Shown here piece after piece: positions 1-64,000 of a DNA stretch of 64,000 nt. The stretch is from Chitinophagales bacterium (GTDB lineage: Bacteria; Bacteroidota; Bacteroidia; Chitinophagales; UBA10324). The DNA lies in the NCBI GenBank assembly GCA_019694975.1, contig JAIBAY010000004.1, positions 62,001 to 126,000 of the forward strand, read 5' to 3'. A program made the position numbers and the translations under genes. Every line of letters starts with the position of its first letter. Position 1 is the stretch's first letter. Below the pieces are notes generated by a model. It was given only the letters and a program-made list of their open reading frames with translations, was not told where the DNA came from and did no database searches.

Positions 1-246
1 GTTACGGTTTATTTTTCACTGGATGATGCAATGCTGAACTTCGATGCAATCATCAGCGTGAAAGACATGACCGGGCGGGAAATATTCCGTAAAGAAGAAA
101 GGTTGATTAATGGCGTGTTACTCACAGAGCTGGAACCATGGAATAATGCAGCAAATGGCATGTACCTCGTTACGGTATCCATACAGGATAATGCATTTAA
201 TGGCAAAAGCAGGGAGTGGATGAAACCGGTCGTTTACCAACATTAA
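1..246 (+). CDS. C-terminal end of a T9SS-type secreted protein (partial)
   Basis: The open frame enters from the left edge in frame 1 and runs 81 residues to a TAA. The segment DMTGREIF followed by NGMYLVTVSI and a terminal KPVVYQH has the beta-strand pattern of a type IX secretion C-terminal sorting domain, which directs export across the outer membrane and is then cleaved. Nothing of the N-terminal functional domain is inside the window, so the role is unknown. It is convergent with the response regulator gene; a weak hairpin lies between them. Family assignment is by pattern only. Confidence 0.6.
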   Translation, partial: VTVYFSLDDAMLNFDAIISVKDMTGREIFRKEERLINGVLLTELEPWNNAANGMYLVTVSIQDNAFNGKSREWMKPVVYQH

Positions 247-254
247 TATACATC

Positions 255-281
255 CAGCCATTACTGTTGCAACGATGGCTG
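255..281. terminator. Weak intergenic hairpin between convergent genes
   Basis: A 7-bp stem (CAGCCAT at 255-261, ATGGCTG at 275-281) with a 13-nt loop sits between two convergent stop codons. A short T stretch follows on the plus side (AGTTTTG). It may terminate the upstream gene, but the stem is short. Confidence 0.3.
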
Positions 282-293
282 AGTTTTGCCATC

Positions 294-983
294 TCATTTT
301 TCCACCATAAACTGATACCCTTTTCCTTTCAGGGTGATTATTTCAACGCCGCTGTCTTCTTGAAAATAACCGCGCAACTTGCGGATATAAACATCAAGGT
401 TCCGGGAATGAAAAAAAGAATCGTCGCCCCAGACGCGCATCAGCAGCATTTTGCGTTCCAGCGGCCTGTTGACATGTGCGGCGAGGAGTTGTAAAATTTC
501 AGCTTCCCTGCTAGAAAGTTTAATGACGTAACCGTCACGGTGCAACTCCAGTTTTTTCGGATAAAAAGTAAAGGCACTTAATGGAATCTCTTCATTGCCA
601 TCAGGAACAACTTGCCTGTTGACCAGCTGCAGCTGATTATTTATGCGCGCGATAAGTTCACCCATACTGAATGGCTTACGCATATAGTCGGTTCCACCCG
701 ATTCAAATCCCTTTACCACATCATTGGTTTGTGTTTTTGCGGTGAGAAAAATGATGGGCAGCTGAGAAAATCTTTCACGTATTTTTTTGCCAAGTTCATA
801 TCCGTCTATGTGTGGTAACATCACATCCAGCACACAAATGTCAGGTGAAAAAGAAATGCAGCTTTCAATCACTTTGGCGCCGTCTTTTATAAGCAGTACA
901 TCAAAACCCTGTTGCAGCAGTGTTTCAGAAACAATGCGTCCAAGATTCACTTCATCTTCCACATAGAGCAGCTTGGTCTTCAT
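294..983 (-). CDS. OmpR/PhoB-family response regulator
   Basis: A 229-residue two-domain transcription factor. The receiver domain shows the acidic pocket (YVEDE), the phosphoacceptor Asp near residue 53 (VLDVMLP), the conserved Thr (LTAKT) and Lys (KPFS). The C-terminal winged helix carries LSSREAEIL, RNLDVYIRKLR and a final KGKGYQF. The start at 983 is chosen because it forms an ATGA overlap with the stop of the kinase gene upstream, so the two are translationally coupled. It should bind tandem direct repeats; phased TTAACC repeats at 2495-2531, beyond the kinase gene, are the obvious candidate site. The regulated signal is unknown. Confidence 0.93.
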   Translation of the reverse strand: MKTKLLYVEDEVNLGRIVSETLLQQGFDVLLIKDGAKVIESCISFSPDICVLDVMLPHIDGYELGKKIRERFSQLPIIFLTAKTQTNDVVKGFESGGTDYMRKPFSMGELIARINNQLQLVNRQVVPDGNEEIPLSAFTFYPKKLELHRDGYVIKLSSREAEILQLLAAHVNRPLERKMLLMRVWGDDSFFHSRNLDVYIRKLRGYFQEDSGVEIITLKGKGYQFMVEK

Positions 984-2449
984 GGCAGCAAAGGAAAGAT
1001 TAATGTAAAGCAGCAACCGCCATCGGCAAGATTCTTTACGGAAATCGAGCCGTGATGTTGTTTCATCACCTGCGAAACATAGTGCAGGCCAAGTCCATAA
1101 CCCTTCACATCATGGATATTGCCGGAGGGTACGCGGAAAAATTTATCGAATACCTTTTCAAGATATGCTGTTGCAATACCGGGCCCGTTGTCGGAGAATA
1201 GCAGGGTGACCCTGTCAGCCGATTGTGACAATGTGATGGAAATTTCGGGTTGCTGAATTCCATATTTCAGGCTGTTATCAAAAAGATTATTCAGAATCCC
1301 CTGCAGCTGCACCGCGTCTCCGTGGATGAATACATCACCCGGTGCTGACTGGAAATGCACTTTCACATTTCGCTGTTGCAGCACGGGGCCGAGTGATTGT
1401 ATGGTTTGTTCAATCAGCCTGTTCAGCGCGACGGCCTGCAACGGTACAGGGCTTGTTGCATGAACCGGCAGAAGGCTGTTCAGAATTTTATTCAGCAGCA
1501 CATCGAGCCGTGTCAACTCCTGCGCTGTAATGCCGAGATACTCACCCAGCTTTTCGTCTTGCGCTGCCGGCTTCATCTGCTGCATAGCCTCAACAGCTAC
1601 CTGCATAGTTGAAAGAGGCGTTTTCAGCTCATGCGACATATTGCTGATGAAATCATCCTTCATCACGGCCAGCTGTTGCTGACTGCGCAGGCTCTGCAAA
1701 GCAAAAAGAAATGCGGCACCCGTTATAAGCAACAGCAACAGGGCAAAGCCGGTCTGCGGAAGGATTTTTTGCAGCAGCAGTCCGGAATAATTTTCAATGA
1801 CGGCAGCAAATGGCTGATCAGGAAAATGGCTGTCGAAATAAAATAACGGTGCAGCACCGGCCAGGGAAGAGGTATCTTTCAGCCATGTCACTTTCACCGG
1901 CAGCTTTTGCCTGTTCAGGTTATCCTCAAAAAGTTTCTTCAGCAAAGCAGTGTCCCGCAGTTCAAGGTGCTGATCAAAAAAACGGTTGGTTCCGCCTGCA
2001 CGGGAAACAAAAAGTTTAACGCCTCTGTAAAGGCGATCGTCCATGGTGTCTCCGGAAATTTGAATATTCACTTCTTCGTTGCCGGCCATCTGCTCCACCT
2101 GCCGCAGCGTGATGCTGGTTCGCACGGAGTCATGTGGTGTGGACACCATCGTGGTATCGAGGGCGATGATACGGTAGGATGATCCCGCAGTACGGTTTGA
2201 ATCCGGCCTTGCCTGCATGTCGTGTATCAGACCTTCCTCCAGTATCGGATTAATGAAGCGCCTGGAAATGATGGAGTCCATTAACCCTGATCTTGCATCA
2301 CGGAATTGGTCAGCGAGATTTTTCTGCAACAGCATTTTTTCACTGTTGTATTCCGATTGTAACCAACGCAAAACAAAAAGTGCGAGTAACAATTCGCTGA
2401 CTGCCATCAGCCAGACCAGGAGCGATATTTTTTTGTGCGTATCCATCAC
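980..2449 (-). CDS. Membrane-bound sensor histidine kinase
   Basis: A 489-residue kinase. A transmembrane helix at about residues 9-29 is followed by a periplasmic sensor domain of about 200 residues without a recognisable family, a second helix (FALLLLLITGAAFLFAL), then a HisKA domain with the phospho-His in NMSHELKTPLS (about residue 273) and a HATPase domain with N box FDNSLKYG, DNGPGI and GYGLGL. It autophosphorylates and passes the phosphate to the regulator encoded immediately downstream with a 4-bp overlap. The gene is divergent from the GLPGLI/receptor pair, which it may control. Two possible start Met codons are adjacent. Confidence 0.93.
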   Translation of the reverse strand: MMDTHKKISLLVWLMAVSELLLALFVLRWLQSEYNSEKMLLQKNLADQFRDARSGLMDSIISRRFINPILEEGLIHDMQARPDSNRTAGSSYRIIALDTTMVSTPHDSVRTSITLRQVEQMAGNEEVNIQISGDTMDDRLYRGVKLFVSRAGGTNRFFDQHLELRDTALLKKLFEDNLNRQKLPVKVTWLKDTSSLAGAAPLFYFDSHFPDQPFAAVIENYSGLLLQKILPQTGFALLLLLITGAAFLFALQSLRSQQQLAVMKDDFISNMSHELKTPLSTMQVAVEAMQQMKPAAQDEKLGEYLGITAQELTRLDVLLNKILNSLLPVHATSPVPLQAVALNRLIEQTIQSLGPVLQQRNVKVHFQSAPGDVFIHGDAVQLQGILNNLFDNSLKYGIQQPEISITLSQSADRVTLLFSDNGPGIATAYLEKVFDKFFRVPSGNIHDVKGYGLGLHYVSQVMKQHHGSISVKNLADGGCCFTLIFPLLP

Positions 2450-2494
2450 TGCGTGGAAGCAAAGTTAAACGTAAGCCCATGGCTTTGTAAGTCA

Positions 2495-2531
2495 TTAACC
2501 TTAATTAACCTTAATTGGGTTACCATTAACC
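2495..2531. promoter_or_regulatory. Phased TTAACC direct repeats, putative response-regulator box
   Basis: TTAACC occurs at 2495-2500, 2505-2510 and 2526-2531, with a related GTTACC at 2519-2524. Start-to-start spacings are 10 and 21 bp, about one and two helical turns, as expected for OmpR/PhoB-type winged-helix dimers on direct repeats. The site lies in the 128-bp divergent region between the kinase gene and the GLPGLI gene. The same half-site in the other orientation is at 12407-12451. Confidence 0.5.
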
Positions 2532-2577
2532 GGCAGTTGACGGCAGGGCAGATATTTTTACGGCAAAACCTTAACTC

Positions 2578-3330
2578 ATGAAAAAAATGATTTTTTTATT
2601 GGTCACTTTTCTTCCTTACGCCGCTGTTATGGCCCAAACATCAGGTACCGTTTATTACCATGAAAAAACAAGCCTGCATTTTAACATTCAGGGCGATGCA
2701 CCGCCGCCTCCTAATCTTCCGCACGAACGCATGGCATATACAGTGCTCTACTTTCAGCCTGACCAGTCATTGTATGCCAATGATCCGGATAAGGAAAATG
2801 AGCCGGCCATGGTGGAACATGAATCAATCGATGGAAGTGAGGGCATTCATATAAAAATGGATGCGCCGGATAACCGCTTCTATTGTGATATAAAAAACAA
2901 AAAGTGCATTGATCAGCGCGACTTCATGCAAAGACTCTTCCTGATTGAAAGAGACCTCCAATCAACAGGCTGGAAAATTACCGGCAATCAGAAAAACATA
3001 TTAAACTATCCATGCCAGGAAGCAACGCGCATTGAAGATGGTAAAAATATCACCGCCTGGTTTACAGCTTCAATTCCTGTTGCTACAGGCCCGGCAGGCT
3101 TTACCGGATTACCCGGGCTGGTATTGGAGGTTTCTGTGAATAATGGTGACAGGGTTATCACTGCAGTGGAAGTCAGGCCGGGTGATTCTGCTGCCATGAT
3201 CGTGAAACCTAAGGAAGGGAAAAAAGTGACCGAAGCGGAATTCAATAAGATACGTGATGAGAAGCTGAAGGAAATGGGAATAGAAAACGGAAATGGCGGC
3301 AATGTGATCATCCGGATTAATGAACACTGA
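2578..3330 (+). CDS. GLPGLI family secreted protein
   Basis: A 250-residue protein with an N-terminal signal peptide (hydrophobic residues 4-15, cleavage expected near VMAQ). The stretch GFTGLPGLVLEV near residue 180 is the signature that gives the GLPGLI family its name. These proteins are exported, of unknown function, and in Bacteroidota often precede a TonB-receptor-like protein, as here with a 9-bp gap. A Lys/Glu-rich segment (VKPKEGKKVTEAEFNKIRDEK) near the C-terminus is typical of the family. It is likely co-transcribed with the receptor and may be controlled by the divergent two-component system. Confidence 0.88.
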   Translation: MKKMIFLLVTFLPYAAVMAQTSGTVYYHEKTSLHFNIQGDAPPPPNLPHERMAYTVLYFQPDQSLYANDPDKENEPAMVEHESIDGSEGIHIKMDAPDNRFYCDIKNKKCIDQRDFMQRLFLIERDLQSTGWKITGNQKNILNYPCQEATRIEDGKNITAWFTASIPVATGPAGFTGLPGLVLEVSVNNGDRVITAVEVRPGDSAAMIVKPKEGKKVTEAEFNKIRDEKLKEMGIENGNGGNVIIRINEH

Positions 3331-3339
3331 TCCTGTTGC

Positions 3340-6090
3340 ATGAAGCGGTCACTAAGCATATTCTTCTTTTTCTTTTCCACTCCGTTGTTTGCACAGCTGA
3401 ACCTGCATGGTGCGGTGATGGATGAAAACGGCATTGCACTGGCTTCTGTATCCGCCGCACTTCTTAATCCGTCCGATTCAACATTGGATTATTTCGGCAT
3501 CAGCAATGCAACAGGTGATTTTGAAATCAGGGAGGTATCACCCGGGAAATACCTGCTTCAGCTGGCATGCATCGGTTACCAAACCCGGTTTGTTCCGCTT
3601 GAACTTACAGCCGGCAGTGAACAGGATCTTGGTGTATTGATAGTGCCGGCGCTTCCCGTTATGCTGGACAGCGTGGAGGTGAAGGCAGAACGCATTCCAT
3701 TACAACTGAAAGGCGACACACTGGAATACAATACCTACGCTTTTAAAACGCAACCCGATGCAAGTGTTGAAGACCTGTTGAAGAAGTTTCCCGGCATTCA
3801 GGTAGATCAGGCCGGTAACATCAAAGCGCAGGGAGAATCAGTCAACCAGGTATTGGTGGATGGAAAGGAATTCTTCAGCAGCGATCCGAAAGTCGCCACT
3901 AAAAATCTGCCGGCAGATGCGGTGCGCAAGGTGCAGGTTTTTGATAAGCAATCTGAAGAAGCTGATTTTACGGGTATTGATGACGGCTCAAGAAGCAAGA
4001 CGATTAACCTGCTCTTGAAAGACGATAAGAAAAGCGCCTGGCTTGGCAATGTAACGGCAGGTGCAGGCACGGCTTCACATTACCAGGCAGCAGCAAAGTT
4101 GTACCGGTTTACCAAATCAGATCAGTTTGCGGCATTGGGCATGCTGAACAACATTAACCAGTTTGGATTCTCGTTTAATGATTACATAGATTTTAACGGC
4201 GGCATTGGCAGCATGATGAACGGTGGTGGTATGCGGCTGGAAACAGGTGATGATGCCATGCCGTTGAATTTCGGCCAGCAGGTGAATGGACTCGTCACCT
4301 CCGGTGCGGCAGGGCTGAATTTTACCCATGAAGCAATGCCGGGCAACAGGATCAATGTCAGCTACCTTGGTAACGGATATGACAAGCAGCTTTCCCAAAC
4401 ATCTTTATCGCAGAATTTTGCACCGGGCTTTACATTTGCTACCTCGGCCGGCACCTTGCAGCAAAGCTTAAGTGTCGGTAACAGAATCAACTTCAACTGC
4501 AGGAATGCGCCGGACAGCCTGCAGCGCCTGTTCGCCAATGGCAGCCTGGCATTCAACGGCAGGCGCATCAATGACAGCACACAGACTGAAAACTTCTCGG
4601 CAGATTCGCTCACTAATTTGCTGAAGAGCATTTCCTATGAACGGACGGGCAGTGTAAAGGGGAATGCAACACTTACGTATCTGCGCAAAAACAGGAACGG
4701 CGAAAATGTGTTCAGGGTTGAACTCACATCGTCGGCACAAAGCTCACTTACCCGTTCGGAATGGAAAAACCTCACCGCCTATTTTCCGGATGCTGCCGAA
4801 GACAGCAGCAGGCAGTACCGCGATGATCATAACAGTACCGTGGATTATTCGACCGGTTTTTCCTGGCAACATCAGTTGAACAGCAAGTTCTATCTCGTGC
4901 CTTTACTCAGGATTGGCGGCACGCATGAGATACTGAATCGTGAACAGGGAATGCCGGCACCGGATGACACGCCTGTTGATTCACTCAGCCCCGGATTCGC
5001 CCGCAATGATCTCTGGATACAGCCGGGAGTTGCGTTGAGGTTCTCCTCAAAAAAAACGCAATGGCGACTGTCACTGGCCGCAAAAGGCATAACACTTTCC
5101 GACAAACTGGATAATGATGCAGCGCAGCATCAATACGATATCTACATTGTGCCGCAGATTTCATTATCGAAAGAGATCAGGCGCGGTTCGCGGCTGGAGT
5201 TCTCGTATGATGCATCAGTCAATGCGCCGGAAGCAAATCAGTTGCTGCCTGTGACCAACAATATCAATCCGCTGCAACTGTTTACCGGCAACCGCAGCCT
5301 GAAGCCGGAGTATGCATCCAACCTCTCCGCTACCTGGATGCTTTTTGATCAGTTTTCTTTTACTTCTTTATTCACCTCACTGCGGGTAGGATATATAAAG
5401 GATAAAATCAATTTTTCCCGTACCATACAAAATGATTTAAGCCAGTCGCTGACGCTGGTGAATGTGCCGGGTGAATATTCCGCAACTGCCGGCGCTGATT
5501 TTTCAACGCCTTTCCGGCCGGCCGGTCTGAATATTCATCTCTCGCTGGAAGAGCACTTTGGCAGGGGAATCAGCTTCATCAACAGCGAGAAGAATATCAT
5601 CAACTCTTTTACACATGGCATAAACCTTAGCATTGACAACCGGAAAAAGGATAAAATTGACGCGACGCTGGGCAGCGGAATCGAGCTCACCAACGCAGCG
5701 TATTCTGTTCAGTCAGCCATGAATTATCATTATTTCAACTGGTCTTATTTTTTTGAAATGCATTACATGCCTTCGAAGCAGTGGACATTTTCTTTCAATG
5801 CCGATGTAAACCATTATGGTGTGGACGGGTTTGATGTAAGCACACTGGTTCCGTTAATCCGGGCGGAAGTATCAAGATATCTGCTGAAATCCAACAGGGG
5901 CACAATAACGTTAAGCGTATTTGATCTCCTGGATAAAAATGCAGGTATTACGCAAACCAGTGAACTGAATTATCTGATGCAGCAGCAATCCAACACAATC
6001 GGGCGATATGCAATGCTTTCATTCCGTTACCGGATCAATAAGGCGGATCAGGGAAATGGCGGAGTGGATATTAAGGTGAATGGCAGATAG
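3340..6090 (+). CDS. Outer-membrane beta-barrel receptor with CarboxypepD_reg-like domain
   Basis: A 916-residue protein: signal peptide (residues 1-18), a carboxypeptidase-regulatory-like Ig fold (about 20-95, with GISNATGDFEIREVSPGKY), a plug-like region (about 115-215, with LKKFPGIQVDQAGNIKAQGE and VLVDGKEFFSSDP), then a long barrel. It fits the Bacteroidota group related to TonB-dependent receptors whose barrel is annotated as outer membrane beta-barrel family. No clear TonB box was seen. It follows the GLPGLI gene at 9 bp, suggesting a two-gene operon whose products act together at the outer membrane. The substrate is unknown. Confidence 0.87.
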   Translation: MKRSLSIFFFFFSTPLFAQLNLHGAVMDENGIALASVSAALLNPSDSTLDYFGISNATGDFEIREVSPGKYLLQLACIGYQTRFVPLELTAGSEQDLGVLIVPALPVMLDSVEVKAERIPLQLKGDTLEYNTYAFKTQPDASVEDLLKKFPGIQVDQAGNIKAQGESVNQVLVDGKEFFSSDPKVATKNLPADAVRKVQVFDKQSEEADFTGIDDGSRSKTINLLLKDDKKSAWLGNVTAGAGTASHYQAAAKLYRFTKSDQFAALGMLNNINQFGFSFNDYIDFNGGIGSMMNGGGMRLETGDDAMPLNFGQQVNGLVTSGAAGLNFTHEAMPGNRINVSYLGNGYDKQLSQTSLSQNFAPGFTFATSAGTLQQSLSVGNRINFNCRNAPDSLQRLFANGSLAFNGRRINDSTQTENFSADSLTNLLKSISYERTGSVKGNATLTYLRKNRNGENVFRVELTSSAQSSLTRSEWKNLTAYFPDAAEDSSRQYRDDHNSTVDYSTGFSWQHQLNSKFYLVPLLRIGGTHEILNREQGMPAPDDTPVDSLSPGFARNDLWIQPGVALRFSSKKTQWRLSLAAKGITLSDKLDNDAAQHQYDIYIVPQISLSKEIRRGSRLEFSYDASVNAPEANQLLPVTNNINPLQLFTGNRSLKPEYASNLSATWMLFDQFSFTSLFTSLRVGYIKDKINFSRTIQNDLSQSLTLVNVPGEYSATAGADFSTPFRPAGLNIHLSLEEHFGRGISFINSEKNIINSFTHGINLSIDNRKKDKIDATLGSGIELTNAAYSVQSAMNYHYFNWSYFFEMHYMPSKQWTFSFNADVNHYGVDGFDVSTLVPLIRAEVSRYLLKSNRGTITLSVFDLLDKNAGITQTSELNYLMQQQSNTIGRYAMLSFRYRINKADQGNGGVDIKVNGR

Positions 6091-6228
6091 CAGGCAATGA
6101 TGCGATTGCACAAAAAGGCTGCATATCACTATCCGCCGGTGTTCAATGACTGCAGGATCTTCCCGGCATTTTCCAATATTCCGAAACTAATGGTTGCCAT
6201 TAAATATCGGCCAACAGGGTTGCCGCAA

Positions 6229-8343
6229 TCATTTTATTTCATTCATCACCTTGGTCGCTTCCGACAGATAAAGGTCCTTCCGCAGGTTTTTAAGAAACTG
6301 ATCGTTGCGTGCCATCGCCGTACTGTCCGCATTTATTTTTGACAGGTCGGCCGCGAGATTGGAAACGGAAACGAGCATGGAGTCAGCATCAATGGCATCA
6401 TACTTCTTTTCCTTCGCATCCAGCTCGCTTTGTTGTGCGCTGAATTTTTTATAGTTGAGCGAATACACGGAGTGGTCTTTCCGGTACTTGTAATCGACAG
6501 CCTCTTCTTCTATTAATTGGAAAAGCGGATTGCCGGCCATGCGTTGCTGGCTGTTCTTTTTCAGGGTTGCCAGATCATAAGTGGTATTCCACGACTGGTA
6601 TTTCGCCGGTGCGATCTCATCCCATCCGATGGCATACGGATCTTCTTTTTCTCCATTGGTGATCTGTGAGTACGGATCAGGAACTATGATATCCGGTGTA
6701 ACACCTTTCAGCTGCGTAGTGCCGCCGTTAATGCGATAAAATTTCTGAATGGTGATTTTTAATGAACCCAGTTTCGGAGCATCGTTACCTTCTGATGCCA
6801 CAAAATCATCGAGGTTGAAAAAATTCTGAACGGTTCCTTTTCCGTAGGTGCTGCTGCTGCCGATTACCACAGCGCGGTGATAATCCTGCATGGCTGCCGC
6901 AACAATTTCAGAAGCGGAAGCGCTGTAATAATTCACCATGATGGTGAGCGGCCCGCTGTAGGTCACAGCAGGATCCGTGTCGTATAAGACATTTGGTTTT
7001 GAACCACGTGGACGAACCTGAACGATGGGGCCGCCGGGAATAAACAAGCCGCCGAGCTTAACTGCCTCCTGCAACGAGCCGCCGCCATTATCACGCAGGT
7101 CGAGTATAACGCCCGTTACATTTTCGGCTTTCAGCTTCTCCAGTTCCGCCTGCACATCACCTGCACAGCTCCTGCCGCCCTTCTGATCAAAGTCGGCGTA
7201 GAACTCCGGCAGGCGGATATAACCTATTTTTTTACCGCCTGAATTGATGATAGCGGATTTTGCATAGGTAGCTTCCAGTACCACGATATCGCGAACGATG
7301 GGAATAATCACCAGCGATCCGTCGGGCTTGCGTACCGTGAGTCTTACTTCGGTTCCTTTCTTGCCGCGGATCAGCTGAATGGCTTTGTCAAGCCGCATCC
7401 CTTCAATGCTCACCGGTTCGGCGGCTCCCTGCCCTACACTGAGTATCACATCATTGGCTTTCAGCTGCCCTTGCCGCCAGGAGGCACTGCCGGCAACAAT
7501 GCTGGCAACACGGATCTCGCCGTCTCTTTGTTGTAACTGCGCACCAATTCCCTCCAGCTGTCCGGTCATCTGAATATCGAAGTTTTGCTTTTGCACCGGC
7601 GGAAAATATTCCGTGTGCGGATCTTCGATGTTGGAAATGGTATTGATATAAACAGCCAGCCAGTCGCTGCGCTCCAGCTCATCAAGGCGATCAAAGAAAT
7701 CCTTGTTGTTCTTCTGCACTTTTGAACGTGCTTCTTTTTCAAGAACGTCAAACGGTTTGATCTTCACCGTATCCGATTTTTCATGCGCCTTTTTTTGTTG
7801 CTGTTCGGAAGTCCGCAACTGCTGTAATACCTGCAGCTTCATGTACTTCCGCCACTGTTCGCGTAAGGCATTGGTATCGGCTGCGAAAGCAAGTTTATCT
7901 CCATCGGTCTCTATGCTTTCATCGATACTGAAATCGATAGGACTGTTCAGCGGTTCAATACTGTACCGGCGTGCCTGTTCCACCCGTTGGTCGTAGATCT
8001 TCATCACGGCATCAAAAAAAACATAGGCACTGTCTTTCAGTTCGTCGTCTATACTGGTTTTATAGGCTGCCAGCTGATCCACATCACCCTGCGTGAAAAT
8101 TTTTTTGTTGTAATCCACCCGCTCCATAAACTCTTTGAAAATCTTCTGTGAGAAAGCATCATCAACCGGTTGGGGTGAATAATGAACAGCATTTATTCCG
8201 CCCATCACCAGCCCGAGCAATTCTTTATTGTCGCCCTGCGGTAGTCTGAAGAAACCGAAAGAGAGACATACGGCACTGATGATAACGGCGGCGGCTGAAA
8301 AAGCAAGCAATACAGGTTTCACCCTGATGAAATACTTCGACAT
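6229..8343 (-). CDS. prc: Carboxy-terminal processing (tail-specific) protease, S41
   Basis: A 704-residue periplasmic serine protease of the Tsp/Prc type. After a membrane anchor (residues 10-30) comes an N-terminal helical domain, a PDZ domain (IGAQLQQRDGEIRVASIVAG, about 265-345) and the S41 catalytic domain with the nucleophile Ser in YYSASASEIVAA and the general-base Lys in TYGKGTVQ. The C-terminal part matches the long extension of full-size Prc proteins. The start at 8343 puts the anchor at the N-terminus; an upstream Met at 8412 would add 23 unlikely residues. It degrades or trims proteins with nonpolar C-termini and often influences murein hydrolases. Confidence 0.9.
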   Translation of the reverse strand: MSKYFIRVKPVLLAFSAAAVIISAVCLSFGFFRLPQGDNKELLGLVMGGINAVHYSPQPVDDAFSQKIFKEFMERVDYNKKIFTQGDVDQLAAYKTSIDDELKDSAYVFFDAVMKIYDQRVEQARRYSIEPLNSPIDFSIDESIETDGDKLAFAADTNALREQWRKYMKLQVLQQLRTSEQQQKKAHEKSDTVKIKPFDVLEKEARSKVQKNNKDFFDRLDELERSDWLAVYINTISNIEDPHTEYFPPVQKQNFDIQMTGQLEGIGAQLQQRDGEIRVASIVAGSASWRQGQLKANDVILSVGQGAAEPVSIEGMRLDKAIQLIRGKKGTEVRLTVRKPDGSLVIIPIVRDIVVLEATYAKSAIINSGGKKIGYIRLPEFYADFDQKGGRSCAGDVQAELEKLKAENVTGVILDLRDNGGGSLQEAVKLGGLFIPGGPIVQVRPRGSKPNVLYDTDPAVTYSGPLTIMVNYYSASASEIVAAAMQDYHRAVVIGSSSTYGKGTVQNFFNLDDFVASEGNDAPKLGSLKITIQKFYRINGGTTQLKGVTPDIIVPDPYSQITNGEKEDPYAIGWDEIAPAKYQSWNTTYDLATLKKNSQQRMAGNPLFQLIEEEAVDYKYRKDHSVYSLNYKKFSAQQSELDAKEKKYDAIDADSMLVSVSNLAADLSKINADSTAMARNDQFLKNLRKDLYLSEATKVMNEIK

Positions 8344-8659
8344 ATTGTACAATTTGAATTTTGCAAAAATACACAATGACGGCCAACCAATATGACCTGT
8401 CCTGTTTATCATCGTATATCATGCCAGGATCCAATTGATTTTTAGTTGCACCATTTCATGTAATACAAAACCACGGAAGTCTACAACCAAATCAGGATAT
8501 CTGTGGATTGATATAGACAGTAAATAAACGCACACGATGAATTGTACATAAGCACATCAATGCAGAGCGGATGCACAGCAGTTCATGATGAAACATCACT
8601 CAAGTTTCACATACTTAAGGAATGTTGATGGAGAAACAGGAGAATATACAGTAAGTATT

Positions 8660-8704
8660 AAAACGAAGAAAGCGGAATCAATCTGTTCGATTAATTCCGC
8701 TTTC
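8660..8704 (-). terminator. Intrinsic terminator of the small RNA gene
   Basis: On the minus strand a stem of 7 uninterrupted base pairs (GCGGAAT/ATTCCGC), extended by AAT/ATT after one mismatch and by AAA/TTT at the base, is followed by TTTCTTCGTTTT. It ends the candidate RNA described at 8665-8833 and separates it from the prc gene start 320 bp further on. Confidence 0.65.
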
Positions 8705-8833
8705 GCAGCCTAAGCAACCGTAGCTCCCTATGCTGCCCTGACCTTCGAACCCGTGCCTCACCTTGCGATGCTGCTTCTTCTTTTCTTTCGATCGGAAGGC
8801 CGTCTATTGCTAAACGACCGGATGTTTTAATCA
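8665..8833 (-). ncRNA. Candidate structured small RNA of unknown family
   Basis: No protein gene fits 8413-9044, but the minus strand carries a promoter at 8840-8872, about 170 nt of stem-loop-rich sequence and a terminator. A 5' hairpin pairs GUCGUUU with AGACGGC around AGCAAU (8798-8817). Downstream, GCAGC (8769-8773) can pair with GCUGC (8704-8708) and GCAA with UUGC, closing a long irregular domain that contains GGUCAGGGC. GGUCAGG is also found in the bacterial signal recognition particle RNA, but the matching GGAA loop and AGCAGCC segment are not evident, so I do not call it SRP RNA. The start is estimated from the promoter. Confidence 0.5.
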
Positions 8834-8839
8834 GTGAAC

Positions 8840-8872
8840 CAAACATACATCACGCACTGTACGCTTTGCAAA
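8840..8872 (-). promoter_or_regulatory. Bacteroidota-type promoter for the small RNA
   Basis: Read on the minus strand, TTTG (8872-8869) is followed after 21 nt by TATGTTTG (8847-8840), an exact match to the TANNTTTG -7 element with its -33 partner. Transcription would begin about 6-8 nt downstream and run into the structured RNA. Confidence 0.6.
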
Positions 8873-9044
8873 TTTTCCGGCCTGATATTGTACACAAAAT
8901 CTCCACACCGGTTATGCACAACTGTTGAAAAGCATGCTTGCTCACATTGAGTTGATGATATCCTGAACCGGCGATGTGATCATTATCAAAAGTCTGTATG
9001 GCAAATGAAGTGGTCATTCACCACCGGTTGTCCTAACCTTATCA

Positions 9045-11564
9045 TCAGCTGTTTTGGTACCGGTTAAAAAACCAGACTTTTAATAAATCCGCGGTAATGA
9101 CGTAGGCCACTACAATGGCGGCAATTGCTCCGAGGAAAGGAAGCGGTAAAGGGATAAGGCCGGCTTCCGAAGCGAATGGAAGGTAAGGAAAGACAATGGT
9201 GAGTGCAAGCGCTGTTACACTGAGCAACAGCAATGACCTCGCAGGCCTGCTTTTAAAGAAATTTTTTTGTGTGCGGATAATAAAAAGGATGAGCAATTCC
9301 GTAAGGACAGATTCAATGAACCAGCCCGTTTGAAATGCGGATTCTTTCACCCGTAAAACATAGTATAAAACCAGGAAAGTGATCACATCAAATACAGAAC
9401 TCTGAATACCGAAAACAAGCATGTAGGTCCGAATCATCCTCAAATTCCATTTCCCCGGTTTTTTTAACTGATCATCATCTACATTATCAGATGCCACCGC
9501 CAGGTATGGAAAATCAGTCATGAAATTGGTCAGCAGGATTTGTTTCGGAAGCATCGGCAAAAAGGGAAGGATAAGTGATGCGGCTGCTACACTGCACATG
9601 TTGCCGAACGTGGAACCTGTGCTGATATAAAGGTATTTTAAGGTGTTCGCAAATGTTTTTCTTCCTTCAGTAATACCATCCACCAATACTGATAAATCTT
9701 TTTCCATCAGCACAATATCGGCGGCCTCCTTTGCCACATCAGCAGCATTGTCAACAGAGATACCGATATCCGCGGCATTAATCGCTGACACATCATTGAT
9801 TCCATCGCCCATATAGGCGACGGTATAAGATTTCCTCAATGCTTGAATAATACGCTCTTTCTGCTGTGGTTCCACCTCCGCAAAAAGGTGTGTCCTCTTC
9901 GCCAGCTGAACAAGCGCTTCAGAGCTGGTATTAATAAGCTCTTCGCCCGTCATGATTACCGGATCGGGAATGCCGATTTGCATGGCAATTGACTTCGCTA
10001 CATTCTTATTGTCTCCGGTAATTATCTTAAGGCCAATATGTAATGTCTGCAGTGATTCAATAGTTTCCGCAATAGCCTGTTTAACCGGATCCTGTAATAA
10101 AATGAATCCGGCAAAAACCAGGTCTCTCTCATCTTCTTTTGTGATGTTGTCTGTGGTGATCAGTTTGTAAGCAATGCCGATGGCACGCAGGCCGTTTGCG
10201 CTATATTCCTCAAAGAGCATATTCAGTGCATCGATGTGCTCATGGAGAGGCGTGATGACGTTGCCCGGCAATCTGACGGCGGTGCAGATGCCGGCTATTT
10301 CCCTGAAGGCGCCCTTACTGATGAGCAGCTTCTCATCGGCTGTTTTTACGGCAATGCTCAGGCGCTTTCGGATAAAATCATAGGGCACTTCACTGAGTTT
10401 CAGTGGCGGTGATCCTGCTGCATGGCTAAGTTGTTTCAGCGCATCATCAATCGGGTTGGCATAACCTGCCTGCAGGCTGGCGTTCCATACTGCAAGTTGT
10501 TCAACGAACTCATCGTGACTTCCGCCGCCATTTACCAGGCCGTGTACCCTGATGATGCCTTCCGTTATAGTACCGGTTTTGTCGGTGCAGAGTAAGTTTA
10601 CTTCTCCGAGGTTTTGAATGGAGGTGAGTTTTCTTACGATTACTTTTTTCTGAAGGATTCGTTTGGCGCCTGCACTCATGGCGATGGTGGTGATAGCGGG
10701 CAGTAATTCGGGAGCCATTCCCACCGCCAGCGCGAGGGCGAAAAGCGCCGATTCCATGACGCTCTTATGATTGAGCAGGTTAACAAGGAGGATAAAGATG
10801 GAGAGCACCAGTGTAATCTTCATCAGGAAAAAACCGAAGTCCCTGATGCCCTTTTCGAAGGTTGTTTCCACCGTAGCGGAAGCACTTTGTACAATGGTTC
10901 CAAACAGGGAGTTGTTGCCTGTTTGAATCGCCAGCGCTTTGGCATTGCCGCTTACGATACTCGACCCTTCCCAAAGACAGTTTGTTCTTTTTGGCAGTTC
11001 CGTCTGTTCAGGTAATGTGCCGGCCTGCTTTCTTACAGGAAAGGATTCGCCTGTAAGGCTCGATTCATTGGCATGCAGTTCATTCGATTCCAGAATCAGG
11101 CAATCCGCGGGTATGATATCACCGGCATTAAATACGAGAACATCGCCGGGCACCACCGCCACGGAGTCAATTTCCTGCTCTATTCCGTCACGTATCACGT
11201 TGCAGCGCAGCGAAATCATCGACTGCAGTTTCTCCACCACCCTGCCGGCATTGCGTTCCTGAAAAAAACTGAGCAACCCTGATGACAGGATGATGAAGAG
11301 AATAATGACAACATCGGAAGGATCGCCGAGGAATGCAGATAGAACAACAGCACCAATCAGGAGCAGCATGAGCGGGCTCTTGAATTGTGCGATGAATAGT
11401 TTGGTTTCTTTACTGAAAACAGATTGTGCTCTCTTTTGTCTGCCGGTCTTCGCATGGATCTGTGCAGCCGCTTGTTCACTGAGGCCGCATGCGCCACTGT
11501 TTAATTTTTTTAACCAGTAGTCTGTATTATACTGCCAGAAATAATTCGGGGAGGCTGTTGGCAT
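9045..11564 (-). CDS. mgtA: Magnesium-translocating P-type ATPase
   Basis: An 839-residue P3B-type ATPase that imports Mg2+ across the inner membrane at the cost of ATP. Visible hallmarks are the actuator loop LTGESFPV, the phosphorylated Asp in LLCTDKTGTIT, TGDNKNVA and the hinge GDGINDVSA. An N-terminal cation-ATPase domain and ten predicted helices are consistent with MgtA/MgtB. The length is slightly below the enterobacterial protein. The gene stands alone; no Mg2+-responsive leader was recognised in the 190 bp upstream. Low-Mg2+ induction would be the family norm but is not shown here. Confidence 0.9.
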   Translation of the reverse strand: MPTASPNYFWQYNTDYWLKKLNSGACGLSEQAAAQIHAKTGRQKRAQSVFSKETKLFIAQFKSPLMLLLIGAVVLSAFLGDPSDVVIILFIILSSGLLSFFQERNAGRVVEKLQSMISLRCNVIRDGIEQEIDSVAVVPGDVLVFNAGDIIPADCLILESNELHANESSLTGESFPVRKQAGTLPEQTELPKRTNCLWEGSSIVSGNAKALAIQTGNNSLFGTIVQSASATVETTFEKGIRDFGFFLMKITLVLSIFILLVNLLNHKSVMESALFALALAVGMAPELLPAITTIAMSAGAKRILQKKVIVRKLTSIQNLGEVNLLCTDKTGTITEGIIRVHGLVNGGGSHDEFVEQLAVWNASLQAGYANPIDDALKQLSHAAGSPPLKLSEVPYDFIRKRLSIAVKTADEKLLISKGAFREIAGICTAVRLPGNVITPLHEHIDALNMLFEEYSANGLRAIGIAYKLITTDNITKEDERDLVFAGFILLQDPVKQAIAETIESLQTLHIGLKIITGDNKNVAKSIAMQIGIPDPVIMTGEELINTSSEALVQLAKRTHLFAEVEPQQKERIIQALRKSYTVAYMGDGINDVSAINAADIGISVDNAADVAKEAADIVLMEKDLSVLVDGITEGRKTFANTLKYLYISTGSTFGNMCSVAAASLILPFLPMLPKQILLTNFMTDFPYLAVASDNVDDDQLKKPGKWNLRMIRTYMLVFGIQSSVFDVITFLVLYYVLRVKESAFQTGWFIESVLTELLILFIIRTQKNFFKSRPARSLLLLSVTALALTIVFPYLPFASEAGLIPLPLPFLGAIAAIVVAYVITADLLKVWFFNRYQNS

Positions 11565-11755
11565 AAAACTGATTTGACAAAGCGTCGGCTGTTCCAGAAG
11601 CAGGCAAGTGATTGGCCGGTGCTGCCGATAGCCATTACTTTACATGGTGTTAAATTAATGCTTTGTTGCACGGTGAACTGCATAAGCAACAGCCCCGATG
11701 GTTGCTGCAGTGTTATGATACTTTCATAACTCACTCAAAAAGCAGCATTATTTAA

Positions 11756-12286
11756 TCAACCTGGTAATATTTTTTCAAAACATACACTGCTTTCCAACCC
11801 TGCATATTGACCGTAGTTGGGAATCCGGTGGTAATGGTTCTTATGATAAAGACCAATTGCTTCCGGTTGATTCTTCCCTGTCTCGAGGATGAGTTTTCCG
11901 GCTGACAGTTCTGCCGCCCATTTTTCCAATGCCTGCAGCAGCATGGTGGCAATGCCTTTCCCGCGCTCAGCGGGCACCGTATACATCCGTTTTACTTCCA
12001 TCACATTTGCATCATAATTCCTGATGGCACCACAACCAACGGGGCTGAAGTTGTCATAGGCAACGATCACATGTTTTATTGTGCCTGTTTTATTGAGCTG
12101 CGCATAAAATGCGTGATCCTCACCATCGCGTACGACGAGTTCTGCGTCAAGCTGTTTTACCAGTTCTATGAAATCGGAATTTTCAGCGTCTGTTCTGATT
12201 ATCCTGATCAAACGTGTTAATGGATTAGTGGTGATGATGTTTTGCATTGCAAACGGTGAAGTTAAGTATGTACCATTTCTTTCCAT
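11756..12286 (-). CDS. GNAT family N-acetyltransferase
   Basis: A 176-residue acetyltransferase. The acetyl-CoA binding loop is visible as YTVPAERGKGIATMLL (R/Q-x-x-G-x-G/A type), preceded by the beta4 strand VMEVKRMY and followed by LILETGKNQPEAIGLYHKNHY, the usual beta5 region. It should transfer acetyl from acetyl-CoA to an amine on a small molecule or protein; the substrate cannot be read from the sequence. A downstream Met (residue 14, position 12247) is an alternative start. It is followed by the Mg2+ ATPase gene in the same orientation, 191 bp apart. Confidence 0.85.
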   Translation of the reverse strand: MERNGTYLTSPFAMQNIITTNPLTRLIRIIRTDAENSDFIELVKQLDAELVVRDGEDHAFYAQLNKTGTIKHVIVAYDNFSPVGCGAIRNYDANVMEVKRMYTVPAERGKGIATMLLQALEKWAAELSAGKLILETGKNQPEAIGLYHKNHYHRIPNYGQYAGLESSVCFEKILPG

Positions 12287-12406
12287 TATTGATCTGAATC
12301 GCTGGTATGCATTGAAAAAGGCAGTGGCTTACATCTTATTTTGTTACAGCGCAGGCAACGGATAAAATCGGAATAGTTAAAATCAGTGGCATCTAATGTC
12401 TGTCAA

Positions 12407-12451
12407 GGTTAAGACAGGTTAAAATGCGTTAAAGTTTTTCAGATTTGTTAA
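12407..12451. promoter_or_regulatory. Tandem GGTTAA repeats, second putative response-regulator box
   Basis: GGTTAA starts at 12407 and 12417, CGTTAA at 12427 and TGTTAA at 12446: three half-sites spaced exactly 10 bp and a fourth 19 bp on. GGTTAA is the reverse complement of TTAACC, repeated at 10- and 21-bp spacing at 2495-2531. The array lies 75-120 bp upstream of the gene at 12526. Confidence 0.45.
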
Positions 12452-12525
12452 GACTCGACAGCGATGGCACATGTATTGAATCCGGTTGCTCATACTAACA
12501 TTAAATCTTAACCTAAAAAAAACTT

Positions 12526-12990
12526 ATGAAAAGCACAAGCGTAAAAATTACATTGTTTGCTGTTGCCATCAGCGGATTGCTGACCATGCATGCCACTGCA
12601 CAAACAACCCAAACAAAGGCACCGGCCTCTGCGGCTTCTACAGAGGCAAAAAAAACGGAATCGAAAGATGCCAAGAAGCAGGAGTTCACGAAGCACCTGA
12701 ATGAAATACAACCAAAGGTGCAGGACTACACCGCCAAAGCGGCATCAGAAAAAAATGCTGAATTCAGCAATGAAGCGGCGAAGCTGAATAGCATGGTGAA
12801 TGATTTCAAAACCAGGCTCGACCGTTACGACAGCACGCCGGCTGCTCAACATGAACAGTATGTGCAGGCCATGACCAAAGACTGGGAAGCTATCAATGTG
12901 CAGCACAAAAAGGTGGAAGGCATGTATAATAAGCTGCATGCAAACAAACCGGAAAAAGCAGCACCCAAAGAAGCGGCCTCTCCGAAGTAA
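12526..12990 (+). CDS. Small secreted Ala/Lys-rich protein, function unknown
   Basis: A 154-residue protein with a clear signal peptide (residues 1-25, cleavage near ATAQ). The mature part is rich in Ala, Lys and Glu, begins with a low-complexity Thr/Ala/Lys stretch, has a helical and probably coiled-coil middle, and ends in a basic Ala/Pro/Lys tail. No enzyme motif was found. It is monocistronic, ending in a strong terminator at 13011. The GGTTAA array upstream suggests control by an OmpR-type regulator, possibly the one at 294-983. Confidence 0.72.
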   Translation: MKSTSVKITLFAVAISGLLTMHATAQTTQTKAPASAASTEAKKTESKDAKKQEFTKHLNEIQPKVQDYTAKAASEKNAEFSNEAAKLNSMVNDFKTRLDRYDSTPAAQHEQYVQAMTKDWEAINVQHKKVEGMYNKLHANKPEKAAPKEAASPK

Positions 12991-13010
12991 GAGAGATTGA
13001 TCACTCAACA

Positions 13011-13045
13011 AAAATGCCCCCGGTTTACGCTGAGGGCATTTTTGT
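13011..13045 (+). terminator. Intrinsic terminator
   Basis: AAAATGCCC (13011-13019) pairs with GGGCATTTT (13034-13042), and a T-run follows the stem. It lies 21 bp after the stop codon of the small secreted protein. The 205 bp from here to 13247 hold no gene or site I can recognise. Confidence 0.8.
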
Positions 13046-13247
13046 TACACTAAGATCAAAATGGTTTCTCGCTGTGACAGCGGTTTAGTTGTAATTTGAA
13101 ACCACTTGCACTTAAGATGGAACAGGCTGCTGCTTCATACGCTATTTAATTTTGATAAAGCTGACTTCATTCATCAACGGAAGTAACACCTGCGGCATCA
13201 GCGTGGATCATACATTCCAATAGATAACAACCCTTGCTGGATAAAAC

Positions 13248-14807
13248 TCAATTATCGTAGTATGTTTCCTCCGGTTCTATCCACAATACGGAGTTGCCTG
13301 TGCCATATTCATTTTCATCATACAACGGGTTTTCCGGATCGATGATCCAGTTACCATCCACGATATATTTGTAAGTATATTTTCCGGCCGGCAGGTAAAC
13401 CGGCGCTGACCAGATGCCATTGTTCTTTTGCATGGGATAGCCCGGCTCCGCCCAATTGTTGAAGCTGCCGCTGATATATACTTTTTTAGCATCGGGATAT
13501 TTGCGCAATTGAAAAGTATAGTTGGCTTTAACGGTGCGCACAGAATTCATCAAGTCACCGCTGCCGGAAGTAACAGGATTGGCCGGATCGGTGATCCATT
13601 GTCCGTCAACAATAAACTTATATTCATAAGTGCCGGGCCGCAATACATAGGGAATTTTCCATCCTGTGGCAGACTTCGTCATCTGCAACTCCTGCGTGTT
13701 CCATGCATTAAAGTTTCCGCTCAGGATTACGCTTTTCGCATTCGTGTATCCGTTGAGCGTGAAAAACAAGGTATCGCCAAGGCTCATGAAGGAATTGAAG
13801 TTGCCATTGCCATCGGGCCGCGTTACCTTATTCTTCGGATCGAGGATCCAGTTTTTATCCACTATAAATTTATAAGCATGTGTGCCTTCATTCAGGTACA
13901 GCGGCAGCCGCCAGCCTGTTGCCGTGCGTTGCATTATAAGTTCCTTTTCATTCCAGTTATTAAAACTGCCACAGAGTACTACACGCTTAGCGTCACTATA
14001 TCCATCCAGTGCAAAGACATAGTTGTAATGAAAATAGGCCGAGTTATAGGAACCTTGTCCGTCACTTTCACGCCGGAGGTTGTTTGCATCGTAAATCCAT
14101 AATCCGTCTACGATGTATTTATAAAGGTACTTGCCCGGTTTCAGTTTTTGAATGGCCACCCAACCGCTGTCGGTTCGTTGCATGGCAATGCCATTGGTGC
14201 TCCAGTTGTTAAAGTTGCCGCTCAGGTAAACACGCGAGGCCTGTGTGTAACCGCGCAGGCGGAAAATGGTTTCATCTTTCTTTGGATTCTCAAATACGGA
14301 AGGTGCGGATTTCCAGCTGTTGGTACCATACTCCACAGGCAATGGATAACCGGGTGATCCGGCTACTGCTTTCGGATGGTCGATGTAAATGGGCTGTTGT
14401 CCCCAGCTGATGGCATCGCCTTTATCTACAGGCTTGGCAATCTCAATCACGTTCTTGTCTGCATGATGAATAGACCACCCTTCTTTACTGAGTGTGCCAA
14501 GTTGCCGGTAGGTCCAGAGGCTGTCTTCTTTCAGTTTAAAAAAACCAAGCATTTTATTGAGTTCATCGGGCAACTGTTTGTCAAACCGGACGATGATCAT
14601 CCCGTTTTCGATCCGCAGCGATTCATTCTTTTGCGCAGTGGCAGCGACCGGTAACAACAAGCACATTAAGATTACAGCTAATAGCCATCCTGAACTGCGC
14701 CACTGCTTAGGCAACAATCCATTCACCCTGTCATTCAATAGCTGCAGCAGGAAGGCAGAGTGCCTGCCGGCAACATGCATTGGATGGTATGAAGAGCTTT
14801 TCATCAT
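13248..14807 (-). CDS. Secreted protein with four AMPK-type glycogen-binding modules
   Basis: A 519-residue protein. A hydrophobic segment (WLLAVILMCLLLPVAATAQ, about residues 42-60) looks like a signal peptide or anchor behind a basic N-terminus. After about 120 residues of unassigned sequence come four tandem modules, each with G(N/S)FN(N/A)W and a later YK(Y/F)IVD(G/K)xWxxD, the pattern of the AMPK-beta glycogen-binding domain (CBM48/E-set). No catalytic domain and no T9SS tail follow. The start overlaps the protease gene by ATGA, so translation is coupled. A role in binding alpha-glucan or a related polymer is an inference from the modules. Confidence 0.8.
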   Translation of the reverse strand: MMKSSSYHPMHVAGRHSAFLLQLLNDRVNGLLPKQWRSSGWLLAVILMCLLLPVAATAQKNESLRIENGMIIVRFDKQLPDELNKMLGFFKLKEDSLWTYRQLGTLSKEGWSIHHADKNVIEIAKPVDKGDAISWGQQPIYIDHPKAVAGSPGYPLPVEYGTNSWKSAPSVFENPKKDETIFRLRGYTQASRVYLSGNFNNWSTNGIAMQRTDSGWVAIQKLKPGKYLYKYIVDGLWIYDANNLRRESDGQGSYNSAYFHYNYVFALDGYSDAKRVVLCGSFNNWNEKELIMQRTATGWRLPLYLNEGTHAYKFIVDKNWILDPKNKVTRPDGNGNFNSFMSLGDTLFFTLNGYTNAKSVILSGNFNAWNTQELQMTKSATGWKIPYVLRPGTYEYKFIVDGQWITDPANPVTSGSGDLMNSVRTVKANYTFQLRKYPDAKKVYISGSFNNWAEPGYPMQKNNGIWSAPVYLPAGKYTYKYIVDGNWIIDPENPLYDENEYGTGNSVLWIEPEETYYDN

Positions 14808-15820
14808 TGTGGCTTCGTGTTATAAAAATACATGGTTAATTGCTTTTTACGGAAATTAATAATCACGCGCCCTTCCGCGAGGAAATTAAATCCGAGAATG
14901 CCGTCGATGCCGGTATTGTAAGCTGCCTGAAGTCCGGCCAGTCCGGCCAGAATGGTTTGTGAATTCGTAAAGGTGTGTGATCCGATCGTGAGTTCATCGA
15001 GCTCGCCGCCGAAAACTTCAACGCGTTGATTGTTGGTACCCGTGAGTGAATTCCTGCTGCCAAGCCGGAAATGCTCAAGTACTTTTTTGGGGACATCATT
15101 GCCGAGCACATTAATTTCCGCACCTGTGTCGAGACAATACCGCAGCTTATTCTCGCCTACTTTTGCCGCAATGAAAATGACATTGTTTTCCATATCAATG
15201 GGAACCTGCAGATCAGATTTTGTCGCTGCAGTTGCACTGTTTTGTTTGATCCTTTCGCCGCTTTTATCAAGCCGGTACAGGTATAGTACACTTTTGTCTA
15301 CGTCTATCTCCATTTCCAGGTCATTGAACAGGCTTGTGCCGAGTAAGCCAAGTACCTTCACCCCTTTGCTGTCTTCTATGTGCCCGAGGCTGACGAGATC
15401 GGCCCGCATGGACTTATAAAACAATTCCTGGATAGAAAGCCGGTTAACGGTAGTTTGTGTTATCTGTGCATTAAAACCTCCGGTCACGCTGCCGGCGCTG
15501 ACACCATCTTTACTTTTTCCTTTCCGGAAATAAGTCTTGTTCAATACAAGATAAGGAGCACCGGTGTCGAGGATGAAATTACCGGTGACGGAATCAACCG
15601 TTGCTTCCACCAGCAACAGGTTTTCGGCTCTCTTGATGGGTACCACCAGCACATCAAACTCTCCTTCCGGTTTCGACAACATCGACTGCTGAAACACCAC
15701 TGCTTTCGACTTACCGACTACCGGCCAGGCTGATGTAAAAAGCAACAGCAAAACCATTAACCATGTTGCAGCCAACTGACTGCACTCAATGGTTGGTAAG
15801 GAGATGCTGTTGATTTTCAT
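14804..15820 (-). CDS. Retropepsin-like aspartyl protease, secreted
   Basis: A 338-residue protein with an N-terminal hydrophobic segment (TWLMVLLLLFTSAWPVV) and two aspartyl-protease motifs, FILDTGAPYLVLN and YCLDTGAEINVLG, each followed later by a hydrophobic-Gly strand (LGLLGTSLF and GILGFNFLAEG). Two motifs in one chain suggest a self-contained pseudo-dimeric active site, as in pepsins, built from retropepsin-like halves. I chose the Met at 15820; one at 15856 would add 12 residues. The gene is first in a two-gene unit with the four-module carbohydrate-binding protein. The substrate is unknown. Confidence 0.8.
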   Translation of the reverse strand: MKINSISLPTIECSQLAATWLMVLLLLFTSAWPVVGKSKAVVFQQSMLSKPEGEFDVLVVPIKRAENLLLVEATVDSVTGNFILDTGAPYLVLNKTYFRKGKSKDGVSAGSVTGGFNAQITQTTVNRLSIQELFYKSMRADLVSLGHIEDSKGVKVLGLLGTSLFNDLEMEIDVDKSVLYLYRLDKSGERIKQNSATAATKSDLQVPIDMENNVIFIAAKVGENKLRYCLDTGAEINVLGNDVPKKVLEHFRLGSRNSLTGTNNQRVEVFGGELDELTIGSHTFTNSQTILAGLAGLQAAYNTGIDGILGFNFLAEGRVIINFRKKQLTMYFYNTKPQ

Positions 15821-16079
15821 GTTCAGTGCAAGTAACATTTGACGGTTAGCCACCAAAACTAATTTTCACAGGAATCTGTCCGGGTTGCTATAGGACATAC
15901 AAAGATGATCTTATGTTACAATTGGCAATGATGTTTTTTGTTATCGCCGGCTGCAATAATCTGTAAGCTGGTTTTTGGACAACCTTGCGAACCTGTAATG
16001 CCACACAAACACTGTTCACAGCGATGATCAGCTTTGGGCTGCAGCTCCCGGCCTTTTTTTTATTTCAGAAATAACCAAT

Positions 16080-16087
16080 TACTTTTG
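16080..16087 (+). promoter_or_regulatory. -7 element for the TetR/paa unit
   Basis: TACTTTTG matches TANNTTTG exactly and sits 21 bp before the TetR start codon. A T-rich stretch lies where the -33 element would be, without a clear TTG. The operator-like palindrome abuts it directly. The rest of 15857-16079 shows no gene. Confidence 0.45.
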
Positions 16088-16101
16088 CTAACAAATGTTA
16101 G
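16088..16101 (+). promoter_or_regulatory. TetR-type operator palindrome
   Basis: CTAACA-AA-TGTTAG is a perfect 6-2-6 inverted repeat lying between the -7 element and the start codon of the TetR gene, where bound repressor would block transcription. From memory, the Thermus PaaR site has the form CNAACGNNCGTTNG, and this site keeps that architecture with A/T at one position. No second copy was noticed in the window. Confidence 0.6.
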
Positions 16102-16107
16102 TCTGCG

Positions 16108-16689
16108 ATGCCTAAAGACAAGACGATCAAGCGGAAAGATCAGATCACGAAGATAGCACAGCATAAATTCAGGGAGAAGGGCTACCGTGCTGTTTCCATG
16201 CGGGAGCTGGCAGATCATGTAGGCATTGAAGCGGCCAGTTTCTACAATCACTTCGACTCAAAGGAGGGCATTCTGAAAGAAATCTGTTTCCGGATGGCTG
16301 CTGAATTTTTCAATGGCATTGACAAAGTGATCAATGAAGAAAAGCTGTCTGATAAGATATTGGAGAAGGCTATCCGATCGCATATTGCGGTAATTACTTC
16401 CAACACCGATGCCTCCGCTGTTTTCTTCCACGACTGGCGGTACCTGAGTGAGCCGTTTCTTACCGAGTTCAAAGCATTGCGACGCAACTACGAAAACATC
16501 TTCCGCAAGATTATAAGAGAAGGCATGAGCAACGGCACATTTAACAAGCTGGATGAAACATTTACTGTGCTCACCATTTTTTCATCACTCAACTGGGTGT
16601 ATGAATGGTATGATCCAAACGGGAAGTTTACACCTGTGCAGATTGCGGATAACCTCTCCAGGCTCATCCTCGACGGCATGAGAAAATAA
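16108..16689 (+). CDS. TetR/AcrR family regulator, probable PaaR-type
   Basis: A 193-residue regulator. The N-terminal helix-turn-helix is clear ([20 protein letters not shown] then [17 protein letters not shown]), and the C-terminal part is all-helical ligand-binding sequence. It lies 53 bp upstream of paaA in the same direction and behind a palindrome at its own promoter. By analogy with PaaR, phenylacetyl-CoA or another acyl-CoA would release it from DNA; this is inference from context. Its start places the first HTH residues normally. Confidence 0.85.
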
Positions 16690-16742
16690 ATAGCATAAAC
16701 CATTCATCATCACGACGGAAAAACACCCTTCAATCTTTTTAT

Positions 16743-17735
16743 ATGTACGGCGGCGGCTACATTTTTACTGAACCTACTCAAAAAGAACGTGAGGAGCATG
16801 TGGATGATCCCGTCCTGCTCGCAGCATTTGAGGCTACGATTAACAGCGGTGAAAAGATTGAGCCGGAAGACTGGATGCCGTATGAATACCGCAGGCAACT
16901 CATCCGGCTGATTGAACAACATGCACATAGTGAAGTGATGGGTGCTTTGCCGGAAGGAGCATGGATCACCCGTGCACCGGGCTTTCGCCGCAAGCTGGCA
17001 CTGATAGCAAAGGTGCAGGATGAAGTAGGGCATGCGCAGTTACTCTATAATGCTGCCGAAACACTGGGTAAATCACGCGAGGCAATGATCAGCGATTTGC
17101 TGAGCGGAAAATCAAAATATTCCAACGTCTTTAACTATCCCGCCTTTACCTGGGCCGACGTTCCTGTCATCGGTTTCCTGATTGATGCCGGCGCCATTGT
17201 AAACCAGGTGGCTAACTCCAAAGGATCTTACGGCCCTTATTGCCGTGCCCTGGAACGCATCTGCTATGAAGAATCATTTCACATCAAGCAGGGCTACGAT
17301 GCATTTGTGGCGATGGCGCTGGGCACACCGTTGCAACGTGAAATGGTACAGGAAGCGCTCAACCGCTGGTGGAAGCCGATCATGCATTTCTTCGGTCCGC
17401 CGGATCAGCAGTCGCAGCATGGCGAGCAGCTGATGCGCTGGAAAGTGAAGATGGCCAGCAATGATGATATGCGGCAGCAGTTCCTGGATTCGTATGTGCC
17501 CAAGATTTGGGAACTTGGACTCACGCTGCCTGATCCGTTGCTGCAAAAAAATTCCGTTTCCGGCAAGTGGGAATACAGTGATCCTGACTGGGATGAGTTT
17601 CTGCGGGTGATTAATGGCGATGGTCCGTGCAATGCAGAACGATTGGCCGCCCGCCGTTTCGCCGAAGATCACGGCAGCTGGGTGCGGGAAGCACTGATGA
17701 ATCCACGCCAGGAGTTTTCCATTCCGCTTGCCTGA
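16743..17735 (+). CDS. paaA: 1,2-phenylacetyl-CoA epoxidase, catalytic subunit A
   Basis: A 330-residue ferritin-like di-iron oxygenase subunit, close to the usual 309-330. Metal-ligand helices are visible as [13 protein letters not shown] and [17 protein letters not shown]. With PaaC it forms the core that epoxidises the aromatic ring of phenylacetyl-CoA using O2 and electrons from PaaE, opening the aerobic hybrid pathway. It leads the paaABCD run; the downstream paaB start lies 22 bp after its stop. Confidence 0.94.
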
Positions 17736-17757
17736 TGATTGTTTAATAAATGGCACG

Positions 17758-18159
17758 ATGAAAACAAAAGCACCAATAATCGATCCGCGCATTCAGCGCC
17801 TTGACATGGAACCGTCGCTTGCTTTTCAACAACTGAAGACGATGGAGGAATGGGGCACCTTCGAAGTGTTTCACCAGAAAAAACGCGGCGAACAGCACAT
17901 CCACGCCGGTGTGGTACATGCGCCTGATCCGGAGATGGCGTTGATATTTGCCAAGGAACAATACGGCCGCCGGCTGAAATGCGCCAATATGTGGGTGGTA
18001 AAGTCATCGGACATCTATTCGCTGGGATATGCCAATGCCGACATGTTTGAGACCACGCCGGAAAAGATGTACCGCGAAGCCGGCGGTTACAAACTGCGCG
18101 ATAAGATCAATCAATTCAAGAAAGAGCAGAAGCTGCAGCATGCAGAGGCTGATAAATAA
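17758..18159 (+). CDS. paaB: 1,2-phenylacetyl-CoA epoxidase subunit B
   Basis: A 133-residue small subunit with WGTFEVFHQKKRGEQHIHAG near the N-terminus and MALIFAKEQYGRR in the middle, the PaaB pattern. It bridges PaaA-PaaC heterodimers in the epoxidase complex and has no catalytic metal. The start at 17758 is preferred; the frame is open from 17728, which would overlap paaA. A charged C-terminal extension (NQFKKEQKLQHAEADK) is slightly longer than in proteobacterial PaaB. Confidence 0.92.
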   Translation: MKTKAPIIDPRIQRLDMEPSLAFQQLKTMEEWGTFEVFHQKKRGEQHIHAGVVHAPDPEMALIFAKEQYGRRLKCANMWVVKSSDIYSLGYANADMFETTPEKMYREAGGYKLRDKINQFKKEQKLQHAEADK

Positions 18160-18166
18160 CCAACGT

Positions 18167-18919
18167 ATGAATCCGTTACACGAACTGATGCTGAAGATGG
18201 CCGATGATGCCCTGGTGCTGGGGCATCGAAACAGCGAATGGACGGGGCTCGGCCCGATCCTCGAAGAAGACATCGCTTTTTCCTCTATGGCGCAGGATCA
18301 GATTGGGCATGCATTGTCGCTCTATACCATTCTGCATGAAAAGGCAGGATTTGAAGAACCTGATCAGATGGCTTTCCTGCGCAATGCCGCCGGTTTCCGT
18401 TGTTGTCAACTGGTGGAATTGCCGATTGGTGAATATGATTTCAGCCTCGCGCGTCATTTCCTGTTTGATCACGCGGCAGCCATACGGTTTGAAATGCTGT
18501 CGTCGTCGTCTTACGAAGCGCTTGCCCGCCTGGCAAGGAAAATCAAAGGAGAATTGAAATACCATGTGCTGCATGCCAATTCATGGATCACCCGTCTCGG
18601 ACACGGCACAGCGCTCAGTCATACACGCATGCAGTCAGCATTGAACTATGCTATGCCATTCGCACTCGGATTGTTTGAAACAAGTGATGGAGAGGATGAA
18701 CTTATTGCGCAGGATATCTTCGCGGGTGAAAAATTATTACAGCAATACTGGGAGGAACGCATAAGGCTGCAACTCAAGAAGGCCGGGCTGGATTTTCCGG
18801 AAGTGAAGGACGATGCGATTTATTATGGAGGAAGACAGGGAAAACACACCGCTTTTCTTCCCCTGTTGCTTGCGGAAATGGCGGAAGTCATTAAACTGGA
18901 GGAGGGCGTGGCATGGTAA
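18167..18919 (+). CDS. paaC: 1,2-phenylacetyl-CoA epoxidase subunit C
   Basis: A 250-residue ferritin-like structural partner of PaaA. It begins MNPLHELMLKMADDALVLG and keeps SMAQDQIGHALSLY and ELKYHVLHANSWITRLGHG. PaaC subunits have lost the working di-iron site and stabilise PaaA. The frame is open upstream to 18029, but the Met at 18167, 7 bp after the paaB stop, fits the family length. The gene overlaps paaD by 7 bp. Confidence 0.93.
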   Translation: MNPLHELMLKMADDALVLGHRNSEWTGLGPILEEDIAFSSMAQDQIGHALSLYTILHEKAGFEEPDQMAFLRNAAGFRCCQLVELPIGEYDFSLARHFLFDHAAAIRFEMLSSSSYEALARLARKIKGELKYHVLHANSWITRLGHGTALSHTRMQSALNYAMPFALGLFETSDGEDELIAQDIFAGEKLLQQYWEERIRLQLKKAGLDFPEVKDDAIYYGGRQGKHTAFLPLLLAEMAEVIKLEEGVAW

Positions 18920-19407
18920 CGGCAGCAACAACAGCAACCGGCAGCATTTTTTCTTCCTTGCAGGAAGTGATGGATCCGGAGATCCCGGTGTTGTCTGTTG
19001 TGGACCTGGGCATCATTGAAGATATCATAGTGGAGGAGGATTCCGTAACCATCATGATGCTGCCCACTTTTACAGCTTGTCCGGCCATCAGGCTGCTGCA
19101 GTCGCAGATACAACAGAAAGTGATGTCGCTCGGCTATCAGGATGTGCAGGTGAAGGTTGATGATTCCGTTACCTGGAATACCGACCGAATCACGGAAAAA
19201 GGAAAGCGCAGCCTTGCAGCATTCGGACTCGGAACACCATTACGCCATGCGGGCGATTTTAGCCTGGCGGATATTGAATATTCGGCATGTCCGCATTGCG
19301 GCAGCGGCAACACCACCATGAAATCCATGTTTGGCTCAACACTTTGCCGCAGCATGCATTATTGTTTTGATTGCCTTCAGGGCTTTGAACGGTTCAAGCC
19401 ACTTTGA
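18913..19407 (+). CDS. paaD: PaaD, DUF59/MIP18-type Fe-S assembly factor with zinc-like tail
   Basis: A 164-residue protein. The N-terminal DUF59 fold shows VMDPEIPVLSVVDLGIIED and PTFTACPAI; the C-terminal quarter has four Cys in CPHCGSGN...CRSMHYCFDC, a metal-binding pattern. PaaD is needed for epoxidase activity, probably for iron-sulfur maturation of PaaE. It overlaps paaC. No paaE reductase gene follows: the next gene is nadD, so the electron donor must be encoded elsewhere. Confidence 0.92.
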   Translation: MVTAATTATGSIFSSLQEVMDPEIPVLSVVDLGIIEDIIVEEDSVTIMMLPTFTACPAIRLLQSQIQQKVMSLGYQDVQVKVDDSVTWNTDRITEKGKRSLAAFGLGTPLRHAGDFSLADIEYSACPHCGSGNTTMKSMFGSTLCRSMHYCFDCLQGFERFKPL

Positions 19408-19409
19408 TT

Positions 19410-19498
19410 GGTGAATATCGGATGGTGAATGATCAGTAGTCAGATAGTGAATGTATTAATGATTCCTAATTTTGTGACTTCACCATTCACCATTCACG
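19410..19498. repeat. GTGAATG repeats in inverted orientation before nadD
   Basis: GGTGAAT-like units occur at 19410, 19424 and (as AGTGAATG) 19446, and the inverse CATTCACCATTCAC at 19484-19497. ATGGTGAATG (19422-19431) pairs perfectly with CATTCACCAT (19484-19493) across a 52-nt loop. The right arm ends directly at the nadD start codon, so a folded transcript would cover the ribosome binding region. Similar short repeats are scattered in many Bacteroidota genomes. Confidence 0.45.
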
Positions 19499-20083
19499 AT
19501 GACCGGTCTCTTCTTTGGTTCGTTCAATCCCATTCATACCGGCCACCTGATTATTGCTGAATCCTTGCGGCAGCAAGCCGGGCTGGATAAGGTTTGGTTC
19601 GTTGTTTCACCGCAAAATCCGCTGAAGGAATCAGGATTATTGCTCCCTGAAAAAGACAGGCTTCATCTGCTGAAGATCGCCATCAAAAGCAATAAATATT
19701 TTGTTGCGAGCGATATCGAGTTCCGGCTGCCGAAACCATCTTATACCATTCATACGCTGGAGATGATCGCCCGGCAATATCCGCGCAGGAAATTTGCACT
19801 GATCATGGGTTCAGACAACCTGCACATTTTCAGGCTATGGAAAGACTATAAAAAGATCCTTGATAACTATAAGGTGTTGGTGTATGACAGGCAGCAGCCT
19901 GCAACTCCGGAATTGATAAAGCATCCTAACCTTATGTTTTTTGATGCTCCCTACCTTGCTATCTCTTCTACGATGATCCGGCAACAGTTGACGGAAGGCA
20001 AATCCATCCGTTACCTCGTTCCGGAAAAAGTGGCTGCTTATATTCAGCGGCATCGGTTATACAGCAGAAAAAAACGGCGCTGA
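19499..20083 (+). CDS. nadD: Nicotinate-nucleotide adenylyltransferase
   Basis: A 194-residue nucleotidyltransferase of the normal length. It has GLFFGSFNPIHTGHL with the HxGH motif and ISSTMIRQQL, the second nucleotide-binding signature. It joins ATP with nicotinate mononucleotide to give deamido-NAD+. The NAD pathway enzyme NadB is encoded separately at 40799. The start codon lies at the edge of a GTGAATG inverted repeat, and the gene ends at a bidirectional terminator. Confidence 0.94.
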   Translation: MTGLFFGSFNPIHTGHLIIAESLRQQAGLDKVWFVVSPQNPLKESGLLLPEKDRLHLLKIAIKSNKYFVASDIEFRLPKPSYTIHTLEMIARQYPRRKFALIMGSDNLHIFRLWKDYKKILDNYKVLVYDRQQPATPELIKHPNLMFFDAPYLAISSTMIRQQLTEGKSIRYLVPEKVAAYIQRHRLYSRKKRR

Positions 20084-20099
20084 GACCCCTGTAAAGCAG

Positions 20100-20127
20100 A
20101 AAAGCCTCCCTGATGAAGGAGGCTTTT
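20100..20127. terminator. Bidirectional terminator between nadD and the cold-shock gene
   Basis: AAAAGCCTCC (20100-20109) pairs with GGAGGCTTTT (20118-20127) around CCTGATGAA-type loop sequence. Both flanking genes converge on it. Confidence 0.8.
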
Positions 20128-20147
20128 CCGGGAAAGGAATTAAATGA

Positions 20148-20339
20148 TTATGCTAAACGTACGTTTACTGCATTTAAGCCTTTTTTACCTTGTGTTACTT
20201 CAAATACCACTTCATCTCCTTCGCGAATGTCCTGTGCGAGACCGGTTACATGTACAAAGATGTCTTGTCCGGTTGCGCTGTCATTGATAAATCCAAAACC
20301 TTTTGTGGTGTTGAAGAATTTTACTTTTCCTTTTTTCAT
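20148..20339 (-). CDS. Cold-shock domain protein
   Basis: A 63-residue CspA-family protein, one OB fold. The two nucleic-acid binding motifs are visible as KGFGFI and DIFVHV. Such proteins bind single-stranded RNA and act as RNA chaperones during cold or growth transitions. The 5' leader, between a -7 element at 20372-20379 and the start codon, is only about 25 nt, so the long thermosensing leader of enterobacterial cspA is absent. Confidence 0.95.
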   Translation of the reverse strand: MKKGKVKFFNTTKGFGFINDSATGQDIFVHVTGLAQDIREGDEVVFEVTQGKKGLNAVNVRLA

Positions 20340-20371
20340 TTTGTAATTAAAATTTTTGATTATTAAGGCGA

Positions 20372-20379
20372 CAAATGTA
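20372..20379 (-). promoter_or_regulatory. -7 element for the cold-shock gene
   Basis: On the minus strand TACATTTG matches TANNTTTG and lies 33 bp before the start codon. The expected -33 position holds AGGTTT, a weak match. The remaining 20380-20527 is AT-rich without a recognisable feature. Confidence 0.5.
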
Positions 20380-20527
20380 CGAAAATATTTTGCTAAACCT
20401 AATTTTTTTTGGATAGCTCCCGGCCAGGCAATGATCCGCTGCTTGCTCAGCTATTTAGCAGGGAAGAGAAAATGATTACCGTTTATCAAAACCGGAAACA
20501 GGCCGAAGGGCTGTCTGCACTGCAGGA

Positions 20528-21100
20528 TTATCGATTGCCGACTTCATAATTCAATTCTACCACGCCGCAATTAAACCGGTGCGTAGAGATAAGTTGCAGA
20601 TTTATTTTGTCTTTGATATCCTTAAACAACGGAATGCCTTGTCCGAGTATTACAGGATTAACGAATAGCCAGTAGCCGTCAATGAGTTGTTCTTGCATCA
20701 GTGAATGCGCAGCGGTCGGGCTGCCAAAGAGCAGGATTTCTTCTCCGGCCTGTTGTTTTATTTCCTGAATGTTGCGGGAAAGGTTGTCGCCGATGATTCG
20801 CGTGCTGGTCAAACCCGTTTCCGTCAATGTTGATGACAAAACAACTTTGTGAACTTTGCCATACCATTTTGCATGTTCGATATCGTGCCGGCTGGCTGCC
20901 GGCTTATCTGCCGCAGTTGGCCAGTAATTTTCCATCATCTGAAAGGTCACCCGCCCGTATAATGCCGTATCACCTTTGCCGATCCGTCTTTCTACATGTT
21001 GAAAAATTTCATCATCAACTTTAATCCAATCCATTTCGCCATTCAGTCCGGCTGCAAAACCGTCCAGCGAAATGTGCATGAATGAAATGATCTTTCTCAT
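20528..21100 (-). CDS. Dihydrofolate reductase family protein (RibD C-terminal fold)
   Basis: A 190-residue protein beginning MRKIISFMHISLDGFAA, the usual first strand and helix of this family, with DMLGRVTF-like sequence LYGRVTFQMMENYW, an NADPH-binding segment EILLFGSPTAAHSLM and DGYWLFVNPVILGQGIPLF near the end. These stand-alone RibD_C proteins are predicted NADPH reductases; substrates are mostly unknown, and true folate reduction is unlikely. It is a single-gene unit. I see nothing notable in the gaps on either side. Confidence 0.88.
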   Translation of the reverse strand: MRKIISFMHISLDGFAAGLNGEMDWIKVDDEIFQHVERRIGKGDTALYGRVTFQMMENYWPTAADKPAASRHDIEHAKWYGKVHKVVLSSTLTETGLTSTRIIGDNLSRNIQEIKQQAGEEILLFGSPTAAHSLMQEQLIDGYWLFVNPVILGQGIPLFKDIKDKINLQLISTHRFNCGVVELNYEVGNR

Positions 21101-21269
21101 AAAATCCTGATTATTGTTGCGGTTAGTATTTAGTGGCTGCCAATGTACGCTATCTGCCTGTTTGCGATATTCCGGGTCATTTCATCAGCTATCAAGTTGA
21201 CCGTACGCGCCATTCAGCCCGCTTCCCAAACATTGTTTTGAACAGCGCAAGTGATTCGGCGATTTACCG

Positions 21270-22604
21270 TCAGATGAGTCCGCGGCTTTTAAATTCAAGG
21301 TATTTGTTCACGGTATTGACCGACAACTCTTCAGGCCTTGATAAGATGCTTTGTATTCCATAGCGTTGCAATTCTGTGCCGAGCTGCATTTTTTCATGCA
21401 GGAACTGTTTCGCAATGGTTTGTTCGTAGATGTCATCGATGGCAGTCACTGTTTTCCTGCTGAAGTCTTCCACTTCCGCATTCTGAAAAAAGACAACTAC
21501 CAGCAGGTGCAGCCGGTTGATGCGCCGCAACACCGGCAAAACCCTTTCCAGCGCGTAGCGGCTTTCAAAGTTGGTAAACAGGAATACGAGGCTTCTGCCA
21601 TGCATGTGGTAGCGTGCACTCCGGTACAGCAATTCAAAATTTGCCTCCATGTTTTCTTCGCGCTGCGCGAAAAGTGCTTCCAGGATCTTCTGCAACTGCC
21701 TTCGTCCACGATCCGCTTTGATGAAGGTTTGATATTTATCGGCAAAAGACATCAGTCCTGCCTTATCACTTTTACGAAGGGCCAGGTTGGCCATTACCAG
21801 CGAAGTATTCACGGCATAATCGAGCAGGCTCATGCCATGAAAGGGCATCCGCATGGTGCGGCTCCTGTCAATCACGACATATACCTGCTGCGCTTTTTCA
21901 TCTGCATAACGGTTAACCATCATGGTATGACGGCGGCCCGATGCCTTCCAGTTGATGCTGCGGTGATCATCACCACGTACATATTCTTTTATTTCTTCAA
22001 ACTCATAGCTGTGACCAATACGCCTGAGTTTCCTGATGCCTTCATGGGTTGCAATGGTTGAAATGGCCTTCAATTCAAACCGCTTCATCTGCACGATGGA
22101 TGGATACACATGTATTTCGGCGCTTGCACCAATGACCAGGCGTCTGTGGCAGAGCCCGATGCCTGTTGTCAGCAACAGGTTAAGATCGCCGAAGTGATAG
22201 TTGCCGCGTGTCACCGGAAGAAGGCTGTAGGTGATATGCTTCTTTTCCCCGGGTACAATATTGAAGTGAAAGGAAAAGTCACGCCGTTGAAATTGTTCAG
22301 GCAGTTCATCAATCAGCCTGATACGCAGTGATAAGGTGCTGTTGTTTTCCAGCGCAACCACCACACTGTTCTCATCGCCCAGCGAAAATATCTTTTGCAT
22401 GATGCGCTTTCCACTCATCTTCACCGAAGGATTAAAAAGCAGGGCCGCATCTGCTACCGTGATGGCAGCGAGCAGGACGAGTAACAACTGCGCTACGACA
22501 AAAAGGAACGGCAGAAAAAAGCTGACGGAAAAGAGAGCTGCTGTTGCGCCGGCGATAATAAAAAGGCGATTCGACAAATACAGGTGCCGCAGGAGGTACA
22601 TCAT
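21270..22604 (-). CDS. DUF58 domain protein with vWA-like fold
   Basis: A 444-residue protein with two N-terminal membrane helices (about 12-52) and the DUF58 core signature YVRGDDHRSINWKASGR. The C-terminal part folds like a von Willebrand A domain (QQVYVVIDRSRTMRMP) with a MIDAS-like Asp-x-Ser. It pairs with the MoxR ATPase upstream (ATGA overlap); MoxR-DUF58 pairs act as chaperone-like modules for membrane or secreted complexes. Here it belongs with the DUF4350, DUF4129, SpoIIM and RDD genes further upstream. Confidence 0.9.
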   Translation of the reverse strand: MMYLLRHLYLSNRLFIIAGATAALFSVSFFLPFLFVVAQLLLVLLAAITVADAALLFNPSVKMSGKRIMQKIFSLGDENSVVVALENNSTLSLRIRLIDELPEQFQRRDFSFHFNIVPGEKKHITYSLLPVTRGNYHFGDLNLLLTTGIGLCHRRLVIGASAEIHVYPSIVQMKRFELKAISTIATHEGIRKLRRIGHSYEFEEIKEYVRGDDHRSINWKASGRRHTMMVNRYADEKAQQVYVVIDRSRTMRMPFHGMSLLDYAVNTSLVMANLALRKSDKAGLMSFADKYQTFIKADRGRRQLQKILEALFAQREENMEANFELLYRSARYHMHGRSLVFLFTNFESRYALERVLPVLRRINRLHLLVVVFFQNAEVEDFSRKTVTAIDDIYEQTIAKQFLHEKMQLGTELQRYGIQSILSRPEELSVNTVNKYLEFKSRGLI

Positions 22605-23593
22605 CGGGGCACTTCAATTTTGCGGATGATCTCACTGATCACTTCTTCCACTTCCATGCCTTCCATCTCTCTTTCTGGCGTAAGAATGATACGGTGGTTC
22701 AATACCGGATAACTTACAAACCGGATATCGTCAGGTGTTACGAAGTCGCGGCCTTTGATAGCTGCCAGGGCTTTTGACGAACGCAGCATGGCAAGTGATG
22801 CACGCGGTGAAGCACCTAAAAACAAGTCGCCATGGTTGCGTGTCTGATGCACAATCTGCGCAATGTATGCCACCAGTTCATCTTTAATATGCACGCGCTC
22901 TGTCAGCTGCCGGCATGCTGCAATATCAGCGGCAGAAAATACCGGCTGCACCTCCTCCGATTTGCGGTTGCTGAAATCTTCTTTAAACAGCGCAATGATT
23001 TTTGTTTCTTCCTCCAGTGAAGGATAATTGATTTTCACCCTGAAAAGAAAACGGTCGAGCTGCGCCTCCGGCAGTTTATAAGTGCCTTCCTGCTCAATAG
23101 GGTTCTGCGTGGCCAGCACCATGAATGGAAATTCCATCCTGTAGGTGGAGCCGTCCACGGTAACCTGTTGTTCTTCCATGACTTCAAAAAGGGCAGCCTG
23201 CGTCTTGGCCGGTGAACGGTTGATTTCGTCGATCAAAACGATATTTGAAAATACAGGCCCGCGGTTGAAGATGAATTCAGAATTTTTAAAGTTGAACACA
23301 GAAGTGCCGGTCACATCCGACGGCATCAGGTCAGGCGTAAACTGAATGCGGGAAAACTTAATGGAAAGCGTTTTTGCAAGCAGCTTTGCGACTAATGTTT
23401 TAGCAATTCCGGGAACACCTTCAATCAGCAAATGGCCGCCTGCAAATAATCCGGTGATGAGCAGCATGAGCAGATCATCCTGGCCCACAATAACTTTTTG
23501 AATTTCTGTACGGATATTTTTTACCGCATCACTTATTCTTTGCTGATCCGGATGATCGCCACGTGAGATACTGTCTTCATTTATTGGATCCAT
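22601..23593 (-). CDS. MoxR family AAA+ ATPase
   Basis: A 330-residue ATPase with Walker A GVPGIAKTLVAK, Walker B NIVLIDEINR and sensor 1 LATQNPIEQEG. It overlaps the DUF58 gene by ATGA. MoxR ATPases remodel partner proteins bearing vWA domains. In related genomes it commonly follows the DUF4350 gene; here 4.2 kb separate them. Confidence 0.93.
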   Translation of the reverse strand: MDPINEDSISRGDHPDQQRISDAVKNIRTEIQKVIVGQDDLLMLLITGLFAGGHLLIEGVPGIAKTLVAKLLAKTLSIKFSRIQFTPDLMPSDVTGTSVFNFKNSEFIFNRGPVFSNIVLIDEINRSPAKTQAALFEVMEEQQVTVDGSTYRMEFPFMVLATQNPIEQEGTYKLPEAQLDRFLFRVKINYPSLEEETKIIALFKEDFSNRKSEEVQPVFSAADIAACRQLTERVHIKDELVAYIAQIVHQTRNHGDLFLGASPRASLAMLRSSKALAAIKGRDFVTPDDIRFVSYPVLNHRIILTPEREMEGMEVEEVISEIIRKIEVPR

Positions 23594-23723
23594 GTATTAC
23601 CTGTTCATCGCAAAGTATCTAAAATTTTAAAAACAGCAGCGGTAAATATTACTACGACGCGGGCATGATGGTACCTGAGATAACTTCTGCAGAAAATCAA
23701 ATAGAGCAGGATGTCATAAAAGC

Positions 23724-23754
23724 AAAACCGCCGTTATGTTGACGGCGGTTTGCA
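23724..23754 (-). terminator. Intrinsic terminator
   Basis: AAACCGCCGT (23725-23734) pairs with ACGGCGGTTT (23742-23751); on the minus strand TTTTGCTTTTATG follows. It lies 26 bp beyond the stop of the T9SS gene at 23777. Confidence 0.8.
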
Positions 23755-23776
23755 AATTACTTTAACAATTGGCTTT

Positions 23777-25408
23777 CTATTGAATAAGCATTTTCGCTGT
23801 CAGCTGCTGATGCGGTGAAATAAGTTTCACCACGTACATACCGTTTTCCAAACCAATCCGATCTAACTGAATGGAAGACCGGCCCTGAATTGTTTCACTA
23901 AAAACAATCCTGCCAGTAAGATCCATTATACAGATGTTTTCGAAGTTTCCTTTGAAGCTGATGTTGGTGAAATCATGGAATGGATTGGGGGCAACCTGCA
24001 CTTCCACCGTATTTGCCAACGGCTCATGGATGGCAGAGATCGTTCCGGCGTTATACTGATCAATGACCGATTGAATGACATCGGAAAGAATCAGCCTGCC
24101 GGCGCCATTTTCATCCGCACCATTCATCGGATTGTAAATGTAAGCGAATTCGAGGCTGAGCACTTCCTGCGCCGCAAGGTTCAGTGGACCAGTTGATCCC
24201 ACCATGCGAATATCAGTAGGATCAAGGCCGGCATTCCACCACCAGTTGGAGGGTTGCCCTGTAACCGATGAATCAGAAAACCCGGGAAAATAAAAATCCG
24301 CCAGGTTCGCACCTGCATAGCCTTCCGGATGGAGCGAGTCTACAGCCAGCGGAGAACCGTCTTTCCAGGTTGCATGCAGGTAGCCATAATAGTCTTCGCC
24401 GTTTTCAGGGTTGCCAAGCGGTGAAAAATCGTTGTGATAACCGATAGATTTTGAAAGCGGATGACTCAGCCATGTTGCTGAAAGCGCGGGCGGCGTGTCT
24501 TCATAATTAAAGGCGCAACCGGGCCCGTCAACAGCATCTGCATTGATGGCGAAAATGGAATTTTTGGCAACGTCTGTTCCAACATAATCATCTGAATAAC
24601 AACCGAGATCAAAGTCATTCCACAACCCGACATATACATCATGATAGTTGTTGGCTGATTTATTTTTTAAGATGTAATTGAAAATAATGCAGTTGGAAAG
24701 CAATGGATTCGTTTCCTCGCTGTACGTATAGGCCATGCCATGTAATTCCACGCCAAGTGCGCTGGTTGCAGTTTCCGTATGTGGTAAAGCAAGGTCATTG
24801 AAAATAAAGTACACGGCCTGATCACCATAGATGGATGGATAATCTCCCGCTGCAGGTTCGTAAATACCATTGTTATTCAGATCGGCAAATGGCGCCATGA
24901 TGGCATCGAATCCTGCAGGTCCGTTTCCCGGCCAGCCGGCTATACCGGAAGGCAGGGCATATCCGGCATCAGCATAATGATTCTTATGATACTCTATTTC
25001 CTTCTTCCCTACTTTCCACACCTGATCCCACGTTCCGGTATCACCTGCAACGCCGCTTAGGTTAATGGGTCCGGGGAAAAAATCATCACCTGCCTGGCGA
25101 TAGGTAGATGCCGCCATGTGCAACTGCCCCTGATCATCGAGGCCGCCAATCCATAGATCTGCCGCAAAAGTTGCATGCACATTACTGCCTTTCGGTACTT
25201 CGAAGCCAGGCTGAATATTGACTGTGGTGCCTGCACCGTTGACATCAATCTTGCTGAACAGAAGGCCGTTGGAGTTGATGGTTGCGGCAATGTTGCCGGT
25301 ATCAAGCACAGCGGAAGCATTGTAATGTAAGCCCTGTGCAAATAATTGCTGATGAAACACAATGCAGTAAAGGAGCAAGAGGGTTGTAAATACTTTCAAG
25401 GTTTTCAT
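23777..25408 (-). CDS. T9SS type A sorting-domain secreted protein
   Basis: A 543-residue secreted protein: signal peptide (about 1-24), a long domain of unknown function with Asp/Gly-rich loops (DLNNNGIYEPAAGDYPSIYG), then a C-terminal sorting domain with VAPNPFHDFTNISF, IMDLTGRIVF and NGMYVVKL, ending KMLIQ. The sorting domain directs export by the type IX system and attachment or release at the surface. The gene lies between the MoxR gene and the sigma/anti-sigma operon, in the same orientation, 92 bp after the latter. Confidence 0.87.
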   Translation of the reverse strand: MKTLKVFTTLLLLYCIVFHQQLFAQGLHYNASAVLDTGNIAATINSNGLLFSKIDVNGAGTTVNIQPGFEVPKGSNVHATFAADLWIGGLDDQGQLHMAASTYRQAGDDFFPGPINLSGVAGDTGTWDQVWKVGKKEIEYHKNHYADAGYALPSGIAGWPGNGPAGFDAIMAPFADLNNNGIYEPAAGDYPSIYGDQAVYFIFNDLALPHTETATSALGVELHGMAYTYSEETNPLLSNCIIFNYILKNKSANNYHDVYVGLWNDFDLGCYSDDYVGTDVAKNSIFAINADAVDGPGCAFNYEDTPPALSATWLSHPLSKSIGYHNDFSPLGNPENGEDYYGYLHATWKDGSPLAVDSLHPEGYAGANLADFYFPGFSDSSVTGQPSNWWWNAGLDPTDIRMVGSTGPLNLAAQEVLSLEFAYIYNPMNGADENGAGRLILSDVIQSVIDQYNAGTISAIHEPLANTVEVQVAPNPFHDFTNISFKGNFENICIMDLTGRIVFSETIQGRSSIQLDRIGLENGMYVVKLISPHQQLTAKMLIQ

Positions 25409-25500
25409 GATGGTTGATTTAGATGGTTAGCATTAATTACTGAACGAACCGGTTACCATCCATTGATGCATCAGTTGCCTGCAATGTTGCCTGCTGTTTT

Positions 25501-26967
25501 TCAGAATGAGAATTTTATGCCTGTATTAAAACCGAACTGATAAAGCTGCTGTGCTACCGGTGCGTCTTCACCGGTAATTGTTTTCAACTGCATTTGAAGA
25601 TAAGGTTCTCCGAAAATACCTATGTGATCATTAAAGCGATATTCCGTTTCTATTCCACCATAATAGCTCAACGCGGCGCGGTAACGATAGTAAGAAGCAT
25701 CCTTTTCGGGTAAAGTAACCGGTTCCAGTGTTTCCGGATTAATACCCGATCCTTTTTGTTGGAAGCTTACATTACATATGATCCCTGATTGCATACTGAC
25801 CTGAAATTTTTGGAGATCAAAGGTGTAACCAATCAACATGGGAATATTCCAAAATGCATATTTGACAGATGATTGATACGATGCAATGGAATCGATGGTG
25901 GAAATAACAGTGTCGCTGTAAAAAACATTAACCGGATCTTTGAATGGCGACCAGATGGTGTAATAATAGGTGCTGTCAGTAATGATGGATACCTGCCAGT
26001 TTTTCTGGAGCGTAAATGCTGACTGTTGTGTTGAATAGAGCATGCCTGATTTCAAAAACAGTCCGCCATCAGTGTGCACGCTAACTCTTAATCCGGCAGT
26101 ATATGCATGCTGCATGTGTTTGTTCCAATCAGTAAGCATTAATGAATCACCGGGCTGATCAGTCAGCTGCTGAAAAGAAAAGTCAGGAGAAAAGAGCACC
26201 TCCAGCGACCATTGTAAATTGCGGGAAGCAGGTGAAGTTTCGGTTGTGGCGGCTGATGCAGCATTGACCGCAGCTGTTTTTTCAGAAAGTATTGTTTCAC
26301 TTGTGCTGGTTGCTTCGAAAAGGGATGCTGCATACAATGGTAACAGCGGGTTCAAATCAGATTCACGGGACGGGTGACCGGAGTTGAAACTTATGCTTTC
26401 CGGTAGCGCTGATGATGAAGGGAGATCATGGGCTGCAGTCGGCGAATGCTGCTGCACTGCAGAAGTTTGCTTTTCTTTTTCAGCAACCTTGGCAGTGTTG
26501 CGGAAACCTCCGGATGCAGCATCATCCGCGACATCGCTTATCTGTGGTGGATGGTTAGCCGATTTGCTTTTCACAACGGAATGTTTATCCCGATCGATGC
26601 TATTAGTTGGAGCCGGATCTTTTTCATTGCCGGAAGCAATGGGTTGAAAGGAAGAAACTTTATCTGGAGAAACAGGATTTGTTTCTTTTAAGGGAAGCGG
26701 TTCGCCGGTTGCAGAAGCTATATCACTTCCGGAAACCATACTTCCGGAATTCGTAAAAAGCGGATGATAAAAATAATGGCATGTGAATGGTATAAACAGC
26801 AGTAACAGCAGCCAGGAATACCTGCTGCTTCTACGGATGCCGGCCAGCCATTTCCGCTGCTGTCTTTTTTTGATAACATTATTAAAAAGGCCTGCGGGTA
26901 CAGGAGATTCGTAGTCAGCCATTTTTTCACTGATCTTCTCCGGCCAGTTTTTGGATGGAATTTTCAT
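25501..26967 (-). CDS. Putative anti-sigma factor fused to a C-terminal beta-barrel
   Basis: A 488-residue protein. The first 50 residues are charged and cytoplasmic in character, then comes one transmembrane helix (YSWLLLLLFIPFTCHYFY), about 170 residues rich in Ser, Thr, Ala and Pro, and a C-terminal half with alternating strands ending in Phe (FGFNTGIKFSF), as in PorT-like or OMP_b-brl proteins. Its start overlaps the sigma factor stop by ATGA. This gene order and the N-terminal half suggest an anti-sigma role; a chain crossing both membranes is an inference. No FecR or zinc anti-sigma motif is seen. Confidence 0.7.
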   Translation of the reverse strand: MKIPSKNWPEKISEKMADYESPVPAGLFNNVIKKRQQRKWLAGIRRSSRYSWLLLLLFIPFTCHYFYHPLFTNSGSMVSGSDIASATGEPLPLKETNPVSPDKVSSFQPIASGNEKDPAPTNSIDRDKHSVVKSKSANHPPQISDVADDAASGGFRNTAKVAEKEKQTSAVQQHSPTAAHDLPSSSALPESISFNSGHPSRESDLNPLLPLYAASLFEATSTSETILSEKTAAVNAASAATTETSPASRNLQWSLEVLFSPDFSFQQLTDQPGDSLMLTDWNKHMQHAYTAGLRVSVHTDGGLFLKSGMLYSTQQSAFTLQKNWQVSIITDSTYYYTIWSPFKDPVNVFYSDTVISTIDSIASYQSSVKYAFWNIPMLIGYTFDLQKFQVSMQSGIICNVSFQQKGSGINPETLEPVTLPEKDASYYRYRAALSYYGGIETEYRFNDHIGIFGEPYLQMQLKTITGEDAPVAQQLYQFGFNTGIKFSF

Positions 26968-27500
26968 GATATAGACACCTCCTTGTGACTGAGCTTTGTG
27001 CGAAGCGCTTTTCTTGCCTTAAAAAATTGTGTGCGTGATGTCGCTTCCGATATCTGCAGCATACCTGCAATTTCTCTGTGACTATATCCTTCCACAGCAA
27101 AAAGGTTAAAGACGATACGGTAACCTGCCGGTAACGATGCAATAATTTCAAGCAGCTCCCTGGCAGCGAATTGGCCGGTCAGCGATGCATCTTCAGCATC
27201 ACTCTCCACGGTTTCCAATGATGCGGTTTCATATTTGATGTGTGATTTTCTGAGGTGAGACAATGAGGCATTCACGAATATCCTGCGCATCCACGCTTCA
27301 AACGCTCCATCGTTGCGAAATGCTGCGAGGTGATCGAATACGCTGATAAAACCTTCCTGCAATACATCTTCCGCATCCTGCCGGCTGCCGCAATAACGGA
27401 TGCACAATGTCATCATCCGGCCAGCAAAGAGGTTGAATAACTCCTCCTGGCAGTTCCGGTCTTCTGCAAGACAACCTTTGATTATTTCATTCAATTCCAA
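26964..27500 (-). CDS. ECF RNA polymerase sigma factor
   Basis: A 178-residue sigma-70 family factor with only regions 2 and 4. Region 2 shows YCGSRQDAEDVLQEGFISVF and FEAWMRRIFVNASLSHLRK; region 4 shows VFNLFAVEGYSHREIAGML and SRTQFFKARKALR. It should redirect polymerase to a small regulon, probably under the coupled membrane protein downstream. This pair interrupts an otherwise co-directional set of MoxR-associated genes. Confidence 0.93.
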   Translation of the reverse strand: MELNEIIKGCLAEDRNCQEELFNLFAGRMMTLCIRYCGSRQDAEDVLQEGFISVFDHLAAFRNDGAFEAWMRRIFVNASLSHLRKSHIKYETASLETVESDAEDASLTGQFAARELLEIIASLPAGYRIVFNLFAVEGYSHREIAGMLQISEATSRTQFFKARKALRTKLSHKEVSIS

Positions 27501-27605
27501 TGCGGCAGCGGTTCACTGAGGGCTGATGCATTAAGATAGCTAAATGTTGCCTGAGGGAATTATTTTTTTTCAACCAAAACGGATGGAAGGCGCAGATTCA
27601 ACTGC

Positions 27606-27731
27606 AAGCTGTCTCAAAAAAGGCAATCAATGCGGTGATGCCGTATTTGTTTCGGCATCTGTCAATGAATGGAAGAGATCCTGATCCCTATGAATCAGGA
27701 CAGGATGACTCCAGGTATTTTGAGATAGCTT
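27606..27731. mobile_element. MITE-like element of 126 bp with 14-bp terminal inverted repeats
   Basis: The ends AAGCTGTCTCAAAA (27606-27619) and TTTTGAGATAGCTT (27718-27731) are inverted repeats matching 13 of 14. Two internal stems are visible: GATGCCG/CGGCATC (27638-27659) and a CCTGAT/ATCAGG hairpin (27680-27699). GCTGTCTCAAAA-type ends are common on IS elements of this phylum (from memory). No target duplication is clear and no transposase is present, so it may be a non-autonomous derivative or relic. It accounts for half of the 262-bp gap. Confidence 0.55.
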
Positions 27732-27762
27732 CTAATCATGATGTGCTGCAAAAGGGAAACAG

Positions 27763-29010
27763 TCATTTACACGCCTGATAGAAATCGGCCAATGCAGCAT
27801 GAAATGTGTACAGTTGTTCTTTACTGATTGCATGCATGTTTTCAATGGTTGTATAGTCTTCTGTCAATTGCCGGATCTTTGCGCTTTGCACCTGCGACTT
27901 TTCAGCAAGTTTCATCACAAAGTCTGCATCCATGTTTTTTGTTTGTATAGCATAACGCTGACGAATGAAAGCCAGGAACAGCTTCATTTTTTGCAGGGCA
28001 AGTGCACGGTGGTCCTGCTGTTGCAGGTAAAGACTGCCGATGGTTTGTATGAATTCAAGGGATGTATTGCTGCGTTGTTCAGCTATTGGAATAATGCGCT
28101 GATCGCGTCGTGCGCGGAAGAGCAGGAAGAGTGCAGCCATTGACAATAAGACATACCAGGCCCAGCGAAGGCCGGTTTGAGACAAAATGTAATGCAATGG
28201 CGTGTCGGTACCGGCGCGGTTGCCGGGAGCCGTTTGCGGCACCTTGCTGAATTCATCCCAGTAGATATTGGAAGCGGCCAGGTGAGAGAAAACTTTTTGT
28301 GCATGTTCCAGCGCTTCCGGCTGTAGGAGATAATAGTTGCAAAAGCAGATCGGTGTGGAATGCAGGTAAAAGTTGCCGGCGCCGTAAGGAACTTTAATAT
28401 AGTTGAGGAAAGAATCATTCACCGTTGCCAGTGAAACATAAGCATCGCCACTTTCCTGCATTAATGAATCGGGAAAATAATTCCAGTTGTTCATGGCGCT
28501 CTTCCATTCAAAAACATAACCGAACCGGAAACCGTCTTGTTTGAACAAGGAGTGATGACTGAAGTTGATATGGATGAAGGAATCGGTGAGATAAGGTAAA
28601 CGGCCACCTGAAAATTCTTCGAGGTGTATGATGCTGTCCAACAACTCACCGGGCAAAATCTCCGCGGCAATAAAAGCATCGTTGCCACGGAATACAAAAT
28701 CGCGCAGGCGGCTGATATCATTTTCAGCAAGGTAAAGCTGAGCGCCGATAAAGATATAGCTGCTTTTTGCCGTATCCGTGAGCGGCAGTGTTGCTGCTGC
28801 TGATTGATGCATGGCTGTGAAAGTATATGCGGGAAAATAGTGTTGCAGCAATTGCGCGATCACACTTACGTCATAAGGTTGTTCTCCGTTTTCCCTGTAC
28901 ATGGCATACCAGTTCACCTGTTTCGCATCACGGAAACGGTACAATACGAAAGCAATCAGGATGCAAAAAGCAATCACTGCAATAATCCATGCTGCACGGT
29001 TGCTTTTCAT
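27763..29010 (-). CDS. DUF4350 domain membrane protein
   Basis: A 415-residue protein with an N-terminal helix (residues 8-24), a soluble extracytoplasmic domain of about 240 residues and a second helix (WAWYVLLSMAALFLLF) before a helical cytoplasmic tail. The domain starts with QLLQHYFPAYTF and includes SSYIFIGAQLYL, the layout of DUF4350 proteins encoded with MoxR operons. It overlaps the DUF4129-like gene by ATGA. Function is unknown; the conserved neighbourhood suggests a part of a MoxR-dependent membrane module. Confidence 0.8.
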   Translation of the reverse strand: MKSNRAAWIIAVIAFCILIAFVLYRFRDAKQVNWYAMYRENGEQPYDVSVIAQLLQHYFPAYTFTAMHQSAAATLPLTDTAKSSYIFIGAQLYLAENDISRLRDFVFRGNDAFIAAEILPGELLDSIIHLEEFSGGRLPYLTDSFIHINFSHHSLFKQDGFRFGYVFEWKSAMNNWNYFPDSLMQESGDAYVSLATVNDSFLNYIKVPYGAGNFYLHSTPICFCNYYLLQPEALEHAQKVFSHLAASNIYWDEFSKVPQTAPGNRAGTDTPLHYILSQTGLRWAWYVLLSMAALFLLFRARRDQRIIPIAEQRSNTSLEFIQTIGSLYLQQQDHRALALQKMKLFLAFIRQRYAIQTKNMDADFVMKLAEKSQVQSAKIRQLTEDYTTIENMHAISKEQLYTFHAALADFYQACK

Positions 29011-29834
29011 GAAGTTGATTTAATGACAGCAAGCAGTTGATGGAACTGCTGTCGCAGCGCATCAAAGTGCTGTTCCGTTATTGGCAATTCGCCGTACCAC
29101 ACCTGTTCAAAAAGCAGTGTCGCTTCGCGGAAACTGCCATAGGCTGTGGTACTGTACAGTTCATGCACATAATCGAAATTTGTTTTTTCCTTTTGCCAGC
29201 GTATCAGCTGAGCGGCAGCTAATGCTTTAATGATCATCAGGTAATAGAGGCGCACTGCCAGCCTGAAATCACGTTGTTGAATGGCTTCCTGCAGCAAACG
29301 TTCCTTTATCTGTGCCGGGCCATTCTCTTCAGGAGTTGCTGCAACATATTCTTGTTCCTGCTTATCTTTTTTTCTGCCCGTGTAAAACTGAAATCCAAAA
29401 GCTTTTAGCAGCATGATAATGAGGACCGTGAAAAGCACCACGAAGGCAATCAGTCGCAGCGTTTGCTGAGAGATATTGATGGCAGTCGTTTCTTCTTTAT
29501 GCTGCTCCTTTGCCACGGGTTCCTCCTCCGGAGGCTTGCCACTGTAGTCGAGTCCGTCGGTCAGCTTTTTATAGGTTTCCATATCAAATTGTCGCGGACT
29601 GATGTCTTGATTATAGTATGCTTGTTGCGCCCCCGTCCGCTCTCTGATTTGGAACGAGTCAGCAGGAGAAGTAGTGATGGCTGCAATGGAATCTGTAACA
29701 CCGGGGAAAACAGTTTCCGGCTGCATGGCAGATCCGTAAGCGGCTGCTTGCGCCGGCAAAGCAACAGCCTGGTGCAGCAGCAAAAAGCTGAATACAGCGG
29801 CCACTGCTATCACAAGGCGAAAGTGTTTATTCAT
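29007..29834 (-). CDS. DUF4129-like membrane protein
   Basis: A 275-residue protein with a signal peptide (about 1-30), an extracytoplasmic segment, a transmembrane helix (LIAFVVLFTVLIIMLLKAFGF, starting near 128) and a cytoplasmic helical domain with REATLLFEQVWYGELPITEQ, typical of the C-terminal DUF4129 region. It overlaps both neighbours by 4 bp, so SpoIIM-like, this gene and DUF4350 form a tightly coupled operon. Enzymatic function is not apparent. Confidence 0.75.
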   Translation of the reverse strand: MNKHFRLVIAVAAVFSFLLLHQAVALPAQAAAYGSAMQPETVFPGVTDSIAAITTSPADSFQIRERTGAQQAYYNQDISPRQFDMETYKKLTDGLDYSGKPPEEEPVAKEQHKEETTAINISQQTLRLIAFVVLFTVLIIMLLKAFGFQFYTGRKKDKQEQEYVAATPEENGPAQIKERLLQEAIQQRDFRLAVRLYYLMIIKALAAAQLIRWQKEKTNFDYVHELYSTTAYGSFREATLLFEQVWYGELPITEQHFDALRQQFHQLLAVIKSTS

Positions 29835-31663
29835 GCCTTCGTTGTTTTTGATCCGATCAGGGTTATACGATGCTTCAGGTTGGCGGCATCATGAATCTCT
29901 TTCAGCGAAAAATATTGCAGGCCAAAGCCAGCCAGTGAAATAAATAACAGGAAGTTGATGGAGAAAAGGGTGACGAACCGGAGGATGAAGTCATACACCA
30001 GGTTGACGGTTTCCTGTTCGAGCAGGACATTCCATTTAAACACATTTACGAAAAACCAGATCACCGGCGAGTCAATGAAGAAGTAGAGGATGAATGAAAC
30101 CAGCGTGAGCATTGCGAACAAGCCGTAGATGCTGAAAAGGCTTTCACCCATAAAACGGCGGATATGATGGAATGCGGCAACCGGATTGGCCTGCTGATGG
30201 ATCGTGGTGAATAACCAGAGTAACAAAAGGGGGAACAGCAGCGGAAACAGCAGCCAGGTCATTATATCAGGCAGTAAGAAAATCGCATTGACGGTGGCTG
30301 ATATAATACACACTTTGATGAAATGCTGACGGAAAAAGGACAGGTAAGTTGTCGCGGAACGTTGTGCAGTGCGCCCGGCTTCTCTTATCAGCCATGCATA
30401 AACTACGGTGCCGTTGATGGCAAACATCAGCGTGTTGCAGCCATAAACAATGAGTGAATGATGATGAAAATAAGCGCCGGCTCTTAAAAATGACCAGGCA
30501 CCGAAGAGGTAGTCATTGCGCCAGTCGTCCGGGTTGATTATCCATAGCAGCATGGTTGCCACTGCGGCAAGCGATACGTTTAACAAGAGTATGTTGCGGA
30601 AATATTTCCGGAAGAAAATAAAAAGGTCGCCGAATATTTCTCCATTGTTCCGGATGATGGTAAAGTCAGGCATCTGCTCACTGATCACCGGCGATTGCGC
30701 TTCAACGGGCAAAGCATTGCTGCGCGATTTTTGAAATGGATACCATACAAAGTACAACAGCATAAAACAGAGGGAAAGCAAAATAACACAGAGCCTGATG
30801 ATATCGGGTGCATCGGTATAACGGGTGAAGAAAGACTCGATGATGGCGGCGCTTACGATGATGGGAGCAATGCCTGTCATGATCTTTAACGACCGGCGGG
30901 CGGAAAGCTGCAGTGATTGCAGCCGCGAATAAGTGCCTGGAAAAACAAGCCCTTTGCCCAGCACGAGCCCTGCGGCGCCGGCGATGATGATGCAGGAAAT
31001 CTCCAGCGTGCCATGCATCCAGATGGCGAGAAATGACTCGCGAAAGACATGATGTTCGATAAAGAAATACTGAAAGGTGCCCACCATGATGCCATTGTAC
31101 AACAGGATGGCTAAAGTGCCGGCGGCGTAAAGAATGCCGAACAGATAGGTCATGAAAGCCACCTTCAGGTTGTTGAAGGTGATACCGAGAAACATGTCCA
31201 TGCCATTGGATTCCTTATACACTTTCATCGGGTCGCCGCTCCTGATGTTTTCCACGGTCATGTTCACGTAGCTGTCACCAAGTATCGAAGCGGCAAAGCC
31301 CGGATCATGCATGCCGGAGAAAACTCCGATGCAAAAGGAAAGCAGGAAAACGCAAAATGACAGCAGGAATTCAACACGCGAAGCATAGATCAGCAATGGC
31401 AGTTCTTCTTTCCAGAAAAGAAAAAAGCGTCCCCGTTTTTCCTTTTTGTTTTTGTAAATACTGAGGAAGGTGCGTTGTGCAAGGTTGTTGAGATACACAC
31501 GAACAAAACGGTTCGGATAAAAGGTGCGCGAGAACGAAAGGTCATCGGTGATCTGCACAAACAGGTTGCCGAGCTTCTCAGGATCTTTTTTTTCATGGTT
31601 AAGGATCTCTTCAAACTCCTTCCATTTATCCCGGTTCTGCCGTATGAAATTAGATTCGCGCAT
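29831..31663 (-). CDS. Stage II sporulation protein M-like membrane protein
   Basis: A 610-residue polytopic protein starting MRESNFIRQNRDKWKEFEEIL, the usual opening of Bacteroidota SpoIIM-like proteins, with about ten hydrophobic helices including MTYLFGILYAAGTLAILLYNG and LEISCIIIAGAAGLVLG. The C-terminal half (about 330-610) is an additional multi-helix region, making it nearly twice the length of the shorter family members. It begins the DUF4129/DUF4350 operon and is divergent from the RDD gene. These organisms do not sporulate; the name reflects homology. Confidence 0.85.
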   Translation of the reverse strand: MRESNFIRQNRDKWKEFEEILNHEKKDPEKLGNLFVQITDDLSFSRTFYPNRFVRVYLNNLAQRTFLSIYKNKKEKRGRFFLFWKEELPLLIYASRVEFLLSFCVFLLSFCIGVFSGMHDPGFAASILGDSYVNMTVENIRSGDPMKVYKESNGMDMFLGITFNNLKVAFMTYLFGILYAAGTLAILLYNGIMVGTFQYFFIEHHVFRESFLAIWMHGTLEISCIIIAGAAGLVLGKGLVFPGTYSRLQSLQLSARRSLKIMTGIAPIIVSAAIIESFFTRYTDAPDIIRLCVILLSLCFMLLYFVWYPFQKSRSNALPVEAQSPVISEQMPDFTIIRNNGEIFGDLFIFFRKYFRNILLLNVSLAAVATMLLWIINPDDWRNDYLFGAWSFLRAGAYFHHHSLIVYGCNTLMFAINGTVVYAWLIREAGRTAQRSATTYLSFFRQHFIKVCIISATVNAIFLLPDIMTWLLFPLLFPLLLLWLFTTIHQQANPVAAFHHIRRFMGESLFSIYGLFAMLTLVSFILYFFIDSPVIWFFVNVFKWNVLLEQETVNLVYDFILRFVTLFSINFLLFISLAGFGLQYFSLKEIHDAANLKHRITLIGSKTTKA

Positions 31664-31816
31664 GTAAACTGTAAGATGGAAAAATTTCAGAAAAATTTAT
31701 CCGCATTATAAACGCTGTCGGTTGGATTTATTCATCGCTGATACGGAAGCCCGATGCATTTATGTTTTAAATGATTGCCAATGGAAAGTTACGAATCGGT
31801 TTGATGAACCATCAGC

Positions 31817-31824
31817 TACCTTTG
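31817..31824 (+). promoter_or_regulatory. -7 element for the RDD gene
   Basis: TACCTTTG matches TANNTTTG and lies 31 bp before the start codon of the RDD gene. A TTTG occurs upstream with only 13 bp spacing, so the -33 element is uncertain. Confidence 0.4.
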
Positions 31825-31855
31825 CAACAGACGATACAAAACCGGTGCGCTCAGG

Positions 31856-32584
31856 ATGCAAACCATAGACATCATCACTTCGCAAAACGTAACCATTCAG
31901 TATGCGCTGGCATCGGTGCGTGACCGGCTGCTGTCATTTTTTATTGATGTGCTGGTATTATTTGTATGCATGATGCTGCTGGTATTACTCTTCACCGCGG
32001 TGATTGATACAGGAGATTTTGACTATGTGCTGTACCTGCTGATTTTTCCGTTTCTTATTTTTTATTCGCTGGTGCAGGAAGTTTGGTGGAATGGACAAAG
32101 CATAGGCAAGCGCATGACCGGACTGAAGATTATGAAACTGAACGGCAAAGAACCAACAGCCGGTGATTACCTGATCCGCTGGGCGTTCCGGTTCATCGAT
32201 ATCTGGTTCTCCCTTGGGGCTGTTGCGTTGTTGCTGATCAGTTCTACGGAAAGGCATCAGCGGCTTGGAGACCTGCTGGCCGGTACTGCCGTCATCAAAC
32301 TGGCACCGTGGCAGACGGTTAGTTTGGAAGAAGTGCTGGCCCTGCATGCCACTTCAGCATATGAGCCCGTTTACACCGGTGTAAAAGTTTTTTCGGAGCA
32401 GGAAATGTTACTGGTCAAACAGGCGCTTGACCGGTTGAAATTTTATGATAATGCCGCGCATCATGAAGCGATTCGTATGTTGGCAGATAAGATTGCAGGG
32501 CAAATGTCACTTACAGCAAAACCGGAAGACCCTGTTTCATTTCTGAAAACCGTACTGAGCGACTACATCGTATTGAGCAGGTGA
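31856..32584 (+). CDS. RDD family membrane protein
   Basis: A 242-residue protein with the RDD signature near the N-terminus (ALASVRDRLLSFFIDVLVLF), NGQSIGKRMTGLKIMKLNG, and three to four membrane helices before residue 140. The C-terminal 100 residues are soluble. RDD genes in this phylum regularly accompany SpoIIM-like, DUF4129, MoxR and DUF58 genes, and this one diverges from SpoIIM by 192 bp. Some RDD proteins affect Na+/H+ exchange, but no function can be assigned here. Confidence 0.87.
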   Translation: MQTIDIITSQNVTIQYALASVRDRLLSFFIDVLVLFVCMMLLVLLFTAVIDTGDFDYVLYLLIFPFLIFYSLVQEVWWNGQSIGKRMTGLKIMKLNGKEPTAGDYLIRWAFRFIDIWFSLGAVALLLISSTERHQRLGDLLAGTAVIKLAPWQTVSLEEVLALHATSAYEPVYTGVKVFSEQEMLLVKQALDRLKFYDNAAHHEAIRMLADKIAGQMSLTAKPEDPVSFLKTVLSDYIVLSR

Positions 32585-32620
32585 AGTGCCATGCGACCAC
32601 CATGGCCTGCCAGGAGGCTT

Positions 32621-34564
32621 TCACTCGCCAAGGATGGGTAATCCCATTTTTTTCCGCTGTGCTATCAGCGGTGCATAGGTCCTAAGGTTATCCATAAAAA
32701 TGGTTCCATAAAACATGATGGCCCATATTATTTTCTTTTCCACGCAATTTGCGAAAAAGTGGTCCATTTTCTTTTTGTCGCCCAGCCACATCGATATGGA
32801 AAATAGCAGGAAATCAAAGTGTGTATCGGGTTGTTCTTCCTGCAGCTTCATCACCTTTTCCAGCAACTGCTGCAGCGCCGCCATATCGTTGAGTTTTGAA
32901 TTGGCATAAGCAATAGCCAGCAAGATCAGGGGAAAGTCACCGGCAATTTTTTGCACGTTTTCAAACAGTTCAATCGATTGTTTCCAGTCGCCTTTGAGTC
33001 CGGTGAGGTAACCGCGCATGTTAGTTACCAGGATGTGATTGGCATCCAGTAACTCCGCCTCCCGGCAATATTTTTCCGCCTCCTCAAAATGTCCGGTCGT
33101 GACGCAGATGCGGGTAAGTGTTGCCACTATATCCACTGATAGCGGATCGAGGTCGCGAGCAATTTTGGCATCGGTAATGGCCTCATCAAATTGCAGTAAA
33201 GGAAACCGGAGCTCCGCCCTCACTATATATACCATCGGATCATTGGGATTGATGGTAACGGCTCTTTCCGTAAGCCGCATTGCTTCCCGCCAGTCCCATT
33301 CATTGTAAAACTTAATAGTTGCCATGGCAATCAGCGACATGGCATTATCAGGATCAATGGCTGTTGCCTGAGCCGCATGATAATTCGTTAAACGGGCAGC
33401 TTCGGCCGCGGGCATGGCGCCAATCTGCCCGAAAAATGCATACAGTGATGCGAGCCATCCGTGCGGATAGGCGAAATTAGGATCGCGTTCGATGGCTTCA
33501 TTAAAAAGGGCTATCGCATGCTGCCGCGATACCGGGTCAGCGCGGTCATACAACTGCAATGCTTTAATGTAACACCGGTAGGCGTCAAGATTTTCCGTAG
33601 GCGCTTTGGCAAGTTTCTTCTTATGATCCGCTTCACTTAGGTTAATGCGGAAATGGTTGGCAATCTCCCTTGCGATGTCATCCTGCACGGCAAAAATATC
33701 TTCCATGCTGCGCTCGTACGTCTCGCTCCAGATATGATAGCCGTCAGCGGCGTTGATGAGTTGCGCGGTGATGCGCACTTTTTTGCCGGCTTTACGCACA
33801 CTGCCTTCCAGTACCTTCTGTACATTCAGCTTTGCGGCTATCTCACGGATGTCTTCATTCTTTCCTTTGAAAGCAAAGGACGAAGTCCGGGAAGTCACCT
33901 GCAGCCCGTCAATCTTTGCCAGCACATTCAGCAACTCTTCCGTGATGCCATCGCAGAAAAATTCATTTTCAGGGTCTGAGCTGAGGCTGGTGAAAGGCAG
34001 CACAGCCACGGCATTGAGTGATTGTTTCACTTTTCCCTTCACCTCATCCCTGGAAGGAACGATGAGACCCGGGTTCGCCACGGCGTAAACCTGTATCGGT
34101 TTCTGTACATTTTTCAGCTCGAAGTATCCGAGCGGATGCGCATCAATGCTTTGATTGCGGATCTCATCCACTAACTTCTCCGAAATAAAAACGCTGCCGG
34201 GAACAGCCAGCGACTCCAGCCTTGAGGCGATATTCACACTGTCGCCATATACGCCGGTATCATCAAACATTACATCGCCGCTGTGGATACCAATACGCAG
34301 GTCTACTTTATCCTGCCGGCAGCGGGTCTGCATTTCGATGGCAGCCTGCACGGCATCCGCGGCGCTGTTGAAGATGCTAAGGGTGCCATCGCCATAATAC
34401 TGCAACAGCTTGCCCCGGAATTTGCCTAATGCATCTTCAATGATCAGTTTGCTGGCATCCCGCTGCTGCCGTGCCATCGTTTCATTCTGCTGCATAAGCG
34501 CGGTAAAGCCAACCATATCGGTGAACATGATAGCTGCAAGCTGGCGTTGTGGTTGCGTGGTCAC
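32621..34564 (-). CDS. Class III adenylate/guanylate cyclase with TolB-like and TPR domains
   Basis: A 647-residue protein. The cyclase domain (about 5-165) retains metal-binding Asp in FTDMVGF and YYGDGTL and the Asn/Arg pair in VNIASRLES, so it looks active. A segment at about 185-320 (VAVLPFTSLSSDPENEFFCDGI...VLEGSVRK) is the TolB-N-like domain that usually follows such cyclases. The remainder is tetratricopeptide repeats. No transmembrane helix is seen, unlike its paralogue at 34752. It makes cAMP or cGMP from ATP or GTP; the substrate cannot be fixed by eye. Confidence 0.88.
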   Translation of the reverse strand: MTTQPQRQLAAIMFTDMVGFTALMQQNETMARQQRDASKLIIEDALGKFRGKLLQYYGDGTLSIFNSAADAVQAAIEMQTRCRQDKVDLRIGIHSGDVMFDDTGVYGDSVNIASRLESLAVPGSVFISEKLVDEIRNQSIDAHPLGYFELKNVQKPIQVYAVANPGLIVPSRDEVKGKVKQSLNAVAVLPFTSLSSDPENEFFCDGITEELLNVLAKIDGLQVTSRTSSFAFKGKNEDIREIAAKLNVQKVLEGSVRKAGKKVRITAQLINAADGYHIWSETYERSMEDIFAVQDDIAREIANHFRINLSEADHKKKLAKAPTENLDAYRCYIKALQLYDRADPVSRQHAIALFNEAIERDPNFAYPHGWLASLYAFFGQIGAMPAAEAARLTNYHAAQATAIDPDNAMSLIAMATIKFYNEWDWREAMRLTERAVTINPNDPMVYIVRAELRFPLLQFDEAITDAKIARDLDPLSVDIVATLTRICVTTGHFEEAEKYCREAELLDANHILVTNMRGYLTGLKGDWKQSIELFENVQKIAGDFPLILLAIAYANSKLNDMAALQQLLEKVMKLQEEQPDTHFDFLLFSISMWLGDKKKMDHFFANCVEKKIIWAIMFYGTIFMDNLRTYAPLIAQRKKMGLPILGE

Positions 34565-34751
34565 GGTAAGGGCTGATATCTCCGGCGAAATATAGGGATT
34601 AACTCTTAACGGGAATTGAGATGCTTAAATCATTGGTTCTTAATGTAGGGTAAAAATTACAATTTATATAGGACATTGAAAAGTGAGGATGCTGGTTAGC
34701 GAATTGATATAAATCTTCGTCAAAATGGAGGATAGTCCCAAATCAGTTGCA

Positions 34752-36746
34752 TTACTTCAGCTTCATTTTCTTCAGTAACACATCAAATCTCGGATCATCC
34801 CTTATCTTATCAAACAAAGGATTGCCCAAAATTTCATCCAGCCCGCCGTCACGCTGATCATAAGCCCGGTCCAGCCAGTAGAATGCCTTATCAGCATCGT
34901 TGCGCCAGGCATAATTTTCTGCAATCTGGTAAGCCCAGTCCTCAGCTCCGGTGGCAATAAATTCCTGCAGCTCTTTTTCTGACTCAGCCTTATTACCCAA
35001 TTCAAAATTGATTAAAGCAAGATAGACTGCCCTCCATCCGCTGTCAGGTTCCAGTCTTATCTCCTGCAAGGCGCTGTCTGTCTTGCCCTGTACTAAGTAA
35101 ACAATCGAAATCGCGGAATGCGTAAAAGGGTAATCCGGACTCAGTTCGAGTGCGTTCCGGAATTGTTTAATAGCATCTTCATAACGCCGGGCATTTACAT
35201 AAGTAATGCCGAGGCTTGAAAATGCCCGGGTATTGACCGGATCTATCTCTGTCAGTTTTTGAAAAAGGCGGATGGATTCGTCATATTTACCAAGGGTGCG
35301 GAACAGACTTGCCCTCCGGTGAATGATGGCCCCATTCTCCGGATCCAGCTCGTAAGCCCTGTTATAGTCGGCGGCGGCTCCTTCCCAGTCCTGCTCGTAC
35401 TTCTGCTTGATCCTGCCTTCAGCCAGCCATCCGTCTGCCAGCTTACTGTCCAGTTTAATGGCTCTTTCTGCAAACAACTTTGCTTTGGCATATCCTTCAA
35501 TAGTTCCGTAATAGCTGGTATTGGTGAGGTCGGCATATACATTTGAAAGCAGCACACTGATCTTTGCATTGCCGGGTTCGAGGGCATAAGCCTTGTTCAG
35601 CAGTTCAAGTGCTTTGAGCGATCCTTCGATACTGCCGGAGTAAGCGAAGTATTTACCCTGCAACATCAAATTATAGGCCTCAGGATTACTGTGATGCTGA
35701 TCGCCGCCGGTATCCAGGATTGCAGATACCAACTGGCCTACAACAGCCTGAGCAATCTCATCCTGCACCTTAAAGATGTCATCAATAGCCCTGTCAAATG
35801 TGCCCGACCATAAATGAACGCCATCGGCTGTTCTGATCAGCTGCGCCGTGATGCGGATCTTGTTTTTATCTTTTCTGACACTGCCTTCCAGGATATGCGC
35901 TACGCCGAGCTTTTCACCGATCACCCGGAGATCCACATTTGAACCCTTAAAGGAAAAGGAGGAAGTGCGTGCGATTACTTTCAGCTCCGGAATCTGTGCA
36001 AGTTCATTCAGTAACTCTTCACTCAGCCCGTCACCGAAATATTCCTGGTCGCGGTTGGCGCTCATGTCAACAAAAGGCAGCACGGCAATTGACTTGTCAA
36101 TCACGGCCGGCGTCTTGAAAAACAGCAGGTATATGAAAACTGCAGCAAGCAAAGTCAATGCAGCTGCGGTAGCCGGCCATATCCACCGTGTCTTAACCCT
36201 CATTCCTTTGCCGGTTAACTGTTCTTTTTTCGGAACGAGTATGCCGGGGTTGCTGATGGCGTAAATATCTACGGGCTTACTCACATTCTTCAATTCGTAT
36301 TTGCCCATCAACACGGCCTCGATATCTTTTTGATTCCTGATATCATCATAGATCCGTCCCGAGATGAATACGCCGCCTGCTACCGCGAAGGATTCAATGC
36401 GTGAAGCAACATTCACTCCATCGCCATATACATCGCTTTCTTCAAAAAGCACATCGCCTTCATGTATGCCGATGCGGAGCGGCACTTCCGGCGTTTGCCG
36501 CATAAGAAGCTGCACGGCAATGGCGGCCTGCACGGCTTCAATGGCGCTGTTAAACATGCAAAGGGCACCATCGCCGCTTAATTTTAAGACGCGGCCATGG
36601 TGGAGGGTAACTTCCTCTTCCAGGTTGTTTTTAAACTTATCCCGTAATTGAGTTGCCATGGCTTCATCCTTTTCCATGAGCGATGTGAACCCCTGGATAT
36701 CGGCAAACAATATGGCAGCCAGTTGTCGGGAGGATTGCATGGTCAT
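34752..36746 (-). CDS. Membrane-bound class III cyclase with TolB-like and TPR domains
   Basis: A 664-residue paralogue of the neighbour at 32621 with the same order: cyclase (about 5-165; FADIQGF, LSGDGALCMF, VNVASRIES), then one transmembrane helix (WPATAAALTLLAAVFIYLLFF, about 190-212), TolB-like domain (SIAVLPFVDMSANRDQEYFGDGL) and TPR repeats. The helix places the cyclase in the cytoplasm and the TolB/TPR part in the periplasm. The tandem copies, 187 bp apart in the same orientation, suggest duplication followed by loss or gain of the anchor. Confidence 0.88.
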   Translation of the reverse strand: MTMQSSRQLAAILFADIQGFTSLMEKDEAMATQLRDKFKNNLEEEVTLHHGRVLKLSGDGALCMFNSAIEAVQAAIAVQLLMRQTPEVPLRIGIHEGDVLFEESDVYGDGVNVASRIESFAVAGGVFISGRIYDDIRNQKDIEAVLMGKYELKNVSKPVDIYAISNPGILVPKKEQLTGKGMRVKTRWIWPATAAALTLLAAVFIYLLFFKTPAVIDKSIAVLPFVDMSANRDQEYFGDGLSEELLNELAQIPELKVIARTSSFSFKGSNVDLRVIGEKLGVAHILEGSVRKDKNKIRITAQLIRTADGVHLWSGTFDRAIDDIFKVQDEIAQAVVGQLVSAILDTGGDQHHSNPEAYNLMLQGKYFAYSGSIEGSLKALELLNKAYALEPGNAKISVLLSNVYADLTNTSYYGTIEGYAKAKLFAERAIKLDSKLADGWLAEGRIKQKYEQDWEGAAADYNRAYELDPENGAIIHRRASLFRTLGKYDESIRLFQKLTEIDPVNTRAFSSLGITYVNARRYEDAIKQFRNALELSPDYPFTHSAISIVYLVQGKTDSALQEIRLEPDSGWRAVYLALINFELGNKAESEKELQEFIATGAEDWAYQIAENYAWRNDADKAFYWLDRAYDQRDGGLDEILGNPLFDKIRDDPRFDVLLKKMKLK

Positions 36747-36938
36747 ATCGTATCGATTGCAATATTACCCAATCTGATGAACACACGGTTCAGATTTTTA
36801 CCGGCGGAAATTTCCATGATCCGGCATCAATGGAATGAATAGTTTTATGTTGATGATGAGCGGAAGCTGGTTAATTTATTGCCGGACCTTCATCAAACTT
36901 TACATTATCTTGTTTCCTTCATCATAAAAACAAAAATC

Positions 36939-37670
36939 ATGAAAGGGAATTTGCTGATCATGCTCTTCTTATCTGCATGGCTGTACAGTGCTGTAGCACA
37001 ACCGCCGGCGCAACGGCAGGCCGTGATTGTGGAAAGCATGCATTTCTTACCGAAGGCGGGAATGGCTGATAAGATGGAAGCGGCGGTGAAAGCGCATATC
37101 GCCCGGTTTCATCCTGCCGGACCTTATGCCGCAGGCCTCCGTTCGGTTGACTACGGGGTACGGACGGGATGGTATGTCTGGGTGATGGGGCCTGCCAGTT
37201 ATGCGGCTCTCGATCCGCGTGAAGACCAGGCAGCACATAATGACGACTGGAACAAGAATGTGGATCCGTTGATTGAGAAGTATGACCCAGCAATTATTTT
37301 TGAGTACGATACGGAAATGTCAACCGGCCGTGAGATGTTGGCTCGATCAGATCATTATGATACGTGGGCCGTTGATGTAAAGAGCAATGAGATGAAAAGG
37401 TTCAATCAGATTATTGAACAGCTGAGTAAGACCTATGCATCCCTGGGCAACAGGGCCTTCCTGGTTTACCGCAGCCAGGTGCACTATCCGGGCGGTGCCG
37501 ATGTCGGGCTTGTGACCAGTTTTACTGACTACACTGACTTTGGTAGTGACTGGGGCGTACAACAGGCATTCGAAAAACTTTATGGTGCCGGCAGCTGGGA
37601 CAAGATGATGACAGTATGGAATGAGGTAGTGGTGGATTACAATGAGGAGATACGCAGCGTAGTAAGGTAA
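36939..37670 (+). CDS. Secreted protein, possibly ferredoxin-like fold, function unknown
   Basis: A 243-residue protein with a signal peptide (MKGNLLIMLFLSAWLYSAVAQ) that fixes the start at 36939. Two halves each have a hydrophobic strand, a helix and a Trp/Tyr-rich strand (VESMHFLPKAGMADKMEAAV; GWYVWVMGPASYAALDP), reminiscent of dimeric alpha-beta barrel proteins. No catalytic residue set is recognised. It stands alone behind an 80-bp leader. Confidence 0.65.
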   Translation: MKGNLLIMLFLSAWLYSAVAQPPAQRQAVIVESMHFLPKAGMADKMEAAVKAHIARFHPAGPYAAGLRSVDYGVRTGWYVWVMGPASYAALDPREDQAAHNDDWNKNVDPLIEKYDPAIIFEYDTEMSTGREMLARSDHYDTWAVDVKSNEMKRFNQIIEQLSKTYASLGNRAFLVYRSQVHYPGGADVGLVTSFTDYTDFGSDWGVQQAFEKLYGAGSWDKMMTVWNEVVVDYNEEIRSVVR

Positions 37671-37824
37671 ATACATTACAAGGATAAGCCTGAAAGTGAA
37701 AGGAAACAGCGCGCAGCATTTGAACCGGTACGCTTTCATTGGCTGTTTACTTCTTCCGCCATAATTTTTTATCTTTTAGGTACATGCTCCATTCACCATC
37801 CGCTTTTAAAATGCAATTAAAATC

Positions 37825-39564
37825 ATGAAAACACCATTTTACTTTCTCACAAGAGTTGCCCTTGCCGTAGTGCTGTTGCTTGCTGTGAAAAGCACTTCTG
37901 CACAAAACATTTTCCCTGCCAACGGCGCCGCGGGAATCGGCACCGCGACACCGAATGCATCATCGTTGCTGGATATCACCTCTGTCACGAAAGGAGTGTT
38001 GTTGCCCCGCATGACCAAGAGTCAGCGCGACGCAATAGCTGCACCGGCAACAGGCCTGCTGATCTATCAGACTAACAGCAATGCAGGCTTCTATTACTAT
38101 GCCGGAAGCGGCTGGTCGCCGGTAACGCCCAAGCCGGGATGGTTGCTCAAAGGCAACAGCGGCATTGATCCGTCATCCAATTTCCTGGGCACCACTGATG
38201 CGCAACCGGTGGTGATAAAAACAAATAATGCCGAGGTGATGCGGATCAGCAGCAATGGCAATGTGGGCATTGGCACAGCCAATCCGGCCGCTATGCTGCA
38301 AGTGTCGGGCGATGTAATCATTGATGGTGTTGTTAATGGAATAGATGTTGGCACAGGAGGAGGCTCCGGGTTACCCAATACAGCGGTTGGCCTCCAGTCG
38401 TTGCAATCAAACACAACAGGCGATGATAACAGCGCCTTCGGGAATAGTGCGCTATTCGCGAATACAGATGGAACCGGTAACAGCGCATTCGGCAACAACT
38501 CCCTTCACGCCAACATTTCAGGGAGTTCCAATACCGCCAGTGGATACAATTCCCTGCTTTCAAATAACAGCGGATCAGGTAATACGGCCAGCGGATATTA
38601 TGCCCTTGCTGCCAATACCAGCGGAAAAAACAATGTGGCGGAGGGTTATGCTGCGCTTGGCAATAATAAGGGTGGAAATAATAATACAGCGTTGGGTTAT
38701 AGTGCTGATGTAGCAGCAGACGGCTTGTCGAATGCAACCGTTATCGGCAATGGTGCCGTTGTGGATGCAAGCAATAAAGTGCGTATCGGCGATGCCTCCG
38801 TTTCCAGTTATAGCTGCCAGGTGAACTGGACTGCCGGCAGTGATGTCCGGATAAAGGACCAGGTGCAGGAAAATGTGGCGGGTTTAAATTTTATCACGCA
38901 ATTGCGGCCGGTAACTTTTCACTACAATGTGGCAAAGCAGCAGCTGTTGTTGGGTATGACCGGTGAGGTGGCGCCGGATGGTGGTTATGAGATTGAGAAA
39001 ATTGCCTTCAGCGGTTTCATTGCACAGGAAGTGGAGGCCGCGGCGGCAAAGGCAGGATATGATTTCAGTGGCGTGGATAAGAGTGGCAATGTGATGGGAC
39101 TGCGTTATGCCGAGTTTGTGGTGCCACTAACAAAGGCAGTGCAGGAACTGGCAGGAATGAATAAAGACCTGCAATCGGAAAATGAGCAACTCAGTTTACA
39201 AGTTGCCACGCAGCAGCAACAGCTTGATGTGTTGCAATCACAGGTGAATCAGTTGCTTGCCGGCGCAACATCACCGGACGATGCAGTTGCTAAAATTTCA
39301 TTCGCACCACTGCTCGGTCAGAATATTCCCAACCCTCTTGACAACAGCACGGTGATTCCTTTCAATATTCCAAAAGGATGTGAATCAGCGTCCATTATGA
39401 TTACGGAATCTCCTACCGGAAAAATTGTCGCCGCCATACCGGTCAGCAACGAAAAAACATTTGTTGTGATGGAGACCGGAACATGGCCTTCCGGTACTTA
39501 CCAATATGCATTGTATGCAGATGGGAAGATACTGGATGCGAGGCAAATGGTGATTGCGCGGTAA
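37825..39564 (+). CDS. T9SS-exported protein with repeat stalk and S74 chaperone domain
   Basis: A 579-residue protein: signal peptide (1-26), an N-terminal part with IGTATPNASSLLDI and LLPRMTKSQRDAI, then YadA-head-like repeats (NTAxGxxxLxxNxxGxxN, about 185-290), an S74-like intramolecular chaperone starting at SDVRIKDQ (about 340), a coiled coil (KDLQSENEQLSLQVATQQQQL) and a C-terminal sorting domain beginning near IPNPLDNSTVIPF. The repeats and chaperone point to a trimeric surface fibre. Phage tail-fibre proteins share the S74 domain, but the signal peptide and sorting tail make a cell-surface protein more likely. Confidence 0.82.
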   Translation: MKTPFYFLTRVALAVVLLLAVKSTSAQNIFPANGAAGIGTATPNASSLLDITSVTKGVLLPRMTKSQRDAIAAPATGLLIYQTNSNAGFYYYAGSGWSPVTPKPGWLLKGNSGIDPSSNFLGTTDAQPVVIKTNNAEVMRISSNGNVGIGTANPAAMLQVSGDVIIDGVVNGIDVGTGGGSGLPNTAVGLQSLQSNTTGDDNSAFGNSALFANTDGTGNSAFGNNSLHANISGSSNTASGYNSLLSNNSGSGNTASGYYALAANTSGKNNVAEGYAALGNNKGGNNNTALGYSADVAADGLSNATVIGNGAVVDASNKVRIGDASVSSYSCQVNWTAGSDVRIKDQVQENVAGLNFITQLRPVTFHYNVAKQQLLLGMTGEVAPDGGYEIEKIAFSGFIAQEVEAAAAKAGYDFSGVDKSGNVMGLRYAEFVVPLTKAVQELAGMNKDLQSENEQLSLQVATQQQQLDVLQSQVNQLLAGATSPDDAVAKISFAPLLGQNIPNPLDNSTVIPFNIPKGCESASIMITESPTGKIVAAIPVSNEKTFVVMETGTWPSGTYQYALYADGKILDARQMVIAR

Positions 39565-39728
39565 AAAGTAAAGAGTCATTTATTAAAAGGAATGCGACAG
39601 AACGGAAAGGTTTAGTTTGAATGACTCTATTAACTTAACAGGAAACACGTGCAGCAAGTCCTTCTCTCTTGTGTCAAGGAGATAAGCACTTCCTCTGCCG
39701 CATGATTTACCGATGGTGTTTTATTAAA

Positions 39729-39769
39729 AGTGTGCAGCCCGTGCAATTAATACGGGCTGCACACTTTAT
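39729..39769. terminator. Strong bidirectional hairpin terminator
   Basis: AAAGTGTGCAGCCCGT (39729-39744) and ACGGGCTGCACACTTT (39754-39769) form a 16-bp perfect stem with a 9-nt loop. It can end transcription of the S74 protein gene on the plus strand and of the relic on the minus strand. Confidence 0.8.
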
Positions 39770-39784
39770 AACCGTACAACCCCG

Positions 39785-39946
39785 TCATTCAATAACAACT
39801 TGTTGTGTCATGGTAGTTGCACCCATCATGTCGTTGAGGAGGTAAATGCCGGAAGAGCGTGCCTTCACATCGCGGGTTACCGTTTGAGCTGCTACATCAA
39901 TTAATGTTTGCCTATTATTATAGTCACTGGTGCAACGGATATTGTT
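39785..39946 (-). pseudogene. Relic of a T9SS protein C-terminus
   Basis: The minus strand reads 53 codons without a start, closed on both sides by stops, whose translation contains QTVTRDVKARSSGIYLLND and ends TQQVVIE. SSGIYLL followed about 20 residues later by (K/Q)VVIE and a stop is the closing part of a type IX sorting domain. No matching N-terminal gene lies upstream (the next gene starts at 40545 and ends at 40021). The relic sits directly before a terminator, as the end of a real gene would. The remaining 39946-40020 shows nothing. Confidence 0.55.
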
Positions 39947-40020
39947 CAGTCAGGCACAGCTACTGATGTGCAAGATTCGTAATCAGTGTAGCAAGGTGAT
40001 AAAGGAGATGTCTACCGGTA

Positions 40021-40545
40021 TCAGTTGTGCCGGATAGTTTTCAGGATGGTCAGCATTTCCTCCTTCATGTCATTGGCATACCCGATGCGCAGCGCATTTT
40101 TATAAACTCCGCCGTCTTTCCAATACAGCACAGCAGTACTGACAGACCATACATCATTGTAAAATAAGATACCGGCCGTGTCGCCGTTTTCGGTGAGGCT
40201 GATGCGGTAGGGAAGAATGAGGAGCAGGTCACCCACAGCAATGGAATCGGTGTTTTTATCAGCAAGGGTGTCGCCAAAATCAAAATACTGCAGGCCATTC
40301 GAATACGAATAGGTGAAATGAACACGGGTATCATCTCTTATCTTGTCAAATGTACCGCCTTCAAATCCCTGCATATAACCGCCATCATAATAGCCGGGAA
40401 ACTGCATGGTATAATCCGCTTTGAACTTTTCCGTTTTCCAGGCGGGCTGTTGCTGCAGTTCATTGGAATCGGTGATGATTACCTGATCCTTTTTGCAGGA
40501 AGAAAGCAGCAGTAGCAAGGGCATTATGAAGAAAAGCTTTTTCAT
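40021..40545 (-). CDS. Putative lipoprotein, function unknown
   Basis: A 174-residue protein with a lipoprotein signal: MKKLFFIMPLLLLLSSCKKD, with lipobox LSSC. Lysines after the Cys would not block outer-membrane sorting by known Bacteroidota rules. The mature part is acidic and Tyr-rich with beta-strand periodicity (DTRVHFTYSYSNGLQYFDFG) and no known motif. It is monocistronic. The 253-bp gap upstream to nadB holds no gene I can support. Confidence 0.75.
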   Translation of the reverse strand: MKKLFFIMPLLLLLSSCKKDQVIITDSNELQQQPAWKTEKFKADYTMQFPGYYDGGYMQGFEGGTFDKIRDDTRVHFTYSYSNGLQYFDFGDTLADKNTDSIAVGDLLLILPYRISLTENGDTAGILFYNDVWSVSTAVLYWKDGGVYKNALRIGYANDMKEEMLTILKTIRHN

Positions 40546-40798
40546 AGAGCATCATTAGACCCGGATTTTTCAATGACCAATTCGCATTCGCAAAACGAAG
40601 AGTGATTTGCCAGCCATCAACAATGGCACTTTGCTGATAACGCATTGATCTGTTATTTGTATGCAACCGGAGCACACAGAGGACAGGCCCGGCTTCCCAA
40701 ACGCTGCAGGCAATTTTTTCTTATCAGGTAAAAAGCCGTTTGATGAAGGGCAAGGTTATGAGGAATATGATGAACCCCAGCCATTGATGCAGCGATGA

Positions 40799-42388
40799 TT
40801 ACAAGACCGTGTTCTTCGCCACCTTCAGCTTTTTCGGGTAGTCGGTATTATAATTCAGTCCACGGCTTTCTTTGCGTGCGATGGACGAACGGATAATCAG
40901 GTAGCCGATATTGATGAGGTTCCGCAACTCGCAAAGTTCCGGTGACACAACGGTGCGCTGATACAGCGTTTCCGTTTCATGGTAAATCAATTCCAGCCTT
41001 TCCAGGGCGCGCTTCAATCGTAAGTTGGATCGTACGATACCGACATAGTTGCTCATGATGTCCTGCACTTCCTGCCGGGTAAAGGTGATCAATACCATTT
41101 CCTCCGGGTTATACGTGCCTTCGGCATTCCACCGCGGAATTTTTTCACGGTAGGAAATTTTCGCAAATTTTTTCACTGCATCCAGGTAGGCACGGTGAGA
41201 AAACACCATGGCTTCCAGCAGCGAGTTGGAGGCCAAACGGTTGGCGCCATGCAAGCCGGTGCACGCGCATTCGCCGCAGGCATACAGATTCCTGACAGAG
41301 CTTCTTCCCCATTCATCTGTTTTTATGCCGCCGCATAAATAATGTGCTGCAGGCACCACGGGAATCATGTCTTTCATGATATCAATACCGATGGAAAGAC
41401 ATTTCTCATAGATATTCGGGAAATGCTCGATGAATTTTTTCTTATCAAGATGCCGGCAATCGAGCAGCACACAATCATCGCCGCGTTTTTTCATTTCATT
41501 GTCAATGGCACGTGCTACAATGTCGCGCGGAGCAAGTGATTTGCGCCGGTCATATTTCTGCATAAACTCTTTACCGTCCAGCGTTCGCAGGATGGCGCCA
41601 AACCCGCGGATGGCTTCTGTAATAAGATAGCTCGGATACTCCCCGGGATGGTAAAGGGCTGTTGGATGAAACTGATAGAATTCCATATCCTGCACCTTTC
41701 CTTTGGCGCGGTATAACATGGCAATGCCATCGCCGGTGGCGATGATGGGATTGGTGGTGTTGCGGTAAACATGTCCCGCGCCGCCGGTGGCAAGGAGTGT
41801 GATGCGTGAAAGCAGCGTATCCGTTTTTTTTGTTTTGGTATTGAGGGCATAAACACCATAACATTCAATGTTTTTTGTTCTGCGCGTTACCTCAATGCCG
41901 AGGTGATGTTGTGTGATAAGGTCAATGGCAAAGTAGTGCGTGAACAGGGTGATGTTCGGGTGCCGTTGTATCTGTTTAAGCAGGGTGCGTTCTATTTCAA
42001 GGCCGGTGTTATCCTTGTGATGCAAAACACGGTGCCGGCTGTGGCCACCTTCTCTGCCCAAATCGTATTCGCCTTCGGCATTCTTGTCGAATCGGGCGCC
42101 CCATTCAATTACTTCTTTTACACGCTGCGGTCCTTCTTTCACCACAATCTCCACAATCTTCTTGTCACACAATCCTGCCCCTGCATCAAGGGTATCGGCA
42201 ATGTGTTTTTTATAAGAGTCTTCTTCAAAGTCCCAAACAGCGGCTACACCACCTTGTGCATACTTTGTGTTCGATTCATCTTCCGAAGCTTTAGTGATGA
42301 TGCAGACGGTTCCGAACTTAGCCACTTTCAGGGCATAGGTAAGCCCGGCAATACCGGAGCCGATAATGAGAAAATCGTATTTTTTCAT
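40799..42388 (-). CDS. nadB: L-aspartate oxidase
   Basis: A 529-residue flavoprotein of the normal length. FAD-binding and active-site segments are visible: FLIIGSGIAGLTYALK, NTKYAQGGVAAVW, LATGGAGHVYRNTTNP, FHPTALYHPGE, RDIVARAIDNEM and RLASNSLLEA. It oxidises L-aspartate to iminoaspartate, the first step of de novo NAD synthesis, with NadA as the next enzyme (not in the window). The frame is open to 42556, but MKKYDFLIIGSG at 42388 is the conserved N-terminus. Confidence 0.95.
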   Translation of the reverse strand: MKKYDFLIIGSGIAGLTYALKVAKFGTVCIITKASEDESNTKYAQGGVAAVWDFEEDSYKKHIADTLDAGAGLCDKKIVEIVVKEGPQRVKEVIEWGARFDKNAEGEYDLGREGGHSRHRVLHHKDNTGLEIERTLLKQIQRHPNITLFTHYFAIDLITQHHLGIEVTRRTKNIECYGVYALNTKTKKTDTLLSRITLLATGGAGHVYRNTTNPIIATGDGIAMLYRAKGKVQDMEFYQFHPTALYHPGEYPSYLITEAIRGFGAILRTLDGKEFMQKYDRRKSLAPRDIVARAIDNEMKKRGDDCVLLDCRHLDKKKFIEHFPNIYEKCLSIGIDIMKDMIPVVPAAHYLCGGIKTDEWGRSSVRNLYACGECACTGLHGANRLASNSLLEAMVFSHRAYLDAVKKFAKISYREKIPRWNAEGTYNPEEMVLITFTRQEVQDIMSNYVGIVRSNLRLKRALERLELIYHETETLYQRTVVSPELCELRNLINIGYLIIRSSIARKESRGLNYNTDYPKKLKVAKNTVL

Positions 42389-42596
42389 GGGTGCAAGATA
42401 GTTGAAAGAGCAGTGAATGATGATGATGCCTGTGTTTATGGCGGCAGATTGTAACCGCTGAACAGTCGGCCCCTCAGATCCGAAACTCAATCTTCCCGGA
42501 AGGATAATTATGCCGGCCTGTTGCAGAAAATAAGCGAAAGTGCTGCTCATTATCAACTAATTATGTGTATCAGGCTGAATTTTTCTACCCTTTTCC

Positions 42597-42626
42597 TTGT
42601 TTCTTTGGCTTATCCCTCTACCTTTG
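42597..42626 (+). promoter_or_regulatory. Promoter of the ribosomal protein operon
   Basis: TTG (42597-42599) and TACCTTTG (42619-42626) are separated by 19 nt, an excellent Bacteroidota promoter. The rplM start codon follows 38 bp later. Sequence from 42389 to 42596 shows no gene. Confidence 0.6.
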
Positions 42627-42663
42627 CGATCCCAATTTTTAACCAGCAATAAATCCTGACCAC

Positions 42664-43104
42664 GTGAATACCTTAAGTTACCGTACAAAACATGCCAACG
42701 ATCAGACGGTGAAGCATGATTGGATTCTTATTGATGCCAACGGACAAACACTCGGCCGTTTGTCAACCAAGATTGCTTCCTTATTAATCGGAAAGCACAA
42801 ACCGTATTTCACTACGCACATTGATTGCGGCGATCATGTAGTGGTAATCAATGCGGAAAAGATCCGCCTTACCGGCAAGAAGATGACTGATAAGGTGCTT
42901 GTTACCTATACCGGTTATCCCGGGGGTAAAAGGGAAACCACCCCTGAAAAACTGCTGGTGAAAAAGCCGACCTACCTGCTGGAAGAAGCGGTTCGCGGCA
43001 TGTTGCCGAAGACGCGTCTCGGCCGTGCCATGTTTAGCAAGCTGCATGTGTTTGCAGGTGAAAAACATGATCACGTTGCGCAGAAACCACAACCCATAAA
43101 ATAA
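42664..43104 (+). CDS. rplM: 50S ribosomal protein L13
   Basis: A 146-residue ribosomal protein starting with GTG. The segments WILIDANGQTLGRLSTKIAS, IDCGDHVVVINAEKI, TGYPGGKRETTPEKLL and VRGMLPKTRLGRAMF are diagnostic. It binds 23S rRNA early in large-subunit assembly. It leads the rplM-rpsI-rpsB-tsf operon. The start agrees with the family's N-terminus despite the non-ATG codon. Confidence 0.97.
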   Translation: MNTLSYRTKHANDQTVKHDWILIDANGQTLGRLSTKIASLLIGKHKPYFTTHIDCGDHVVVINAEKIRLTGKKMTDKVLVTYTGYPGGKRETTPEKLLVKKPTYLLEEAVRGMLPKTRLGRAMFSKLHVFAGEKHDHVAQKPQPIK

Positions 43105-43140
43105 TTCACTTCCTCACGCATCATTAATCCTTAAAACAAG

Positions 43141-43533
43141 GTGGAAAAAACTAACTCCATAGGCAGAAGAAAAGAAGCCTCGGCACGCGTGTATATCATG
43201 CCCGCTACCGGTGATTCAAAAATTGTGGTGAACGGTAAAGATTATACCGACTACTTCCCGCAGCGCATATTTCAGCAGGTTGTTGAACAGCCTTTCAAAC
43301 TCCTGGATCTCGGCGGCAAGTTCGATGTGATCATTAATGTATCAGGCGGTGGTGTGAAAGGACAGGCTGAAGCCATCCGGCTTGGTATCTCCCGTTCACT
43401 GGTGAAGATCAACCCCGAATACAAGGCCACATTAAAACCATTGAAACTGCTCACCCGCGACCCAAGGGCCGTGGAGCGCAAAAAGCCGGGACGCAAGAAG
43501 GCGCGCAAACGCTTCCAGTTCAGCAAACGTTAA
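43141..43533 (+). CDS. rpsI: 30S ribosomal protein S9
   Basis: A 130-residue protein starting with GTG. It shows SIGRRKEASARVYI near the start and the basic C-terminal tail ending RKKARKRFQFSKR, whose last residues reach the P-site tRNA. It follows rplM by 36 bp, the conserved L13-S9 pairing. Confidence 0.97.
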   Translation: MEKTNSIGRRKEASARVYIMPATGDSKIVVNGKDYTDYFPQRIFQQVVEQPFKLLDLGGKFDVIINVSGGGVKGQAEAIRLGISRSLVKINPEYKATLKPLKLLTRDPRAVERKKPGRKKARKRFQFSKR

Positions 43534-43566
43534 TCTCATCACCGTACTAAATTCCGAATCCGCATC

Positions 43567-44475
43567 ATGGAACAAATTCAATATAAACAATTGCTTGAAG
43601 CAGGTGTACATTTTGGTCACCTGAAGAAAAAATGGAATCCTAAAATGATGCCCTATATTTTTATGGAGCGCAAAGGGATCCACATCATCGACCTGAATAA
43701 AACGCTGGAAGCGCTGGAAGAAACGGCGGCTGCCATGCGGCAGATCGCAAGAAGCGGTAAAAAAATCCTCTTCGTGGCTACTAAGAAGCAGGCAAAAGAG
43801 ATTGTGGCGGAAGCAGCGCAACGCGCCGGAATGCCGTATGTAACGGAGCGCTGGCTGGGCGGTATGCTCACCAATTTTTCCACTATCCGCAAATCAATTA
43901 AAAAAATGCAGGGCATTGAAAAGATGCTGACTGACGGAACGCTGGAGAACATCACGAAGAAAGAACGGCTGCGCCTTATGCGTGATAAGGCCAAGCTGGA
44001 AAAAGTGCTCGGTGGTATAGCCGGCCTCAACCGGTTGCCGGCTGCCATCTACCTGGTTGATATCATGCATGAACATATTTCGCTGGCAGAAGCGAAGAAG
44101 CTCAATATACAGACGATCGGTATGGTGGACACCAATAGCGATCCTACGCAGGTTGACTTTGCCATTCCGGCCAATGACGATGCCACTAAATCTATTGCCA
44201 TTATCACCAATTACCTGACGGAAGCTCTGATGGAAGGGTTGGAAGAACGGCAGAAAGATAAAGAAGCACTGGATGCCGCACAGGATGATGATGAAAGTGC
44301 TGAACTGCGTCGCGAGTTTAACATGGGTGAAGATGAGGAAGAACGCGAAAAACGCGGCGGTGCGAAGAGAGGTGGCAGAACTGCAGGCGGCGGTAGCGGC
44401 AAAACACCGGCAGGCGGACAAAACCGGCGCCGTGGTCCGGCACGGCCGGCACAGCGGCAGCAGCGGGCGAAGTAA
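43567..44475 (+). CDS. rpsB: 30S ribosomal protein S2 with long basic C-terminal extension
   Basis: A 302-residue S2 protein. The core (about 1-235) has LLEAGVHFGHLKKKWNPKM, RWLGGMLTNFSTIRKSI and IVDTNSDP-like GMVDTNSDPTQVDFAIPAND. About 65 further residues, first acidic (DDDESAEL, GEDEEEREK) then Gly/Arg/Ala-rich and strongly basic, extend past the usual end. Long S2 tails are known in Bacteroidota. It is needed for late 30S assembly and S1 binding. Confidence 0.96.
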   Translation: MEQIQYKQLLEAGVHFGHLKKKWNPKMMPYIFMERKGIHIIDLNKTLEALEETAAAMRQIARSGKKILFVATKKQAKEIVAEAAQRAGMPYVTERWLGGMLTNFSTIRKSIKKMQGIEKMLTDGTLENITKKERLRLMRDKAKLEKVLGGIAGLNRLPAAIYLVDIMHEHISLAEAKKLNIQTIGMVDTNSDPTQVDFAIPANDDATKSIAIITNYLTEALMEGLEERQKDKEALDAAQDDDESAELRREFNMGEDEEEREKRGGAKRGGRTAGGGSGKTPAGGQNRRRGPARPAQRQQRAK

Positions 44476-44581
44476 CAGGTATTGTTGCGCTTAACAGGCA
44501 ATCGATATTGATTTCGGCATGCTGTGGAGCGGCTTCGTGTTGACGGACATTTTAATTAATCAACAATTTAACTCAAAACCA

Positions 44582-45418
44582 ATGGTGGAAATAAAAGCAG
44601 CAGACGTAAATAAGCTTCGTCAGCAAACCGGTGCGGGGCTGATGGATTGCAAGAAAGCACTGGTAGAATCAGGCGGTGATTTTGAAAAGGCAATTGACTA
44701 CCTCCGTAAGAAAGGACAAAAAGTTTCTGCACTCCGGTCAGACCGGGAGGCAAAAGAAGGCGTAGTAATCGCCATTGCCAACAGCACGATGACACAAGGT
44801 GTGGTGCTTAACCTGAGCTGTGAGACTGATTTTGTGGCGAAGAATGATGAATTCATGGCTTTCGCCAATGCAGCGGCAAAGCTGGCACTGGATAATGGCA
44901 TTGAAACCGCGGAACAAATAGCATCACTTCCTTATGAAGGAGTTACCATCGGCGAAAAGGTCATTGAAATGGTGGGCAAAATCGGCGAGAAGATTGAAAT
45001 ACGCCGTGTGGAACGCCTCGAAGGTGCCTGCGTGGTGCCTTACATCCATTCCAATTACAAATTAGGTGTATTGGTGGCTTTCAATCAGCCGCCTTCCGAC
45101 GCCGTTACTGCCATAGGCAAAGACTTAGCCATGCAGGTAGCTGCCATGAATCCTGTTTCAGTAGATCAGACCACGGTGCCGCAAAGTGTGGTAGACCGTG
45201 AGCTGGATATCGCCAGGGAGAAGGCGAAAGCAGACGGCAAACCGGATGCAATGATTGATAAAATTGCTGCCGGTGCCTTACAGAAATATTTCAAAGAAAA
45301 TACCCTGCTCAGCCAGGAATTCGTGAAGGATAACAAGAAAACGGTAACCGACGTGCTGAGGGGAATCGATAAGGAATTGCGGGTAACAGCCTTTAAGCGG
45401 GTGTCGCTTTCGAACTAA
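44582..45418 (+). CDS. tsf: Elongation factor Ts
   Basis: A 278-residue nucleotide-exchange factor for EF-Tu. It starts MVEIKAADVNKLRQQTGAGL, carries MDCKKALVESGGD and SCETDFVAKNDEF, and ends in the usual core. The frame is open from 44519, but the Met at 44582 is the conserved N-terminus. It is the last gene of the ribosomal operon, closed by a terminator 7 bp after the stop. In many bacteria pyrH follows directly; here it is 6.6 kb away. Confidence 0.96.
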   Translation: MVEIKAADVNKLRQQTGAGLMDCKKALVESGGDFEKAIDYLRKKGQKVSALRSDREAKEGVVIAIANSTMTQGVVLNLSCETDFVAKNDEFMAFANAAAKLALDNGIETAEQIASLPYEGVTIGEKVIEMVGKIGEKIEIRRVERLEGACVVPYIHSNYKLGVLVAFNQPPSDAVTAIGKDLAMQVAAMNPVSVDQTTVPQSVVDRELDIAREKAKADGKPDAMIDKIAAGALQKYFKENTLLSQEFVKDNKKTVTDVLRGIDKELRVTAFKRVSLSN

Positions 45419-45424
45419 AAAGTG

Positions 45425-45454
45425 AAAGGAGAGAATTTGATTCTCTCCTTTTTT
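45425..45454 (+). terminator. Terminator of the rplM-tsf operon
   Basis: AAAGGAGAGAA (45425-45435) and TTCTCTCCTTT (45441-45451) form an 11-bp perfect stem with a 5-nt loop and a following T-run. The T-run is the start of the repeat copy at 45449-45495. Confidence 0.85.
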
Positions 45455-45495
45455 ATGTTTCATGGTTCAATTGACAAAGGCTTTGCAACAGCCGG
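45449..45495. repeat. Left copy of the ~47-bp repeat bracketing the tsf-pyrH insertion
   Basis: The core ATGTTT-CATGGTTCAATTGACAAAGG matches ATGTTTGCATCGTTCAATTTACAAAGG at 51928-51954 with two substitutions and one gap, and similarity continues to GCCGG in both. Both copies are in the same orientation and both directly follow a terminator hairpin. The rest of the 45496-45916 gap is AT-rich and shows no gene. Confidence 0.5.
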
Positions 45496-45916
45496 AAGGG
45501 GGTTGGGTTTAATACTGCTGAAGGTCTTGCTCCGGTATCTTTTTATGGGATTGAAAAAACGAATTATCAAGGCTTGCATACAAATACAATAAAAAAGCAG
45601 CATGCGTTATTTTTTCTATGACATAAACAATGCCTGAAAAATAATTCAGATATTTAATAAACATAACCTCCAGGTGTACCCATAAGCGGTAGCTTCAACA
45701 TCTAATCCTGAAGTGATATAAAACAGTTTTCTGCATTTCCGCTCGTTTTATCCTCTCCTTCTGTTTTCTCCCATGCAAGCAGTAGAGACTAAATACTGCA
45801 AAGTGGTAATCGTTCATCAAATATTATCACTGCACTAACGCGGTAATTGTTTTCCCAAATTCTGTATTGACAATTTTCTTCCACTTACATTAGTGAAACC
45901 TATTAAATTTTTTGCT

Positions 45917-46740
45917 ATGAAACCAATTGTATTTTGCTGCCTTTTTACTTTTTTTTCTCTTGTGAAGAAAGTAGTTATCGTCAGGCAGATAGTGCTGTTA
46001 CCGGCACATCCATGCAGGAGGCAATATCAACGGTAGCAAACAATCGTCCGAAAAACCTCCATTGCAATGATCCGCGGTTTATCAAAGCTGAACAAGAAGC
46101 TTACAATAGCCTTTTAAATGAAATTGCAATTATCATCACTAAAAAGAAAGAACAGATAGACAAAATGGATAGAATCATGAAAGCAGCATTCGATTCTGTT
46201 GATATTTATTATCAAAGAGCGCTTCATCAATGTGGTAATGAACAGGTTTGTACTGAAAAGGCACGGCAAGACAGGAATGAAGCAATGCAGGCGATGAATC
46301 TTACCAAGGATGAATGGAAGAAAAATTCAGATCAATCAGAAGCAAAGGAGATGGAAAAAAGCTATATGGATTATGATAACCGGGTGGAGGAATATCGGAA
46401 ACTATACTGTAAGGGCTTCCGTGCAAATGGAACTTATCAGGATGCTGTTTTCTCAGGCCACATTGATGATCTCTCCAAAATGTTTACCATTAAAGTTAAA
46501 GACGCTGTAATTGGAATTGAATGGGAAATACAATGCACACCAATCAATGATACAACCGGCTCCTGGGTATCAGGTTTTTCATATGGCGGGGTTAGTCACA
46601 ATGCGTCCGGCAATTATACGATTGATGGCCTGGCCTCCGCTAAACCGGTCTTCAGGATGAATGGTAATTGGGGTTATACCGTTTTGGGTGTCACCACATC
46701 TGCTTCTGGTACCATACCTATTGATTTAATCAGGGAATAA
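45917..46740 (+). CDS. Lipoprotein with start region out of frame (poly-T tract)
   Basis: The main frame reads from the TTG at 45934 to 46740 (268 residues) and opens inside a signal peptide: ...PFYFFFSC|EES, a good lipobox. No ATG exists in that frame before the upstream stop at 45904. The natural signal peptide start is ATG at 45917 (MKPIVFCCLFTFF), one base out of phase. A run of eight T at 45949-45956 separates the two; nine T would join them into MKPIVFCCLFTFFFSC-EESS. The mature protein has a Lys/Glu-rich helical part with Cys pairs and a beta-rich C-terminus; function unknown. More AT-rich than the operon before it. Confidence 0.6.
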
Positions 46741-46878
46741 TCAGATCAACCTCAGGTTAACTCCTTCCACCTGCATAATCAGTTGTCATACCCATGCTCT
46801 TTTGCGGACAATCATGCACGAAGGTTAATGAGTGGGCGTTCAAATCCTTCATTGGTTAATCCAAACCGTTGCGCCTTC

Positions 46879-49560
46879 CTATTGCTGCAAAATGATCCGT
46901 GATGTGTAAATTCCCTGTCGCGTGGTAACCCGTACAAAATATAGTCCATCGGTTGCCTCCTTATCGAAAGCGATTTGTTTCAGAAATTCTCCATTTGCAG
47001 CAACGATGTTTTCAATCATCATCACTTGCCCCAGTGCATTCATCACTTCAATGGTTACTGTCTGATTTTCTTCGTTCATAAACCTTACGACAAATTTTCC
47101 GCCTGAAGGATTGGGATAGACGCTGACCGCATTGTTGTCGCCCGTTTCTCCCGACAATTTGCAGGATTTCGTGACTACAATCTCCGGCGATGTCTTTTCA
47201 CACCCATTGGCTTTGGTTACAATCACCTTGTAACCTGCGGCAACGGTGGCAGTAAATTGCTGGTTCGTTGCACCGTTGATCTTACTGCCGTTTTTCTTCC
47301 ACTGATAAGATTGATTACTTCCTGAATTAGCCTGTAGCACTACCGAACCTGTTGCACAGATATCAAGACTGCCCTGCGGCGTGATGATGGCATCGGGCTT
47401 GCTCAATGTTTTGAGCGTAGTTGCCGGTGAAGTGGCACTACAACTAAAGGCGCCAGTGATCACAACGGTATAATCGCCTTTTGCGGCAGTCACGTAAGTG
47501 GATGCAGTTGCATTGTTTATCATGGCACCATTCTTCTTCCATTGATAGGAAAAACCGGTACCGGTGCTTGCTGTAAAAGTTACATCGGTTCCCTTGCAGA
47601 CCTCCACGGTACCAGTCGGTGAAATAACTGCGGTGAGGGTATTTTCATCCGTAATTCCATTGCAATTATCATCTATTGCATTGCATTGTTCAGGTGCGCC
47701 GGGATGAATGGCTGCATTAGTATCATTACAATCGGTGTTATCCATTACAAATCCCTGATCGATGGCACAGGCAGTGAATCCTGTTAATGGATTGCCGAAG
47801 AGGTCATTGTCTTCATCTGAATAAACAGTTATTGATGGAGCGTACGTTGCTGAAATGGTATGCCCTTCTGTTACATTGTTAAATGTAAAACTGCTGATCT
47901 TACCTTGAGAAACGCCATCCACGAAAACCTCACTGATACAAAAGCCGGGATCAGGGGTAATGGTAAAGAGCTGTGTGTCACCATTTTCCACAAGGATGGC
48001 GCCATCCGGATAAATGATACCATTGACGCCTGAACTGGAGTTTATTAATTGGGGAGGTAGAATTTTCCATAGTTCATATCCGTTGACAGGATCAGCAGCG
48101 GCAAACAATAATACACCATTCAAATCAGTAATAAATTGAATTTCCAAACCACCCGGCCCGAGGTCAAAAGATTTTACTACGGCGGTGCCTGCCGTTGTGC
48201 CATCCGTCTTCCATAATGCATAATCGTAGATAGAATTCGTAGCTGAAAAAAACATTTTTTCTTTTCCATCCATGATAAAGTAAGGATAAGAGCTCGCTCC
48301 GCCCGCGTTAATATCCTTTAACCAATCGATCATATTATTTGCCTGACTAATCACCCAAGGCTCTCCTCCATTGAACGTAGTGCTGGCACTAAAAATCAGT
48401 GAACCGTTCACATTTCCCATGGAAGCAGGATAGGATGAGCCGACACCCGGTTCCAGGTCTGCAACGCTAGTGATGATGCCATCTGTATACCACAGTTCTC
48501 TTCCGTGCGCAGGTTCATAAGCATCAAAAAGCAGGGTTTGATTAAAGACTCCGATATAGTAAGGATTGCCGCTGTCTTTTCCCTGCCGGATGTCCTTCAC
48601 CAAAACGGTGCCTGCTTCAGTAGCATCCGTTTTCCATAATTCAGTTCCAACCGCTGTATTTGTTGCCCTTAGGTAAAGTACACCGTTTAATTCTGTTAAT
48701 AATTCTGGTGATGAGTCGAGTGATCCGGGATTTATATCCTTAATTAAGACTGTGCCGGTTGTTGTTCCGTCTGTTTTCCATAATTCTGTTCCATTGTTTC
48801 CATCTTGCGCACGGAAAATTATCAATCCGTTATAGTCTTTTAACAAGGTTGGAGATGAGCTGTACGATCCTGAAAAAATATCTTTGACTAAAACGGTGCC
48901 GGATGCTGTTCCGTCTGTTTTCCATAATTCTGTTCCGTTACTGAATGTTGTTGCGCCGAAAAGTGCAACACCATTCACTATCGCAATTGGATATGGATTG
49001 GAACTGCCGTTGCCAAAAAATACGTTGTAAATATCCTTTAGCAAAAAAGTGCCCTCAGTGGTGCCATTGGTTCTCCAGATTTCAGTTTGATGAAGTGCAT
49101 CCTTCGCTTTAAAAAGTAACACACCATTAAGGACTGCAATCAAGGCAGGATCTGATCCGGTCGGGCCGATATAGATATCTTTTACAAGCACTGTTCCTGC
49201 TGCTGTTCCGTCTGTTTTCCACAATTCAGTTCCATTGACAGGATCTGTGGCTTTGAAAAAAACGATTCCGTTCAGTGTTCCGATATAAGAGGGGAATGAA
49301 CTGCCGGAACCGGGATTAATATCTTTTATCAGAAAAGTGCCTGCGCTTGTTCCATCTGTTCTCCACAATTCGTTTCCATTCGCATCTTCAGCCGCAATAA
49401 GTGCTGTATCATTGATCTCTGCAAGGAAAGTAGGAAGCGAACTGCCTGTCCCGGGCAAAATATCCTTCACCAGTTGTGGTGTTTGCCCAAACAATGGAGC
49501 AGTGCTCAAATTAATTAAAATTAGGATGGCAAATTGTTTCATGGTACGCATGGTTTTCAT
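46879..49560 (-). CDS. T9SS-secreted protein with ELWKTDGT repeats, MopE-like and Ig-like domains
   Basis: An 893-residue protein: signal peptide (about 1-25), roughly ten repeats of about 47 residues marked by ELW(K/R)TDGTxxGTxL(V/I)KDI (about 40-500, probably a beta-propeller), an Asp/Asn-rich Cys motif NTDCNDTNAAIHPGAPEQCN (MopE/calcium-binding type, about 605-640), two Ig-like modules (SYQWKKNG twice), and a sorting domain from VYPNPSGGKF to SRIILQQ. Such proteins are surface-exposed or released; binding to polymers or ions is inferred from the modules. It is opposite in strand to both neighbours. Confidence 0.85.
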   Translation of the reverse strand: MKTMRTMKQFAILILINLSTAPLFGQTPQLVKDILPGTGSSLPTFLAEINDTALIAAEDANGNELWRTDGTSAGTFLIKDINPGSGSSFPSYIGTLNGIVFFKATDPVNGTELWKTDGTAAGTVLVKDIYIGPTGSDPALIAVLNGVLLFKAKDALHQTEIWRTNGTTEGTFLLKDIYNVFFGNGSSNPYPIAIVNGVALFGATTFSNGTELWKTDGTASGTVLVKDIFSGSYSSSPTLLKDYNGLIIFRAQDGNNGTELWKTDGTTTGTVLIKDINPGSLDSSPELLTELNGVLYLRATNTAVGTELWKTDATEAGTVLVKDIRQGKDSGNPYYIGVFNQTLLFDAYEPAHGRELWYTDGIITSVADLEPGVGSSYPASMGNVNGSLIFSASTTFNGGEPWVISQANNMIDWLKDINAGGASSYPYFIMDGKEKMFFSATNSIYDYALWKTDGTTAGTAVVKSFDLGPGGLEIQFITDLNGVLLFAAADPVNGYELWKILPPQLINSSSGVNGIIYPDGAILVENGDTQLFTITPDPGFCISEVFVDGVSQGKISSFTFNNVTEGHTISATYAPSITVYSDEDNDLFGNPLTGFTACAIDQGFVMDNTDCNDTNAAIHPGAPEQCNAIDDNCNGITDENTLTAVISPTGTVEVCKGTDVTFTASTGTGFSYQWKKNGAMINNATASTYVTAAKGDYTVVITGAFSCSATSPATTLKTLSKPDAIITPQGSLDICATGSVVLQANSGSNQSYQWKKNGSKINGATNQQFTATVAAGYKVIVTKANGCEKTSPEIVVTKSCKLSGETGDNNAVSVYPNPSGGKFVVRFMNEENQTVTIEVMNALGQVMMIENIVAANGEFLKQIAFDKEATDGLYFVRVTTRQGIYTSRIILQQ

Positions 49561-49757
49561 ATTCTGTTTTTTTTGAAAATGTATGTGTTGTATGTGGAAT
49601 GAGTTTTTACGTGTGTTGTTTCCTCTTGTAGGTGCTGTACTTAATGGACGGCAAAAATAAGTGCGTGATCAGGTGATGACCATCCCCAAAATATGGGACA
49701 AAATCACACAGCCTTGGTATTAAGGGAATGTGCGGGTTTGTTTCGTTTCTTTATATA

Positions 49758-51365
49758 ATGTTGCTTAAATGTCAAATTGCTTTTGCTATCGTTATAACTG
49801 CCATTTCAGCTTCTTTCGGACAGCAATGGGAATGGGTCAGAACAGGCACCAGTACAGAATGTGCGAGGGGTGATGGTATTACTGTCGATAACTTTGGCAA
49901 TATCTACACCATAGGAGGATATCAAAACATTATTAAGTTTAATACAACAAGTCTCCTGAACGACGGACTACTGTATGACGACCTGTTCATTGTTAAGCAC
50001 AACGCTTCCGGGGATCTGCTATGGGCAAAGAAAGCGGGTAGTCAGTCTGGCGATTACGGAACTGAAATAAAATACAGAGACGGCTTCATTTATCTCACCG
50101 GTAGTATCAATGAATCAGGAATAATTGATACGATACCTATGACTGATGTCCCGGGAGAAGGTTTCTTCTTTGCGAAGTTCACACTGGATGGAAATGTAGT
50201 TTGGGTAAAGCAATTTGGTGGGGATAGTACGTCCATTATCCCTGTTGATTTCTGTTTCAGCGATTCGGGTAGTGTAGCAATTACCGGATTTTACTGGAAT
50301 AAATTTTCAACACCCTATGCAACATATTACAGCAATGGAGGAACTGATTTTTTTCTGATGCTGGTGGATTCATTTGGAAACATAAAGTGGACGCATGCTT
50401 CCGGTGGCTTTTTTGACGATTTTCTCAGGGGAGTTTGTGCCGATCAGGCCGGCAATATTTATGCTGTCGGATATTTCATAAATGATATTGTCCTGGATAG
50501 TATCGTGCTGGAATCGGACAACCAGGCCATTCTCCTGGTAAAATTCAATAGTCAGGGAAATTTAGAATGGGCCGATGTTATTGACGGAAGCTGGAATAAT
50601 GAAGTCAGGGCATTAATGATACTGAATGATCAACTTTTTATTGGGGGATGTGCAGCGTACACTGCCCATTTTGATAGCATCGAACTATCCTTTGGAGACC
50701 AGCAGGGCGCTTTTATAGCTGAATATAATTTGAATGGTACCTGCGAATGGGCGAAGCAAATTCAATCCGGGTATAATGATAATATATATAGTCTTGAATC
50801 AACCGTTGACAATAACATTGCCTTTTGTGGAGTATTTGGAGATACACTGAATATCGGTTCTGATACACTAATAACCTTTGGCAATGAAGACATTTTAATA
50901 GGGAAGCTGGATACTGATGGGAATACTATTTGGACTTTGACAGCTGGCAGTTGGCTGAGCGACTACGCGTTTGATCTGGGGGTTGATGAATTTAACAATA
51001 TTTATGTGACAGGAGATTTTTATGACCTGGCTTACTTCGGCGCTATTGAAGTGTCTTTTATGGAAGAGTGTTCAGATGCATTCATTGCCAAAATAAATGA
51101 TTCACAGGTCAGCATCGAAGAAAGCAAGGTGGATGAGTTTCAGCTTTCAGTCTTTCCTAATCCGGCCTCACATTCAATACTGGTTGAAGTTAATAGTTTT
51201 GGTACCTTGACTATCATGAATTTTCTGGGGGAAGCATTTGTCATTGACAGGTACTTATCTGAAGGGAAATCAAGCATTGACATTTCGCATTTGCTGCCAG
51301 GAATATATTTCTTGGTTTTTAAATCCGTCAATGGTTGTAATGCAAAAAAACTTGTTGTTCAGTAA
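49758..51365 (+). CDS. T9SS-secreted beta-propeller-like repeat protein
   Basis: A 535-residue protein with a signal peptide (MLLKCQIAFAIVITAISASFG) that sets the start at 49758. Repeats such as DNFGNIYTIGGY, DQAGNIYAVGYF and DEFNNIYVTGDF at intervals of about 60 residues resemble SBBP-type beta-propeller blades. The end has VFPNPASHSILVEV and GIYFLVF...KKLVVQ, a type A sorting domain. The gene is visibly more AT-rich than nearby ribosomal genes. Confidence 0.83.
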   Translation: MLLKCQIAFAIVITAISASFGQQWEWVRTGTSTECARGDGITVDNFGNIYTIGGYQNIIKFNTTSLLNDGLLYDDLFIVKHNASGDLLWAKKAGSQSGDYGTEIKYRDGFIYLTGSINESGIIDTIPMTDVPGEGFFFAKFTLDGNVVWVKQFGGDSTSIIPVDFCFSDSGSVAITGFYWNKFSTPYATYYSNGGTDFFLMLVDSFGNIKWTHASGGFFDDFLRGVCADQAGNIYAVGYFINDIVLDSIVLESDNQAILLVKFNSQGNLEWADVIDGSWNNEVRALMILNDQLFIGGCAAYTAHFDSIELSFGDQQGAFIAEYNLNGTCEWAKQIQSGYNDNIYSLESTVDNNIAFCGVFGDTLNIGSDTLITFGNEDILIGKLDTDGNTIWTLTAGSWLSDYAFDLGVDEFNNIYVTGDFYDLAYFGAIEVSFMEECSDAFIAKINDSQVSIEESKVDEFQLSVFPNPASHSILVEVNSFGTLTIMNFLGEAFVIDRYLSEGKSSIDISHLLPGIYFLVFKSVNGCNAKKLVVQ

Positions 51366-51375
51366 TGCCTCGGCT

Positions 51376-51765
51376 GGCACACGCTGCAGCCGTATGGACT
51401 GAGTGCTGAAGGGAATGAGGACGAAAATGAAACGCAATGCCACGGAATGACCGCATGAGCGTAGCTACTCATGATTCGTGGTTGTTGGTGTAAGGGGAAA
51501 GAGCAAGGCTCTAAACAACCCGAAACGAAGAAGCTGCTGGCGGAGCCGGCAAATGGCGCATGGAGTGGAATGAAGGAAGAATGGATGAAGCGCTCCGGAG
51601 AACCTGGTAGGCTGCGGTGACGAGCAAGCTGCAGGAATCATGACAGCCTTGCAGAGAAAGATAAAAGGTGTGCGGTGGATGTTATGCCTTTGGAAACAGA
51701 TGATTCATAACAATAAATGAAACGGGCCGGCATGATTTACTCCGGAATGGTACGTTGTATTATTT
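51376..51765 (+). mobile_element. Group-II-intron-like RNA remnant (no reverse transcriptase)
   Basis: The 700 bp after the T9SS gene encodes no protein but is purine-rich, stem-loop-rich RNA-like sequence: GGACGAAAATGAAACGC, a CATGAG/CTCATG hairpin, GGGGAAAGAGCAAGGCTCTAAACAACCCGAAACG, and AGCGCTCCGGAGAACCTGG. This style of GAAA-rich linkers between stems is typical of domains I-IV of bacterial group II introns. No domain V hairpin and no reverse transcriptase gene are present, so only a 5' fragment would remain. Limits are approximate. Assignment is from recollection of the family and could be wrong. Confidence 0.45.
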
Positions 51766-51883
51766 GTTGCACGCTTATTTTCTTGATTGCCGGTTGCACA
51801 ATTGTTTGAAGAGCAGGCATAATTGAATTGACACCCTTTTTTTTTCGTAACTTCAGCTTGTTGCCTGCAGCAATCATTTGCAT

Positions 51884-51912
51884 AAAAAAAAGAAGCCGTT
51901 TTGGCTTCTTAG
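51884..51912 (-). terminator. Hairpin terminator, T-run on the minus strand
   Basis: AAGAAGCC (51890-51897) pairs with GGCTTCTT (51903-51910). The minus strand continues into TTTTTTT, the better terminator direction; the plus side has a T-run only after 10 more bases. It directly precedes the right repeat copy, as the tsf terminator precedes the left. Confidence 0.6.
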
Positions 51913-51920
51913 CCGTCCTG

Positions 51921-51969
51921 TTTTTTTATGTTTGCATCGTTCAATTTACAAAGGCATCGCCATTGCCGG
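51921..51969. repeat. Right copy of the ~47-bp repeat bracketing the insertion
   Basis: TTTTTTTATGTTTGCATCGTTCAATTTACAAAGG...GCCGG aligns with 45449-45495 in the same orientation. It lies 102 bp before the pyrH start codon. The remaining upstream region of pyrH is TACCCTTT-rich without a clean promoter match. Confidence 0.5.
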
Positions 51970-52071
51970 TTTTTATTCATCGGTGACCGTGGGCATAATG
52001 AACAAATAGACTGCATTGAAAGGCATTCTTTGATGCCATGATATATTACCCTTTTAAGCTACCCTTTACCT

Positions 52072-52779
52072 ATGGTCAGATTCAAACGCATCATGCTCAA
52101 GCTCTCCGGCGAATCGCTGATGGGCAAACAGGACTTTGGCATTGATCCTGAGATGACGAACCTGTATGCAAGGGAAATAAAATCAGCGGTGGATGCCGGC
52201 ATCCAGGTGGCTATTGTCATCGGTGGAGGCAATATTTACCGGGGCATGGATGCTGAAGAAGCAGGTATTGAACGGGCACAGGGCGATTATATGGGCATGC
52301 TTGCTACGGTGATGAATGGCATGGCCCTGCAAAGTGTATTGGAAAAATATGGTATCAAAACACGGCTGATGTCGGCTATCAAGATGGAGCAGATCTGCGA
52401 GCCTTATATCCGAAGGCGAGCCATACGCCATCTTGAAAAGGGAAGAGTGGTGATTTTTGGCGCCGGTACCGGTAATCCGTTTTTCACTACCGATACCGCG
52501 GCATCGCTCCGTGCCATTGAAACCGGCGCGGAGGTGCTGCTGAAAGGAACACGCGTTGACGGCATTTATACTGCAGATCCCGAGAAAGACCATACCGCTA
52601 CCAAATACGATTCGCTTACCTTCCACGAAGTGTATGAAAGGAAGCTGAATGTGATGGATATGACTGCCTTTACCTTGTGCCGTGAAAACAACCTGCCTAT
52701 CATCGTATTTGATATTAATGTTACCGGCAACCTGCTCCGTTTACTGAAAGGTGAAAAGATTGGTACCACCGTTTCCTGA
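52072..52779 (+). CDS. pyrH: UMP kinase
   Basis: A 235-residue amino-acid-kinase-family enzyme of normal length. It shows [30 protein letters not shown], and [19 protein letters not shown]. It phosphorylates UMP to UDP, is hexameric and cytoplasmic. The usual tsf-pyrH-frr order is broken on both sides here: an inserted segment before it and no frr after it. Confidence 0.96.
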
Positions 52780-52798
52780 TTGCTGAGTATTTTGGCGC

Positions 52799-53659
52799 AT
52801 GACTTTCAGGATCATTCAATGTATCACGCTGCTATTATTAATTGCTGCCGAAGCAACAGCAGGAGGGCCTTGGACTCAAAATAAAAGCGCCGGATATGCG
52901 CAACTTTCGTTCAGTAGTATCGCCACTCAGCAGTTGTATAACAACAATGGTGACTCCTATCAGCTCTACCGAAAAGTAACAGACAAAACGATTCAGGGAT
53001 ATTTTGAATATGGACTAACGGGTAAGCTGACCTTTCTCGCAACTACTTCTTTAAAATTTGTGGCTACGGGATCCGAAACATTTTCAGTGGATTCAGACAT
53101 AGTGGATGTTCCATTTCCTTCCGGAAACCTGGCCGGACCCGGCAACATCAGTGCAGCCCTCAAATATAAACTGGTAGATACGGAATGGAAAATGGCGGCA
53201 CAGTTCAGAACGGATGCGAACACACGCTCTGCAGATACACTGACCGGACTTCAAACAGGCTATGATTGCTGGAGTTACCAGCCGTCACTGCTGGCAGGAA
53301 CCAGCGGTAAAGCATGGTATGCCTCTGTTTCAGCCGGCATAACTTTGCGCTCTAATCATCACAGTGAATCGTTCAACGCAACAGCAGAAGCCGGCTATGG
53401 TTTCTTCAAACAGAAAACTTATCTGATATTACTGTTGGATCTTGATAAATCATTTTTGAATGATTCCACACAACGTGCAGATTATTTAAAGACCGGATTG
53501 TATGTAAATAACCAGGAGTTTTTTGCGATTGGTATAAAAGTGAACCAGTCACTTGGAAAACACTGGAGTATCAATGGTAGTATACTGGGCGGAGCTTATG
53601 GAAACCTGGTTGCTGAAGCGCCTTCCTATAATCTGGGCGCAGCGTATAAGTGGCCATGA
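52799..53659 (+). CDS. Probable outer-membrane beta-barrel protein, function unknown
   Basis: A 286-residue protein with a signal peptide (about 1-22, cleavage near ATAGG) and GPWTQNKSAGYAQLSFSSIATQ at the mature N-terminus. The rest alternates polar and hydrophobic residues with Gly and Tyr turns, as in small barrels, ending GAAYKWP. It lies 19 bp after pyrH in the same direction and may share its transcript. The following 53660-54014 has only a short GATGC/GCATC hairpin near 53660 and no gene I can support. Confidence 0.65.
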   Translation: MTFRIIQCITLLLLIAAEATAGGPWTQNKSAGYAQLSFSSIATQQLYNNNGDSYQLYRKVTDKTIQGYFEYGLTGKLTFLATTSLKFVATGSETFSVDSDIVDVPFPSGNLAGPGNISAALKYKLVDTEWKMAAQFRTDANTRSADTLTGLQTGYDCWSYQPSLLAGTSGKAWYASVSAGITLRSNHHSESFNATAEAGYGFFKQKTYLILLLDLDKSFLNDSTQRADYLKTGLYVNNQEFFAIGIKVNQSLGKHWSINGSILGGAYGNLVAEAPSYNLGAAYKWP

Positions 53660-54014
53660 TGCTTGCGTGCATCAAGCCATGCAAATACCCGTTAAGTTGG
53701 TTGTAACAATAGCAAATACAAATCAGGCCGTTTGCTGTTTACGGGGCTTATCTTATTGCCAAAATGAAAAAAGTGTGGCCCGCAAAGTTGTATTGGCAGC
53801 AGGGCAAATAATGTTCCGGCTATTGCAATAAGAAATCATGCAGCAGAAATGTTGTATGCCCTCAGTATGCTGCAAATAAAGACGGGGGAAACTTTTTGCT
53901 AACTTGCTATGTTACTTGCCATCTGGTCTGAAGGGTGCAATAAGGATTCAGTTTCATTCGTCATCAGCTGGTACTCATTCAACAACTCATTTCTTAACCT
54001 CGGTTTATAAAGCA

Positions 54015-55157
54015 ATGAAAATCGGAATCGTCTGTTACCCAACCTATGGCGGAAGCGGTGTAGTGGCCACAGAACTGGGCAAAGCACTGGCACAAAAAGG
54101 CCATAAAATACATTTCATCACCTATCGCTCTCCGGCCCGGCTGGATTCTTTTGTAGAAAATGTTTTTTACCATGAAGTGAGCTTTGCCGATTATCCATTG
54201 TTTGAACGTGCACCGTATGAAACGGCGCTTTCGAGCAAGATTGTGGATGTTGCGAAATTTGAACAGCTCGACCTCCTGCACGTGCACTATGCGATTCCGC
54301 ATGCCGCCACTGCGTATATGGCGAAACAGATCTTAAAGACGAAGGGTATTGACCTTCCATACATCACCACTCTGCACGGAACAGATATTACGCTGGTAGG
54401 AAAGGATCCGACGTATGCGCCTGTCGTTACGTTTTCCATCAATCAGTCCGATGGTGTCACCGCCGTTTCCGCCGACCTGAAAAACCAAACCTACCAGAAT
54501 TTTCAGATCAGCACAAACATTGAAGTGATACCCAACTTTGTTGACCTCACCCGTTTCCGCAAAGCAAAGAAGGAGCATTTTAAAAAGGCCATTGCACCCA
54601 ATGAAGAAAAGATTCTCATTCATACGTCCAACTTCAGGAAAGTAAAGCGGACACAAGATGTGGTGATGATATTTGAAAAAGTGCGGGAGAAGATTCCCTG
54701 TAAATTGTTGCTGGTAGGTGATGGGCCCGAGCGACAGAACCTGGAGATTCTTTGCCGCGATCTGCAAATCGCGGAAGATGTACGCTTCCTCGGCAAGCAG
54801 GATCCGGTGGAGGAATTGCTGGCGGTGAGTGATTTGTTTTTAATGCCTTCGGAAACCGAGAGCTTTGGCTTGGCAGCCCTGGAAGCCATGGCCTGTCAGG
54901 TGCCGGTGATATCCACCAACAGCGGTGGTATACCTGAGATTATGGTGCAGGGTGTTACCGGTTTTATGAGCGATGTCGGCGACATTGAAGCCATGGCCGG
55001 TCATGCCGTGGCCATCCTTTCTGATGAGGCAATGCACCATCAGTTCAAGCTGCAAGCCCTGGAACATGCCAGGCAATATGATATTAAAAAGATTCTGCCG
55101 CTGTATGAAGCTTATTACGAAAAAGTGCTTCAGCAATCAGCGATGATGGCAGGATAA
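54015..55157 (+). CDS. bshA: N-acetyl-alpha-D-glucosaminyl L-malate synthase
   Basis: A 380-residue GT4-family glycosyltransferase. The N-terminus MKIGIVCYPTYGGSGVVATE is characteristic of BshA, and the C-terminal nucleotide-sugar site has PSETESFGLAALEAMACQVP with the E-x7-E pattern. It transfers GlcNAc from UDP-GlcNAc to L-malate, the first step in bacillithiol synthesis. The frame is open from 53904, but the Met at 54015 is the conserved start. BshB and BshC are not in the window. Confidence 0.93.
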   Translation: MKIGIVCYPTYGGSGVVATELGKALAQKGHKIHFITYRSPARLDSFVENVFYHEVSFADYPLFERAPYETALSSKIVDVAKFEQLDLLHVHYAIPHAATAYMAKQILKTKGIDLPYITTLHGTDITLVGKDPTYAPVVTFSINQSDGVTAVSADLKNQTYQNFQISTNIEVIPNFVDLTRFRKAKKEHFKKAIAPNEEKILIHTSNFRKVKRTQDVVMIFEKVREKIPCKLLLVGDGPERQNLEILCRDLQIAEDVRFLGKQDPVEELLAVSDLFLMPSETESFGLAALEAMACQVPVISTNSGGIPEIMVQGVTGFMSDVGDIEAMAGHAVAILSDEAMHHQFKLQALEHARQYDIKKILPLYEAYYEKVLQQSAMMAG

Positions 55158-55224
55158 ATGAAAGACGTTGTAGCGGCCGTCAAGTAAATTCGCTGCATTA
55201 TTGCCTTTGCTATTGCCTTGCCTT

Positions 55225-55599
55225 TTAGAATGGCAGGTCGTCCTTCATATCAGCAGGAGGTGCTTGGGTATAGTCGTTTACCTCACGGTCAGGCGGATAA
55301 TCGGCCGCACCATTATTCCGGCCACCGCTAACAGGTTCCACTTTCCAGGCTTTTACATCATTATACCATTTGCCGTTGTACTCCCGTGATTCAATATTGA
55401 TGGCCACCTTCAGTTCATCGCCGGGTTTTAATTGCTTCAGGATTTCCGCTTTGTCATTCCAGCAGACGATACACACTTTTTTGGGAAACTGATCCTGTGT
55501 TTCTATTACAAAATTCTGTTTTGTCCAGGGACCGTTCTGACCCTGCCCGGTTTGTTCCGGCATTACCTGAACTAATTTTCCGGTGATTTCTAAAGCCAT
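55225..55599 (-). CDS. DUF3127 domain protein
   Basis: A 124-residue protein beginning MALEITGKLVQVMPEQTGQ, with GPWTKQNFVIETQDQFPKKV and REYNGKWYNDVKAWKVEP, the DUF3127 pattern of a single OB-like domain. The last 35 residues are polar and disordered, ending DMKDDLPF, similar to the acidic tip of single-stranded DNA-binding proteins. A nucleic-acid-binding role is plausible from that tail but unproven. It converges with bshA. Confidence 0.87.
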   Translation of the reverse strand: MALEITGKLVQVMPEQTGQGQNGPWTKQNFVIETQDQFPKKVCIVCWNDKAEILKQLKPGDELKVAINIESREYNGKWYNDVKAWKVEPVSGGRNNGAADYPPDREVNDYTQAPPADMKDDLPF

Positions 55600-55846
55600 G
55601 TGAAATGTTATTGGTTGTAAAAATAATTACTGCTGCTGCGCTTGCATTGCTGCTGCCGCTCCCTGATGTTATCGCCTCTTGCTGTAAAAAGAATGCAATT
55701 TATTCACTGTCGGGCAGCGTCAGACAATCGCTCAAAGATACCGAATATTCGAAGTGATTTCCACGCAAGGAAATTTAACAGAGCAAATAAAATTTATTGG
55801 CCTGATGTGGCTAATTTCGTGTCATCGCTTTCTAAATAATGAAAAC

Positions 55847-56155
55847 ATGATTACCCGATTAGTCAAACTGACGCTGCAACCCGATAAGATTGAAGATTTT
55901 CTTGAGATATTTAAAGAGGTGAAACAAACCATCGCCTCATTTGATGGCTGCCACCATGTGGAGTTGTTACAGGACCTGCATTTTCCGCATATATTCTTCA
56001 CGTACAGCACCTGGGAGGATGAGCACTTTCTCGATCATTACCGGTTTTCCGATTTCTTCAAGTCCACATGGACACGCTCCAAACTTTTATTCTCTGAAAA
56101 GGCGGAAGCATGGAGTGTGGGACTGATTGAACGGGCGCAGTCCGATCATTTTTGA
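55847..56155 (+). CDS. Antibiotic biosynthesis monooxygenase-like (ABM) protein
   Basis: A 102-residue dimeric alpha-beta barrel type protein starting MITRLVKLTLQPDKIEDFLE, with HHVELLQDLHFPHIFFTYSTW and WEDEHFLDHYRFSDFF. The family includes small quinone or haem-associated oxygenases, but most members are uncharacterised. The start is chosen at 55847 because the open frame upstream has no family-like residues. It ends at a strong terminator. Confidence 0.8.
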   Translation: MITRLVKLTLQPDKIEDFLEIFKEVKQTIASFDGCHHVELLQDLHFPHIFFTYSTWEDEHFLDHYRFSDFFKSTWTRSKLLFSEKAEAWSVGLIERAQSDHF

Positions 56156-56216
56156 ATGAAGAAGCAATAGCCGTCAGCAAAGAGCCATGCTGCAGGAAAA
56201 ACGTTGGCTATAATGC

Positions 56217-56253
56217 AAAAGGGTTTGGGCCTACTGACCCAAACCCTTTTTTT
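56217..56253. terminator. Bidirectional terminator
   Basis: AAAAGGGTTTGGG (56217-56229) and CCCAAACCCTTTT (56238-56250) form a 13-bp stem followed by more T. It separates the ABM gene from the convergent membrane protein gene. Confidence 0.85.
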
Positions 56254-56296
56254 CAACAGTACTTTTGCAAAGAAAGGCTTTTACAAAGCAGGGCTT

Positions 56297-56641
56297 TTAC
56301 TGATCCTGCGGTGCCTTCTTCTCAAAAAAGTAACTCACAATCAAGCCCAGGCCGCCAAAGATGCCGATGGATCCAAAGTAAATGGGAACCGCTTCACCCT
56401 GCATGGTATGCAACACGAAGGTGGTCAGCCAGTAGGCGATCACTAAGCCAAGGCCGACACCCAGCAGTACCAGGCCCCACTTCAATGAAGTCAGCGGACT
56501 GTTGGGTCTTCTGCGGCGCAGGCCCGGATCCATGCCTTTTTCAATCATCGACATACGTTCTTTGTTTTCGAAATAGCGAAGGCCAAAAACCATGGCGAAA
56601 ACACCAAGCGGAACTAAAATGGGAATCATTACCGGATCCAT
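56297..56641 (-). CDS. Small inner-membrane protein, DUF6249-like
   Basis: A 114-residue protein with three hydrophobic helices (IPILVPLGVFAMVFGL, LKWGLVLLGVGLGLVIAYW and YFGSIGIFGGLGLIVSYFF) and a conserved-looking cytoplasmic ENKERMSMIEKGMDP between the first two. Bacteroidota have many such proteins, often next to ECF sigma operons, as here (sigma gene starts 275 bp away, divergent). No enzymatic function is apparent. The 274 bp between shows no clean promoter. Confidence 0.72.
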   Translation of the reverse strand: MDPVMIPILVPLGVFAMVFGLRYFENKERMSMIEKGMDPGLRRRRPNSPLTSLKWGLVLLGVGLGLVIAYWLTTFVLHTMQGEAVPIYFGSIGIFGGLGLIVSYFFEKKAPQDQ

Positions 56642-56915
56642 AATTAAAGAGATTTGAGGTTAAAAAAGTTGTTTGCTTTTGTTATGCAGCATATGACAAC
56701 CGTTTTTACCGGCAGGTTACAGCCTTTTTCAAAAAAAATGCGCACCTGCCGCAGAAATGCAACATTCCATCGCCGATCTGTCTATGGTGCCGGCGAAATC
56801 TATGATTGATAAGGAAGGTTTATGGCAGCATATCAACCTGTACGGTGTCAAATCCTTATCTTTCAGCAGCAGGGTGTAACCTGTCTGCGAATGGTGTTGT
56901 CTAATCGTTTAGTTC

Positions 56916-57500
56916 ATGAGAGATAACCAAACCGACTTAGAACTTATCGACCAGGTGCTGGCGGGGACAGCATCGGCATTTGCGGAATTGGTGAACCGTC
57001 ATCAGCGCTATGTTTTTTCGCTGGCGCTTCGTTTTACCAAAAGCCGTGAGGATGCGGAAGAAATTGCGCAGGATTGTTTTGTGAAAGCGTACCGTTCAAT
57101 GGCAGCATTTCAGCGCACGTCAAAATTTACGACGTGGTTGTATGGTATTGTGTACCACACTTCAATGACTTTCCTGCGGAAAAAAAGACTGGATGTTCAA
57201 TCGATTGACGATGAAGCAACTTATGTACAAGTGGAAGATACGGCGTCGGATATGAAAGCCAGCCTGGTGGAAGAAAAGTCGAGGGCGGAATACCTGGAAA
57301 AAGCGATCGGGCTGTTATTGCCGGATGATGCCGTTATACTAACTTTGTTTTACAGGGGGGAACAATCGCTGGAGGAAATTGCGGCGGCCACCGGATATGA
57401 AGCAAACACCGTGAAAGTAAAATTACACCGCGCCCGGCAACGGCTGCGCGATAAGCTGGAATTGATTTTAAAACATGAAGTTAAAGACCTGGTAAGATGA
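56916..57500 (+). CDS. ECF RNA polymerase sigma factor (second)
   Basis: A 194-residue sigma factor. Region 2 shows FAELVNRHQRYVFSLALRF and SREDAEEIAQDCFVKAYRSM; region 4 shows LTLFYRGEQSLEEIAAATGY and VKVKLHRARQRLRDKL. The sequence is distinct from the factor at 26964. It overlaps the membrane protein gene downstream by 4 bp, the usual sigma/anti-sigma arrangement. Confidence 0.93.
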   Translation: MRDNQTDLELIDQVLAGTASAFAELVNRHQRYVFSLALRFTKSREDAEEIAQDCFVKAYRSMAAFQRTSKFTTWLYGIVYHTSMTFLRKKRLDVQSIDDEATYVQVEDTASDMKASLVEEKSRAEYLEKAIGLLLPDDAVILTLFYRGEQSLEEIAAATGYEANTVKVKLHRARQRLRDKLELILKHEVKDLVR

Positions 57501-58003
57501 TGAACATGGAAGATCGTATCTGGGATTACATAGACGGCCTTTCTTCTCCTGAAGAACGCGCCATCATGGAACGATTGCTGCAGTCAGATCCTGCGGTTAA
57601 AAGCAGGTATGATGAGTTGTTGATTTTACAGCAACAACTTAAGGCTGTTGAATTGGATGAGCCATCAATGGGTTTTCGAAACCGGGTGATGGAACAGGTG
57701 TTGGCCGGCCCGCATCCCGTAGCTTTAAAAACGAGGGTGGATAACAGGATTATTTACATCATTGCAGCATTCTTTGTTTGCACCATTGGCGGAATGCTTG
57801 CTTATACTATCTATAAAATGGACTGGAGCGGCAGCGCTTCCGGGTTTGAACTTCCCAGGGTGGCGTTGCCGGTGGTGAACTGGTCCTTCCTGGAAAATCC
57901 GTCTTTCACATTATTCTTCCTGTCGATGAATGTAGTGCTCGGCCTGTTGCTGATCGATAAGATAGTGACGGCGAGAAGAAAGCATGCCGCAGATAAAGGC
58001 TAA
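57497..58003 (+). CDS. Putative anti-sigma factor, two transmembrane helices
   Basis: A 168-residue protein. The N-terminal 60 residues (RIWDYIDGLSSPEERAIMER) resemble the anti-sigma N-domain without the zinc ligands; two helices follow (IIYIIAAFFVCTIGGMLAYTI and FTLFFLSMNVVLGLLLIDKIV). Its start overlaps the sigma stop. The short periplasmic loop leaves little room for a sensor domain. Function rests on position and the N-domain. Confidence 0.75.
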   Translation: MMNMEDRIWDYIDGLSSPEERAIMERLLQSDPAVKSRYDELLILQQQLKAVELDEPSMGFRNRVMEQVLAGPHPVALKTRVDNRIIYIIAAFFVCTIGGMLAYTIYKMDWSGSASGFELPRVALPVVNWSFLENPSFTLFFLSMNVVLGLLLIDKIVTARRKHAADKG

Positions 58004-58165
58004 ACAGTTTATTCCAACAACATTTTAAACTGCATCCGGCAGCGGCTGAATAGTATCCGCCCGGCTTCGATTTTTGTGCAATCTGTTTCAAAATGTCTAT
58101 GGTCATGCCGAAATAAATTCGGCATGAACGCATTAATTGCCTGTTTTGATATAGCCTCTGCAATG

Positions 58166-58624
58166 CTAAACTCCAAACTGCCGTAAGTGATGATCCAGGT
58201 GATTGGCCGTGAGTCGTCCCCATTCCCAGGCAGATAGTTTCCCGAACAAAGGATGCCGGGTGAGGGAACCGTCCATAGGTGTTGCATGCAGCTTTTCCAG
58301 CAGTTGAAGCAAAAGCTGCAGATCATGGCCGAAACCGGTCACCGGTGTTCCCGTGCCTTCCAGCTGATTGAATTCGATATCCGTCGGCGAGTTTTTCGGA
58401 AAAGGCATTACATAAAAGAGCAACCACTTTAAGATGGTGCGGTAGAAAATATTTCCGGCGTCTTTATACTGTCGCAGGCCTAATGCACCCCTTACCGGAT
58501 CACTGACATGACAGATCATCTGGTTCACATTCATCCTGCCCCATTGCCGCTTTGCATCCGGCCGCAGTTGGCCGATGCGGGCAATGATTTCTTCATAATC
58601 TTTTTGGTAGAGAATGTTTTGCAT
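58166..58624 (-). CDS. DinB-superfamily protein, DUF1569-like
   Basis: A 152-residue four-helix-type protein with NVNQMICHVSDPVRGALG and WGRLTANHLDHHLRQFG, where His residues match the metal-binding triad positions of the DinB fold (His in CHVSD, and HLDHHL). The family is often annotated DUF1569. No substrate is known. It is a single gene converging with the sigma/anti-sigma pair. Confidence 0.8.
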   Translation of the reverse strand: MQNILYQKDYEEIIARIGQLRPDAKRQWGRMNVNQMICHVSDPVRGALGLRQYKDAGNIFYRTILKWLLFYVMPFPKNSPTDIEFNQLEGTGTPVTGFGHDLQLLLQLLEKLHATPMDGSLTRHPLFGKLSAWEWGRLTANHLDHHLRQFGV

Positions 58625-58687
58625 GACGGTTGTTTTAGCGTTTGTCCTGCTTTATATAAAAGCAAATGCCTGAAAGCATGAAGCTGT

Positions 58688-61129
58688 TCATTTTACACCG
58701 CGTTTCACATCCTGGTAGTCGAGGTAATATTTGATGCGTACGGAGATGTTATTGTTGCGCGGGAAATCAAAAGTATGATCGAGGTTTTTGATAAAGTTTA
58801 AGGTGGCCTGATCATCAAATCCAATGATGGAATTTTTCCAGACCAGGTTGATTTCACTGCCGGGAAGGAACCACCAGGTGAAATTCAGATCAATATTCCA
58901 TGCATTGAAGTTATAGTCATTGCTTTCATCATAACCTGTTGTTCCCAGTGAGCCGTCCTGCTCCAGCGTATAATACTGATCGTATATTCCTTTCTGAGAG
59001 TAGTACCTTAATTTTAATCCTACCGACATATTACTGTTAAAGATATAATTGCCGCTGAGGTTGGTATCATATTCCTTGATGTCTCTCCGTCCAAAAATGA
59101 TATTGCCTGTATCATCCGTATCCACAAATCCAACATCATTGTAATACAAATGTGTTTCGTTCTGCGGAACAAGCAGCACCTTGTCGCCGATGCGGATGCG
59201 GGGCGTTACCTGCCACCGGTACTTGATGCGTCCTTGTTCATTCCAGATGGCAGGGCCGCCTTCGATATCAAGCGCAATGTGCTTGCGGTAATCGGTGCTG
59301 ATACCTGCGCCCAACTCATAGATGGCAGGCATCGCATAATAACGGTCTTCAGCGCGTGGCTCATAATAGTCATGCTCGCCAAAGGGCGCGGCAAAGTAAT
59401 AAGCGAAGAAACCAAGGTATTTCCCGGTAAGCATAAAGGTGCTGCCGTCAAAGGTGGCACCTGTGTAGGCTCCATCACTGTTGCGGTAGCCGTATGCCAG
59501 TGTGTTTTCGCTGTGCAATTCAAGAAATTTACCAAATGGCTTATAGATGTCGTACCGCAGAATCGCCTCTTCAGTATTCTGATTCCTGATAGTCAGGTAA
59601 CCCAGGTCATTGGGATCATAGTTTTTGCTGATGGCAAGGTGAGAAAGATCATAAGTGAAGTTGCCTGAGATTTTTTTGAAGGAAAGGCGATACAGGTAGC
59701 CATTGCTGAAATCGATATCATCGTTGTCAGTGCTTTTGTTCATCAGTGTACTGACGGCAAGGTAACCGAAGCCGGCATAGTGTTGTTTTTTATCGGCGAT
59801 GAAAGACATCACATTGGCTACATTGGCATTTCTGCCTTTGGCATCCCGCAGCACATTGGTGTTGGTAAAAGTCAGGTAACTATTATTCTTCAGGCCCTGA
59901 TCAAGCACCAGCACATTAAAGTTCGTCAGCGGATCATATAACACCTCTTTTGTTTCTCCGTCGCTGCCGGTAGCTGTTGCATAAGTATTTCCTGTTATGG
60001 CATTAAATACGCCGATTCCCAGTCCATGCCGGTTTCGCCCGGAAATCTTGGTTGCATTCAACAGGCGCGTATTGATTGGCGGATTGTCTACTGTTACAGT
60101 AGTGTCGTTGTGTGTGCTGTAATAATCGGAGACAAAACCGATACGCCGCGAGTAGAACAATTCCGCTTTCGTAAACAATTCTGTTCCTTCCGTAAAGAAG
60201 GATCGGTTTTCATCGTACTGCACTTCCAGCGCCGAAAGGTTATAAATAATGTTGTCGGATTGCACCTGCCCGAAATCCGGTATCAGTGTGGCATCCAGTG
60301 TGAAGCTTTCATTGATGCCCCATTTCAGATCCATGCCGCCTTTAAAATCAAGATCACTGCTGGAGATATTGTTGAGCTTATCGCGGAAAAAATTGGCGTA
60401 TACAGTTGCATAGGGCGAGAGGGACAGCCGCAACGGTGGTTCGATATCCGAGACGCCCGTCAAAGGTTGAAACTGCGATACGATTCCGTTTTCTTCGGGA
60501 TTAATGCCCGCGGAATGATATTCGTATCGCGTGCTGCGGACGATGCGATAAAAGTCTATGGTCCAGTCCTGCACCGCTACTTTTGGAAAGCGCAAAGCCG
60601 AATAAGGGATTTTCATTTCCGCATACCAGCCATCAGGGGCGATATATACCTTGCTTTCCCACACGGCATCCCAGGAAAAATCGTCGTCGCTGTTGAGGAT
60701 CAGCTTAAAATCACCCTGTACATTTCGCGGTGTAACACCGAAGCCCAGTGCATTCTGCCCGTCATGATAGGTATCAAATGCGAATGCGATGGCATCTGTT
60801 GATGAAAAGATATCGTCGCGTTCGGTAAGTTGCAGCCAGATGCTATCGGGTGTCATAAAACATTTTGCGGCAACGTACATGGCATCGTTGTCATACACTA
60901 CCGTTACTTCCGTACGGTTTTTTGCAGGTGCTCCGAATGCAGGCACGGCTTCCACAAAATCAGTGTATGGCACACCGGATTTCCAGCAATCATCATTTAA
61001 CAGCCCGTCAATCTTGGGTGCTTCGCTGATGCGTATAGCAACCACAGTTTTCCTGTTCTGTGCCTTTGCCGCAGCCGTCGGCAAACAGACCAATGCAATG
61101 CAAAGCAGAAAAATATTATTCAGGGTCAT
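58688..61129 (-). CDS. DUF5916 outer-membrane protein with CBM9-like N-terminal domain
   Basis: An 813-residue protein. The signal peptide (MTLNNIFLLCIALVCLPTAAAKAQ) sets the start at 61129. The next ~190 residues (IDGLLNDDCW, VYDNDAMYVAAKCF, WYAEMKIPYSALRFP) match the CBM9-like sugar-binding domain seen in this group. The rest is a barrel with LRLSLSPYATVY, FFTEGTELFTKAELFYSRRIG and a terminal aromatic strand. These proteins lie at the outer membrane; a role in carbohydrate or peptide uptake is suggested but not shown. Confidence 0.85.
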   Translation of the reverse strand: MTLNNIFLLCIALVCLPTAAAKAQNRKTVVAIRISEAPKIDGLLNDDCWKSGVPYTDFVEAVPAFGAPAKNRTEVTVVYDNDAMYVAAKCFMTPDSIWLQLTERDDIFSSTDAIAFAFDTYHDGQNALGFGVTPRNVQGDFKLILNSDDDFSWDAVWESKVYIAPDGWYAEMKIPYSALRFPKVAVQDWTIDFYRIVRSTRYEYHSAGINPEENGIVSQFQPLTGVSDIEPPLRLSLSPYATVYANFFRDKLNNISSSDLDFKGGMDLKWGINESFTLDATLIPDFGQVQSDNIIYNLSALEVQYDENRSFFTEGTELFTKAELFYSRRIGFVSDYYSTHNDTTVTVDNPPINTRLLNATKISGRNRHGLGIGVFNAITGNTYATATGSDGETKEVLYDPLTNFNVLVLDQGLKNNSYLTFTNTNVLRDAKGRNANVANVMSFIADKKQHYAGFGYLAVSTLMNKSTDNDDIDFSNGYLYRLSFKKISGNFTYDLSHLAISKNYDPNDLGYLTIRNQNTEEAILRYDIYKPFGKFLELHSENTLAYGYRNSDGAYTGATFDGSTFMLTGKYLGFFAYYFAAPFGEHDYYEPRAEDRYYAMPAIYELGAGISTDYRKHIALDIEGGPAIWNEQGRIKYRWQVTPRIRIGDKVLLVPQNETHLYYNDVGFVDTDDTGNIIFGRRDIKEYDTNLSGNYIFNSNMSVGLKLRYYSQKGIYDQYYTLEQDGSLGTTGYDESNDYNFNAWNIDLNFTWWFLPGSEINLVWKNSIIGFDDQATLNFIKNLDHTFDFPRNNNISVRIKYYLDYQDVKRGVK

Positions 61130-61378
61130 GCAGGAAGTGACAAAGTTAGTTTTTTCGCAATCAGTGGGCTGTGGTGCAAATGCGTGGAGACCGGGCACAT
61201 TGATACTTTTTTCATTACGATATCGTTCATACCATCCTGTTCTCAGCGTATCATGAAAGAGCAGCATTGCCAGGTCCATTATGAGCGCCGGGCTGCAAGA
61301 GATTTGGTGATTAAGTCGCTTACAGTAACTTTAAGCTGTGGTTAATACACAATCAAACAGGGATTAATTTCTTCAGAC

Positions 61379-62971
61379 ATGATCTTGATGCGTATTTCAA
61401 TGGTCCTCATGATAGTGCTTCAGTTTGTTATGCTGCCCTTTGCCGAGGCGCAGGAAGTGGTGCGGTGTGCTACGCAACAGGTGCTGGAACAATACGAAAT
61501 GCAGCAGCCGGGCACTAAACAGGATGTGGAAGAAACTGCCCTGGCAGCACGCGAATGGATAAAAAATAATCCTGGCGGAACACGGGATGTTGTTACGATA
61601 CCGGTAGTGGTGCATGTGATTTATAAAACAAGCTCACAGAATATATCAGACAAGCAGGTTCAGTCACAGATTGATGTGTTGAATGAAGATTTTATGATGA
61701 GCAATCCGGATACTTCAAAAATACCGGAAGCCTTCAGGCCGATGGCAGCCAACAGCCAGATTCAGTTTTGCCTTGCCGCGTATGATCCTGACGGCGATTC
61801 CACCAGCGGCATTGTCCGTACTAATACCACAGTGAGTTTATTCACGACGGGTGACAGCATGAAGTTTACTGCCAAAGGTGGCGATGATGCCTGGCCTGCG
61901 AAGCATTATCTCAATATATGGACCTGCAACCTCGGCGGCGGTGTGTTGGGCTATGCCACGTTGCCGCAGAGCAATTCGGGCAATTCCAAAACCGACGGCG
62001 TGGTAATTCTCTATCGTGCTTTTGGGAGGGAAGGCACCGTCGTGTATCCATATAACCAGGGAAGAACCTGCAGCCATGAAGTGGGGCACTGGTTTGGGCT
62101 TACGCATGTTTGGGGTGATGACAACGGAACCTGCAGCGGCAGTGACAATATCGCTGACACACCCAACCAGGCAGATGCCAATTTCGGATGCCCTTCGTAT
62201 CCGCTAACCGATAACTGTTCGCCCGTTGAGCCCGGCGTTATGTTCATGAACTATATGGATTATACAGATGACCGGTGCATGTATATGTTTACCAAAGGGC
62301 AGGTCGCGGTGATGAACGCTACCCTCAACGGCACCCGCAAGAGCATCCTGAGTTCACCTGCCGGTTGCCAGGGTGTTTATTTTGCGAATGATGCCGCGGT
62401 GTCAAAAATCACCCATGCAGCGGATACGATCAGCTTTCTTTCCTTCAAGCCGCAGGTACAACTGACCAACCGTGGCTCAGACATACTGACCAATGCCACT
62501 ATCTATTACCAGGTAGACGGACAGGATCCGGCCAAAAAAATTTTTACCGGAAGCCTGGCCACCGGTGAATCGGAACTGATTACGTTTGATGAATTGTATT
62601 TCACCAGTGAAGGTGATCATGTTGCCACCGCCTGGAGCACGATGCCCAACAATCAAACGGATCAGTTTATCTTTAATGATACGGCTACCAATAGTTTTTC
62701 CGTGATCAGTTCAATCGCGAAAAATACATTCACCGTTTCGCCAAGCCTGACAGCAGGCCCGGTTACATTGTTTATTCAAAATCCGGCAGCGGGCGATATG
62801 GATTTACGGGTGATAAATATGCTCGGACAGGTGATGCAGCATCACTTTGTTTCACTCGATTCGCAATCTACGCTTAACATCGATTTGTCTGACCTCGCTC
62901 CTGGTGTTTATGTCCTGTTTTCTAAAATAGGCTATGATTACGTGCGTAATAAGATAGTAATAGAGCGATAA
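61379..62971 (+). CDS. M43-type zinc metalloprotease with T9SS sorting domain
   Basis: A 530-residue secreted protease. After the signal peptide and a propeptide-like stretch, the catalytic domain has the zinc motif CSHEVGHWFGLTHVWGDD (HExxHxxGxxH, about residue 235) and a Met-turn MFMNYMDYTDDRCMYMFTKGQ, matching the pappalysin/cytophagalysin M43 group. The C-terminal domain carries the type A tail LRVINMLGQVM and PGVYVLFSK...KIVIER. It is exported by the type IX system and should cleave extracellular proteins. Confidence 0.9.
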   Translation: MILMRISMVLMIVLQFVMLPFAEAQEVVRCATQQVLEQYEMQQPGTKQDVEETALAAREWIKNNPGGTRDVVTIPVVVHVIYKTSSQNISDKQVQSQIDVLNEDFMMSNPDTSKIPEAFRPMAANSQIQFCLAAYDPDGDSTSGIVRTNTTVSLFTTGDSMKFTAKGGDDAWPAKHYLNIWTCNLGGGVLGYATLPQSNSGNSKTDGVVILYRAFGREGTVVYPYNQGRTCSHEVGHWFGLTHVWGDDNGTCSGSDNIADTPNQADANFGCPSYPLTDNCSPVEPGVMFMNYMDYTDDRCMYMFTKGQVAVMNATLNGTRKSILSSPAGCQGVYFANDAAVSKITHAADTISFLSFKPQVQLTNRGSDILTNATIYYQVDGQDPAKKIFTGSLATGESELITFDELYFTSEGDHVATAWSTMPNNQTDQFIFNDTATNSFSVISSIAKNTFTVSPSLTAGPVTLFIQNPAAGDMDLRVINMLGQVMQHHFVSLDSQSTLNIDLSDLAPGVYVLFSKIGYDYVRNKIVIER

Positions 62972-62993
62972 CCTTTGTGTTCTTCGTGAATGC

Positions 62994-63045
62994 CTTTGTG
63001 CTCTTTGTGGTTCATTTTTCTCCTTTAACCACAAAGGACACAAAG
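62994..63045. repeat. CTTTGTG-type inverted repeat after the protease gene
   Basis: CTTTGTGCTCTTTGTGGTT (62994-63012) and AACCACAAAGGACACAAAG (63027-63045) match at 17 of 19 positions and flank a 14-nt loop; a further partial copy (CTTTGTGTTCTTCGTG) precedes at about 62974. It can act as a terminator for the protease gene. This unit is a common dispersed repeat in Bacteroidota and other phyla. Confidence 0.6.
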
Positions 63046-63102
63046 CACCAATACTTTTAGCAGTATAACCTTTTTCATTCAACGGGAACAGCGCTTGCAG
63101 GT

Positions 63103-63585
63103 TTAGCGATATTCAGGATGTGCTTCGATAAACTTGTGCAAAGCAATGCCCGCTTTTTTCCTGATCTTATTTTGGAAGAAGTTGCTCCAGCCAAGTAAAA
63201 TTCCGGTAATGCCCAAAGCCATGCGGGTCCACTTCCACAGATCAAATTGGTCGGTGTGACGGAAAATTTTACCATCACGGAACTCAAAGACTGCATGAAT
63301 GATGTTCACTACTTTTCGTCCACTGCCTGAGAAAGTATAAGCCGCTTCCCAATAGCAGGTGCCCGTATCTCCGGCTGCTTTCACATCACGCCAGGTGAGC
63401 TGAAGGTCGCTGCCATTGGCAATCAGCATATGCCACATGGCATTTGCTTCCTTCCCTTTGAGTTGCTGAAAAACAGGATCGGAAAATACTACCTGCTCAT
63501 GATAACAGGTTTGCATGGTACGGAAGTCACGGGCCTGAAATGCACGGTAAAACTGATCTATAACTAAAGCGTTGTCAGGAGGCAT
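63103..63585 (-). CDS. NTF2-like/SnoaL-fold protein
   Basis: A 160-residue protein whose first 115 residues show the NTF2-like fold (FYRAFQARDFRTMQTCYHEQ, VFSDPVFQQLKGKEA, HAVFEFRDGKIFRHTDQFDLW). These act as small-molecule isomerases or binding proteins. A C-terminal amphipathic or hydrophobic stretch (MALGITGILLGWSNFFQNKIRKK) extends the fold. The 63586-63771 gap upstream shows no gene. Confidence 0.8.
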   Translation of the reverse strand: MPPDNALVIDQFYRAFQARDFRTMQTCYHEQVVFSDPVFQQLKGKEANAMWHMLIANGSDLQLTWRDVKAAGDTGTCYWEAAYTFSGSGRKVVNIIHAVFEFRDGKIFRHTDQFDLWKWTRMALGITGILLGWSNFFQNKIRKKAGIALHKFIEAHPEYR

Positions 63586-63771
63586 ATCAGCGGAGTTTGG
63601 AGAAAGTCAGCTTGCCGTTTCAGCTTGCTGAGTTTCCGGATGGAAAGATACAATCAATGTACAAAACGAAATGTTGCGCATTGTAAAGCAGCATTTCTGA
63701 AACCGGAAAAAAACTCCGGTGGAAGGAATGATGTGCCAAAAGCATGATATCGTTACGCAATACGGCAACGA

Positions 63772-63806
63772 TAAAAAGCAATCCGCCGGCCTCATCAGCC
63801 GGCGGA
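63772..63806 (-). terminator. Terminator of the rightmost gene
   Basis: CCGCCGGC (63783-63790) and GCCGGCGG (63798-63805) form an 8-bp GC stem; the minus strand then reads ATTGCTTTTT. It lies 24 bp past the stop of the partial gene at 63830. Confidence 0.8.
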
Positions 63807-63829
63807 GTTCCCGGAGTTAAATTGTAACA

Positions 63830-64000
63830 TCAGCGGCTGCTGATGAGTCCTGCACCGTCTTTTTCGAGAATGAGCGTGGTAATGCCATGCATACCATTCA
63901 TGTCAATCGTCTTTAAGCGGTAATAAAGTATCATGCCCGGTTGGAGTAATGTTTCCCGGTCACATACTTTATAGTGTGCGCCAACGGCATATCGGTTTTT
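63830..64000 (-). CDS. 3' end of a secreted protein with YYRLK motif (partial)
   Basis: The last 56 codons read on the minus strand contain GMILYYRLKTIDMNGMHGI, a frequent sequence near the end of surface proteins of this phylum. In most of those a type IX sorting domain follows; here the frame stops within 25 residues (SSR, TGA) and a terminator follows at once. The start is outside the window. Confidence 0.6.
   Translation of the reverse strand, partial: KNRYAVGAHYKVCDRETLLQPGMILYYRLKTIDMNGMHGITTLILEKDGAGLISSR

Follow-up and report, generated by a model that had tools for sequence, protein, structure and literature searches.

A free-standing structured RNA gene in Bacteroidia with an upstream row of DnaA-like boxes and a possible link to the replication cycle

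What is encoded in a gap between two protein genes that carries its own promoter and terminator, and has a similar arrangement been retained in other bacteria? This question is raised by a locus in a genome of the order Chitinophagales, which was studied here within a stretch of 64,000 nucleotides, hereafter the window, to which coordinates refer unless a contig is named. The original prediction placed a small RNA gene in a gap of about 630 bp devoid of protein genes; the distance between the flanking minus-strand ORFs (6229-8412 and 9045-11564) is 632 bp. The promoter TTTG-N21-TATGTTTG was found exactly as predicted on the minus strand, with the -33 element at 8869-8872 and the -7 element at 8840-8847, the latter matching a published motif (PMC9723704) and occupying the same position in nine aligned homologues. 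Since the TAnnTTTG box covers positions -12 to -5 in a flavobacterium with mapped starts (PMC9723704), the transcription start was predicted at A 8835, directly preceding the first paired base of helix P1. The anticipated intrinsic terminator is likewise present as hairpin P7 (8668-8704, minus strand), a 16-bp stem followed by TTCGTTTT at 8667-8660, where 0.5 terminator-type sites were expected by chance in the region. From the position of the -7 box, the homologues and covariation, the predicted transcript is about 176 nt long (8660-8835, minus strand) and ends in the U-rich tract near 8660. Its stable folding was also borne out, with -71.8 kcal/mol against -47.3 kcal/mol in dinucleotide shuffles (z -5.7; 0 of 200 shuffles as stable). 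As judged from sequence, the segment is very probably a free-standing gene of a structured RNA, with a housekeeping-type promoter of the Bacteroidota kind and an intrinsic terminator, belonging to no Rfam family.

The predicted fold consists, in order, of P1, an internal loop (AAAAC on one side, UUCGAA on the other), P2, a multiloop with three GNRA hairpins, P6 and P7, all on the minus strand. P1 is formed by CUGAUU (8829-8834) and GGUCAG (8738-8743), with 100% of alignment cells paired and two pairs changed on both sides, and P2 by AUCCG (8819-8823) and CGGGU (8749-8753), as placed by the covariation alignment. Among the multiloop hairpins, P3 (8799-8818, GCAA loop) is the weakest covarying helix with 70% of cells paired, while P4 (8777-8798, GAAA loop) and P5 (8755-8774, GCAA loop) come from the fold only. 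P6 (8705-8736) is backed by covariation and capped by C(UACG)G, a loop found also in L063, L064, L113 and L149, and as UUACGG in L141. The covariation analysis suggested by the original prediction was performed for the core on an alignment of five near relatives in which structure was ignored; 20 of 49 pairs were changed on both sides (0/500 shuffles), with 91.8% of cells paired versus 35-50% when the partner strand was slid. In the 3' half, 17 of 30 pairs were changed on both sides and 94.1% of cells were paired, a result reached in none of 500 shuffles; counts were thus made on few sequences, five for the core and eight for the 3' half. These alignments show that helices of the fold are kept by compensatory changes in relatives. 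The AAAAC/UUCGAA internal loop is conserved in near relatives, and in farther ones the multiloop gains hairpins and the RNA becomes longer.

Two identities had been put forward, a divergent SRP RNA or an undescribed RNA. Comparison with the Rfam models, also proposed at that time, was performed: no family reached threshold in the window, nothing sensible appeared up to E 10 around the RNA gene and the homologous loci of relatives had no match either. Together with the covarying pairs, this favours the second option. The first was abandoned: the bacterial small SRP RNA model (RF00169) gave no match at E up to 10, and the canonical SRP RNA of this genome is located elsewhere (G000:C5:246273-246366, 45.9 bits). 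The resemblance to 4.5S RNA consists of a free-standing gene and the string GGUCAGG, which is indeed present; however, it is the 3' strand of P1 (8738-8743) rather than an SRP feature, GGUCAG varies to GAUCAG, AAUCAG and GGUCGG in relatives, and the RNA has neither the GGAA loop nor the AGCAGCC strand. No tRNA or tmRNA was found by ARAGORN in the window locus (L002) or its relatives L003-L006. The Flavo-1 and Bacteroidales-1 motifs (Rfam, PMC2864571) are likewise candidate structured RNAs of Bacteroidota, but match neither the window nor the relatives. In the literature, we found no description of a matching RNA, nor of a DnaA-regulated small RNA in the phylum.

When the DNA of 60 relatives was searched, other genera yielded four homologues, 74-76% identical, and further ones were recovered with covariance models. 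Neighbouring genes and their orientation vary among the homologues, which indicates that the RNA gene stands alone. Searches failed to detect the RNA in some near relatives, among them the six mostly near-complete genomes of genus g6, where loss or divergence may be the cause, and two incomplete genomes from the genus of the window; it should be added that many genomes searched were drafts or metagenome-assembled. A pattern scan of genome contigs returned 11 stretches, three of them (L048, L049 and L051) in genomes already matched. A fourth, L041, scores identically to L034 and has its element, and the rest can be put down to chance or to 3' terminators. R2 matches such as L036, L066, L068, L071, L073, L076 and L077 and the R1 match L037 look like the 3' termini of protein genes in which a comparable terminator hairpin occurs, and L067 was likewise rejected. 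Scans of viral contigs gave no match.

The interval originally delimited ends just before the most conserved upstream part of the locus, a row of boxes at 8888-8931. Four DnaA-like 9-mers are found there: TTGTACACA (8888-8896), a weak ATCTCCACA (8899-8907) and TTATGCACA (8912-8920) on the plus strand, and TTTTCAACA (8923-8931) in the opposite orientation on the minus strand, lying about -48, -59, -72 and -83 from the -7 box with a fixed spacing of 11, 13 and 11 bp. In 9 of 11 homologues, four 9-mers of the form WTWTNCACA occupy these positions, that at about -83 in one orientation and the other three mostly in the other. The box score was reached by at most 4 of 500 shuffles in 9 of the 11 homologues (1/500 for the window locus); in L064 it was not above chance. 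These comparisons of sequence show a conserved row of four DnaA-like boxes upstream of the predicted promoter, and boxes at conserved positions are what a DnaA-controlled unit should have.

The array and promoter of nine Chitinophagales loci were used to build a sequence-only model, R3, which was searched over 396 genomes of the order and 395 genomes of the class, its E-values being rough. R3 recovered the window (9.4e-20) and, independently of the RNA models, which match weakly there, re-found L035 on the correct strand (1.4e-5); its promoter was placed nearer to the boxes than the point used for box scoring. New loci in the order were identified in G019 (2.2e-11, with three perfect TGTGGATAA boxes) and G384 (4.4e-9), followed by G198, G035, G240, G248 and G292, and the best outside the order were in G430 (2.7e-9) and G440 (4.7e-9). 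The array-promoter arrangement was thereby located in further families of the order and of the class. Most of the R3 loci inspected by eye have a structured RNA-like stretch downstream, with a terminator at its end. Matches L142 and L150 were false, being followed by a protein gene and by tRNAs, respectively, as were several produced by intergenic CACAGATTTTACGCAGATT-type repeats of G261 (L185, L188), which mimic the box array.

In around 15 R3-matched loci, AAGNRAGRGA begins 2-4 nt downstream of the predicted start and usually runs on into UAAAAGGC; this motif is rare elsewhere in the loci (22 matches in total in 296 kb, both strands). Many of the RNAs behind the array have AAGYGAGGGAUAAAAGGC as their 5' end at the predicted start, are closed by a P1 helix and finish in a hairpin and terminator. 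The 3' part of such RNAs contains (A)AACAGUARCUUGG/A ahead of the last hairpins, so that P1 would be CCAAG/CUUGG or a covarying version of it. By lineage, P1 reads CCAAG/CUUGG, UGUCAAG/CUUGACA, CCAAAC/GUUUGG or AGCAGUU/AACUGC. In a duplex-energy cross-test of P1, many single loci did not separate clearly, in part since P1 has identical letters in many lineages. L113 and L063 possess both the 5' motif and the UACG hairpin, and thereby link the AAGNRAGRGA form to the compact form seen in the window. Loci of family f20 (L114-L119 and L126-L131) have a distinct 3' hairpin, AAAGCAUCGGGUUAGUAA...GAUGCUUU, and a conserved internal GGGUUAGUAA. In G081 the RNA gene is duplicated in tandem (L123, G081:C4, 1501-2251 and on), each copy with its own array and promoter.

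Which factor would occupy the boxes? A second R3 match was located upstream of mraZ in G054 and G066; mraZ is the first gene of the division cluster. Across 27 relatives, exact TTATNCACA occurred 11 times in 9.45 kb before mraZ versus 2 times in the other 69.8 kb of these loci, the reversed control occurring 3 times. One TTATCCACA lies 89 bp before mraZ in the genome studied here. Loci with TTATNCACA upstream of mraZ are L223 (G000:C2, about 767,584-767,680), L196, L199, L200, L202, L203, L205, L206, L216 and L222, and AAAGTGG-type repeats beside the mraZ boxes resemble MraZ sites. Coupling of replication to division through the mraZ boxes is possible in the order. From the enrichment of TTATNCACA before mraZ we infer that DnaA is the favoured factor at the array, and DnaA-type control of the RNA gene appears somewhat better than an even bet on this sequence similarity.

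Taken as a whole, we consider that the locus is a free-standing gene of a structured non-coding RNA whose family is absent from Rfam and spread through Bacteroidia, with DnaA-type control and a role in trans, and assign to this reading a probability of roughly 0.6. In this reading, the row of boxes would be bound by DnaA, or by another factor recognising that site, so that transcription of the RNA would follow the replication cycle; the same probably holds for the division gene mraZ. Of the interpretations considered, the most likely is a new RNA family, spread through Bacteroidia, that acts in trans and is linked to the replication cycle.

A distinctly smaller, if real, chance is given to the same family being under another Bacteroidota regulator that binds the boxes, the RNA answering a different signal. 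The consensus of the boxes drifts towards TTATNAACA in several class-level loci, DnaA was assigned by box similarity, the window has one weak box among its four, and the gene dnaA is distant (C4:291296), 220 kb from the RNA gene. Against another regulator stand the perfect TTATCCACA boxes in L113 and L035 and the enrichment of TTATNCACA before mraZ.

The manner in which the RNA acts is to be sought in its body. Across the loci in which both ends could be placed, predicted RNAs are 113-533 nt long, and most of the RNAs tested are more stably folded than shuffles, in a few cases by a small margin. Their hairpin loops are mostly GNRA, UNCG and CUUG (CGAAAG, CGCAAG, AGCAAU, CUACGG and CUUCGG being common). 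Across the class, conservation lies mainly in the ends and the architecture, and not in unpaired sequence. The body thus varies freely in length and sequence yet keeps its stable-loop hairpins, for which reason the RNA may work in trans by binding protein, as a scaffold or sponge, rather than by antisense pairing to fixed targets; this proposal, drawn from form, is tentative and weaker than that of DnaA-type control. Sponge RNAs of the CsrB/RsmZ type have a conserved upstream activating region and a variable body of repeated short hairpins. The RNAs described here resemble them in both respects, but differ in the loops: the GGA motifs that are the hallmark of CsrB/RsmZ did not characterise the hairpin loops counted. 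Protein binding is preferred to an antisense mechanism, since outside the base of P1 no unpaired segment of the body is conserved class-wide. It is accordingly rather unlikely that the RNA is a base-pairing regulator of mRNAs acting through an exposed segment, e.g. the purine-rich linker or the AAAAC/UUCGAA internal loop, even though its size and its promoter-terminator layout are typical of such RNAs and that loop is conserved in near relatives.

DnaA-like boxes clustered between two genes might also mark a DNA element, i.e. a replication origin or a DnaA-titrating locus of the datA or DARS kind, transcribed incidentally. We regard this as quite improbable: no GC-skew switch was observed around C4:70 kb, nor at the arrays of the single-contig genomes G198 and G304, the boxes are kept at a fixed distance from the promoter and the RNA has compensatory pairs. 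CcnA of Caulobacter crescentus (PMC8959179) offers a comparison, being a 182-nt non-coding RNA gene with weak DnaA boxes and a role in the cell cycle; CcnA, however, maps to the replication origin and has a CtrA box in its promoter (PMC8959179), whereas GC skew does not place the RNA gene of the window at an origin. Elsewhere in the genome studied here, two opposed TTATCCACA boxes with weaker ones occur in an apparently intergenic segment (G000:C2:510566-510786, L100), a candidate chromosomal origin.

Functional replacement of 6S RNA is very improbable. The gene is similar to 6S RNA and 6S-Flavo in size and in its stand-alone layout, and neither RF00013, which was positive in the controls, nor RF01685 matched in this genome, the latter model being also silent in the control genomes, so that absence of 6S-Flavo is not established. 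Nevertheless, 6S RNA is a single long hairpin with a large central bubble, whereas the RNA of the window is predicted to have a multibranched body with P6 and P7 as two extra hairpins, and it had no Rfam match at E 10. Finally, a cis-regulatory leader of the S41 peptidase gene, whose ORF begins some 250 nt further along the same strand, is hardly credible, as a strong terminator lies in between, the genes found at this place in relatives are different and in part oppositely oriented, and no conserved linkage to one downstream gene was found among the homologues.

Free-standing structured RNAs are a known kind, and the family described here was in none of the libraries searched; beyond the original prediction, the array of DnaA-like boxes and the class-wide spread are new. 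It appears to extend across a class of very common bacteria, and combines an RNA that is hypervariable with an array that is highly conserved. The fixed array proved an efficient search tool, by which relatives missed by sequence and RNA-structure searches were found. If the boxes bind DnaA, the replication initiator would be tied directly to a non-coding RNA, a rare kind of connection that would offer a handle on cell-cycle control in Bacteroidota. More speculatively, the RNA may be a class-wide, DnaA-controlled carrier of replication-cycle information to other cell-cycle processes, such as division, in which the body is free to vary and only the stable hairpins matter.
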